Assembly: GCA_001443495.1 (NCBI GenBank)
Contig: LDXR01000021.1
Coordinates: 1 to 41,717 of the forward strand
Source of the DNA: a candidate division NC10 bacterium CSP1-5
Lineage (GTDB): Bacteria; Methylomirabilota; Methylomirabilia; Methylomirabilales; CSP1-5
Length of the DNA stretch: 41,717 nt
Direction: 5' to 3'
Part shown: one piece after another, positions 1 to 41,717 of the stretch
Numbering within the stretch: position 1 is the first letter of the stretch
Layout: each line of letters opens with the position of its first letter
The notes under the pieces: model-generated
What the model was told of the DNA's origin: nothing
The model's database searches: none
Seen by the model: the letters and a program-made list of their open reading frames with translations, nothing else
Program-made: the position numbers and the translations under genes

Positions 1-267
1 TGTGGGGGAGAGAGCGTAACTCTGAAACACCATGGCGATCTTCCGGGCCCGCGGCGGCAGGTCGTTGACCACCTGCCCTCCGATGAGGACATCGCCCGCG
101 GTCTGTCTCTCGAGGCCGGCGATCATGCGGAGGAGGGTGGTTTTCCCGCAGCCGGATGGCCCCAGAAGGACGAGGAATTCCCCCTCTTTCGTCGCGAGGT
201 CCACGCCGTCCACCGCCTTAACGTCACCGAAGTATTTCTTTATCCCTCGCGTCTCTACGGTGGCCAC
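1..267 (-). CDS. ABC transporter ATP-binding protein, N-terminal part (cut by window edge)
   Basis: This is the first 89 residues of an ABC ATPase of the MalK/UgpC/PotA type, which energises a binding-protein-dependent importer at the inner membrane. Walker A (GPSGCGKTT) lies at residues 36-44 and the Q-loop glutamine (VFQSYAL) at residue 82. Walker B, the signature and the C-terminal regulatory domain lie beyond base 1. The GTG at 267 is chosen because the frame has a stop two codons upstream (TAA at 273). The gene follows the binding-protein gene on the same strand after about 110 bp that contain a hairpin, so it is probably the ATPase of the same importer. The substrate cannot be told. Confidence 0.9.
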
Positions 268-312
268 GGATTATCCATTCTCTTGCCGAGGGCTCCTCAG
301 TTGGTAGAAGAC

Positions 313-343
313 GCGGGAGACCCCGCCAACCGGAGTCTCCCGC
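313..343 (-). other. Intercistronic hairpin between binding-protein and ATPase genes
   Basis: A perfect 9-bp inverted repeat (313-321 with 335-343, GCGGGAGAC arm, 13-nt loop) lies between the stop of the solute-binding-protein gene and the start of the ATPase gene. No clear U-run follows on the minus strand. Such hairpins downstream of binding-protein genes are known in other importers to protect the upstream mRNA or attenuate readthrough, giving more binding protein than ATPase. That role is inference here. Confidence 0.45.
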
Positions 344-376
344 CAGGAATCGAGCAACACCCTCTCTGTCGGCGGC

Positions 377-1774
377 CTAAACTAGCCCTCTCTCCTTCCA
401 CTTGGCGAAAATGCGCTTGCAGGCCGCATCCGCTTCCGTCAGCGCCTCCTCCGGCGTTGCCGCGCCGCTCGCCGCCTTGGCAAACATCGTGTTGATGACC
501 CACGTGCTGAAGATTTCATCGATGGCCGCGGTGGAGTACCCCGGGTAGCCGACGTTGGTCGCCCACTTCAGGACGTCGTCCAGGACCTTGTACTTATCGG
601 GGGGCGTGGCCCTGGGGTCGGGCGAGAGGAGCTTCACGAGGTCCGGGACCGTCTTTTCGAAGCAGGGGAAGTCGTAGAACTGGCCTTCGACGAACGCCTG
701 CCGGAAGTTCGTGACGTAGTCGACGAGGAACTTCTTCGCCCCCTCCTGGTTCTCGGCGAACTTCCAGATGACGTAGCACTGCATCACGTGCTCAAGCCCG
801 ATGGCCCGCACCGGCCCCTTGAGGGCCTTGGTCAGCCCGATCTCTGCCTTGAGCTCGATCTCCTTCTTGGTGGCCGGGCTTATAATCTTGGGGTTGTCCT
901 TCTCCGCCGTGCGGGTGGTTGAGATGGCGTTCAGGACTACCGAGAGCTTGCCAGATACCATGCCTCGATTATTAGAGGAGGCGTCCCAGGTGAAGACCTC
1001 CGCGGTCATGGCCTCCTCGAAGAGGGCCTTGACAAACTTGAGCGCGTCCAGCGTCTGCTTGGAGTTCAGGACCAGGTTTCCGGCCTCATCCTGCTCGTGA
1101 GCTCCCCAGGAGTACATGATGGTCCGCATGGCCATCCCGGTGTCAATCTCCTGGGACAGGCCGACCCCTACGGGGTTGCCGAACTGCTTCTTGATCTTCG
1201 CTCCTGCGGTCCGCACGTCGTCCCAACTCGCCGGGCCCTTGGGCATGCCGACCGCCCCAAAGAGGTCTTGGCGATAGTTGACCGGATCTGGAGTAAAGGA
1301 CGGAGAGAAGGCGAAGTACTTCTTGGTCTTGGGGTTGTAGGTGCTCTTGATGCCCAGGTCGATCGGCTTGCCGAACTTACGCTCGCACTCCTGATAGATC
1401 TCCTTGTGGTCGATGACCTGCTCCTCGAACGCGGGGGGCGGCCAGTTAAACATGAACAGGTCATGCCCCTTCTGGGCGGAAACCTCGGCGGCTCCGCGGG
1501 CATTGATGCCGGCGAGGCCGATGTTGTCCACGATCACCTCGGTATTGTTCTTCTGCCCCCATTCGACGGCGTACTTCTTGTTGAACCACTCGTCGTATGC
1601 CGGGACGAAATGGACCCAGTTGAGGATCTTCAGCGTCTTCTTTTGCGCATCGGACCGTCCGGGAATGATGATATTGGCGCCGAGGCCCGCTGCCAACGCC
1701 CCCGCGCCGGCCGCCTTGATGAAATCTCGCCTAGAGACACCCTGCTGTTCCTCCCTTTCCTTCTTCTCCTCCAT
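377..1774 (-). CDS. Tat-exported extracellular solute-binding protein (family 1) of an ABC importer
   Basis: A 465-residue periplasmic binding protein that should capture a small solute and deliver it to an inner-membrane ABC importer. The N-terminus has a twin-arginine motif (SRRDFIKAAG, about residues 13-22) followed by an Ala/Gly-rich hydrophobic stretch, as in Tat signals. The mature part looks like a family 1 (MalE/PotD-like) binding protein, including the late run of aromatic and charged residues around the hinge. The ATG at 1774 is chosen over the longer frame back to 1894 because a strong AAGGAGGG ribosome site (1781-1788) lies 6 bases before it. A good sigma-70 promoter lies upstream. 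The ATPase gene follows; no permease gene is in the window. Sugar or polyamine are both possible substrates. Confidence 0.85.
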   Translation of the reverse strand: MEEKKEREEQQGVSRRDFIKAAGAGALAAGLGANIIIPGRSDAQKKTLKILNWVHFVPAYDEWFNKKYAVEWGQKNNTEVIVDNIGLAGINARGAAEVSAQKGHDLFMFNWPPPAFEEQVIDHKEIYQECERKFGKPIDLGIKSTYNPKTKKYFAFSPSFTPDPVNYRQDLFGAVGMPKGPASWDDVRTAGAKIKKQFGNPVGVGLSQEIDTGMAMRTIMYSWGAHEQDEAGNLVLNSKQTLDALKFVKALFEEAMTAEVFTWDASSNNRGMVSGKLSVVLNAISTTRTAEKDNPKIISPATKKEIELKAEIGLTKALKGPVRAIGLEHVMQCYVIWKFAENQEGAKKFLVDYVTNFRQAFVEGQFYDFPCFEKTVPDLVKLLSPDPRATPPDKYKVLDDVLKWATNVGYPGYSTAAIDEIFSTWVINTMFAKAASGAATPEEALTEADAACKRIFAKWKERGLV

Positions 1775-1908
1775 AGCAACCCTCCTTAATGGAGAAATGT
1801 AGAGACCACGACCGAGACCAACCCGGACTCTCCGAACTCTGGTGGCCTGGCACCGTTGAGCGACTGGCCTTCTGGAAGGGACCCCCAGGGGCATTGAAGG
1901 CGAGCGGA

Positions 1909-1937
1909 ATTACATCACGACCCAGGGGGGCTGTCAA
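1909..1937 (-). promoter_or_regulatory. Sigma-70-type promoter for the binding-protein gene
   Basis: On the minus strand TTGACA (1937-1932) is followed after 17 bp by TGTAAT (1914-1909), which matches 6/6 and 5/6 of the consensus at ideal spacing. Transcription would start near 1902, leaving a leader of about 125 nt before the ATG at 1774. Confidence 0.6.
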
Positions 1938-1983
1938 GAGCTTCGGAAGCATTCGGGGCCTTGGATTGACACGGAAACATGGG

Positions 1984-2054
1984 GTACAGTAGGGTACAGC
2001 CGGGCAGGAGGTACAGGAAGGTACAGCAGTACAGGAAGATGCAGAGGGGTGCAG
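1984..2054. repeat. Degenerate GTACAG short repeats
   Basis: The word GTACAG occurs five times, starting at 1984, 1994, 2011, 2021 and 2029, with the related ATGCAG and GTGCAG at 2039 and 2049. Steps are mostly 8-10 bp. The array runs to, or into, the first codons of the dppD-like gene, and the GTG at 2049 is itself part of it. No reverse-complement arm is visible. It is one of several word arrays at gene borders in this window. Confidence 0.55.
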
Positions 2055-3065
2055 GGCGAAGTGCGGGAAAGTGAAAGGGCGGTGGGTACGCTGCTACAAG
2101 TGAAAGATTTGCGGACACACTTTTTCACCCTGGAAGGGGTCATCAGGGCCGTGGATGGGGTCTCGTATGATGTCCGCCAAGGAGAGACGGTCGCCATTGT
2201 CGGGGAGAGTGGCTGCGGCAAGTCGGTGAGCGCCCTCAGCATCATGCGGCTGATCCCGTATCCTCCGGGTCGCATCGTGGCGGGCGAGATCTGGTTTAAC
2301 GGAAAGAATCTCCTGGCCCTCAGCGATGAGGAGATGCGGCAGGTGCGGGGCAAGGAGATCGCGATGATCTTTCAGGAGCCCATGACCTCGCTCAACCCTA
2401 CGCTCACCATCGGGCGCCAGCTAACCGAGACCCTCGAGGCGCACCTCGAGATGCAGGCTTCCGAGGCGGAAGGACGAGCCGCCGAGCTCCTTCGCCTCGT
2501 GGGCATCCCCGAGCCCGAGCGCCGCCTGCGCCAGTACCCACACCAGTTCAGTGGCGGCATGCGCCAGCGGGTCATGGTCGCCATGGCGCTCAGCTGTAAT
2601 CCCAAGCTGATATTGGCGGACGAACCGACGACTGCCCTGGACGTGACGATCCAGGCCCAGATCCTGGAACTCATGAAGGAGCTAAGCAAGCGGTTTGGGG
2701 TGGCCATGGTTATCATCACACACAATCTGGGGGTCGTGGCCCGCTATGCGGACCGGGTGAACGTGATGTACGCGGGCAAGATGATCGAGCGGGGGTCTGC
2801 GCGTGACATCTATGAGACTCCCCGCCATCCGTATACCCTGGGTCTGCTGCGTTCGGTGCCGCGACTGGACCAGCCGCGGAAGGCGAGACTGGAGCCCATT
2901 GACGGGCAGCCTCCCGATCTGGCCAATCTGCCTCCGGGATGCAGCTTCAGGCTGCGCTGTACATTTGCCATCGACAGGTGTGCCCACGAGGTTCCGCCGC
3001 TGATCCCGGTGGGGGCCGGGCACGTCTCCGCCTGCTGGGTGGCGGATACCCTGCATGGGAAGTGA
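2049..3065 (+). CDS. dppD: Peptide-type ABC transporter ATP-binding protein (DppD/OppD family)
   Basis: One of the two ATPase subunits of a di/oligopeptide or nickel importer. The 338-residue frame shows Walker A (GESGCGKS), signature FSGGMRQR, Walker B ([11 protein letters not shown]) and an H-loop (ITHN). The C-terminal family extension contains spaced cysteines (CSFRLRC, then two more), the region that holds an iron-sulfur cluster in characterised OppD/DppD proteins. The start is uncertain: GTG codons at 2049, 2061 and 2082 are in frame. The one at 2082 gives the family-like start [10 protein letters not shown]; the one at 2061 has AGGG four bases upstream. The dppF-like gene follows after 8 bp. 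No permease or peptide-binding gene is nearby, so the rest of the importer must be encoded elsewhere. Confidence 0.92.
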
Positions 3066-3073
3066 GGGTGACA

Positions 3074-4123
3074 ATGGGGACGATCGGCCCCCAGCCACCG
3101 GCGAGGAGGGAGGAAGGTCCGAGCATCGAGGGGGATGTCCTCCTTGAGGTGCGGCGTCTCCGTAAGTACTTCCCCGTGACCTCGGGGGTCCTCTTTCAGC
3201 GACGGGTGGGCCTCATAAAGGCGGTGGACGATGTCTCCTTCTCTATCCGAAAGGGGGAGACACTGGGGCTGGTGGGGGAGTCAGGATCGGGCAAGACGAC
3301 CACGGGTCGTTGTATCCTCCAGCTGGATCGGCCGACGTCTGGAGAGGTCCGCTTCGAAGGGCGAGACCTGGCGCAATTGGATGAGGCCGAGCTCCGGCCC
3401 GTGCGACGCAGGATGCAGGTGATCTTCCAGGACCCTTACAGCTCCCTGAATCCCCGGATGACGATCGGACAGATCATCGGGGAGCCGCTTCGGGTGCACG
3501 AGATCCTGGAGGCGAAGGGAGAGGTTCGCGAGCGGGCGAGGGAACTCCTCTCGGTGGTGGGGCTCAACCCCGCGATGGCGGATCGGTTCCCCCATGAGCT
3601 GTCGGGGGGGGAGCGGCAACGGGTGGGGATTGCCCGGGCCCTTTCGCTCCAGCCAAGCTTCATCGTGTGCGATGAGCCGGTCTCGGCCCTGGATGTCTCG
3701 ATTCAGGCCCAGATCATCAACCTGCTCGAGGATCTGCAGGCCCGGTTCGGCCTCACGTATCTTTTCATCGCCCACGACCTTTCAGTGGTCCGGCACATCG
3801 GCGATCGGGTGGCCGTGATGTACCTGGGCAAGATCGTTGAGGTGGCGGACCGCCGCGAGCTCTACGAGAACCCCCTCCACCCGTACACGCAGGCCCTCCT
3901 CTCCGCCGTTCCCGTTCCGGACCCGGCGGTCGAGGCGAAACGCGAGCGCGTCATTCTCAGGGGCGAAGTCCCCAGTGCGTTGAACCCTCCCTCCGGCTGT
4001 GTCTTCCATCCCCGATGTCCCATGGCCATCCCGGAGTGCAGCCAGGGCGTCCCGGAGCTTCGAGAGGTCTCGCCGAATCACTGGGTCGCCTGCATCCGGG
4101 CCGAGGGGTACCAGTCCGCGTAG
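3074..4123 (+). CDS. dppF: Peptide-type ABC transporter ATP-binding protein (DppF/OppF family)
   Basis: The 349-residue partner ATPase of the preceding DppD-like subunit; the two form the heterodimer that drives peptide uptake. It carries Walker A (GESGSGKTT), signature LSGGERQR, Walker B ([12 protein letters not shown]), the H-loop IAHD, and the oligopeptide C-terminal extension with CVFHPRCP. The ATG at 3074, with GAGGG just upstream in the dppD stop region, gives the family-typical start; a longer frame back to 2939 only overlaps dppD. The 8-bp gap implies one mRNA with dppD. The second identifiable extension Cys motif is shorter than in the DppD partner. Confidence 0.93.
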
Positions 4124-4302
4124 GGCCTCTCCTCATGATCCCAACCTGCGTATCCCCACTTCTGCCGAAATTTTCCGGCTTGCCAACGGTTGTTCCTCTT
4201 CTGTACCTTTGAACCCACGTCGGATGATCCCTGCCGGAGTGCCAGGCTCGCAGTAGGACCGCGTGGAGAGAGTTCCCGAAGGCGAGGTGCAGGGAGATCG
4301 TC

Positions 4303-5862
4303 ATGCTGGGTGGCAACCGCCGGGAGACATGGGGAACCAAGATCGGGTTGATCCTGGCCCTCGCCGGGAATGCCATTGGCATCGGGAATTTTCTCCGCTT
4401 CCCCGTCCAGGCCGCCCAAAATGGCGGAGGCGCCTTCATGATCCCGTATTTCGTGGCGCTGATCCTAATGGGGATCCCTTTGATGTGGGTCGAGTGCGCC
4501 ATCGGCCGACTGGGGGGGCGATACGGACACGGTCACGCCGCCGGCATGTTCGGGCTCCTGTGGAGGCACCCGTTCGCGAAGTATTTGGGGATGGTGGGGC
4601 TGGTCATCCCCTTCACCATCGCCCTCTACTACATCTACATCACCGGCTGGACGCTTGCCTATGGGTATTTCTCTCTCACGGGCAATTACTTTGGAGTCAC
4701 GAGCCGCGAGGCTATGGGGGCCTATCTGAAAGGCTTCCAAGGGGTCGAGTCAAACCAGTACTTCTCCGGCGCCGGCACGGCCTATGTTTTTTTCCTCATC
4801 ACGCTGGCACTCAGTATGTACATCATTTTCCATGGAGTTCGAGGGGGTATCGAAACACTGGCCAAGGTGGCCATGCCCATTCTGTTTCTGATCGCTATCG
4901 CGCTGATGATTCGAGTCCTCACCTTGGGAACTCCGGACCCGAGTTATCCGGACCGCAACGTCTTGAACGGGCTTGGCTTTGTCTGGAACCCCCAGCCCGA
5001 GCGCCTCACCGATGCGACCATCTGGTTGGCGGCGGCGGGACAGATCTTTTTCACATTGAGCATCGGGACCGGCTGTATCTCGACGTATGCCAGCTACATG
5101 CGGGAGGAGGACGATGTGGCCCTCACGGGGCTGTCCACCGTCAGCCTCAACGAACTCGCCGAGGTGGTCTTAGGGGGAACAATAGCGATCACCGCTTCCG
5201 TGGTCTTCTTTGGCCTCGCCGAGACCGAAGCGATTGCCAAGGGTGGGGCCTTCAATCTGGGCTTTCAGGCCCTACCTCTTATCTTCCAGAAGATCCCCCT
5301 GGGACATCTGTTCGGTGCCCTCTGGTTCGTGCTCCTCTTCCTCGCCGCGATCACCTCTGTGGTGGCGCTGACGCAGCCGGTGATGGCCCTCCTCCAGGAT
5401 GGATTTGGCTGGAGCCGATGGAAAGCGACCTGCGTCCTTCTCGGGGGCGTTTTCATCATGAGTCAACCTGTCATCTTCCTGCTCAAGCACGGTTTTCTCG
5501 ATGAACTCGATTTCTGGGTGGGAAGCTTTGGTCTCGTCCTCTTCGCCCTGATCGAGGCGGTCCTCTTCGCCTGGGTTTTCGGCATGGAACATGGTTGGGC
5601 CGAGATCACGAAGGGCGCGGCCATTCCAGTCCCGAGGGTCTTCTACTATGTGATCAAATACGTGACGCCCCTGTTCCTGTTGTTCATCCTCTTGGCGTGG
5701 GCGATTCAGGACGTTCCGAGCAAGATCCTTATGGTGGGTGTCAACCCGGAGGATGTCGCGTATCTCTGGGGCGCGCGCCTCATGATGGTTGCGATCTTGG
5801 TCGGCTTCGCCCTCTTGGTGAAGGCCGCGACCAGTCGAGCAGAGCGGGGGGTGCAGCCGTGA
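4303..5862 (+). CDS. Sodium-dependent amino-acid symporter, NSS (SNF) family, MetP-like
   Basis: A 519-residue polytopic inner-membrane protein that imports an amino acid with sodium. The first membrane segment holds the NSS signature (GNAIGIGNFLRFP, residues 23-35), which forms the sodium and substrate site. About twelve hydrophobic segments follow, and the length is usual for bacterial NSS proteins. The ATG at 4303 has GGGAG about 8 bases upstream. The stop overlaps the start of a 32-residue membrane peptide gene, which is the arrangement of MetP-MetS, the methionine/alanine importer of Corynebacterium. Methionine or alanine are therefore reasonable guesses at substrate, but the sequence alone does not fix it. 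Confidence 0.92.
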   Translation: MLGGNRRETWGTKIGLILALAGNAIGIGNFLRFPVQAAQNGGGAFMIPYFVALILMGIPLMWVECAIGRLGGRYGHGHAAGMFGLLWRHPFAKYLGMVGLVIPFTIALYYIYITGWTLAYGYFSLTGNYFGVTSREAMGAYLKGFQGVESNQYFSGAGTAYVFFLITLALSMYIIFHGVRGGIETLAKVAMPILFLIAIALMIRVLTLGTPDPSYPDRNVLNGLGFVWNPQPERLTDATIWLAAAGQIFFTLSIGTGCISTYASYMREEDDVALTGLSTVSLNELAEVVLGGTIAITASVVFFGLAETEAIAKGGAFNLGFQALPLIFQKIPLGHLFGALWFVLLFLAAITSVVALTQPVMALLQDGFGWSRWKATCVLLGGVFIMSQPVIFLLKHGFLDELDFWVGSFGLVLFALIEAVLFAWVFGMEHGWAEITKGAAIPVPRVFYYVIKYVTPLFLLFILLAWAIQDVPSKILMVGVNPEDVAYLWGARLMMVAILVGFALLVKAATSRAERGVQP

Positions 5863-5957
5863 CCGTCGCGGGATGGATCCTCCTCGGCCTCTCCTGGGGC
5901 GGCATCATTATTGCAGCCTCGTACTGCATGGGGAAGGTCCTGAAGGGAAAGCGGTAG
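5859..5957 (+). CDS. MetS-like small subunit of NSS transporter (32 aa)
   Basis: A 32-residue single-pass membrane peptide: a hydrophobic segment (residues 3-21, WILLGLSWGGIIIAA core) followed by a short basic tail (KVLKGKR). Its GTG start overlaps the symporter stop as GTGA, so the two should be translated together. Tiny membrane proteins directly after NSS symporters are known as MetS-type subunits, needed with MetP for methionine and alanine uptake in Corynebacterium. Size, topology and coupling all fit. It is too short for most gene finders. Confidence 0.75.
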   Translation: MTVAGWILLGLSWGGIIIAASYCMGKVLKGKR

Positions 5958-5962
5958 ACCCG

Positions 5963-5986
5963 AAGGCTAGAGGAAAGGCTAGAGGA
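5963..5986. repeat. Two perfect 12-bp direct repeats (GGCTAG words)
   Basis: AAGGCTAGAGGA occurs twice without a gap (5963-5974, 5975-5986), directly after the small-subunit stop codon. A related GGCTAGG word recurs after the DRG-like GTPase gene near 21863. Confidence 0.6.
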
Positions 5987-6050
5987 AAAGATGTCGAGTT
6001 CGCCGGGCCATCCTGATCGGGACCTCGGAAGAGTAACAGAGAGGGGAGAG

Positions 6051-6893
6051 ATGAGACGGACCGCCTCGCTCGTTGGCCTGCTCGTGCTCGTAGTTCCGCT
6101 CGGCGTTGGCGCAGCCGACGCTCCGCCCCCATCCGCGGAGCGGCAAGATTATGCGTACATCATCCGATCACTGAACCAGGCCATGACGGCAGGGTGCAGC
6201 GGAGAGGTGAGGCCGGATCGCGCCATTATTGTGGGCGGGGTGACGGCCGAGAGCCTGAAGCCGGCAGAGGCCAGAGACCAGCTCGACAGGCAACTGGGTG
6301 AGATCCAGAAATATGTCTCGCAGCGGGGCGGAACGGTTCATGTGAGGGAGCGAGTGCGAGGGGTGCGCGGCATGCCGCACGATCCACGCCATGGGAAGAC
6401 GGATCAGCTTCCCTTCGTGTTGATGCAGCGCCTCGAGGTCGAATTTCCACTCGGCGTCGATATCGATGAGACGCTCGAGCGACTGCTGCAACTTGGCCTT
6501 GACCAATACGGCAGGAACGTGCGCCTCGAGTACCAGGCCACACCTCCCCAGGTCGTCGTGCGGTATCGCTTCTTGAACCTGAGAGACGCGCTACAGAACA
6601 TCCATCAGCAGTGTAAGGCCAAGGCCCTGCAGCAGTGGTGCGAGATGAACACACCGGCCGGTGAGCAGCAGGCCTGCGTACAGACGCTGGGCGCGATCGG
6701 TCATCGTTTTGTCACGCAAGGCCTGATGCTGCAATCTCAGCCGGTGCTCGGAGAGCACGGACAAGGTACGCCGGTGCACATCGCTTATCCCTGGAACGAG
6801 GGACAGCTCCACGCCATCGAGTTGCTCGGTGATGCACCGCTCCGGCTCCACGGCACCATTACGCTGATGCTACCGAGCGCTCGGGGCTGGTGA
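6051..6893 (+). CDS. Exported protein of unknown function
   Basis: A 280-residue protein I do not recognise. It starts with a plain signal peptide (MRRTASLVGLLVLVVPLGVGA, cleavage near residue 21). The mature part has a region (IIVGGVTAESLKPAEARDQL onward) that faintly recalls SIMPL/DUF541 proteins, then a mixed region with four cysteines (one in the N-terminal third, three in the C-terminal half) that could form disulfides in the periplasm. The ATG at 6051, preceded by GGGGAGAG, is preferred over 5991. Its stop overlaps the ATG of the next exported protein (TGATG), so the pair is probably one functional unit. Confidence 0.75.
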   Translation: MRRTASLVGLLVLVVPLGVGAADAPPPSAERQDYAYIIRSLNQAMTAGCSGEVRPDRAIIVGGVTAESLKPAEARDQLDRQLGEIQKYVSQRGGTVHVRERVRGVRGMPHDPRHGKTDQLPFVLMQRLEVEFPLGVDIDETLERLLQLGLDQYGRNVRLEYQATPPQVVVRYRFLNLRDALQNIHQQCKAKALQQWCEMNTPAGEQQACVQTLGAIGHRFVTQGLMLQSQPVLGEHGQGTPVHIAYPWNEGQLHAIELLGDAPLRLHGTITLMLPSARGW

Positions 6894-8548
6894 TGCCGAT
6901 CATCCTCCTGAGCCTGCTCCTCGTGCTGCCGGCCACGGCATCGGCCGAGCCCATCCAGCACCGCCTGTTGCGTACCATCCAGACCGGCACCCTACAACAC
7001 CTCGAACTTTCCGAGGTCCTCGGGTATGCCAAGGGCGATCAGGCAGATTTCCTGGGGCACGTGCTGGCGCGATCGGCGCTCGTGGTCCTCGGCAGGGATG
7101 AGGGCTTTCCCGATTGGCCAGTCACGAAACTCCTCGATCGCGCGCTGAATCAGCTCCAGCGGCGCTCTCATGCGTACCGTCTGCCGCCGGAGGTGCCGGC
7201 TGGCTTTGACGGAGCGGACCTGATCTTTACGCTGGTGTACGCCATGGTCATGGGTGGCGAGGCCGAAAAGGCCATCGATGTCCTGGAAACTCGTCTCGAT
7301 TCGGGGAACGCCTACGTTCGGGGGGTGGTGTTGCAGGGACTGCGCAATATCGGCAGCCAGCGGGCCAACAGTGTGGTCCAACAGGTGGCCGATACCCGCG
7401 ATGACCGCAATCTGGCCGAGAACCTCCTGGCGGATCAGCAGTATCCGTTTCTTGAGGAGCTGCAACAGCACCTGCACCTCATCCCGAGCGATAGGCGCGC
7501 GCGCACGGAATTACTCGCGATCGCCAGGGAGCGCTGTAGCCGACCGGCGGCCCTGGCCGTCTACTTCCTGGGGTTTTTGGCCGAGAGCGAGGATTGGAGA
7601 CAGGCCGATGCTGAGCTGGAGCTGCTCCGCGATCTCACCCGCGCGTCGTGCTTTTACACCCGCTACTTCGCCATCCGCGCCCTGGCCCTGCGTTCGGCCG
7701 AGTCCATTGAGTTCTGGACGAACCTCTACCGCTGGGAAGAAGATGCCTGGCAGCGGGCCCAACTTGTGCGCATCGGCTTCGCCCGCTTTGGGCAGGCGTT
7801 CGCCACACCGGCCCTCGAGCTCCTCGCTGATGAGCCTGTCCAGTACGTGCAATGGGAACTCACGCACGGCAATATCGACCTCCGGGAAGGGGCACGGTTC
7901 CGCGGTTACTGGGACATCTGGCAGCCGCCCACGCTCCAGTTTCGGTTGAACTTCCCCGACGGGAGCGGGCGGATGAAGGACCACGATGTGGATGCGCTGC
8001 TCTCCTGGCTTGAGAAGGGAGCTCGCCCTCGCCATCCCTGGGTGCACAATCATCTGCTCTACCGGCTGGCGCGGCATGTCTCAGGAAGGGATACGCGCCG
8101 GTATCTCAGGATCTTCGACTCGATTCCGGAGAAGGCCGAGCACTGGTGGGTCCTGCAGAATCTTGCGGATGCGCAGGCCCTGCCGTTGCTCAAATACTGG
8201 CACATGCTGGAGGCAAAGCAGGGGCAGCGAGATGTGCTCGTGAAACTCATCGCGCGATTGGAAGACGCCGGACCCCAGTCGAGACGAAGCCGCGAGACCT
8301 GCTGCCACCCCACCCCGGAGTGTCTCCTCTCGTGGATCCACGCCCTGCCGGCTCGTGGTCACGAGGTGAAGATCACCACGGCAGAGCAGGCCAAGGCCTG
8401 GCTCCAGGGGACCAGTACCGCTTCAGTCGAGATACGATTTACTGATTCTCTCAGCCGTATCGCTCTCGTGACCCGGCCGGGAGTTGAGGAGGCAGGGCGG
8501 TGGGAACACCTCTACGGCTGCTGGCGCCGGACCCAGCCTGCCCAATGA
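6893..8548 (+). CDS. Exported alpha-solenoid (HEAT-like) protein of unknown function
   Basis: A 551-residue protein with a signal peptide (MPIILLSLLLVLPATASA, cleavage before EPIQ). The mature chain is nearly all helical in character, with repeating Leu/Ala-rich segments of about 30-40 residues (for example around VRGVVLQGLRNIGSQ and TRYFAIRALALRS), like HEAT or related solenoid repeats that bind protein partners. No enzyme motif is visible. The ATG at 6893 overlaps the stop of the preceding exported protein, so both are likely made together and may interact in the periplasm. I do not recognise the family. Confidence 0.75.
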   Translation: MPIILLSLLLVLPATASAEPIQHRLLRTIQTGTLQHLELSEVLGYAKGDQADFLGHVLARSALVVLGRDEGFPDWPVTKLLDRALNQLQRRSHAYRLPPEVPAGFDGADLIFTLVYAMVMGGEAEKAIDVLETRLDSGNAYVRGVVLQGLRNIGSQRANSVVQQVADTRDDRNLAENLLADQQYPFLEELQQHLHLIPSDRRARTELLAIARERCSRPAALAVYFLGFLAESEDWRQADAELELLRDLTRASCFYTRYFAIRALALRSAESIEFWTNLYRWEEDAWQRAQLVRIGFARFGQAFATPALELLADEPVQYVQWELTHGNIDLREGARFRGYWDIWQPPTLQFRLNFPDGSGRMKDHDVDALLSWLEKGARPRHPWVHNHLLYRLARHVSGRDTRRYLRIFDSIPEKAEHWWVLQNLADAQALPLLKYWHMLEAKQGQRDVLVKLIARLEDAGPQSRRSRETCCHPTPECLLSWIHALPARGHEVKITTAEQAKAWLQGTSTASVEIRFTDSLSRIALVTRPGVEEAGRWEHLYGCWRRTQPAQ

Positions 8549-8549
8549 T

Positions 8550-8564
8550 CCCCGTGCGACGGGG
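8550..8564. terminator. Short hairpin between convergent genes
   Basis: A 6-bp stem (CCCCGT / ACGGGG) with a 3-nt loop sits directly after the stop of the solenoid protein gene and before the stop of the convergent glycosyltransferase gene. It has no U-run, so termination is only possible. Confidence 0.25.
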
Positions 8565-8567
8565 GCA

Positions 8568-10250
8568 TCACGGGCTCCGATTGCTTACCAGGGCAAAGGT
8601 CGATCCCCTATAGTAATAGTCTGCGACGCGCGTGAGCGGGAGGTTGCCTCTCCGTACGAGCTCATCGTAGCTCTGTTTGGCGAGCAGGGCAAAGACCTGC
8701 CCGTCGGAGCGGAAGGTGGCGGCCACCTCGTCGATGGTCGTAAGGTGTGGCACGGGAGCAGGTCGATCGAGGTAATAGACGATGTCCGCCCACCCCGGGC
8801 CGCCGGGGTTGAGGACCAAGGGCGAGTGACCGACGATCGCCCGGAGCTGCCGGCTGATCGGGATGGCGGAGTCGTACCGATCCATCGCGGGGTAGAAGAG
8901 CTGCACATGTCCAAAGGTGATCGCCATGGAGACCGCCAGGACACTCGTAAAGATGGCCTGCGGTCGGCTCCTGAGCGCGGTGTATAGCACAGCCACGCAA
9001 CCGGCGCCGACGAGAAGGGCGAAGGGGAGTGACCAGAAGTCCACAGGGATGCGGAAGCGTCTTTCAAGGACCGAAGGACCGGTAAGGAAGATCGCGAAGG
9101 TGACGATGACCAAGAGGATCGCCGTGATCCGGAGGAATCGGTCCTCGACCGACTTACTCCCTCTCGAGCCGGACAGGAGATGATCCCAGTATCGCGCCAG
9201 CAATAGGGCGAAGGGTGGTACAAGATACACGAGGAAGCGTTCGCTCTTGGCTGATGGCAGGCTGAGGAGGAAGAAGTAGCCGAGACCCCATAGGCGGATC
9301 AAGAGGTCCTCTTCGGTGGCGTGGGACGAGCGGCCGATCCAGAGGGAGAGAAGTACAGACGGGAGGAAAAGGCTCCAGGGGAAGAACTCGGCACACAGCG
9401 CGTAGACATAGAACAGCGGCTTCTTGCCGCCATACCATGAACCGTGGGGGAGGCGCGCCAGATTCTCCTGGAGAAAAAAGTGTCGGTTGAATCCTTCACC
9501 CAAACTCCAGTAGTACGTCCCTGTAATAAGGAGGAAACCCACCAGGCCGGCGATAAGAAGCGGGATCTCCGCAAGGCTCTTGGATCGCCGCGTCACCAGC
9601 AAAAAGGCGAGCGCCACGACCCCGGGCAGAATGAAGGCCACGGGGCCCTTCAACATGGCCGCCACCGCCATGGACAGAAAGGCAAGGCTGAGGTAGCCGA
9701 GCCTGCGCCCGCCTCCCCGATACGTCAGATAGAAGGCGAAGACTGCGAGGGTCATCCAGAACCCAAGCGGAATGTCGAATCTTGCCTTGTGGGCGTAAAA
9801 CACGGAAGCCGTGGTGGTGGTCGTAATGAGGGCCGCCACGAGCCCAACCCGCCGATTGAACAGCGCCTTGCCGCAATAGTACACAAGGAGCATCGTCGCA
9901 ACCCCGAAGGTTGCGGTGGGAAAACGGACGGCGAACTCGGTCGGGCCCCAGAGGAGCATGGAAAGGCCGATCTGCCAGAAAAAGAGCGGGGGTTTGTTCC
10001 AATAAGGGTCTCCCTCGTACACGAGGCGCAGCCAATCCCCGGTTGAAAGAATCCTTCGGGCAATCGAGGCATACATCGCCTCGTCACCTCTGAGCGCGAT
10101 TCCCTGGTGGTGGTAGTAGACAAAGAGCCCCCAGAGGGACAAGAGGGTGACGAGCATCCACTCCCTTTCCAGCACGTGGGAAAGGTCGAACCGACGCCTC
10201 GCGTTCAGGCTCGATGCTGCCGTGACCTTCTCTCGCGCCCGGAACACCAT
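8568..10250 (-). CDS. GT39/ArnT-like integral membrane glycosyltransferase
   Basis: A 560-residue polytopic membrane protein of the ArnT/PMT (GT39, GT-C fold) type. These enzymes move a sugar from a polyprenyl-phosphate carrier to lipid A, protein or another acceptor on the periplasmic face. The first periplasmic loop has the acidic pair of the family (RGDEAMYASIARR) and then NKPPLFFWQ. About eleven to twelve hydrophobic segments follow, then a soluble C-terminal domain. The frame opens at 10433, but the first 61 residues include a CxxC segment and lack family likeness; the ATG at 10250 with a G-rich stretch before it is preferred. Acceptor and donor are unknown. Confidence 0.85.
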   Translation of the reverse strand: MVFRAREKVTAASSLNARRRFDLSHVLEREWMLVTLLSLWGLFVYYHHQGIALRGDEAMYASIARRILSTGDWLRLVYEGDPYWNKPPLFFWQIGLSMLLWGPTEFAVRFPTATFGVATMLLVYYCGKALFNRRVGLVAALITTTTTASVFYAHKARFDIPLGFWMTLAVFAFYLTYRGGGRRLGYLSLAFLSMAVAAMLKGPVAFILPGVVALAFLLVTRRSKSLAEIPLLIAGLVGFLLITGTYYWSLGEGFNRHFFLQENLARLPHGSWYGGKKPLFYVYALCAEFFPWSLFLPSVLLSLWIGRSSHATEEDLLIRLWGLGYFFLLSLPSAKSERFLVYLVPPFALLLARYWDHLLSGSRGSKSVEDRFLRITAILLVIVTFAIFLTGPSVLERRFRIPVDFWSLPFALLVGAGCVAVLYTALRSRPQAIFTSVLAVSMAITFGHVQLFYPAMDRYDSAIPISRQLRAIVGHSPLVLNPGGPGWADIVYYLDRPAPVPHLTTIDEVAATFRSDGQVFALLAKQSYDELVRRGNLPLTRVADYYYRGSTFALVSNRSP

Positions 10251-10694
10251 TCCCCCCAAGAGTCCCGAAGAACAGAGTCGGGTTCTTGCGTCTGTTGGTT
10301 CTGCCTCAGATTTCTTCCGTGAGTAAGGATAGGGGGCGAAGGCCTCAGCGTCAAGCGGCGGCTGAGAGAATTTCGATGTGGCTCGCCGTGCCGACCGTGG
10401 AAGAGTGTTCCCACATCGATGGCAGCGCGCCACCGACCGGTTTGCTGGATCTGCTCTTGGGCCGGTGGCGAGCGGGGTCAGGCCATGCTACCATAGGCGT
10501 CAGTTGCGACCGGTGTCCCTTCGCCTATGTTGGCCGCCAATGAACTGGGCCCGAGGGATGCATCTATTGCGCGAGCTGTTGGAACGCCTCTGCCCGCCTC
10601 GTCTCCTTCACCTCTTGGATACCTTGGTCCGCGCAATTGAGCAGGCCGGAATCGTCCGGGAGTGCATGCTGCGCTGGAGGAGAAGACTTCAGAT
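10251..10694. other. Intergenic region between divergent genes (444 bp)
   Basis: No convincing gene is seen. Open frames here are short and overlap the extended, unlikely start of the glycosyltransferase frame. A weak promoter-like pair on the plus strand, TTGCGA (10504-10509) and TATGTT (10526-10531) with 16 bp between, could serve the methyltransferase gene. Nothing else stands out. Confidence 0.4.
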
Positions 10695-11480
10695 ATGCTG
10701 AAACAAGGGGTGACACGCCTGTACATTTTTTGGCTATACATCCCGCTTCGCAGGCTTGCCCATGCCTGCCGAGATTCAAGCCGTAGGCTCAGGGCCGCCT
10801 TAGGGTTGAAACCTTCCCGGGCGTCTGACGGTGGCTCCATACTCCCATCGCTGCCGTGGAAGAGTCTGTGCAGCCCTTCCGGCACAACCTTCAAGGAGCT
10901 CAAGAAGGTGGACGGGAATGTCAATGTGGCTGAATTGGCCGTACTAAATGCGTTGTGCCGCACACTGAAGCCCAAGAGTATCATGGAGATAGGGACATTT
11001 GATGGCAGGACGACCCTGAATCTTGCCCTGAACTCAAGTGCGCGGGTATTCACGCTCGATCTCCCCTCCAATGCGGAGACCGTGTTTCAGGTTACAGGCG
11101 CAGATGAAAAGTATGTCAAGAAGCAGTTCCCTGGCGCCCGCTTTTCATCGCCTCCGAATAACAGCCTCCCCTGTGTTGGCAGAATTACCCAACTGTACGG
11201 CGACTCAGGGTCGTTTGACTTCTCTCCGTGGTATGGGAAGATCGACCTTGTCTTTCTGGACGGCGCGCATAATTATGAGTATGTGGTCAGTGATACCAAT
11301 ATTGCGCTGAGGCTGTTAAGGCCAGAAGGTGGGATCATAGTATGGCACGATTACGGGGTATGGCCCGATGTCACCAAAGCGCTTCACGAACTGAGGAAGA
11401 AAATGCCATGGCTCCCGCTGGTTCACATCAGAGATACGAGCCTCGTCGTATCTATCCGCACCACGGATGACAATCGATAA
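10695..11480 (+). CDS. Class I SAM-dependent methyltransferase
   Basis: A 261-residue protein with the Rossmann-type methyltransferase core: motif I IMEIGTFDGRTT, the acidic FTLDLP strand, DLVFLDGAHNYEYV and GGIIVWHDYG. This pattern is that of the Methyltransf_24/cephalosporin-hydroxylase-like group, often found with surface polysaccharide genes. The ATG at 10695 follows GGAGGAG by 12 bases; a GTG at 10662 is the alternative. Base composition is somewhat less GC-rich than the neighbours. Its 3' end abuts the truncated thioesterase remnant, which suggests that the gene came in by recombination. Substrate unknown; a sugar or glycolipid role with the adjacent glycosyltransferase is a guess. Confidence 0.82.
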   Translation: MLKQGVTRLYIFWLYIPLRRLAHACRDSSRRLRAALGLKPSRASDGGSILPSLPWKSLCSPSGTTFKELKKVDGNVNVAELAVLNALCRTLKPKSIMEIGTFDGRTTLNLALNSSARVFTLDLPSNAETVFQVTGADEKYVKKQFPGARFSSPPNNSLPCVGRITQLYGDSGSFDFSPWYGKIDLVFLDGAHNYEYVVSDTNIALRLLRPEGGIIVWHDYGVWPDVTKALHELRKKMPWLPLVHIRDTSLVVSIRTTDDNR

Positions 11481-11690
11481 GGAAAATCATCACCATGGCT
11501 CAACTGGCCAGCACCCCGGTGGGGATGGAAGTCAGAGCGGTCGTCCGCTTGGGTGGGGTCAACGACCGGAGGCTGACATTTATGTTTGAGACTTTCGACG
11601 CGGTAGAGAAGATCTGCGAAGGAATCCACGAGCGCTACATTATCGATATCGAATGGTTCAAACGGCGAATCGACAGAAGCTGCGGAAGGT
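11474..11690 (+). pseudogene. C-terminal remnant of a FlK-like (hotdog) thioesterase
   Basis: The frame from about 11474 reads like the second half of fluoroacetyl-CoA-type thioesterases: QLASTPVGMEVRA, then FETFDAVEKICEG, then IHERYIIDIEWF. In the family the segment is HLAATPVGM and then GEGTHERF. The N-terminal half, with the other catalytic residues, is missing: upstream bases belong to the methyltransferase. The position of the catalytic His in the HLAATP segment reads Gln (CAA). The frame runs on past the normal C-terminus towards 11917, opposite a real gene. I read this as a decayed fragment left at a recombination joint. Confidence 0.5.
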
Positions 11691-11719
11691 GGGTTGACGG
11701 GCTTCCTGGGGGGACGTGC

Positions 11720-12277
11720 TCAAAAGGAGAGCAACGCCGTGGAATTGATGTTATAGCCCCTGAGCCGCCAGTCCGCCCCATCCCAGATAAAGGTCAGGAT
11801 CTCGCTGGCATCCCCCTTTTCGAACCGGGACGCGTACTGCAGTATAACGGAGTATCCGCTCGAGAAGTTCGTCGTAGTTCGCCATCCCGCGAGCGAGCGT
11901 CGCATCAATCTTCCTAGTCTGTCCCCGACACCGTGCATCATCTGATGGTGGTCCTCCTGAGAGAGCCCTTCTCGAAAGACGGGGGAGGCGGCGAGGTAAA
12001 TATCGTCAAAAGCTGCTCGCTCTTGGAGGAGAAAGTAACGATTGGCCGCCCACATTGCCCCGTCCCGATTGTTAGTGGTGAGATACCACCAAAATAGGGA
12101 GCCCGCGATAACAAGCAGTGCGAGGGAAACGTTCATGAGGCTCAAGACCCTTCGCCTCTTGGGCTTGGCCGTTCTGGAGGCCCCCCTGCGTGTCGCCAAA
12201 TCGGAGGCAGGGTATCCGCAATTCTTACAGTTGGGCACGTGATCAGACGTGAGGTATCCGCATTTCCGACACTTCAT
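11720..12277 (-). CDS. Zinc-ribbon membrane protein with extracytoplasmic domain
   Basis: A 185-residue protein with an N-terminal zinc ribbon (MKCRKCGYLT then CKNCGY, four Cys in two CxxC pairs), a basic stretch (KPKRRRV), one membrane helix (SLALLVIAGSLFWWYL), and a soluble domain predicted outside the cytoplasm. The latter (from WAANRYFLLQERAAF to WRLRGYNINS) resembles the DUF4019 type; this is a weak call. The ATG at 12277 is preferred over 12457: it has GGAGG upstream and puts the ribbon at the N-terminus. A second zinc-ribbon membrane protein lies at 26815-27762. Confidence 0.7.
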   Translation of the reverse strand: MKCRKCGYLTSDHVPNCKNCGYPASDLATRRGASRTAKPKRRRVLSLMNVSLALLVIAGSLFWWYLTTNNRDGAMWAANRYFLLQERAAFDDIYLAASPVFREGLSQEDHHQMMHGVGDRLGRLMRRSLAGWRTTTNFSSGYSVILQYASRFEKGDASEILTFIWDGADWRLRGYNINSTALLSF

Positions 12278-12458
12278 TATGGTATTGCCTCCACTGCATA
12301 TAATTGGTTCAATTTTTGTGCCAATCGCTTGCGGTCCTCTTCGGTCTCCCCGCGTCTTCTGCTCAAGGTTTTGGGTATGGGCCGTTGCCGCCGGATGGCA
12401 GCTGGCAGGATCGCTCTCTTGCGGCGCGCTTCGGCCTGCGCTCTGATGGGGCGACATT

Positions 12459-13532
12459 TCAGCGTGTCACCGCGACGCGGAGCACCCGATCGTCGTCCGG
12501 CGATGACGAGCCGCGGCCGTCGCGGTTATTCGTCAGTACATACAGCGCACGATCAGGACCCTCCACGACATCCCGCAACCGGCCGAAATCCTCGATGAGC
12601 CGCTCCTGCCGGACGACCGCCAGCCCGTTCTCGTTGAGGATGAGCATCCGAAGCTGGCTCGCGCGGAGGGCAGCGAAGAGGAATCTTCCCGTCCATGGCC
12701 CGCCGGAGATAAAGGCGGCCCCCGATGGCGCCCAGGTCTCCCGACCGCTGTGCGTGAGCGGGGCGATGTATCGGGAGTCCCGCTCGTGTCCGTCTCCTGT
12801 CACGTCCGGCCACCCATAATTGCCGGCAGGGCGGATGACGTTCACCTCATCCTGGCAGCAGCCGCGCTCCCCGCTCGGTCCGTGTTCGGTCGCGTAGAGG
12901 CGCTTGGTCTCAGGGTGCCAGGCAAGCCCTTGAACGTTGCGGTGACCCAGGGAGTAGACGGGGGAGCCGGCCATGGGATTGTCCCGGGGGATTCCGCCAT
13001 CTGGCGTGACGCGCAGGATCTTTCCGGCCAAGGATTGCGGGTTCTGGGCGAGGTCCATCTTTTGCGCATCTCCGGTTCCGATGTAGAGCATCCCGTCAGG
13101 CCCAAAGGCGATCCGGCCGCCGTCGTGCACGAACGCCCCGGGGATGTCGTCGAGGATGATCCGATCCCGGATGAGGCGCCCATCCTGTTCCCGCAGCCGC
13201 TCCACGCGATTGCGCAGCCCGTTGGCGTCGTACGTGTAATAGACGTAGACGAATGGCCGGCGGGGGAATCCAGGGTCCAGCGCGAGCCCCAAGAGCCCCC
13301 CTTCCCCCACGTGCGCTACCGGGAGGACAGCGACGGGGTTGGGGTCGAGGCGGCCATTCCGGATCATCCGCACCCGTCCTGGCCGCTCCGTGATGAGCAC
13401 GCGGCCATCGGGCGAAAACGCGATCGCCCATGGGATCTCCAGCCCGCGGGCGTAGATCGTCACCTGAGATCCGGAGAACGCCGGAGAAGTGATCAGGAGC
13501 CCCAAGAACATCGCAGCCATGAGACGGTGCAT
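12459..13532 (-). CDS. PQQ-dependent aldose (sugar) dehydrogenase, soluble type
   Basis: A 357-residue periplasmic protein of the GSDH/YliI-Asd type, a six-bladed propeller that oxidises aldoses with pyrroloquinoline quinone. A signal peptide ends near residue 20. Family landmarks are GLEIPWAIAFSPDGR, EGGLLGLALDPGF, DGGRIAFGPDGMLYIGTGD, SLGHRNVQGLAWHP, ATEHGPSGERG followed by DEVNVI, and NYGWPDV. A CC pair in the GERGCCQDE loop is unusual. The ATG at 13532 has GAGGAG 7 bases upstream. No PQQ synthesis genes are in the window. The next gene downstream on the strand is the zinc-ribbon protein. Confidence 0.9.
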   Translation of the reverse strand: MHRLMAAMFLGLLITSPAFSGSQVTIYARGLEIPWAIAFSPDGRVLITERPGRVRMIRNGRLDPNPVAVLPVAHVGEGGLLGLALDPGFPRRPFVYVYYTYDANGLRNRVERLREQDGRLIRDRIILDDIPGAFVHDGGRIAFGPDGMLYIGTGDAQKMDLAQNPQSLAGKILRVTPDGGIPRDNPMAGSPVYSLGHRNVQGLAWHPETKRLYATEHGPSGERGCCQDEVNVIRPAGNYGWPDVTGDGHERDSRYIAPLTHSGRETWAPSGAAFISGGPWTGRFLFAALRASQLRMLILNENGLAVVRQERLIEDFGRLRDVVEGPDRALYVLTNNRDGRGSSSPDDDRVLRVAVTR

Positions 13533-13542
13533 CTTTCACTCC

Positions 13543-13893
13543 TCACTGAGAAGGGCGGGATAGATCCATCTCGAAGCCGATGACGGTCACGATGTCGTCA
13601 GAACGAACCTCGCCGAGCACCCGACTCATGGCGGCCAGCAGTCCCTCCTTGGTTCGACAGAGGGGTTCGTGTTCATAGACCATAAGTTCGTCCGGGATGT
13701 CTGTCACCTGGGCCACCATCACAAAGGCCACGCGGGCCTGTGCGACGACATCGTGATCGTGGCCGTGAGGGCACACGCAGAGGCTGATCGTCTCTCCCGG
13801 AAGAAGGCCCTTCTGGGACCATTCCAGGCCTCGACGAACGGTGATGTTGAGCCCCCGATGGAAGGTACCGCTGATAAAGTGCAGCGTCTTCAT
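13543..13893 (-). CDS. Small hypothetical protein (116 aa)
   Basis: A 116-residue soluble protein that I cannot place. The start (MKTLHFISGTFHRGLNITVRRG) and the later alternation of strands faintly recall ASCH/PUA-like folds, which bind RNA or nucleotides. It contains CVCPHGHDHD, a Cys/His cluster that could bind a metal. It lies 10 bp upstream of the PQQ dehydrogenase gene on the same strand and is probably in one transcript with it. No strong ribosome site is visible before the ATG at 13893. Confidence 0.65.
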   Translation of the reverse strand: MKTLHFISGTFHRGLNITVRRGLEWSQKGLLPGETISLCVCPHGHDHDVVAQARVAFVMVAQVTDIPDELMVYEHEPLCRTKEGLLAAMSRVLGEVRSDDIVTVIGFEMDLSRPSQ

Positions 13894-14164
13894 TCACCGT
13901 GTGGTTTCTTCGAGGAACGTTGCTCGATCTCGTCCGGCGGCAGGGGGCTTTCGTTTGAGCCGCGACCGTCCACGCCTGTTGTGTGGGACTATCGGCCCCA
14001 ACGGCCCACCAACAATAATGGGCACGGTCACCTCCGGTCAAGGCGTTTCGAGACGAGAGAGGCTCGGGGCCTCGGAGCTTTCATTCTCCCGGCAGATCGC
14101 GTAGACTAGGAGTGAGATCAATCTTCGCGCTTTCCCCGGAGCATTGTGTGGTGAGGATCGTGTC

Positions 14165-15220
14165 ATGAGAACGGGTGCGTTCCCCTGCGGAGCGTTGCTC
14201 GGATGCGCAGCCATTGTGGGCGCGCTGAGTCGCATCGCCGAGGCGCACGAGAAGTGGTTCCTCGAGGCCGAGGCCTACTCGCTTCAGGTGCGAGAAGCAC
14301 TCGCCGATCCCCGGGTGTGGCTCGCGATTGGAGGGCCGATCGTGCTCTGGGCCGTCGCGATGGTCCTCTGGCAGTGGCGGCAAAAGCGCTCGTTCGTACC
14401 CGGCCCCGGAACACTGGGCGGGAGGCCCGAGGCCCGGGAGGGGCTGTATGCCTTCATGCCGTTAGTCCTCGCCGTCCATCTCGGTGTCCCCCTGCTGGTC
14501 AACGGCCTGAATCACACCTTGTTCGCCCCCAACAACGACCTCGAGGGGGTCTGGGCCCACCTCTTGACCCTGGGGCAGATCGGGGTCGCGCTGGGCCTCT
14601 TCTACGGGACGCCGACCCGCGTCGCCGCTCTCTTCCTGGCGCTCATGTGGGGAGTGGGTCTCTTTGTGGTCGGCGTCGAGCCAATGCTCGAGGCGATCCA
14701 CATCCTGGGCTTCAGCGCGTTTTTCTATTGTGCCGGACGAGGACCCCTTGCGGTGGACAGGGCGCTCTTCCCCAAATGGGAGCCGGGCCCGGCTCTGCTG
14801 ACCTGGGCCGTGCCGCTCCTGCGGGTTGGGATCGGCCTCAGCCTCATCGTTGTGGCGTTCACGGAGAAGTTGTTCAACGTCCCCATGGCTGTGGCCTTCT
14901 TGGCCGAGTACCCCCTGAACTTCCTCCCCGCCCTGGGTATCCCCATCTCGGATGCCCAGTTTCTGTTGATGATCGGTGCCGTTGAGCTTTTCGTGGGCCT
15001 CTGCATCCTGAGCGGAGTCTTCCTTCGCGACGTCATTGTCATCGCTTGGTTCCCGTTTAACCTCACCCTGGGAATTTTTGGTCTGGATGAGCTGGTGGGA
15101 CACCTCCCTTTTTACGGGGCGATGGCGCTCTTTTTTCTCTGGGGTACGACGCATCGAGAGAATCTCGAGGCGTGGGAGCGGGGGATCCTGCGCCCGTCAC
15201 TCGGGGCCCTCCTGCGGTAG
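14165..15220 (+). CDS. DoxX-like multi-pass membrane protein with N-terminal HEKWF motif
   Basis: A 351-residue membrane protein. After a signal-like helix comes IAEAHEKWF; cleavage after AEA would expose His as the first periplasmic residue. Related DoxX-like proteins have a similar HxKWF start. About nine hydrophobic segments follow, including the DoxX-like region (LLRVGIGLSLIVVAFTEKLF, then AVELFVGLCILSG). DoxX relatives take part in quinone or thiol redox processes, but function in this subgroup is unknown. The ATG at 14165 is preferred over a GTG/ATG-poor start at 14144. The threonine synthase gene follows after 63 bp. Confidence 0.72.
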   Translation: MRTGAFPCGALLGCAAIVGALSRIAEAHEKWFLEAEAYSLQVREALADPRVWLAIGGPIVLWAVAMVLWQWRQKRSFVPGPGTLGGRPEAREGLYAFMPLVLAVHLGVPLLVNGLNHTLFAPNNDLEGVWAHLLTLGQIGVALGLFYGTPTRVAALFLALMWGVGLFVVGVEPMLEAIHILGFSAFFYCAGRGPLAVDRALFPKWEPGPALLTWAVPLLRVGIGLSLIVVAFTEKLFNVPMAVAFLAEYPLNFLPALGIPISDAQFLLMIGAVELFVGLCILSGVFLRDVIVIAWFPFNLTLGIFGLDELVGHLPFYGAMALFFLWGTTHRENLEAWERGILRPSLGALLR

Positions 15221-15283
15221 GAAGAGAAGATGGAAGCCACGCTGAGGTCTTTCGTCCTGGGCAAGTAGTGAGGGGAGTTTGAT

Positions 15284-16525
15284 GTGGGTAAGGTAACAGG
15301 ACTTCGGTGTCCGAGGTGCACGACCGGCTACCCCGTCGAGATCGAGGGGCGCCTGTGCGAGCGGTGCCGCTATATCCTGGAGGTGGAAGTCGACCTCAGC
15401 GAGCTTCACACGAAAAGGCCGGACTATTTCTTGAATCGCGCCGAGAGGAGTATCTGGAGGTGGAGGGAGTTTCTCCCGATCGAGAAGGAGGGGGCCATCG
15501 TGACCCTCGGCGAAGGTGGCACGCCACTTGTGCCTGTAGAGAGACTGCGTCGCGACGTGGGTGGGGCCGAGGTCTATCTGAAGAACGACACCGTGCTTCC
15601 CACGGGCTCGCTCAAGGACCGCTCCAATGCCGTTGCGATCTCTCGCGCGATCGAGGAGGGTCGCGCGGTAGCGGCCGTGGCCTCGACCGGCAATGCCGCC
15701 GCCTCGGTGGCTGCCTACGCCGCTCGCGCGGGTCTCGAGAGTGTCGTCTTCGTCCCGGAGGCTACGGCGCCCGAGAAGGTGGTCCAGGCGGCTTCCTATG
15801 GCGCGCGCATTGTCCGGGTGCAGGCGGACTTCGATGGAACGGCACGCGTGTACGGCCAGGCGCTCAAAGCGTTCGGCTGGTACAGCTGTGACTCGTCAAA
15901 CCCGTGGCGGAACGAGGGGAAGAAAAGTTACGCCTACGAGATCTGGGCCGACCTCGGCGGCCGCGTGCCCGACTGGATCATTCATCCGACCGCAGGAGGG
16001 GTCGGCGCCGCCGCTTGCTGGAAGGGGTTCAACGAGCTGTATGGGCTGGGGTGGATCGACCGGCTTCCAAGGATTGCCGCGGCTCAGCCGGCGGCCTGCG
16101 CCCCCGTGGTCCGAGCCCTCGATGCAGGGTGGGATGAGATCCGGCCCGTCGAGGCGGAACAGACCATCGCGGAGAGCATCCGGGTAGGAAGCCCCTCCAC
16201 CATGGCCTGGTGCGCCCTTCGCGCCGTCCGGGAGTCACGCGGGACGGCGGTGGCCCTTTCGGAGTCAGAGATCGAGAGGGGCCAGGTCCTCGTGGCAAGA
16301 GAGGCCGGGATCTTTGCCGAGCCGGCGGGGGCGGTTTCCTTCGGGGCAGCGATGCGCCTAGCGCACGAGGGGATCCTCCGCCCGGAACATCTCGTTGTGG
16401 TGGTGATCACCGGCCATGGCTTGAAGCAGCCCCGGACGGGCCTCGCCCTTCCAGCCGCGATTCCGCCCGACCTTCGTCTGATCGAACAGGCCCTTCAAGT
16501 TCGATGCCGAACACCTAATACCTAA
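15284..16525 (+). CDS. thrC: Threonine synthase (PLP fold type II) with N-terminal zinc ribbon
   Basis: A 413-residue PLP enzyme of the threonine synthase family, which converts O-phosphohomoserine to threonine. An N-terminal CPRC/CERC ribbon (residues 9-28) precedes the catalytic domain. The PLP lysine should be K111 in TGSLKDRSN; most threonine synthases read SFKDRG here, so the loop is divergent. STGNAAASVAAYAAR forms the phosphate loop. The GTG at 15284 is preceded by GGGGAG. The last codons and the TAA stop (16523-16525) lie inside a 7-bp word array, so the tail TPNT is probably repeat-derived. A related PLP lyase activity cannot be excluded. Confidence 0.85.
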   Translation: MGKVTGLRCPRCTTGYPVEIEGRLCERCRYILEVEVDLSELHTKRPDYFLNRAERSIWRWREFLPIEKEGAIVTLGEGGTPLVPVERLRRDVGGAEVYLKNDTVLPTGSLKDRSNAVAISRAIEEGRAVAAVASTGNAAASVAAYAARAGLESVVFVPEATAPEKVVQAASYGARIVRVQADFDGTARVYGQALKAFGWYSCDSSNPWRNEGKKSYAYEIWADLGGRVPDWIIHPTAGGVGAAACWKGFNELYGLGWIDRLPRIAAAQPAACAPVVRALDAGWDEIRPVEAEQTIAESIRVGSPSTMAWCALRAVRESRGTAVALSESEIERGQVLVAREAGIFAEPAGAVSFGAAMRLAHEGILRPEHLVVVVITGHGLKQPRTGLALPAAIPPDLRLIEQALQVRCRTPNT

Positions 16526-16537
16526 TACCCAACACCC
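16510..16537. repeat. Four tandem 7-bp words, AAYACCY
   Basis: Four contiguous heptamers start at 16510, 16517, 16524 and 16531, all of form AAYACCY. They cover the stop codon of threonine synthase and most of the 17-bp gap to the convergent MEMO gene. No reverse-complement arm is seen. Confidence 0.75.
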
Positions 16538-16542
16538 AGGCG

Positions 16543-17805
16543 CTAGCCCGGGAACGCCATGCTGCAAAAGGTCACGACCCCCTGCGGATCGGGCGCCTGG
16601 CCGTAATGGAGGAGCTCTGCGGTCCGACCTCTCATTAGGTGGAGCAAGGTGTAGACGGGAGGCAGCCCGCAGATGCGGCGCCGATCCTTCTCCCGGCTGA
16701 CAAAACGAAAGAACCCTTCAGGGTCGCCGGCGGCCACGGGCTCGAGCATCTCCCTGTCCTGGCCTTCGATCCATCGAAGTAAGTCAGGCGTGATCGGGCC
16801 GGGGTCCCCAAAGCGGGCGCCCACGTGGGCCAGGTCGGCCCCGGCAACAAGGCAGACGGGCTTCTCTTGCGCCTTGATGAGATCGCGTAGGGCCTCGAGG
16901 ACACTCTGCACCCCTGGATCATCCGAGGGGAGTTGTCCGGCGAGGATCCACTCGTGAAAGGAGCCGCAGAGGATCGGGAGGATCTGGAAGGGACGTTTGG
17001 CGCCGAGCAGGTGCTGCAGCAAGATGGCCTGAAATTCAATGGAATGCTCTACCCTGTGGGCCATGTCGTCCACCGCCAGGAGGTCGGGACAGCGCTGCTT
17101 CAGTTCCTCGACCAAGGCGCGGTCGGTCCGAACGGCGCCGAGGGGCGTGTCGAAGTCCTTGGCGCAGGGGGCAAAGGGTCTGCTCGCCCCGCCATGGGCG
17201 GTCCCGAAGATGACGAAGAGTTCAGCATCCGTCCTCTGGTCCAGCCCGCCGTAGGCCCACGCGTATCCTGCTCCCCCCCGCATGAAATCGATGTGGGGCG
17301 CGATCAGGGCGTGAATGGTATCCTTTGCCGGATGAAGTGTGCCGGCTGGACCTTCGGCATGCTGCAGCATCTGCTCCAGCATCTGGCAAAGCTCGGGGCC
17401 CTCCGGAGGGTAGGATCTTCCCGCGAGAAAGGCTGGACGGGTCGTGGTCTGTCGGAATGCCTCTTCCAGTCTCTCTTGGTGCTGCGCAAAGCGGTCGCCC
17501 TCCAAAAAGTAGTGCTGATCGAGGGTCGCGATGAGTGCTTCCACCTCCTCCCGGAAGAGGAGTTGACCGTGGCGGCGGACATACGCGGCCTGGATGTCCA
17601 CGATGGAATGCTTGCCATCGAAGTACCGGAGGATCTCTACGGCCTCGGGGAGGACGAAGAGGACCGCCTCGGCACAGTGAGTCGGGTCTCGCAGGCAGAG
17701 GACCTTTTTCCCGTTCGCCTCCGTCGGAAACGCCTCGACCGGTCTGAGCTTCGGATACTCCACCATCCCCTCGGTTAGAGATTCCGTGTCTGCTCCCGAG
17801 TCCAT
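16543..17805 (-). CDS. MEMO-family protein (AmmeMemoRadiSam system protein B) with N-terminal extension
   Basis: A 420-residue protein. Residues from about 120 form a MEMO domain, a dioxygenase-like fold: LIAPHIDFMRGG, VIFGTAHGG, HRVEHSIEFQAILLQHL, GADLAHVG. The first 110 residues (to GDRFAQHQ) form an extra alpha/beta segment like the PqqD-type winged helix that presents peptides to radical SAM enzymes; this is a weak call. The gene overlaps the end of a radical SAM gene by 31 bp if the ATG at 17805 (AAGGG upstream) is used; ATG 17766 is the alternative. Substrate unknown. Confidence 0.82.
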   Translation of the reverse strand: MDSGADTESLTEGMVEYPKLRPVEAFPTEANGKKVLCLRDPTHCAEAVLFVLPEAVEILRYFDGKHSIVDIQAAYVRRHGQLLFREEVEALIATLDQHYFLEGDRFAQHQERLEEAFRQTTTRPAFLAGRSYPPEGPELCQMLEQMLQHAEGPAGTLHPAKDTIHALIAPHIDFMRGGAGYAWAYGGLDQRTDAELFVIFGTAHGGASRPFAPCAKDFDTPLGAVRTDRALVEELKQRCPDLLAVDDMAHRVEHSIEFQAILLQHLLGAKRPFQILPILCGSFHEWILAGQLPSDDPGVQSVLEALRDLIKAQEKPVCLVAGADLAHVGARFGDPGPITPDLLRWIEGQDREMLEPVAAGDPEGFFRFVSREKDRRRICGLPPVYTLLHLMRGRTAELLHYGQAPDPQGVVTFCSMAFPG

Positions 17806-18722
17806 TGCCGCCCTTGGAAGCTCTCTCGCCGGATCAGCTCGGCATCAATCGCGTTCAGGACCTGCCACTTGTGAAGGGCCCACTGGGGGGCGAGCAGGAG
17901 ATCGCGAGGAGGATCTCCGGTCAACCGATGGATGACCATGCCGGGCGGGAGGCGCTCAAGAACATCGCAGACGGTCTCGACATACTCCGTTATTTCCATC
18001 GGGCGGTACTGTCCCTGGAGGTACATGTCGCCCAGCACCGTGTGTTTGAGGACGTACGTGAGATGGATCTTGATCCCGTCGAGGGGGAGTGCGGCAATCG
18101 CCTGGGCTGTCGCCAGCATATCCGCCCTGGTCTCTCCCGGGAGGCCCAGCATGACGTGGGCGCAGGTGTGGATGCCCCGCCCTGCCGTCCGATGCACGGC
18201 ATCCACAAACTCGGCAGCGCCGTGGGCCCGGTTAACACGTTCGAGGGTTCGATCATGAATCGACTGTAGCCCATACTCCACAGCGACGTACGTCCGCCGC
18301 GCATACCCCTGGAGCAGATCGAGGACCGGATCGGGGACGCAGTCAGGCCGCGTCCCCACCACCAGACCGACGACGTCCTCGACCGCGAGGGCCTTATCAT
18401 ACAGGTGTCGCAAGGTTTCCACCGGGGCGTAGGTGTTGGTATACCGTTGGAAGTAGGCCAGGAACCGTTCCGCCTTGTGTCGTCGGCGCAGATACGTCTT
18501 CCCCCGCTCGAGTTGCTCGGCGACGCTCAGGGCACCCAGCGTGGAGTGGCCGGAGCCCTGGTGGCAGAAGATGCAGCCACCGATCGCTTTGCTCCCGTCC
18601 AAATTCGGGCAGGTGAAGTGCGCATCCAGCGTGATCTTGTGGACCCGGCAGCCGAATCGGCGCTGCAGGAAGCTGCGAAGGTCGGTGTAGCGCTTGGTTT
18701 GCGTTGGTGAAGCTGATATCAT
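17775..18722 (-). CDS. Radical SAM protein, YhcC family (TIGR01212)
   Basis: A 315-residue iron-sulfur enzyme that should cleave S-adenosylmethionine to start radical chemistry. The cluster cysteines are C38, C50 and C53 (CPNLDGSKAIGGCIFC); this wide CxnCxxC spacing marks the YhcC group rather than canonical CxxxCxxC proteins. Further family landmarks are VVGTRPDCVPD, VEYGLQS, HVMLGLPGET and KIHLTYVLKHT. The ATG at 18722 is the first good start. It is the first gene of a two-gene unit with the overlapping MEMO protein. Function of YhcC proteins is not established. Confidence 0.9.
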   Translation of the reverse strand: MISASPTQTKRYTDLRSFLQRRFGCRVHKITLDAHFTCPNLDGSKAIGGCIFCHQGSGHSTLGALSVAEQLERGKTYLRRRHKAERFLAYFQRYTNTYAPVETLRHLYDKALAVEDVVGLVVGTRPDCVPDPVLDLLQGYARRTYVAVEYGLQSIHDRTLERVNRAHGAAEFVDAVHRTAGRGIHTCAHVMLGLPGETRADMLATAQAIAALPLDGIKIHLTYVLKHTVLGDMYLQGQYRPMEITEYVETVCDVLERLPPGMVIHRLTGDPPRDLLLAPQWALHKWQVLNAIDAELIRRESFQGRQWTREQTRNL

Positions 18723-18756
18723 AGCGGGTGTATCTTATCTCCGGCCCTTTCAGCTG

Positions 18757-18774
18757 GCAAGCGAGAACGCTTGC
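18757..18774. other. Hairpin in the divergent YhcC/mnmG intergenic region
   Basis: A perfect 7-bp stem GCAAGCG / CGCTTGC (18757-18763, 18768-18774) with loop AGAA. It lies between the two divergent start codons. Its role is not known; it could form part of the adjacent word-array structure. Confidence 0.35.
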
Positions 18775-18796
18775 TAGCGTCTCAGCATTCCAGCAA

Positions 18797-18831
18797 GCTG
18801 AGTGCTGACTGCGGACGGCCAACAGCAGTCT
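18797..18831. repeat. Tandem 7-bp words of the GCTGACN type before mnmG
   Basis: Five heptamers start at 18797, 18804, 18811, 18818 and 18825, all beginning with GC, the first two being GCTGAGT and GCTGACT. A partial opposite-strand word (CTCAGCA at 18781-18787) precedes them. The same word type builds the array after tenA (22599-22681). Confidence 0.55.
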
Positions 18832-18841
18832 AGGAGCAGCG

Positions 18842-20758
18842 ATGCCCGAAACCGCGTACGACGTCATTGTAGTCGGGGCGGGCCACGCCGGCTGCGAGGC
18901 GGCGTTGGCCTCCGCCCGCCTGGGCTGTCGGACCCTCCTCCTCACGTTGGACCTCGGGACCATCGCCCACATGCCGTGTAGCCCCTCAGTCGGCGGGACC
19001 GCTAAAGGCCAGCTCGTCCGGGAGCTGGATGCGCTGGGAGGCGAGATGGCTCGCGTGACGGACCGGAGCGGGACACAATTTCGAATCCTGAATGCCTCCA
19101 AGGGCCCGGCGGTCCGGTCCTCGCGGGCCATGTGTGATAAACAGGAGTACCATCTGGTCATGCGAGGAGTCCTGGAGAGGCAGCAGGGATTGGATCTCCG
19201 GCAGGGGAGGGTGGAGCGGCTTGTCGTGGAAGGGGGGCGCGTCGTCGGACTCGTTAACCACGAGCGGACCTTCTTCAGCGCCCAAGCCATCCTGATCACG
19301 GCCGGGACATTTATGAAGGGGCTCATCCATATCGGCTCCACCAACTTCTCCGGCGGACGGATGGGAGAGCGACCCTGCCACACCCTGTCCGACTCCCTCC
19401 GGGAGCTTGGCTTTGCGCTGGGACGATTCAAGACAGGCACGCCACCCCGCCTCAAGCGGGATTCGCTCGACCTTGACCGGATGGAGCGCCAGGAGGGCGA
19501 TGTCCCACCACGCCCCCTCTCCTACGCCACGACGGGGCTCGAGATCTCTCAGGTCCCTTGTCACATCACCCATACCACCACGAGGACGCACGAGATTATT
19601 CGAAAGAATCTGGACCGTTCGGCACTCTACGGCGGGGCCATCAAGGGGACCGGGGCCCGCTACTGTCCGTCGCTGGAGGACAAGGTGGTCCGCTTCTGTG
19701 ACAAGGAGCGGCACCAGGTGATCGTGCAGCCCGAAGGGCGCGACTCTGACGTCTTCTATCCGGGCGGCCTGGGCAATAGCATGCCCTTTGAGGTGCAGGC
19801 AGAGTTGGTCCGCTCGGTACCCGGGCTGGAACGCGCGGAATTTCTGCGGCCTGCTTACGCCATCGAGTACGACTTTCTGTATCCCAATCAACTCCAGCTC
19901 ACCCTGGAGTCCAAGCGGGTGCAGGGGCTCTACACCGCCGGGCAGATCAATGGAACCTCTGGCTACGAGGAGGCGGCGGCGCAGGGGTTCTGGGCCGGAG
20001 TGAATGCCGCCCTCAAGGTCCAGGGGGCTCCCCCCTTTCTCCTCGACCGCTCCGAGGCCTACATGGCGGTCCTGGTGGACGATCTGGTGACCCGTGGCAC
20101 CAGCGAGCCCTATCGCATACTCACCTCCCGGGCCGAGTATCGTCTGCTGTTACGGGAGGACAACGCCGATCTGCGCCTGATGGAGCACGGCTACCGCCTC
20201 GGGTTAATTTCGCGGGAGCAGTATGAGCGCCTGGAGGAGAAGCGGGGGAAGATCCAGGAGGTCACGGAACGGATCACGAGGCGAAGGCTCTATCCGACCT
20301 CGCGCGTGAATGGGGTGCTCTCCCGTCTCGGAACCGCCCCGCTTCAGGAGGTGGCCCCGATGGTGCAGGTTCTGCGACGGCCGGAGGTTCGTTTTGCGGA
20401 TCTGCTCCTGATGGATGAAGGCATGAAACCCGAGGACTCTGAGGTGACGTATCAGGTTGAGGTGCAGCTCAAGTACCAGGGGTACATCGAGCGGCAGTTT
20501 CAGGAGGTGGAAAGGTTCAAGCGCCTTGAGGCGAGGCGGATCCCCGAGGATGTGGATTACGACGCGATCCCCGGCCTCTCCAACGAGGTGCGGGAGAAGC
20601 TCAGGGCTGTCCGTCCGACATGCGTCGGACAGGCCTCCCGCATCTCCGGCGTGACGCCCGCCGCGATCTCCATCCTCCTCGTGTATCTCGAGCGCCGCAG
20701 GCACGAGCGCCCGGAAGCTGTCAGCTGTCGGCCCTCTGCGCACAGTGCTGAGGACTGA
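18842..20758 (+). CDS. mnmG: tRNA uridine-5-carboxymethylaminomethyl modification enzyme MnmG (GidA)
   Basis: The FAD-binding subunit of the MnmE-MnmG complex, which installs the (carboxymethyl)aminomethyl group on wobble uridine 34 of several tRNAs. At 638 residues it has usual length. FAD site [12 protein letters not shown] is near residues 11-22, then [35 protein letters not shown], the family signature [16 protein letters not shown], and [15 protein letters not shown]. The ATG at 18842 has AGGAG 5 bases upstream. The last 14 residues and the TGA stop are encoded by a 7-bp word array, so the tail is not conserved sequence. No mnmE or rsmG lies next to it; a DRG-like GTPase gene follows. 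Confidence 0.97.
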
Positions 20759-20858
20759 GGACCGAGTCGGAGAAAAGGACTGAGGACTGAGTGCTGAGGT
20801 TCGAGCCTCAGTCCTCGTGGCTGCCCTTGGCTCAGTCCTCATCGCTCAGTCCTGACGT
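20717..20858. repeat. Paired 7-bp word arrays, (G)GACTGA then CTCAGTC, between mnmG and the GTPase gene
   Basis: Left part: GCTGTCA and GCTGTCG (20717, 20724), then GGACTGA-type words at 20745, 20752, 20759, 20777, 20784, 20791. Right part: the reverse-complement word CTCAGTC at 20807, 20831 and 20845 with related words between. GAGGACTGAGG (20750-20760) and its complement (20806-20816) form an 11-bp perfect arm. The array encodes the mnmG C-terminal residues and holds its stop (20756-20758); it ends 15 bp before the next start codon. Confidence 0.8.
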
Positions 20859-20872
20859 GGCTGGAGAAAAGC

Positions 20873-21862
20873 ATGCCGGCCAATCTCACCCCGCAGTATC
20901 TCGACGCCGAAAAGCGGTACCGCCAGGCGAAGCAGCCTACAGAAAAGATCCGGGCCCTCGAAGAGATGCTGGCCCAGATCCCCAAGCACAAGGGGACCGA
21001 GAAGCTCCAGGCGGATATCAAGCGGCGGATTGCGAAACTCAAGCTCGACCTCGAGCGGCGTCCGGCGACCAAGCGCGGAGCCGGGATCTTTGTGGATCGG
21101 GAGGGGATCGGTCAGGTGGTGCTGGTGGGCGGGCCCAACGTGGGGAAGTCTGCCCTGGTGCGCCGCCTCACCAACGCCCGGCCCGAGGTGGGAGACTACC
21201 CCTTCACAACCAAGAAACCGCTCTCCGGGATGCTCGAGTTTGAGAATGTAAAGATCCAGCTCGTGGACCTGCCGCCGCTGGCGCCCGCCCTGGTCGAGGG
21301 ATGGGTCCTGGGTATCGTCCGGAACGCCGATCTCATCCTCTGGGTGGTCGATCTCGGATCTGACGACCTCCTCGAGCAGGTGGAGACAGTCGAGCAGATC
21401 CTCGCGCAAGCCAAGATCCTTCCTCGAGGAGCTCGGGAGAGGGTTGAGATCACCGAACCGGGGCAGGTCGTGAAACGGATGCTCATGGTAGCGAACAAGG
21501 CGGACCTCCCCGGGGCAACGGATCGCTTCCGACTCCTCCAGGAGCACTCGGGAGGACGTTTTCCACTCCTGATGGTCTCGGCGCTCGCCGGGACCGGTCT
21601 GGACAGGATCGCGCCGGTGATCTACGAGGCCTTGGAGGTGCTCCGGATCTATACCAAGCCTCCGGGCAAGGCGACGAACTTCTCCCAACCGGTAGCCCTG
21701 CCCAGGGGGAGCACCCTCCTTCACGCGGCCGAGGCCGTCCATAAGGATTTCTCCGCCAAGCTGAAATTCGCTCGGGTCTGGGGGGCCGGCAAATTCGACG
21801 GGCAGAAGGTCCACCGGGAGTACCTGGTGCAGGAAGGGGACGTCATCGAATTCCACATCTAA
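20873..21862 (+). CDS. DRG/Obg-like GTPase with C-terminal TGS domain
   Basis: A 329-residue P-loop GTPase resembling the DRG branch of the Obg-HflX superfamily, whose members act on ribosomes or translation factors. An N-terminal helical region (1-65) precedes the G domain: G1 GGPNVGKS (86-93), TT in the switch I region, G3 DLPP (132-135; DxPG is usual), G4 NKAD (208-211), G5 SAL. A TGS domain occupies about 260-329 (KPPGKATNF... to EGDVIEFHI). The ATG at 20873 has GGAG 10 bases upstream. DRG proteins are best known from archaea and eukaryotes. The neighbour mnmG is a tRNA-modification gene, consistent with a translation role. Confidence 0.88.
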   Translation: MPANLTPQYLDAEKRYRQAKQPTEKIRALEEMLAQIPKHKGTEKLQADIKRRIAKLKLDLERRPATKRGAGIFVDREGIGQVVLVGGPNVGKSALVRRLTNARPEVGDYPFTTKKPLSGMLEFENVKIQLVDLPPLAPALVEGWVLGIVRNADLILWVVDLGSDDLLEQVETVEQILAQAKILPRGARERVEITEPGQVVKRMLMVANKADLPGATDRFRLLQEHSGGRFPLLMVSALAGTGLDRIAPVIYEALEVLRIYTKPPGKATNFSQPVALPRGSTLLHAAEAVHKDFSAKLKFARVWGAGKFDGQKVHREYLVQEGDVIEFHI

Positions 21863-21912
21863 AGGCTAGGACGCAAGAACGCTCGGAGGCTAGGACGCTG
21901 GGGCGCATTCTA
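21863..21912. repeat. Degenerate GGCTAGGACGC words after the GTPase gene
   Basis: AGGCTAGGACGC occurs at 21863-21874 and 21887-21898, with partial copies between and after, ending in TTCTAGCG (reverse-complement like). The GGCTAG core also occurs in the 12-bp repeats at 5963-5986. Confidence 0.5.
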
Positions 21913-21926
21913 GCGAGGGGATCGGC

Positions 21927-22595
21927 GTGGGGTTTTCCGAGGTGCTATGGAAAAAGGCAGAGCCCATCTGGCACAGGACACTCCATCACCCCTTTGTCCG
22001 GGGAATCGGCGACGGGACGCTCCCGGTTGACAAATTCAAGTTCTATGTCCGCCAGGATTACATCTTTCTCATCGAGTACAGCCGGGTCCTGGCCCTGGCG
22101 ACGGCCAAGGGTCCTGATCTCCCGACCATGGGGAGATTCGCCCAGCTGCTCCACGCGACGCTCCACACCGAGATGGCCCTGCACCGGACATATGCCGAGA
22201 AATTCGGGATCAGCCGCCATGAGCTCGAGCAGACGAAACCGGCGCCGACGACGGTCGCGTACACGCGACACCTCCTGCAGGTGGCGGCGCTGGGAAGCCT
22301 CGGGGAACTCGTCGCCTCGCTCGTCCCCTGCCAATGGGGGTACAGCGAGATCGGGGCCGCGCTCGCACGGCAGGGAGAGCCCAGCAATCAGCCGCTGTAT
22401 GGGGAATGGATCCGGACCTACGCCTCACCGGAGTTCGCTGCCCTGGCCCAGTGGGTTCGAGCCCTCCTCGACACGATGGGCGAAGACGCGCGAGGGCAGG
22501 AGCGGGCCCGGATGGAGGACCATTTTCTCCTCAGCGCCCGGTACGAGCACGCCTTCTGGGACATGAGCTGGCGCATGGAGGCGTGGCCAATCTAA
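21927..22595 (+). CDS. tenA: TenA family aminopyrimidine aminohydrolase / thiaminase II
   Basis: A 222-residue, all-helical thiamine-salvage enzyme that hydrolyses aminomethyl-pyrimidine degradation products (and thiamine). The active-site residues of Bacillus TenA have counterparts at nearly the same numbers: D44 (YVRQDY), C135 (PCQWGYSEIG) and E207 (EHAFWDMSW). GTG 21927 is chosen for its GAGGGG site 6 bases upstream. The gene is followed by a Nudix gene and a thiamine-diphosphate enzyme gene, a sensible neighbourhood for cofactor salvage. No TPP riboswitch is recognised upstream. Confidence 0.92.
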   Translation: MGFSEVLWKKAEPIWHRTLHHPFVRGIGDGTLPVDKFKFYVRQDYIFLIEYSRVLALATAKGPDLPTMGRFAQLLHATLHTEMALHRTYAEKFGISRHELEQTKPAPTTVAYTRHLLQVAALGSLGELVASLVPCQWGYSEIGAALARQGEPSNQPLYGEWIRTYASPEFAALAQWVRALLDTMGEDARGQERARMEDHFLLSARYEHAFWDMSWRMEAWPI

Positions 22596-22598
22596 GAA

Positions 22599-22681
22599 GC
22601 AGTCAGCCGTCAGCTATCAGCACTCACCAATAGGCTACTTGGCATTCCTTTGCTGACAGCGGACTGTCGACTGCTGACGGC
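22599..22681. repeat. Paired 7-bp word arrays, GCNNTCA then TGCTGAC-type, after tenA
   Basis: Four heptamers GCNNTCA start at 22599, 22606, 22613 and 22620. After a 24-bp spacer, four heptamers of the complementary sense start at 22651, 22658, 22665 and 22672. GCCGTCAGC (22606-22614) is exactly complementary to 22673-22681, so the arms can pair. It fills most of the gap between tenA and the Nudix gene. Confidence 0.8.
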
Positions 22682-22699
22682 TTGCCGAAGAGGAGGGGG

Positions 22700-23257
22700 A
22701 TGGAGCGGCGGCATAGGCTGACAGAGTGGCGGGTGCTCAAACGATCCGTCGCCTTTTCCTGCCCGTGGTATGATGTTGCCCGAGAAAGGATCCGCCTCCC
22801 CACCGATCGCGTCATTGACTACTACTCCATCTCGATCCCCCCATCCGTCATGGTGGTGCCGGTGACTGCAGACGAGCAGATCGTCTTCCTCCGCCAGTAC
22901 CGATATCCCACGAGGTCGTGGAGCTACGAGCTTCCAGGGGGCAACACCCGCGGCAAGTCCCCCGTGGCGACCGGGAGGCAGGAGCTGTTCGAGGAGACCG
23001 GCTACCGCGCAGGGCGATGGACGCGCCTGGGGTTCTTTCACCCTTACTCGGGGATGAGCAATGAGGTCTGTTATGTCTATCTCGCCAGGGACCTCACACC
23101 CGGCAAACAGCACCTGGAGGAGCGGGAGTTCATTCAGGTGATCACCATGCCGATCCGCGAGGTGTTCCGACGGGTGGCGGGCAATCGCATCCAGGACGGC
23201 ATGACCCTGGCGAGCCTCCTCCTGGCCGGATCCCACCTGCAGGGGAGGTCCCGGTGA
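22700..23257 (+). CDS. Nudix hydrolase, ADP-ribose pyrophosphatase-like, with altered Nudix box
   Basis: A 185-residue Nudix-fold protein, close in layout to ADP-ribose pyrophosphatases (VFLRQYRYPTRSWSYELPGG, then HPYSGMSNEVCYVYLA). The Nudix box reads GNTRGKSP...GRQELFEETGY: compared with Gx5Ex7REUxEExGU, the first E is K and the R is Q, while the metal-binding EE pair is kept. Activity may be altered. ATG 22700 with GAGGAGGGGG directly upstream is chosen over a TTG at 22682. Its stop overlaps the next gene's start (GTGA), so it is coupled to the ThDP enzyme. Substrate may be a thiamine-related phosphate rather than ADP-ribose; this is inference from context. Confidence 0.87.
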   Translation: MERRHRLTEWRVLKRSVAFSCPWYDVARERIRLPTDRVIDYYSISIPPSVMVVPVTADEQIVFLRQYRYPTRSWSYELPGGNTRGKSPVATGRQELFEETGYRAGRWTRLGFFHPYSGMSNEVCYVYLARDLTPGKQHLEEREFIQVITMPIREVFRRVAGNRIQDGMTLASLLLAGSHLQGRSR

Positions 23258-24864
23258 AGATTGGCGAGTATCTCTTCCGTCAGATCAAGGCGCGAGGGGT
23301 GGATCACACCTTTGGGATTCCCGGAGACTTTGCCATCCCCCTCTGGCGGGCCCAGGAGGCTGCGGGCCTTCAGCCCGTCGTGGTGACCCATGAGCCCTCT
23401 GCCGGCTTCGCCGCCGATGCCTATGCGAGGTTGCGCGGCCTCGGGGTGGCCCTGGTCACCTTCGGCGCCGGCGGCCTCAACATGGTGAACGCCATCGCCC
23501 AGGCCTACGCCGAACGCTCGCCGGTCCTGGTGATCAGCGGGGCACCTGAAATCAGGGGCCGGGACCTCGACGCACTCTTGCATCACCGGGTCAAGACCTT
23601 CGACTCTCAGTTGAATGTCTTCCGCGAGGTGACAGTAGAAGCCTTGGCGCTTCACGACCCCACGACCGCGATGGCCAGCATCGATCGGTTGATGGCCACG
23701 ATCCTCGAACGCAAACGTCCAGGATACCTGGAGGTCCCCAGGGACATGGTGGAGATGGTCGGCCGCCCCTCGGGAAGTAGGGTGAGGGCGAGGCAGCCGG
23801 GGAGGGCGGCCCTGCAGGAGGCCATGGCCGAGGTGGTGGCTCGCCTCAACCGCAGCGAGCGACTCGTCATCTACGCCGGAGTGGAGATCGAACGGTTCGA
23901 CCTCAGGGAGAAACTCATCGCCTTGGTGCAAAAGCTGAACGTCCCCATTGTCACCTCTCTCGAGGGGAAGACCGTCTTCCCGGAGAATCACCCGCACTTC
24001 GTCGGCCTCTATATGGGCCAGGTGGGGTCGGGGGTCGCCCGGCAGATGATCGAGCGGGCCGATTGTGTCCTCATGCTGGGTGCCTTCTTGACCGATGTGA
24101 ACACCGGCGTCTTTACGGCCAAGATAGACCGGGCGAAGCTCATCTCGGCGTCGTCAGAGGAGGTGGTGGTGAGTTATCACCGCTACTCCGAGGTGGGCCT
24201 GGTGGACCTCATCGACTATCTTCTTACCTCTCGGGAGGTGCGGTCTCATGCTTTTTCCCCCGTGGTCCATCCCCGAAAGCCCAAGAGGCGCCTGGGGGAG
24301 CGGTTGAATTCCCTGACCATCATCGAAGAGATGAACCGTTTCCTGGAGCCGGGGCGGTATATCGTCGTGTCGGATGTGGGGGACTGCCTTTATGCCAGCG
24401 TCGATCTCAGGACGGATCACTTCCTCGGGCCCGGATATTACAACAGCATGGGCTTTGGGGTGCCCGCGGCCCTCGCGGCGGCCTTGGCTGTGCCGGAGCG
24501 GCGGATCATTGCCTTCGTCGGTGACGGGGGATTTCAGATGACGGGAATGGAACTCGCCACGGTGCGGCACCTCCGCCTCAACCCGATTGTCATCCTCTGG
24601 AATAATGGCTGCTACGGGACTTTACAGGCCATCGCCGGTCGCCAGAAGTATTTTGACCTGCCCTCGTGCGACTTTGTGGCGTTGGCCCGATGTCTGGGGG
24701 GGGATGGGGTGCGGGTCAAGACGCGGCAGCAGCTCCGTCAGGCCCTGGAGCAGGCCAGGAGGCGCCAGACCTTCTTTCTCATCGACGCGATGCTGCCCTC
24801 CGATCAGATGTCACGCACCTGGCAGCGGATTGCTGCCGAGGTGCGATCCCGCATTCGCCCCTGA
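23254..24864 (+). CDS. Thiamine-diphosphate-dependent 2-oxoacid decarboxylase (IPDC/PDC-like)
   Basis: A 536-residue ThDP enzyme with the three-domain layout of pyruvate/indolepyruvate/phenylpyruvate decarboxylases. The ThDP-activating glutamate is E47 (THEPSAGFAADAYAR). The catalytic HH pair typical of decarboxylases is H110-H111 (LLHHRVKTF). The ThDP/Mg motif begins GDGGFQMTGMEL at residue 423 and ends with NNGCYGT. The GTG start overlaps the Nudix stop (GTGA). Decarboxylation of an aromatic or branched 2-oxoacid to an aldehyde is the likely reaction; the substrate cannot be read from sequence. Confidence 0.9.
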   Translation: MKIGEYLFRQIKARGVDHTFGIPGDFAIPLWRAQEAAGLQPVVVTHEPSAGFAADAYARLRGLGVALVTFGAGGLNMVNAIAQAYAERSPVLVISGAPEIRGRDLDALLHHRVKTFDSQLNVFREVTVEALALHDPTTAMASIDRLMATILERKRPGYLEVPRDMVEMVGRPSGSRVRARQPGRAALQEAMAEVVARLNRSERLVIYAGVEIERFDLREKLIALVQKLNVPIVTSLEGKTVFPENHPHFVGLYMGQVGSGVARQMIERADCVLMLGAFLTDVNTGVFTAKIDRAKLISASSEEVVVSYHRYSEVGLVDLIDYLLTSREVRSHAFSPVVHPRKPKRRLGERLNSLTIIEEMNRFLEPGRYIVVSDVGDCLYASVDLRTDHFLGPGYYNSMGFGVPAALAAALAVPERRIIAFVGDGGFQMTGMELATVRHLRLNPIVILWNNGCYGTLQAIAGRQKYFDLPSCDFVALARCLGGDGVRVKTRQQLRQALEQARRRQTFFLIDAMLPSDQMSRTWQRIAAEVRSRIRP

Positions 24865-25092
24865 AAAACCCCCTCGCCTTGCCACAGATGGGTCACTAAA
24901 GGAAGCTGCACCTTCGGTCCCTCGCTCCGGGCCTCCCGCGGCGACCCTGAGCGGCGAGACGGTGAGCCTGGCGGCGGAACAGGCGGGGAAATTTGCGGGG
25001 CGGTCTCCTCCTTTGGTAGAGTAGGGAGAGTCCGAAGGGACCACAGATGGAGCGGCATCCCGTCGTGCGACACGTATCCTTTAGGCTGAGCC

Positions 25093-25566
25093 GTGGCTGA
25101 GCTGACCGCCAACAACGCACGGTTCCGGCACTTCCGGTCGGTCCGCTGGACCCTTCCGGGCGGCCCCTTGCTGGCGGAGGCCTACCTCCCCGTCGCGGAG
25201 TCTGACGCATGCCCGGGGTGTCTCGTCTGCGAGCGGACGACCGGCTGGTTCATGGAGTTTGCCCGCGTCGCGCGAGACCTCGTCGGCACCAACCTGAGGG
25301 ATTGCCTCCACTGGCAGAGCCTTTACGACAACCCGCACCCCCTCATCCTCCCCGTATCCAATCTGCAGCAGATCAACCGTCAGACAATTCTCCAGCTTGA
25401 GCAGGCCTACTACGCGATGCCCGAAGAGACCCGCCCCTTCCTGGAGGAGGTCTGGCCACATGATGGGGGGTTGTCCCAGAGCGAGCGCTTTGAGGATCGC
25501 CTCGCCATTGTCACGCGGATGGTGGAGCTGTGGGAGGACGGCCAGTACGTGGGCTGGCCGAGCTAA
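25093..25566 (+). CDS. Hypothetical protein with CPGCLVC motif (157 aa)
   Basis: A 157-residue soluble protein I do not recognise. Residues about 40-47 read CPGCLVCER, a CxxCxxC arrangement that could bind zinc or an iron-sulfur cluster; another Cys (NLRDCLHW) follows. The C-terminal half is acidic and helical. The GTG at 25093 is the first start in the frame, with no clear ribosome site. The 228 bp before it show no gene. Its stop sits next to a strong hairpin terminator, so it ends the mnmG-to-here run of plus-strand genes. Confidence 0.65.
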   Translation: MAELTANNARFRHFRSVRWTLPGGPLLAEAYLPVAESDACPGCLVCERTTGWFMEFARVARDLVGTNLRDCLHWQSLYDNPHPLILPVSNLQQINRQTILQLEQAYYAMPEETRPFLEEVWPHDGGLSQSERFEDRLAIVTRMVELWEDGQYVGWPS

Positions 25567-25594
25567 AGTAAACGCACAAAGTGCGTTTACTTTT
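25565..25594. terminator. Rho-independent terminator (13-bp perfect stem)
   Basis: AAAGTAAACGCAC (25565-25577) pairs perfectly with 25581-25593 around a 3-nt AAA loop and ends in TTTT. It starts directly at the stop codon of the preceding gene. The A-rich left flank and T-rich right flank give it terminator form in both directions. Confidence 0.65.
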
Positions 25595-25595
25595 G

Positions 25596-25674
25596 AGCAA
25601 TAGAGCAGTAGAAGAGTAGACTGATCCGCAAAAAAAATGCTCCATTGCGGTCTATTGTTCTATTGTTCCATTGT
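25596..25674. repeat. Paired 8-bp word arrays, AGCAATAG then TCTATTGT
   Basis: Three octamers of form AGNRGTAG/AGCAATAG start at 25596, 25604 and 25612. After about 30 bp three octamers of complementary sense (TCTATTGT, TCTATTGT, TCCATTGT) start at 25651, 25659 and 25667, preceded by a related TCCATTGC at 25641. A 7-bp CACATGT/CACATGA pair follows. It is the octamer version of the paired heptamer arrays and lies between two plus-strand genes, after the terminator. Confidence 0.75.
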
Positions 25675-25746
25675 CACATGTCACATGATGAAATGCGTTT
25701 GTGTTAGTGCCGTTCCAGCACCTCGTACGCACGTCCCGCGGCAGAA

Positions 25747-26763
25747 ATGAAACCCACCTTTCAGATGCAGTGGGTCAACGGCCCGTGGGGGGACCCGGCC
25801 CTTCTCGTCCGGATCCGGTGGGCGCGGCGTGCCCTGCTCTTTGATCTGGGCTCTATGGCCACCGTGCCGTCGGGTGATCTCCTACGGGTGAGCGAGGTCT
25901 TCGTCTCTCATACCCACCTCGATCACTTCGTCGGTTTCGATCACCTCCTCCGAACGGTCCTGGGTCGCGATCGCATCCTGAGCCTCTTCGGGCCCCCGGG
26001 GATCATCGGCAACGTGGAGGGAAAGCTGCGAGGCTACACCTGGAACCTTGTCCAGGGCTACCCCCTGCGTCTCGAGGTCTTTGAGGTCGATCCCGACTGG
26101 ATCCGAGGGGCGCACTTTGCCTGCAAAGAGGCCTTCCGGCGCCAGGACCTGGCGGCGCGCCCATTCACGGGGGAGCTCTGGGATGAGCCCGGCTTCCGCA
26201 TCCGGGCAGCGCATCTCGACCATCAGATCCCCTGTCTCGCCTTCGCCATCGAAGAGCCGTTCCATATCAATATCGACAAGGAGCGACTGGCGGGTCTCGA
26301 CCTGCCGGTGGGACCTTGGCTTGCAGAGCTGAAGGCGAAGATCCGTGCGGGGGTCGGGGACGAGACGCAAATCCCGGTGGGGTGGCCGGGGGGCCGGACG
26401 GAGACCTTCTCGCTGGGGGAGCTGAAGGGGGCGATCATCAGCGTGACCCCGGGTCAGAAGATGGCCTACGTGACCGATGCCCTCTACTCGCCCGAGAACG
26501 TGGCGCGGCTTGTGACGTTGGCCAAGGGGGCAGACGCGCTGTACTGCGAGGCGGCCTACCTGGATCGGCATGCCTCGCTGGCGGCAGAGCGGTTTCACCT
26601 CACCGCGCGACAGGCGGGGCTCATCGCCCGGCAGGCGGAGGTCCGTCGCCTGGTCCTCTTTCATTTCTCTCCGCGATACCAAGGAGAGACGGAGGCCTTC
26701 CACCGAGAGGCCCGGGAGGCCTTCGGGGGATGGGTGACGGTGCCCGGGGGCCACTGGGACTGA
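25747..26763 (+). CDS. Metallo-beta-lactamase-fold protein, RNase Z-like
   Basis: A 338-residue hydrolase of the metallo-beta-lactamase fold. The zinc motif is SHTHLDHFVGFDHLL, as in RNase Z/ElaC, and further ligand candidates are in AAHLDHQIPCLAFA, VTDALYS and LFHFSPRY; the last is typical of RNase Z-type proteins. It is longer than classical RNase Z (about 310 residues) and has extra sequence around 110-140. It may process tRNA 3' ends or act on another phosphodiester. The ATG at 25747 has only a weak ribosome site. Confidence 0.85.
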   Translation: MKPTFQMQWVNGPWGDPALLVRIRWARRALLFDLGSMATVPSGDLLRVSEVFVSHTHLDHFVGFDHLLRTVLGRDRILSLFGPPGIIGNVEGKLRGYTWNLVQGYPLRLEVFEVDPDWIRGAHFACKEAFRRQDLAARPFTGELWDEPGFRIRAAHLDHQIPCLAFAIEEPFHINIDKERLAGLDLPVGPWLAELKAKIRAGVGDETQIPVGWPGGRTETFSLGELKGAIISVTPGQKMAYVTDALYSPENVARLVTLAKGADALYCEAAYLDRHASLAAERFHLTARQAGLIARQAEVRRLVLFHFSPRYQGETEAFHREAREAFGGWVTVPGGHWD

Positions 26764-26814
26764 AAGGGTCCGCGTTGGCCTGCCGGAGGCTCACGGGTGT
26801 CAAGGGGGGGTCTC

Positions 26815-27762
26815 GTGTTCCGCCTCTTTTTTAACGTGATCCAGTCGGTGCTGGGGGAGAGGCTGGCCGGCGTGGCAGGCCTGCTGCACTCTGCTGCCGT
26901 GCTCCTTCTCGCGGGGGTGTGGTTGCTCCCTCCGGTGATGTGGGGGTTCCGCCGTTGGCGATCCGCGTATGGTGTCCGCGAGGGGATCGTGGTGCAGTGT
27001 TGGAACTGTGGCTATGCCGGCCTTCCCCACGGGCTCGTCTGCCGGCACTGTGGCCGGGAGCTCGAGCTTCCCGGCCTTCTCCGCTTCTCCCTTGGCCTCC
27101 GGGCGTGGAGAATAGGAAGGCTGGCCTCGTGGGTGGGGGCCCTCTACCACGGCCTGGGGCTGGTCTGCCTGTACCTCTTTACCGCCTTCTTCGCCTACGA
27201 GCTGGACCTCTTCCGACCGGGCCCGGATCTTCGCAGGCTCTTCATCGCCATCGGGACCATCGCCTTGGTGGGGAGCTGTGTCCTCTTTCGCCGTGCCCTC
27301 TCGCTTCACTCGGCCGGCCCCGTGGCTCGACTGTCCAATCTGTTCTTCGGCCTCTCTGCACTGGGCTTTGTCCTACTCTTCGTCTTCATCGCCTCGGCGA
27401 CGGCCCCGGTGGAGGGGCGATACCTGGGGACCCTGCAGAACCATGGGAGTGAGGTCACCTTCAACAACCTTCGGGTCCCGGTCACGGACAAGGGTGCGGG
27501 GATCGAATATCTGCAGATCGAGCAGGCCGGGCTTGGCTACCATCGTCTCTTTTTGCTGGCGCTGGAGGGGACCCAGCGCGTCGAGGTGCCGCGCGACCCC
27601 ATCGCCAGGGTACTTCTCGCCCATCTGGGCGGGGCGGCCGACCGGTACGAGCGGTTGGGCTTCGCGGTGCGGACCCGGGTCGAGCGGCGCGAGTTCACCA
27701 CGGGCGTCGCGTACGGGGTGTACAGTTCAGGCCGCGAGATCTATTTCCAGCGGCTGCAGTGA
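26815..27762 (+). CDS. Multi-pass membrane protein with internal zinc ribbon
   Basis: A 315-residue protein of unknown function. One N-terminal membrane segment is followed by a cytoplasmic zinc ribbon (CWNCGYAGLP, then CRHCGREL), then three or so membrane segments (HGLGLVCLYLFTAFF, LFIAIGTIALVGSCVLF, LGFVLLFVFIASA) and a soluble C-terminal domain of about 110 residues. GTG 26815 is chosen because AAGGGGGGG ends 4 bases before it; a GTG at 26797 is the alternative. It resembles in plan, though not clearly in sequence, the zinc-ribbon membrane protein at 11720-12277. Confidence 0.68.
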   Translation: MFRLFFNVIQSVLGERLAGVAGLLHSAAVLLLAGVWLLPPVMWGFRRWRSAYGVREGIVVQCWNCGYAGLPHGLVCRHCGRELELPGLLRFSLGLRAWRIGRLASWVGALYHGLGLVCLYLFTAFFAYELDLFRPGPDLRRLFIAIGTIALVGSCVLFRRALSLHSAGPVARLSNLFFGLSALGFVLLFVFIASATAPVEGRYLGTLQNHGSEVTFNNLRVPVTDKGAGIEYLQIEQAGLGYHRLFLLALEGTQRVEVPRDPIARVLLAHLGGAADRYERLGFAVRTRVERREFTTGVAYGVYSSGREIYFQRLQ

Positions 27763-27798
27763 CCGAGATCGGCGATGGAAACTGAAGAGAGCCGGTGC

Positions 27799-29073
27799 TT
27801 ATGTGGAAGCAGAGGATCGAAGCTGATGCAGGAGCCGATCCCGGAGGTTCCGGAATGCCGCCTGGTGGGGCTGGGGGATCGGGTCCCCCGGGATGAACTT
27901 CTGGGTGAGCGGATTGACGAAGTGACCATCCTTGGTCAGACGATAATCGAGGTGAGGTCCCGTGGAGAGACCGGTGGAGCCGACGTAGCCGATCACCTGT
28001 TTCTGCCGGACACCGGCCCCCTTGCGGATCCCCGGAGGGATCCTGGACAGGTGGTTGTGCATGGTCCGGTAGCCCCCCCGATGCTGGATGACGACCGATT
28101 TGCCGTTGCCGCCGTTCCACCCGGCGGACTGGACCACGCCGTCGGCGACGGCCCAGACCGGCGTGCCGTGGGGTGCGGCGTAGTCGATGCCGTGGTGCGG
28201 CCGCACGCCCCCGAGGATCGGGTGGCGCCGGCGGTGGGTGTAGCCGGAACTGATCCGCGTAAATTGGAGCGGGGAGCGCAGGAAGGTTTTACGCACGGAC
28301 CGCCCGTCGGGAGTGTAGAAATCGCCCGTGCCCGAGGCGGTCTCGAAGTAGACCCCGGTGTAGACCTTGCCGCGGTTTTCGTATTCGGCGATGAGGATTT
28401 TCCCGTAGCGAACGAATGCGGCACCGCTATACGTCTTCTCGACGAGCATGCGGAATCGGTCTCCAGGCTGGGAGTCACTGTTGAAGTCAAAGTCCCAGAC
28501 GAAGATGTCGACGAACCGGACGGCCAGCTCCGGCTTTTCCCCGAGGGCCTCCATGCTTTCAAAGAGGGACGAGGTGACGGTCCCGGCAATTTCTTCCACC
28601 CGTTGCTCGATCGGGACTTCGTGCTGCGTCACCCGATACTCGGCCTGCTCGCGGGTGACCTCGTAGATCTCCAGGGGAGAGGCCCGATACAAGAAATGGG
28701 TGAGCGCCCCGGTCTCGTCCAGGGTGGCTTCGAAGGTTGCCCCGGGCCGGATCTTTCGGAGGTTCAGATGGGGGCGGAGGGCTTGGGCGACCTGGTGGGT
28801 AATGCGACCTGAGATGCCGTGAGCGCTAAGGACTTGGGCGAGACTCTGTCCTGGTTGAATCGCCCCGTCGATCACCCGGTGCATTGAATGCGAACCGGTG
28901 GTTTCTCGATGCTCGGAGGCTGGGGGTGGCAAAGCATCGGATGGGGGGGGTGGCTCCGGGGACTCAGGTGTTCTGTCCGGTGCTCCGGTGAGAGAGGCGA
29001 CGAGCAGGGCGGTGAGGAAAAAGAATCCGGCAAGGCCGAGGCTCGCCGCTACTCCTCTGTAGCTCCTCCGCAC
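27799..29073 (-). CDS. M23 family (LytM) metallopeptidase, cell-wall hydrolase
   Basis: A 424-residue peptidoglycan endopeptidase or regulator anchored by an N-terminal membrane segment (residues 10-28). A LysM/OapA-like region (70-150) precedes the M23 domain. Zinc ligands: H293 and D297 (RPHHGIDYAAP). The second motif reads STGPHLDYR, so the usual HxH is H374-x-D376; Asp at that place also occurs in some other M23 proteins. The helper NHLS is at 340-343. The start is GTG 29073 without a strong ribosome site. A promoter lies upstream. It is convergent with the membrane protein gene. Confidence 0.88.
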   Translation of the reverse strand: MRRSYRGVAASLGLAGFFFLTALLVASLTGAPDRTPESPEPPPPSDALPPPASEHRETTGSHSMHRVIDGAIQPGQSLAQVLSAHGISGRITHQVAQALRPHLNLRKIRPGATFEATLDETGALTHFLYRASPLEIYEVTREQAEYRVTQHEVPIEQRVEEIAGTVTSSLFESMEALGEKPELAVRFVDIFVWDFDFNSDSQPGDRFRMLVEKTYSGAAFVRYGKILIAEYENRGKVYTGVYFETASGTGDFYTPDGRSVRKTFLRSPLQFTRISSGYTHRRRHPILGGVRPHHGIDYAAPHGTPVWAVADGVVQSAGWNGGNGKSVVIQHRGGYRTMHNHLSRIPPGIRKGAGVRQKQVIGYVGSTGLSTGPHLDYRLTKDGHFVNPLTQKFIPGDPIPQPHQAAFRNLRDRLLHQLRSSAST

Positions 29074-29398
29074 GGCTCGTTCTCTCCCGTGATTATTCCG
29101 AAGCGTGAACCCCTCTCTCTTGAGAAGGATGGTTTATACCAGATGATTTAGGGGAGTGCAAGTTATTTTTTAAGGAATATATGAGAGTGTTCTCTACAAG
29201 CTACTGAATTGAAAGAGCAGAAACGGGGGAAAGCAGAAGGTCACCGTCGACAATGCTCACAAATGATGGCAGGGTGTTCGCCCCGGACGGACTTGCGGGG
29301 AGGCCGGCAGAGGGGTATGATGGCAAAGATCAAAGATCGATGAGGTGGTCCACAACGTTTCAGGCTGTCGACCGGCCTAGCGGCTGGTGGAGGAAGTG
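29074..29398. other. AT-richer intergenic region between divergent genes (325 bp)
   Basis: No gene is seen. Base composition falls well below the surroundings between about 29090 and 29230, as expected for a regulatory region. It contains the minus-strand promoter described separately. A promoter for the plus-strand gene at 29399 was not found. Confidence 0.5.
29133..29161 (-). promoter_or_regulatory. Sigma-70-like promoter for the M23 peptidase gene
   Basis: On the minus strand TTGCAC (29161-29156) is followed after 17 bp by TATAAA (29138-29133). The -10 matches 5/6 and the -35 only the TTG. Start of transcription would be near 29126, about 53 nt before the GTG. Confidence 0.45.
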
Positions 29399-29947
29399 AT
29401 GGTGCACAGGCATCTCTGGGCCGCCCTCGGAGGGTCCCTCGCCGTCCTGGGTCTCTTCGCCCTCGTCGCTGCCGCTTCATGGGATTTCTCCAAGGTCAGG
29501 GAGAAGACGAAAGAGCTGACCCGAAAAAACGCCACCTCACTGATCGGAGTCTCCTCTGCCGTCCCCGATGAGGTTCGCCTCGAAGTCGTCGAGATGGTCC
29601 AAGCGCTGGAACTGTCACGGGATCGTATCATCCACTTCCTGGATCGGGTCGACGAAGGCATGTTTCCCCCTGAGGAGGGAGTGAGACGGGCCACCGCCGT
29701 CGCGAATGCGAGGGCGGAAAAGGAAAGGGAGTTCCTGCAGGGATTGATGACGCGGGTCCCGGCCTCTGTCCTGCAGAAGGTGGAGGGTGCCATGTCGGTC
29801 TCGAACGAAAGTTGGCAGGGGATCCTGTCATCACTGCAGGTCCCCCAGGAGGCAGAGGCAAAAGAACCGGACCTGCCGTCGCGCCCCCGCCTCGACCTTT
29901 ACCTCTTGCCAGGTTCCCGGCCTCCGTCCGATCCTCCGAGTGAATAA
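29399..29947 (+). CDS. Exported/membrane-anchored protein of unknown function
   Basis: A 182-residue protein with one N-terminal hydrophobic segment (HLWAALGGSLAVLGLFALVAAA is its core region, residues 3-24) that may act as anchor or signal. The rest is helical and charged, ending in a Pro-rich tail. The core (IIHFLDRVDEGMFPPEEGVRRATAVANARAEK split over two helices) vaguely recalls periplasmic CpxP/LTXXQ-like or sensor proteins; this is a guess. The ATG at 29399 has GGAGGAAG close upstream. It is convergent with the nfo gene, which ends 8 bp downstream. Confidence 0.65.
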   Translation: MVHRHLWAALGGSLAVLGLFALVAAASWDFSKVREKTKELTRKNATSLIGVSSAVPDEVRLEVVEMVQALELSRDRIIHFLDRVDEGMFPPEEGVRRATAVANARAEKEREFLQGLMTRVPASVLQKVEGAMSVSNESWQGILSSLQVPQEAEAKEPDLPSRPRLDLYLLPGSRPPSDPPSE

Positions 29948-29955
29948 CCGGCCGG

Positions 29956-30900
29956 CTACGACCCCCCGACCAAGCTGCGGAGGACGGCCAGGTTGCGGCG
30001 GTCAGCCGCAACAGGATCCTCCCCCTTTGGGGTCTCGAGGATCATGGGGATGTGCTGAAGGCGCGGGTCGTTGATGAGGAGACGGAATCCTTCCAGGCCG
30101 ATCTGCCCTCGGCCGATATGGGCATGACGGTCCACGCGACTCCCCAGATCGCGCTGCGAGTCATTCAGGTGGATGCATGTGACGTGGTCGAGGCCGACGA
30201 CGCCGTTGAGCTGTCGCATAGTGTCTTCGTATGCCCTCTGGTCCCGGATCTCGTACCCCGCTGCAAAGATATGGCATGTGTCCACGCAGATGCCGACGCG
30301 TTCCCGTCGCGTCACGCCCCCTCGGATAGCCGCCAGATGCTCGAAGCGGTAGCCGAGACTCGAACCCTGTCCCGCCGTGGTCTCGAGACAGATCATGACG
30401 GGGGAGGCCTGGGGATCCTCGAGGACCGTGTCCAACGCCTCCACGACCCGCGTGATCCCCTCCGCCTCCCCGCTTTCGAGGTGCGCGCCCGGATGGATAA
30501 TCAGGTACGGGATCTCGAGGACGGCTGCCCGCGCGACCTCGATCCGGAGGGCCTCCAGGGATTTCCTGTGGAGGTCTTTGTCGGGGGAAGCGAGGTTGAT
30601 CAGGTAGGAGTCGTGAGCCAGGATGGGATCGATGCTGGTCCGCTGGCGGTTGGTCTTGTACGCTCTGATCTCCCGCTCCGTGAGGGGCGCGGCCCGCCAC
30701 TGGTTGTTGTTCTTGGTAAAGATCTGCATGGCATCGCAGCCGACCTCCTCCCCGCGGAGAAAGGCCTTGTCCACGCCGCCCGCGATGGACATGTGCGCCC
30801 CCAGGCGAGGCCCTTTCCAATCGGACCCTTTGAGGCGTGGACCGTGGTGGGGGGGTAGCGCAGATTCTTTCCGCATCGCGAGATCTCGTTCATAGTTCAT
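29956..30900 (-). CDS. nfo: Endonuclease IV (AP endonuclease)
   Basis: A 314-residue zinc-dependent TIM-barrel enzyme that nicks DNA 5' to abasic sites in base-excision repair. The metal-binding landmarks are present in order: GAHMSIAGG, YLIIHPGAH, ICLETTAGQGS, GICVDTCHIFAAGY, HLNDSQ with GSRVDRHAHIGRG, and MILETPKG. The start is unclear. ATG 30900 lies inside an array of ATGAACN heptamers, which gives ATG codons at 7-bp steps and so in all three frames; ATG 30876 (MRKESALPP) is outside the array. Homologues commonly begin close to GAHMS, so the first 30 residues are extra in either case. Confidence 0.93.
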   Translation of the reverse strand: MNYERDLAMRKESALPPHHGPRLKGSDWKGPRLGAHMSIAGGVDKAFLRGEEVGCDAMQIFTKNNNQWRAAPLTEREIRAYKTNRQRTSIDPILAHDSYLINLASPDKDLHRKSLEALRIEVARAAVLEIPYLIIHPGAHLESGEAEGITRVVEALDTVLEDPQASPVMICLETTAGQGSSLGYRFEHLAAIRGGVTRRERVGICVDTCHIFAAGYEIRDQRAYEDTMRQLNGVVGLDHVTCIHLNDSQRDLGSRVDRHAHIGRGQIGLEGFRLLINDPRLQHIPMILETPKGEDPVAADRRNLAVLRSLVGGS

Positions 30901-31007
30901 CGTTCATGGTTCAGGGTAGCCAGGAAGATGATCGGAGTCCTCGCGTGGATGGGGAAGAGCACTGGGTCAGGTCTCTGGCCATGAACCCTGAACTCTGAAC
31001 CGTGAAC
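30888..31007. repeat. Paired 7-bp word arrays, GTTCANN then NNTGAAC
   Basis: Four GTTCANN heptamers start at 30888, 30895, 30902 and 30909. After 64 bp of other sequence, four NNTGAAC heptamers start at 30980, 30987, 30994 and 31001. Every word keeps five bases and varies in two. Some words are exact complements across the gap (GTTCATG with CATGAAC, GTTCAGG with CCTGAAC). The left arm lies over the nfo start, the right arm over the last codons of the TIGR02757 gene, both on the minus strand. Confidence 0.9.
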
Positions 31008-31812
31008 CATCCCGGAGCATCCCCAGCCGGCAGAGGGCGAAGTCGTATTTGACCGGATCCGCCGGGTCGAACTGTTTCAGGTTCTCGGTGATTTCGAGGG
31101 CCATGGCCAGGCCTGGGCTCTTCATCCGGGTCAGGCGGAGCCGCCGTGAGACCTGGGCCACGTGCGTATCCAGGGGGATGATCAGCTTCGCCGGCGGCAG
31201 CTCGGGCCACAGGCCGAAGTCGATGTGATCCTGCCGGACCATCCAGCGAAGGAAAAGGTGCAGGCGCTTGCACGCCCCTCCACGCGCCGGTGAGGGGAGG
31301 AGATGATGCATCCCTGGCGAGAGGTGTCCTTTGCCATAGACCGGTCGCGGGTCGAGCCGCAGGACCTTGGTGACGAAGGCGGTGAGCGCCGGTCGCGTGT
31401 CCTCGTCCCGGTCCCGGTATCCGGCGAGGTAGCAGGCCCGGAGCGAGCCGTAGCGCTCGAGGGTCTGGCGGAGGAACCAGAGCAGGCAGATCGCATCTCG
31501 AGCGGCGTTAAAGCGGTATGAAAACGTGCGGAGGCGCTCGGCGTCCCGCCTGGGGTCGAAGGCAAGCAGCGACCCGTAGGGGTGATCCCCCAGGACCGCG
31601 AGCAGGGTATCGATCGGGGGGGTGAATCCCTCGACCCGGCCGTACGCAAAGCAACTGGCGATGAAGCCCACTACCTCGATGTCTTCCGGCCGGTGGTAGC
31701 GGTGGGGGAATTGAGCGGCCGACGTCGGGATGTAGCTCAGATCGTAGGTGGCGTACAGCCGGTCGAGATAGGCCTTGATGTTCGGAGGAGCGACCCTCGG
31801 CTGGGCCGCCAT
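30967..31812 (-). CDS. TIGR02757 (DUF2400) family protein
   Basis: A 281-residue protein of the TIGR02757 family, whose function is not known. Family-like segments are DLSYIPTSAAQFPHRY, EVVGFIASCFAYGRV, FSYRFNAARD, CKRLHLFLRWMVR, PAKLIIPLDTHVAQVSRRL and DPVKYDFALCRLGM; the last two have some likeness to HhH-type DNA glycosylases. The next gene on the strand is endonuclease IV, so a DNA repair role is a fair guess. The final residues (GSRFRVQGSWPET) are encoded by the GTTCANN word array, so the natural C-terminus has been replaced or extended by repeat sequence. Confidence 0.85.
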   Translation of the reverse strand: MAAQPRVAPPNIKAYLDRLYATYDLSYIPTSAAQFPHRYHRPEDIEVVGFIASCFAYGRVEGFTPPIDTLLAVLGDHPYGSLLAFDPRRDAERLRTFSYRFNAARDAICLLWFLRQTLERYGSLRACYLAGYRDRDEDTRPALTAFVTKVLRLDPRPVYGKGHLSPGMHHLLPSPARGGACKRLHLFLRWMVRQDHIDFGLWPELPPAKLIIPLDTHVAQVSRRLRLTRMKSPGLAMALEITENLKQFDPADPVKYDFALCRLGMLRDGSRFRVQGSWPET

Positions 31813-31815
31813 GGG

Positions 31816-32346
31816 CTAGCGCTCCCGCACCGGGACCTGCTTCTCCATGAAGCCGATGGCATAGGGGCAGATGATATGGGCCTTCTCGATGTGGTCGTTG
31901 GACTTATAGTAGGCGCCGACCCGGATGGAGTAGCCGTTGACCGCGCCAGAGAGGGTGCCTTTGACGTACCCCCAGGGTTTCGGCTTGCGGATGTCGTTGA
32001 TCGCCACCACGATCCCGACCGTCCCATCGGTGAAGTACTTTTCGTCCTCCTTCGATAGCTCGGTCGTGGCCCGGGTCAGCCCGTACTTGGAGTGGGAGTG
32101 GTAGTCTCCGACGCACTCCCATCGGGTGGTGCTTCGGACCGCATCCTCCACGCGCTGGCTGCGCTTCCAGTCCATGTGGACCTCCCGGTACTTTCGATTC
32201 GCCGTCTGATACGGGACCGCAAACTCCACAAACACGCGCTCCGACGTACTGTGGCCGAGGAGAATGCCAAAGCACTCCCGCCGGAACACCTCGATGGTCG
32301 AGACGAGTAGCCCGAAGAAGGCATTTTCACTCAGATAGACTTCCAT
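31816..32346 (-). CDS. JAMM/MPN-domain (Mov34/JAB1-like) metalloprotease
   Basis: A 176-residue stand-alone JAMM protein. The zinc site is E24 (RRECFGILLGH), H83 and H85 (GDYHSHSKYG), S98 and D101 (LSKED), so it should be an active metallo-isopeptidase or peptidase. ATG 32346, preceded by AAGGATC, puts a start just before the domain; the frame opens at 32469 but the extra 41 residues look non-coding. No ubiquitin-like, E1-like or cysteine-synthase partner lies next to it. The stop is 3 bp before the TIGR02757 gene on the same strand. Confidence 0.82.
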   Translation of the reverse strand: MEVYLSENAFFGLLVSTIEVFRRECFGILLGHSTSERVFVEFAVPYQTANRKYREVHMDWKRSQRVEDAVRSTTRWECVGDYHSHSKYGLTRATTELSKEDEKYFTDGTVGIVVAINDIRKPKPWGYVKGTLSGAVNGYSIRVGAYYKSNDHIEKAHIICPYAIGFMEKQVPVRER

Positions 32347-32525
32347 GTCCGATCCTTGCCGGGAAGGTGAGACGGCCACTGCGTCGTCTCGCTTCCCAAG
32401 CTGTGAAGCTCGCTTGGAACGCCAACAATTAGTGGTTTTGGTGTCCGGTGAACAAGGCAGTTCTGGCATCCTGCGGCCACAAAAAGGATAGCCCAGGCGC
32501 TCAGGACTGGCAAGCCAAATTTTGC

Positions 32526-32555
32526 TTGACCGAATCTAAAAATGCGTCAGAATAT
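32526..32555 (+). promoter_or_regulatory. Possible promoter in AT-rich island before the AbrB-like gene
   Basis: The 32500-32600 stretch is clearly AT-rich against GC-rich flanks. TTGACC (32526-32531) is followed after 18 bp by GAATAT (32550-32555). The -35 is good and the -10 poor, so this is tentative. Confidence 0.35.
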
Positions 32556-32600
32556 TGCAAAATAGTATTTTCAGAAAAGAGAGGTTTTTCACTGTTTCGT

Positions 32601-32786
32601 GTGGTCATCAAGGATCGGGGGCAGCTCACCATACCAGCTAAGCTGAGGAAAAGCTTGGGGCTGAGGGCGGGAGACCTCCTTGAGGTTGAAGTCAGGGGGG
32701 GCTACATCGTCTTGAAACCACTCGAGGTCTTGGAACGGGGGGCGGACAGGGCGGAAGAGTCCCCTGAGGAAGGACCGGCCGCGTGA
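32601..32786 (+). CDS. AbrB/SpoVT-type DNA-binding protein (61 aa)
   Basis: A short swapped-hairpin DNA-binding protein of the AbrB/MazE type: VIKDRGQLTIPAKLRK, then LGLRAGDLLEVEV and GGYIVLKP, then an acidic Pro/Glu-rich tail. Such proteins are antitoxins or transition-state regulators. The frame opens at 32448, but only the part from the GTG at 32601 shows likeness; a CTG at 32592, 8 bases after AGAGAGG, could be the true start. The stop overlaps the asparaginase start (GTGA). No toxin gene is present; autoregulation of the AbrB-asparaginase pair is likely but not shown. Confidence 0.78.
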   Translation: MVIKDRGQLTIPAKLRKSLGLRAGDLLEVEVRGGYIVLKPLEVLERGADRAEESPEEGPAA

Positions 32787-33646
32787 AGCCCGTTGTCGTG
32801 GTGCATGGTGGTGCAGGCCGTGTTCCGGAAGAGGACGAGGAGGAGCGATGGGAGGGCTGCAGGCGGGCAGCCCTCGCCGGATGGCGGCGCCTTCTCCAGG
32901 GCGGGTCAGCGTTGGATGCGGTGGAGGAGGCAGTGGCCTTTTTGGAGGATCACCCTCTGTTTAACGCCGGAAGGGGTTCCGTGCTCAATGCCGTGGGAGA
33001 GGTCGAGATGGATGCCTCGCTCATGGACGGCGGGCGCTTGCACGCGGGGGCGGTGGGCGCGGTGCGGAACCTTCGTAATCCCATTCGACTGGCCCGCCGC
33101 GTTCTCGACGACGGGAGGCATATTCTGCTGGTAGCGGAGGGGGCGGACCGGTTTGCGCGCGATATCGGGATCTCGGGCTGCTCTGGCGAGGAGCTCATCA
33201 CAGAGCGGCAGCGCATGCGATGGGAGGCGATGACAGACAGCCCCGGGACGGTCGGCGCGGTGGCGGTGGATGGGGCCGGGGGTATTGCGGCGGCCACCTC
33301 CACAGGGGGCCTCCTTCGCAAGCGGCCGGGGCGCGTGGGGGACAGCGCCTTGATCGGGGCAGGAACCTACGCTGACCACCTCTTGGGCGCGGCCTCGGTG
33401 ACGGGCCATGGCGAGGCCATTATGCGGGTGGTGTTAGCCAAGACCGCCGTCGATCTCTTGGCCGGAGACCGTCATCCTCAGGATGCGGCACGCCTCGCGA
33501 TGGCGGTCCTCGGTGAGCGAGGCCAGGGCGAGGGTGGAATCATCCTGGTTGATCACCGGGGGCGCGTGGGGCATGCCCATAACGCCCCACTGATGTCCTG
33601 CGCCTTCATGGACGAGAGTGCTGGGGTGCCGGGCCTTCTTCGGTGA
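32783..33646 (+). CDS. Isoaspartyl peptidase / plant-type L-asparaginase (Ntn hydrolase, family T2)
   Basis: A 287-residue Ntn hydrolase that should cleave itself before T156 (SPGTVGAVAVD) and then hydrolyse beta-aspartyl peptides or asparagine. Landmarks are VVVVHGGAG at the N-terminus, FNAGRGSVLNA, MDASLMDG, and TSTGGLLRKRPGRVGDSALIGAG with GHGEAIMR in the beta part. Size is usual for bacterial members. The start is a GTG overlapping the AbrB stop, which implies coupled translation. Confidence 0.92.
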   Translation: MKPVVVVHGGAGRVPEEDEEERWEGCRRAALAGWRRLLQGGSALDAVEEAVAFLEDHPLFNAGRGSVLNAVGEVEMDASLMDGGRLHAGAVGAVRNLRNPIRLARRVLDDGRHILLVAEGADRFARDIGISGCSGEELITERQRMRWEAMTDSPGTVGAVAVDGAGGIAAATSTGGLLRKRPGRVGDSALIGAGTYADHLLGAASVTGHGEAIMRVVLAKTAVDLLAGDRHPQDAARLAMAVLGERGQGEGGIILVDHRGRVGHAHNAPLMSCAFMDESAGVPGLLR

Positions 33647-33795
33647 ATTGTGGCGAGCAGCCGTGAGCGACCAGGCGCCTTTACAGCCGGAGGGCGTTGC
33701 GCTACCATGGCTTTGCGTCTTCGGGAGGGGCAGGCAAAGGAGAAGGATGGGGAGGCTCTCGTCGCCGAGAAGATCACGACGCTCCCGTGATGCGC

Positions 33796-34107
33796 TCAGG
33801 GACGCTCGATCAGAATCGCCGCCCCCTCGACCTTGATGTGGTAGCTCGGAACAGGATCGGGGGCGGGCGGGCCAATGACCTCACCGCTCTTGACATCAAA
33901 CTGGGCCCCGTGCCATGGACACGTGACCACGTCCCCGTCCAGGTCCCCCTCTGACAGGGGGCCGCCCGAGTGGGTGCAGACGTCCCCGATGGCACAGAAG
34001 GTCCCGTTGACGTTAAAGAGGGCGATCCGTTCCCCCTCCAGTTCCACCAGGATTCCCGTTCCGGCAGTGACATCCTTGGTCTCAGCTACTTTGACGAACT
34101 TGCCCAT
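33796..34107 (-). CDS. Rieske-type [2Fe-2S] ferredoxin
   Basis: A 103-residue soluble electron carrier. Cluster ligands are in CTHSGGPLSEG and CPWHGAQFD (two Cys, two His), as in dioxygenase-type Rieske ferredoxins. ATG 34107 is preferred over 34134: it gives MGKFVKVAE, the family-like start, with GGGGG upstream. There is no oxygenase nearby. It is divergent from the SDR gene. The 149 bp between the asparaginase stop and this gene's stop show no convincing gene. Confidence 0.92.
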   Translation of the reverse strand: MGKFVKVAETKDVTAGTGILVELEGERIALFNVNGTFCAIGDVCTHSGGPLSEGDLDGDVVTCPWHGAQFDVKSGEVIGPPAPDPVPSYHIKVEGAAILIERP

Positions 34108-34201
34108 ATAGACCCCCTTCGCGATGGGTGACATCGGATGGCTAGCGCTCAGCTTGCGGGGAACGGTATCAGAGAGACGGTGTAATTGACAAGAGGGTAG
34201 T

Positions 34202-34921
34202 ATGAGGCTTCAGGGAAAGGTGGCCCTGGTAACCGGCGGGAGTCAAGGGGTCGGCAGAGCGGTCGCCGCCGCCTACGCGAGGGAGGGGGCCACGGTCATC
34301 GTGACGGCGAGGCATCTCGAACGCCTCGAAGGGGCGGCGGCGGAGATCCGGAAGGGGGGAGGGAACGTCGTACCGCTTCGCGCGGATGTGGCCGATCGGC
34401 AGCAGGTGCAGCAGTTGGCTGGGGAGATCAAGAGGCGATTCGATGGATTACACGTCCTGGTGAACAACGCGTCCCTCCTCGGCCCCCGGGTGCCCATCGT
34501 GGAATACCCGGAAGAAGATTGGCAAGGAGTCATCGCCGTCAACCTGCACGGCCCGTTCTTTGTCATCAAGGCCTGCCTCCCTCTGATGATCCCGACCGGT
34601 GGAGGCTCCATTATCAATGTGAGCTCCGGAGTCGGCCGCATCGGCAAGCCTCGCTGGGGAGCCTACGCCGCATCCAAGTTTGCCCTGGAAGGGCTCACGC
34701 AGGTCCTGGCCGCTGAACTGCTGCCGTTTCATATCCGGGTCAACGCGGTCAATCCAGGCGGGACCCGCACCGGCATGCGGGCGGCCGCCTACCCCGAGGA
34801 GGACCCGCTGACCCTGCCGACCCCCGAGCAGATCACCCCGGTCTTCGTCTATCTCGCCTCCGACGAATCCCGCGACGTCACCGGCAAGTCCTTCGAGGCC
34901 CGCGATTTCATGAGCCGCTAG
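34202..34921 (+). CDS. Short-chain dehydrogenase/reductase (SDR family)
   Basis: A 239-residue classical SDR, an NAD(P)-dependent oxidoreductase. It has the cofactor motif TGGSQGVGRAV (residues 11-21), the structural NNAS, the catalytic Ser in NVSSGVG and the YAASK catalytic pair. An Arg in ARHLERLE may favour NADPH. The ATG at 34202 has AGAGGG close upstream. Substrate unknown. The convergent propeller gene ends 3 bp downstream. Confidence 0.92.
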   Translation: MRLQGKVALVTGGSQGVGRAVAAAYAREGATVIVTARHLERLEGAAAEIRKGGGNVVPLRADVADRQQVQQLAGEIKRRFDGLHVLVNNASLLGPRVPIVEYPEEDWQGVIAVNLHGPFFVIKACLPLMIPTGGGSIINVSSGVGRIGKPRWGAYAASKFALEGLTQVLAAELLPFHIRVNAVNPGGTRTGMRAAAYPEEDPLTLPTPEQITPVFVYLASDESRDVTGKSFEARDFMSR

Positions 34922-34924
34922 GCT

Positions 34925-35911
34925 CTACGGCGGAGTGGGTTGGGTGAAGATCAGGAGGAGGGTGGGCTCCAGATCGGCGTTCAAGTGAAAAATCCGGTTC
35001 CAGACGGCGTTGTTGTCATTGATGATATATAGCCGCCCCGTGGCCGCATCGAAGTGGATTCCCTCGTAATTCGCTCCCCCATCTTGCCGAAACGATTCCG
35101 GGACGTCACCTCGACCCTTCGCGCCTTCCTTGACCCGGTCGAGGTCCAGCACGCAGGCCCTGACGGCCTGATCCCCGACCTGCACCTCACACACCTTGTT
35201 GAAGTGCTCGATGAGTCCGAACGCCGTGTTCAGGACCAGGAGCCGCGTTCCGTGGGGATCACGGAAGGAGATGCCGGGGGTGCGCCCGTCCAGGGCGGGG
35301 AATGGCAGGGAACTGCAGCGGCGGTCAGAGGCGAGGCACCGGTACAGTCTCTTGGTCGGCGACCCCTTACCCTCTTCCAGCGTCAACAGGCCGCCCGAAG
35401 AGGCGGCGAGCGCCTCCAAGCCGTCGTTGGCGCTCCGGTTCCTGTCCGGGACACAGAGGACGTCCTTGACGGTGGCCCGGGGGGTGGCGCCAGTGGGATC
35501 AACGACCTCGGTGATGAGGATGGCCCGGTAGTTTTCGGAAAGCAGGAAGAAAAGACCTCCCGCATCCGCTGCGATCCCTTCGAGATCCAAACGGTTTCCC
35601 CGATGGCTCCTGCACGCCGACAGTGCCTGCCAAATAGCCGGAGAGATGTGGAGAGGGGTCTCCCGGGCGGCAGCCACTCTTTCCCGGCTTGAAAGGTCCA
35701 GCCGGTAGATGGCGGCATCGTTCTTGTCCGAGACGGTCCAGAGATACCCTGCGAACCCGGTGAGCCCGGAGGCCTCGCGGAGATACCCCCCGTCGGCAAG
35801 CCGGACCTCCCGCACCTCTTGCAGGAGGAAGTGCGGCTCACAGGCCTGTTCGGAACAGGCGAGAGCGGCGCTCCACACGCCCAGGCCGAGCAGGGGCAGC
35901 AACGAAAACAC
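34925..35911 (-). CDS. Exported phytase-like esterase / beta-propeller protein
   Basis: A 328-residue protein, exported by an N-terminal signal (MFSLLPLLGLGVWSAALAC). The mature part has the strand pattern of esterase-like phytase proteins (PF13449 type): LREASGLTGFAGYLWTVSD, LDLEGIAADAGGLFFLLSE, NYEGIHFDAATGRLYIINDN. Several Cys may form disulfides. The frame extends to 36010 (ATG overlapping the YtxH stop), but a terminator lies inside that extension, so the GTG at 35911 is preferred; it has no good ribosome site, so the start is uncertain. Substrate unknown. Confidence 0.72.
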   Translation of the reverse strand: MFSLLPLLGLGVWSAALACSEQACEPHFLLQEVREVRLADGGYLREASGLTGFAGYLWTVSDKNDAAIYRLDLSSRERVAAARETPLHISPAIWQALSACRSHRGNRLDLEGIAADAGGLFFLLSENYRAILITEVVDPTGATPRATVKDVLCVPDRNRSANDGLEALAASSGGLLTLEEGKGSPTKRLYRCLASDRRCSSLPFPALDGRTPGISFRDPHGTRLLVLNTAFGLIEHFNKVCEVQVGDQAVRACVLDLDRVKEGAKGRGDVPESFRQDGGANYEGIHFDAATGRLYIINDNNAVWNRIFHLNADLEPTLLLIFTQPTPP

Positions 35912-35945
35912 GCGCGCCGCGACAGAGCGCCAGACGGTCGGTGCG

Positions 35946-35980
35946 AAAAAACATGATGCCCGGGAAGACCCTCCCGGGCA
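35946..35980 (-). terminator. Hairpin plus U-run after ytxH
   Basis: On the minus strand a perfect 9-bp stem (TGCCCGGGA, 35980-35972 with 35965-35957, 6-nt loop) is followed after 5 nt by six T (35951-35946). It lies after the YtxH stop and would close the clpB-side operon. The gap between stem and U-run is a weakness. Confidence 0.5.
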
Positions 35981-36009
35981 CTCATGCGGGGGACGCGTCG
36001 TCCCGTCCA

Positions 36010-36303
36010 TTAGGAAGACGATGTCAGCTTTGCCCGCTCGCGCTGGAAGGCCTCCTTCCCCGCCTCGAAAGCGGACAAGACGGCCTCACGGCCCTGGTCC
36101 ACGGCATCTTCCACCCGGTCCCGGACCTCCTCGGCCACATCGAGGGCCCGCTCCTGCAGCTCATCGGTAAACCGCCGGATCCGCACCCGGGTGCGCTTTC
36201 CCGATTCCGGAGCGTAGAGCAGCGTGGCCAGCGCTCCAAAGGCACCCCCGAGCAGAAACGCGAGTAGCACGGCCGCTCCGCCAAATCCACGGTCATCGCT
36301 CAT
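36010..36303 (-). CDS. YtxH domain protein
   Basis: A 97-residue membrane-associated protein: one hydrophobic N-terminal segment (GAAVLLAFLLGGAFGALATLL is its extent) then the YtxH landmark LYAPESGKRTR and an amphipathic helix rich in Glu/Arg. YtxH proteins are linked to stress in Gram-positives, with no known activity. ATG 36303 follows AGGAGG by 9 bases; GTG 36309 is the alternative. It follows DUF948 with no real gap, and both belong to the same envelope-protein pair type. Confidence 0.82.
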   Translation of the reverse strand: MSDDRGFGGAAVLLAFLLGGAFGALATLLYAPESGKRTRVRIRRFTDELQERALDVAEEVRDRVEDAVDQGREAVLSAFEAGKEAFQRERAKLTSSS

Positions 36304-36309
36304 CGACAC

Positions 36310-36732
36310 TCACCTCCTCTTCACAAAGGTCCGCAAAAAGATCCTCCGAAGGAGAGACCAACTTCCCGTTTTGAGCCCAACCATCAAGGCCCCGAAAGAC
36401 AGGAGACGGGGATGCAGGCCGGTCCGGATGATGTCGCTCGTGTTTCGGAGCGTCTCCCCGAAACCCTCCAGGGCGTCGGCGGTGTTGCTCACCTTGTCCA
36501 TGTTCTTGAGGACGCCGGTCGAGATCTCGTTCAGGTTCCTGGCTGCCTCCCGGATCTCGCCGAGGGTCAGACGCACGTCCCCCTCCGTCGATTGAAGAAA
36601 CTGGTCGAGCCGGCTGAGTAACTGCTGAACCTGGCGCACGAGGGGGAACAGGGCGAACACCGTCACCGAGATCACGACCGCGATGAAGCTGATCGCGACG
36701 ACGATAATGATGACGGCCAGGTCCTCTCTCAT
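36310..36732 (-). CDS. DUF948 family membrane protein
   Basis: A 140-residue protein with an N-terminal membrane helix (VIIIVVAISFIAVVISVTVF) and a long helical region with methyl-accepting-protein-like heptads (EIREAARNLNEISTGVL). DUF948 proteins often neighbour YtxH genes, as here. The ATG at 36732 overlaps the CoA-transferase stop (ATGA), so its translation is coupled. Function unknown. Confidence 0.8.
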   Translation of the reverse strand: MREDLAVIIIVVAISFIAVVISVTVFALFPLVRQVQQLLSRLDQFLQSTEGDVRLTLGEIREAARNLNEISTGVLKNMDKVSNTADALEGFGETLRNTSDIIRTGLHPRLLSFGALMVGLKTGSWSLLRRIFLRTFVKRR

Positions 36733-37913
36733 GCGATGACTCCCTGCCCTGTGAGCGCCGTGATGGCCTCTCCCTCGAGCCCCAGCCACGCCTTCAGCAC
36801 CTCGGCCGTGTGCTCACCGAGCCGTGGCGCTGGGCGGTCAGCACGGCTGGGGGTCCGCGAGAGCCTGACGGGAGAGGACGGGACGCGCACGGCGCCCACC
36901 CCGGGATGGTCGATGGTGGTGATCATTCCTCGCGCCTCGACCTGCGGGTCCGCCACCACCTGATCGATGGTGTTGATGGGCCCGCACGGGATGTCCGCCT
37001 TCTCCATGATCGCCATCCATTCTCGGACCGTTCGCGTCCTGGCGATCTCGGCGATGAAGGGTTGCAGTGCTCCGTGGTTTTCGGCGCGCAGCGGGTTCGT
37101 GGCAAAGCGCCGGTCCTCGAGCAGGTCTTCACGACCGATGACTCGGCAGAAACGCTCCCAATGGGGGGTCCCCACGGCGAAGATCACGTAGCCGTCCTTG
37201 GCCTCAAAGGCCTCAAAGGGGGCGATAGACGGATGCCGCGCGCCGAGCGGTCCCGGGATCTCGCCGGTGGCCGTGTACCGGATGATCGCATTCTCGAGCA
37301 GAGCAACCTGACAATCGAGCATCCCGATGTCCACCATCTGTCCCTCGCCCGTGTGCTCCCGGGCCTGGAGCGCGGCGAGGATCCCGATCGCCGTAAACAG
37401 GCCGCCGGCCAGATCCCCGATCGCCGGACCGGTCTTCAAGGGTCTCCCCCCCGGCTCGCCCGTGATAGACATGACCCCGCCCATGCCTTGGATCACCATG
37501 TCATACGCCCCCCGCTGCCGGTAGGGCCCGGTCTGGCCAAAGCCGGAACACGCGGCATAGATCAGCTTGGGGTTGCGCGTGGCTACCATCTCGTAGCCGA
37601 GGCCGAGTCGGTCCATGGTCCCGGGACGAAAATTTTCCACCAGGACGTCGGCCCGGGCGATGAGCTCGGCGGCCAGATCGCGCCCCCGCGGATCTTTGAT
37701 ATTGAGGGCGACACTCTTTTTGCCGCGGTTCAGGCTCGTGAAATAGGTGCTCAGTCCCTTGAGGAAGGGGCCGACGCCCCGGGCCTCGTCCCCCGACGTG
37801 AGCTCCTCGATCTTCACCACCTCGGCCCCGAGATCCGCCAGGATCATGGTGCAGTACGGTCCCGCCAGGATCCGGGAGAAGTCGACGACCTTCACGCCCT
37901 CGAGCGCCTGCAT
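36729..37913 (-). CDS. Class III CoA-transferase (CaiB/BaiF family)
   Basis: A 394-residue CoA-transferase that moves CoA between carboxylic acids. The start MQALEGVKVVDFSRILAGP is typical; EVVKIEE, LNRGKKSVALN, LVENFRPGTMDRLGLGY and the catalytic Asp region GPAIGDLAGGLFTAIG are all present. ATG 37913 follows directly on the end of the clpB side. It is the first gene of the coupled run with DUF948 and YtxH. Substrate acid unknown. Confidence 0.93.
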   Translation of the reverse strand: MQALEGVKVVDFSRILAGPYCTMILADLGAEVVKIEELTSGDEARGVGPFLKGLSTYFTSLNRGKKSVALNIKDPRGRDLAAELIARADVLVENFRPGTMDRLGLGYEMVATRNPKLIYAACSGFGQTGPYRQRGAYDMVIQGMGGVMSITGEPGGRPLKTGPAIGDLAGGLFTAIGILAALQAREHTGEGQMVDIGMLDCQVALLENAIIRYTATGEIPGPLGARHPSIAPFEAFEAKDGYVIFAVGTPHWERFCRVIGREDLLEDRRFATNPLRAENHGALQPFIAEIARTRTVREWMAIMEKADIPCGPINTIDQVVADPQVEARGMITTIDHPGVGAVRVPSSPVRLSRTPSRADRPAPRLGEHTAEVLKAWLGLEGEAITALTGQGVIA

Positions 37914-37923
37914 GAGTTGTGCC

Positions 37924-37942
37924 GCTCATGGTTCAGAGTTCA

Positions 37943-37958
<16 letters not shown>
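37924..37958. repeat. Palindromic 7-bp word array (GTTCANN) at the clpB stop
   Basis: Heptamers start at 37924, 37931 and 37938 in the GTTCANN sense and at 37945 and 37952 in the complementary sense. 37931-37943 and 37945-37957 are complementary at 12 of 13 positions around a single central base. The clpB stop codon (37945-37943) lies in the centre. The word is the same as at 30888-31007. Confidence 0.85.
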
Positions 37959-40540
<2,582 letters not shown>

Positions 40541-40571
40541 GCGTTCTTTCCTCTCAACACCGGGAAAGATA

Positions 40572-40601
40572 AGGCTAGCACGCTGCGAGAGCCCTTGTCA
40601 A
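40572..40601 (-). promoter_or_regulatory. Promoter-like element for clpB
   Basis: On the minus strand TTGACA (40601-40596) is followed after 18 bp by TAGCCT (40577-40572). The -35 is perfect, the -10 matches 3/6. It lies about 30 bases before the clpB ATG. Confidence 0.4.
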
Positions 40602-40649
40602 TCGGCCCACCAGGAGCCCTCTTCGCCACCGACCCGCGGGACCGATGCG

Positions 40650-40679
40650 TTGACAACTCCTGTCTTCTCTCTCTATCAT
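40650..40679 (+). promoter_or_regulatory. Sigma-70-type promoter for the UroD-like gene
   Basis: TTGACA (40650-40655) is followed after 18 bp by TATCAT (40674-40679), matching 6/6 and 5/6 of the consensus. Transcription would start near 40686, leaving about 33 nt before the ATG at 40719. Confidence 0.6.
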
Positions 40680-40718
40680 AGGGCGGGACCAGGAGAGGCA
40701 GGGGGGGTCAGAGTCGAG

Positions 40719-41705
40719 ATGACCAAAGCAGAGCGGATCCACAGAGCGGTAGAGCGAAGACCGGTGGACCGCCCCCCCGTGAGCTTTTGGCGTCATTTTC
40801 CCCACCTCGACGAGGATCCCTTCGCCCTCGCCGAGGCGGTACTCGCCTTTCACGCCCGATACGACCTCGATTTCATCAAGGTGATGCCCACCGGCGTCTA
40901 CTGCGTCGAGGACTGGGGCTGCCGGGTCGCCTACGAGGGGGACATCGACGGCTCCCGGGTCTGTCTCGATCACGCGGTCAGGCGCCCGGGCGACTGGGCA
41001 AACCTCCGCCCCCTGGACCCCGAGGCGGGGGCGTTGGGTCGGGAGCTACAATGTCTCCGTCAGGTGGTGAAGGGGCGTTCCGATGACGCGCCGGTCCTTC
41101 AGACAGTCTTCAGCCCCCTCTCCATCGCGAAGAAGCTCGCCGGCGACGAGCGATTTCTGGCGGACCTCCGGGAAAGACCCGCACTGATCCATGGGGCTCT
41201 TGAGGTGATCACCGAGACGATGAGTCGGTATGCGGCCGCCTGCCTGCAATCGGGAGGGGATGGGATCTTTTTCGCGACCCAGGTGGCATCGTCCGGTCTC
41301 TTGACCGCCGACGAGCATCACCGCTTTGCGGAACCGTACGACCGACGGATCCTGGAGCAGGTGGCCGAGCGGAGCCCCTTTTCGGTCCTGCACGTCCACG
41401 GCCTGGACATCCCATTTGACGTGATGGCGGCCTACCCGGTTCCGGCCATTAACTGGCACGACCGGCGCACGTCGCCCTCCCTTCGTGAGGCACAGCAGCG
41501 CTATCGCGGCGCGGTCGTGGGGGGACTCAATGAGGTCGAGACCCTTCGGGACGGGCCCGAGGCGGCCGTGCGGGTTCAGGTGAAGGATGCCGTGGCGCAG
41601 ACGGGAGGTCTCGGGCATATCCTGGCCCCGGGATGTGTCGTTCCTCTGGACGTTCCCGAGACCTCTCTCGAGGCGGTCCGAGCCGCAGTCGAGGACCTGC
41701 AATGA
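40719..41705 (+). CDS. Uroporphyrinogen decarboxylase superfamily protein (UroD/MtaA-like)
   Basis: A 328-residue TIM-barrel protein of the UroD/cobalamin-methyltransferase superfamily, which includes heme-pathway decarboxylases and methyl-cobamide methyltransferases. It begins MTKAERIHRAVERRPVDRPPVSFW. In place of the HxC...C zinc motif of MtaA/MtbA it reads LHVHG and later APGCVVP, thus HxH...C. The lack of the N-terminal features of true HemE argues for a methyltransferase-like or unknown role. ATG 40719 is chosen over 40539. It is complete, ending 12 bases before the window end. Confidence 0.82.
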   Translation: MTKAERIHRAVERRPVDRPPVSFWRHFPHLDEDPFALAEAVLAFHARYDLDFIKVMPTGVYCVEDWGCRVAYEGDIDGSRVCLDHAVRRPGDWANLRPLDPEAGALGRELQCLRQVVKGRSDDAPVLQTVFSPLSIAKKLAGDERFLADLRERPALIHGALEVITETMSRYAAACLQSGGDGIFFATQVASSGLLTADEHHRFAEPYDRRILEQVAERSPFSVLHVHGLDIPFDVMAAYPVPAINWHDRRTSPSLREAQQRYRGAVVGGLNEVETLRDGPEAAVRVQVKDAVAQTGGLGHILAPGCVVPLDVPETSLEAVRAAVEDLQ

Positions 41706-41717
41706 CCGGCCATTCGG

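Follow-up and report, generated by a model that had tools for sequence, protein, structure and literature searches.

The two arrays of seven-base words in the spacer upstream of nfo in the stretch of DNA analysed here (the window, 41,717 nucleotides of a candidate division NC10 genome) are not a product of chance, but one member of a genome-wide class of word-array hairpins. Comparison among congeners shows that the unit at a given site is either inherited, with substitutions and indels of whole heptads, or exchanged in one piece for a hairpin made of other words, and that replacement outruns point mutation. To our knowledge, heptamer repeats, noted in prokaryotes for decades, are unexplained as regards why seven bases, why these words and what role. 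The rules described below (words of five fixed plus two free bases, a lock on inverted orientation, short arms, an alphabet but no order common to both arms, and content replacement at fixed sites, one of them in frame in hisF) make this a testable problem.

The element occupies the spacer that separates nfo from a DUF2400/TIGR02757 gene; the two genes are read on the minus strand. Its parts, and the related features of the window, are as follows:

30888 to 30915, plus strand: left arm, four heptads GTTCANN (NN = TA, TC, TG, GG), from word search, shuffles and the G005 orthologue
30888, 30895, 30902 and 30909-30913: word cores of the left arm, in GTTCAta, GTTCAtc, GTTCAtg and GTTCAgg
30914 to 30981: loop, 68 bp between word cores, with the NN pair of the fourth left heptad counted in
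30980 to 31007, minus strand: right arm, four heptads NNTGAAC, i.e. GTTCANN on the minus strand, from word search and shuffles
30982, 30989, 30996 and 31003-31007: word cores of the right arm, in TGAACcc, TGAACtc, TGAACcg and TGAAC
29956 to 30900, minus strand: nfo (deoxyribonuclease IV) ORF, family match from residue 30-33
30967 to 31812, minus strand: DUF2400/TIGR02757 ORF, its last codons encoded by the right arm
37931 to 37955, no strand assigned: second, minimal GTTCA element, GTTCAgaGTTCA-tta-TGAACgcTGAAC, from word search
20735 to 20860, no strand assigned: left and right arms of a CTGAGNN-family element, with a related copy at G000:C2:373739 (G000 being the window's genome)
25649 to 25675: copy of the TTGCTCC 8-mer family, with further G000 copies at C2:95900, C2:398444, C3:152700, C4:16175, C5:8991 and C5:10744

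An earlier, sequence-only reading of the locus had described four heptamers per arm, the arms inverted relative to each other and every heptamer consisting of five fixed and two free bases; the coordinates and the excess over shuffles confirm this architecture, and the suggestion that the arms could pair in several registers was right. The gap, however, measures 68 bp between word cores and not 64 bp. The left arm had been placed over the nfo start. Of the nfo ORF, that arm covers no more than the earliest candidate ATG; with a family match that sets in at residue 30-33 and a simple gene model that begins at 30792, the gene probably starts downstream of the arm, near 30792. The overlap of the right arm with the last codons of the upstream gene holds for the DUF2400/TIGR02757 ORF; these codons fall beyond the conserved domain, which ends at residue 265. 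Aligning the locus among relatives, as had been proposed, we found that G005 has an orthologue in which the word cores are kept and the loop is clearly homologous but diverged; the nfo spacer carries GTTCA, TCCGA or GAGTNGA arrays in 7/7 congeners (G001 to G006, represented by stretches or loci, and G000). The loop itself has no second occurrence in the genome sample. Elsewhere in the window (16507-16538), the period-7 array CCGAACACCTAATACCTAATACCCAACACCCA adds another word family, for which no clear partner array was seen.

Across the 2.77-Mb genome there are 124 exact copies of the triple word GTTCANNGTTCANNGTTCA (67 forward, 57 reverse), against 0 + 0 for the reversed control. Counting exact and near matches, the window alone holds 8 where 0.57 are expected, a number reached in 0/100 shuffles. 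In a de novo period scan of the intergenic DNA of 842 kb of G000, lag 7 peaks at 50 and lag 8 at 22, compared with ~5-6 after shuffling, and lag 14, a multiple of 7, also peaks. A complementary partner (score at least 11) lies within 150 bp of 35/55 arrays but of only 1/55 control flanks (p = 4e-13). The genome-wide enrichment for which the sequence-only reading had proposed a test is therefore strong, and its description of paired inverted arrays stands; GTTCA, however, is just one of a wider set of words. The period-7 words of the genome include GTTCANN, GTCAGCN, CTGAGNN, GTCCGAN, GTCAANN, GACCGAY and GTGA-type words, and the period-8 words are GCTAGNNN and GGAGCAAT. The same kind of hairpin is built from words other than GTTCA (GTCAGCN, GTCCGAN, CTGAGNN, GTCAANN, GACCGAY and more); sampling is thinner for these words than for GTTCA, and the comparison genomes vary in completeness. 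GTTCA bears a possible resemblance to the tRNA T-loop.

A typical unit measures ~100 bp and has arms of three or four 7-nt words, the word being the same in the two arms, around an unrelated loop of ~25-70 nt. Orientation is all but invariant: across 35 related genomes there are ~270 matches to the convergent arrangement GTTCA...TGAAC and one divergent place, and for all words paired at least twice 333/338 are in the majority orientation, a count in which the GTTCA words of GTDB loci were preselected as convergent. Within 842 kb, GTTCA runs comprise two words (6 cases), three words (12) or four words (23) and none is longer; five-word runs are present elsewhere in the genome. Each genome has its own NN alphabet, common to both arms but not in register, with 119 best-register matches observed, 117.3 when the order is shuffled and 33.5 when arms are swapped between elements of the set, mostly from different genomes. 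The arms that had been described as complementary arrays thus share word types without being register-matched copies, and exact palindrome duplication of one arm was ruled out because the NN order is unmatched. Ordinary heptanucleotide microsatellites, generated by polymerase slippage, would account for the whole-heptad indels documented below, and in several prokaryotes no class of long simple repeats is commoner than heptamers (Mrazek et al. 2007, as cited in PMC4679880). We nevertheless consider slippage very improbable: two of the seven positions differ from unit to unit, no run in 842 kb exceeds 4 words, words are replaced wholesale, and the inverted, orientation-locked partner arrays already contradict it.

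Arrays are found in 45/409 co-directional or convergent spacers and in 0/50 divergent ones (p = 0.009; 842 kb, spacers and genes counted with a home-made gene model). The usual position is directly after the 3' end of a gene, never between divergent promoters in the sample, and many units lie in operon-like co-directional spacers or inside genes. The units are predicted to form strong RNA hairpins (median z -3.5); Rfam covariance models gave no match to them. A serious rival to the explanation that we favour below is, accordingly, that the units are functional RNA stem-loops, selected for separating cistrons through processing, 3' protection or translation decoupling, so that any pairing word serves and words turn over under this selection. 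The hairpin strength and spacer bias agree with this, as do the persistence of occupancy while words change and the mild constraint on core words. Yet units sit in frame within hisF and a P-type ATPase gene, where there is no cistron boundary, the free bases are unmatched in register between the arms, stability leaves the orientation lock unexplained and many spacers lack any unit; on balance we hold RNA function to be quite unlikely as the cause. Provision of stop codons in six frames was dropped as a function, because several words contain no stops and units lie in frame inside genes.

One in-gene unit lies in hisF (TIGR00735), where the insert sits between AIDAKR and WEVYIHGGR and is in frame in 7/7 congeners. 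Its words are GTTCA in G000, G005 and G003, CCAGAGT/CCCTCAG in G001 and G002, TCCGAAG in G004 and TCCAAAG/TCGGACG in G006; in members of families f2, f4 and f6 this position is filled by inserts made of yet other words, and in f3, f5, f7 and a few f6 genomes there is no insert but a short loop, 5-9 residues long (11 in G014). A single-contig genome, G026, also carries a unit. Another in-frame unit lies in the heavy-metal P-type ATPase gene. Because of these cases the unit is not simply a spacer device, and the initial picture of an element bridging two genes was too narrow. In hisF of G003 and G006 the flanks are 98% identical and the inserts unrelated (0.51). G001 and G002 have their insert in common (0.86, flanks 0.82), and G000 and G003 theirs (0.81, flanks 0.77), with G003's close relative G006 carrying another allele. 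Alleles are common to non-sister species, namely G000/G005/G003 and G001/G002. Whether by rewriting or by allele swap, new protein segments are created inside a conserved enzyme.

Wholesale replacement at fixed sites, the main biology of these units, is invisible from one locus, and it emerged from comparisons that rest on metagenome-assembled genomes; independent assemblies have orthologous units in common, with near-identical loops. Orthologous units of G000, G005 and G002 follow two modes: either the loop is kept at about the identity of the flanks and whole heptads are occasionally lost, or the unit is completely swapped for a hairpin of other words while the genes remain ~90% or more identical up to the border. 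Words change at fixed sites across 8 loci in up to 7 congeners. For 25 orthologous units of G003 and G006, with flanks ~97% identical, our reading of the alignments gives 10 inherited, 13 replaced and 2 with the same word but rearranged; the 13 replacements are unrelated hairpins, usually of another word family. At the same loci, spacers below 75% identity make up 14/21 of those with arrays and 0/13 of those without (Fisher p = 1.6e-4). Within conserved units, changes affect 8/230 positions of the word cores and 10/68 free bases (p = 0.002 for this contrast), 19/244 loop positions and 144/1658 flank positions. Unit-step deletions of 14 nt occurred at C2:189444 and L312/L338 and 7-nt indels at L430:7325 and L440:6100, and remnants of an old array persist beside the new one at L444/L457 and L308/L342. 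What changes in a replacement is the content of a site that is already occupied; no clean empty/filled pair at high identity, of the kind that would expose a target-site duplication, was seen.

Two further G003/G006 loci combine arrays with other changes. At L439:1818-2101 (G003) versus L458 (G006), a replacement next to an array goes together with the loss of the greater part of an adjoining tRNA gene, which has GGGCCCA repeats at its ends. Opposite L425:6525 (G003), the array spacer at L464 (G006) contains a ~400-bp insertion with an ORF that may be akin to the 23S rRNA intervening-sequence / four-helix family.

A search for the sources of the new units was negative. The loops of 23 GTTCA units did not recur in the sample, and 6/6 replacement cassettes of G006 match in full length only themselves in the seven genomes, the other matches being arm-only or short and partial (the most significant is 65 bp at 82% in G004). 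Copy-paste transposition was thus ruled out, as there are no repeated loops or donors. A second serious rival is that nothing but allelic exchange takes place, i.e. that large, old pools of hairpin alleles are swapped by homologous recombination through the flanks and new alleles are rare. This sits well with the missing donors within the genome and with the trans-species sharing in hisF (G001/G002, G000/G003). It sits less well with G003/G006 flanks that are ~98% identical right up to the border, so that donors must be very close relatives, with mosaics that retain the edge of the old array, and with six cassettes lacking a full match in the other six congeners; exchange by itself therefore appears unlikely to us.

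The same searches bear on the notion of a selfish REP/REPIN- or MITE-like element whose transposase reads the word arrays as inverted ends. It would explain the fixed inward orientation and the patchy occurrence over unrelated phyla and some viral contigs, and the same genome does harbour a true dispersed repeat in the TTGCTCC 8-mer family. There are, however, no repeated loops or donor copies, replacement stays at the same site, and Y1 transposases are missing from the incomplete, array-rich assemblies G001 and G004 and abound in the array-poor family f4; the single Y1 gene of the window's own genome has no arrays within 1.5 kb. A Y1/RAYT transposase was accordingly rejected as driver, there being no correlation with arrays, and the selfish reading as a whole is improbable.

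Repeats that do recur were also observed. The TTGCTCC family consists of ~140 bp of 8-nt words (GGAGCAAT / TTGCTCCA) in copies 77-91% identical, a truly MITE-like dispersed repeat, and one CTGAG pair recurs as a unit, unlike the GTTCA loops. A short motif, GGCTCGACTGAGCTCGCCGAAGTC, is found in or beside heptad arrays at G000 C2:286706 and C4:105250 and at loci L297 and L021. In the G005 orthologue of C2:20612, a ~50-bp insert with a GGCTCGACTGAGCTCGCCGAAGTC variant interrupts the right arm and is apparently another small mobile sequence.

In the order to which the window's genome belongs, families f1 and f2 and many members of f6 are array-rich; f3 and the class-mate family f7 have no arrays. 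The congener G005 agrees with 'Candidatus Methylomirabilota bacterium nzgw238' in 397/397 of the 60-mers tested, which puts the window in phylum Methylomirabilota. Among the GTDB matches listed, paired GTTCA arrays of 4+3 words occur in records titled Geobacter, Acidobacteria, Blastocatellia, Prevotella, Chitinophagales, Chloroflexi/Anaerolineae, Rhodothermaceae, Elusimicrobia, Planctomycetes, Verrucomicrobiales, Armatimonadetes, Calditrichia, Alpha-, Beta- and Deltaproteobacteria and in an archaeon, Methanophagales (ANME-1), and other seven-base words are plentiful in the same loci. The named carriers among these matches are all metagenome-assembled, and two array queries found no match in plasmid records of isolates, which says little because the low-complexity filter was on. 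Both points could be taken to indicate an assembly or binning artefact; with orthologous units and near-identical loops in independent assemblies, in-frame hisF units and a unit in the single-contig genome G026, we regard the probability of this as negligible. GTTCA arrays are also present in some viral contigs, and at loci L282, L285, L291 and L293 their loops recur (GGACGCGCAAGCGG...), unlike in bacterial genomes, possibly representing a mobile version. The unrelated bacterium G158 gives 86 matches to the reversed control ACTTGNNACTTGNNACTTG, its own 5+2 array system with the word ACTTG/CAAGT.

The explanation we favour, tentatively, is that word-array hairpins occupy long-lived sites at which the fragile resident hairpin is rewritten by repair, the alleles then spreading by recombination. 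The resident hairpin itself would be the fragile target, as a cruciform or a lagging-strand hairpin, and might be cut by an SbcCD-type or similar nuclease; repair would then fill in a fresh inverted array, 7 nt at a time and with words drawn from a limited set, and new alleles could also spread when the flanks recombine. At the RNA level, the unit may form a multi-register stem-loop between cistrons that is tolerated or mildly useful and is not the reason for its existence. Against repair-rewriting, no enzyme for it emerged from the analysis, fold-back repair alone predicts neither the fixed word orientation nor the same words across phyla, and the hisF alleles common to non-sister species also fit import without local rewriting. 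Word cores, moreover, are conserved more than loops, a hint that something recognises the word. A bolder and more doubtful proposition is a general prokaryotic process, shared by bacteria and one archaeon or more, that actively writes orientation-locked inverted arrays from a small set of seven-base words into fixed sites and, via an unknown polymerase or repair pathway, renews them more quickly than point mutations accumulate; if true, this would make it a sequence-generating system of a categorically new kind. Rewriting of hairpins in place would imply a novel pathway for writing or repairing sequence, and if they are swapped alleles, the loci are sensitive markers of recombination.

Several known systems invite comparison. 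The nfo element has no T run after either arm and is thus unlike an intrinsic terminator, a GC-rich stem followed by a T run, as the sequence-only reading had held. It was equally right to set the arrays apart from REP sequences. With REP/BIME/REPIN and their RAYT (PMC3116915, PMC3733652) the units share short palindromic structure at gene 3' ends and high copy number, but loops and word types differ among copies, different words occupy one site, there is no common hairpin sequence or many-copied conserved palindrome, and no repeat-flanked Y1 (RAYT) gene or other Y1 link was found. Like MITEs, they have inverted ends around a non-coding core in ~100 bp; unlike MITEs, and in contrast to the TTGCTCC 8-mer family, their cores are not repeated, donor copies are lacking and there are no dispersed near-identical copies that include the core. 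The slippage, REP/RAYT and MITE models each fail in a defining feature that was tested. The heptameric repeats of Xanthomonas and Nostoc are G-rich and able to fold into quadruplexes (PMC4692102); GTTCANN arrays likewise have 7-nt tandem units, but contain no G-runs and pair with an inverted arm.

Searches of open PMC papers brought up neither GTTCANN arrays nor inverted, orientation-locked pairs nor the replacement of words, and no described element with such behaviour; the closest known kind is the heptamer repeats, as the sequence-only reading had judged. Heptamer tandem repeats are known from cyanobacteria (STRR) and from Beggiatoaceae (TAACTGA), the latter set being direct, with 169 sets versus one indirect repeat (PMC4679880). 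STRR, long simple sequence repeats and TAACTGA resemble the present units in their 7-nt period, here above chance in intergenic DNA, their mostly intergenic position, their patchy distribution over unrelated phyla and their use of several words. Instead of near-identical head-to-tail units with open-ended copy number, however, the units described here vary at 2/7 bases, have arms of mostly four words or fewer, form orientation-locked inverted pairs around a loop and are exchanged whole at fixed sites.
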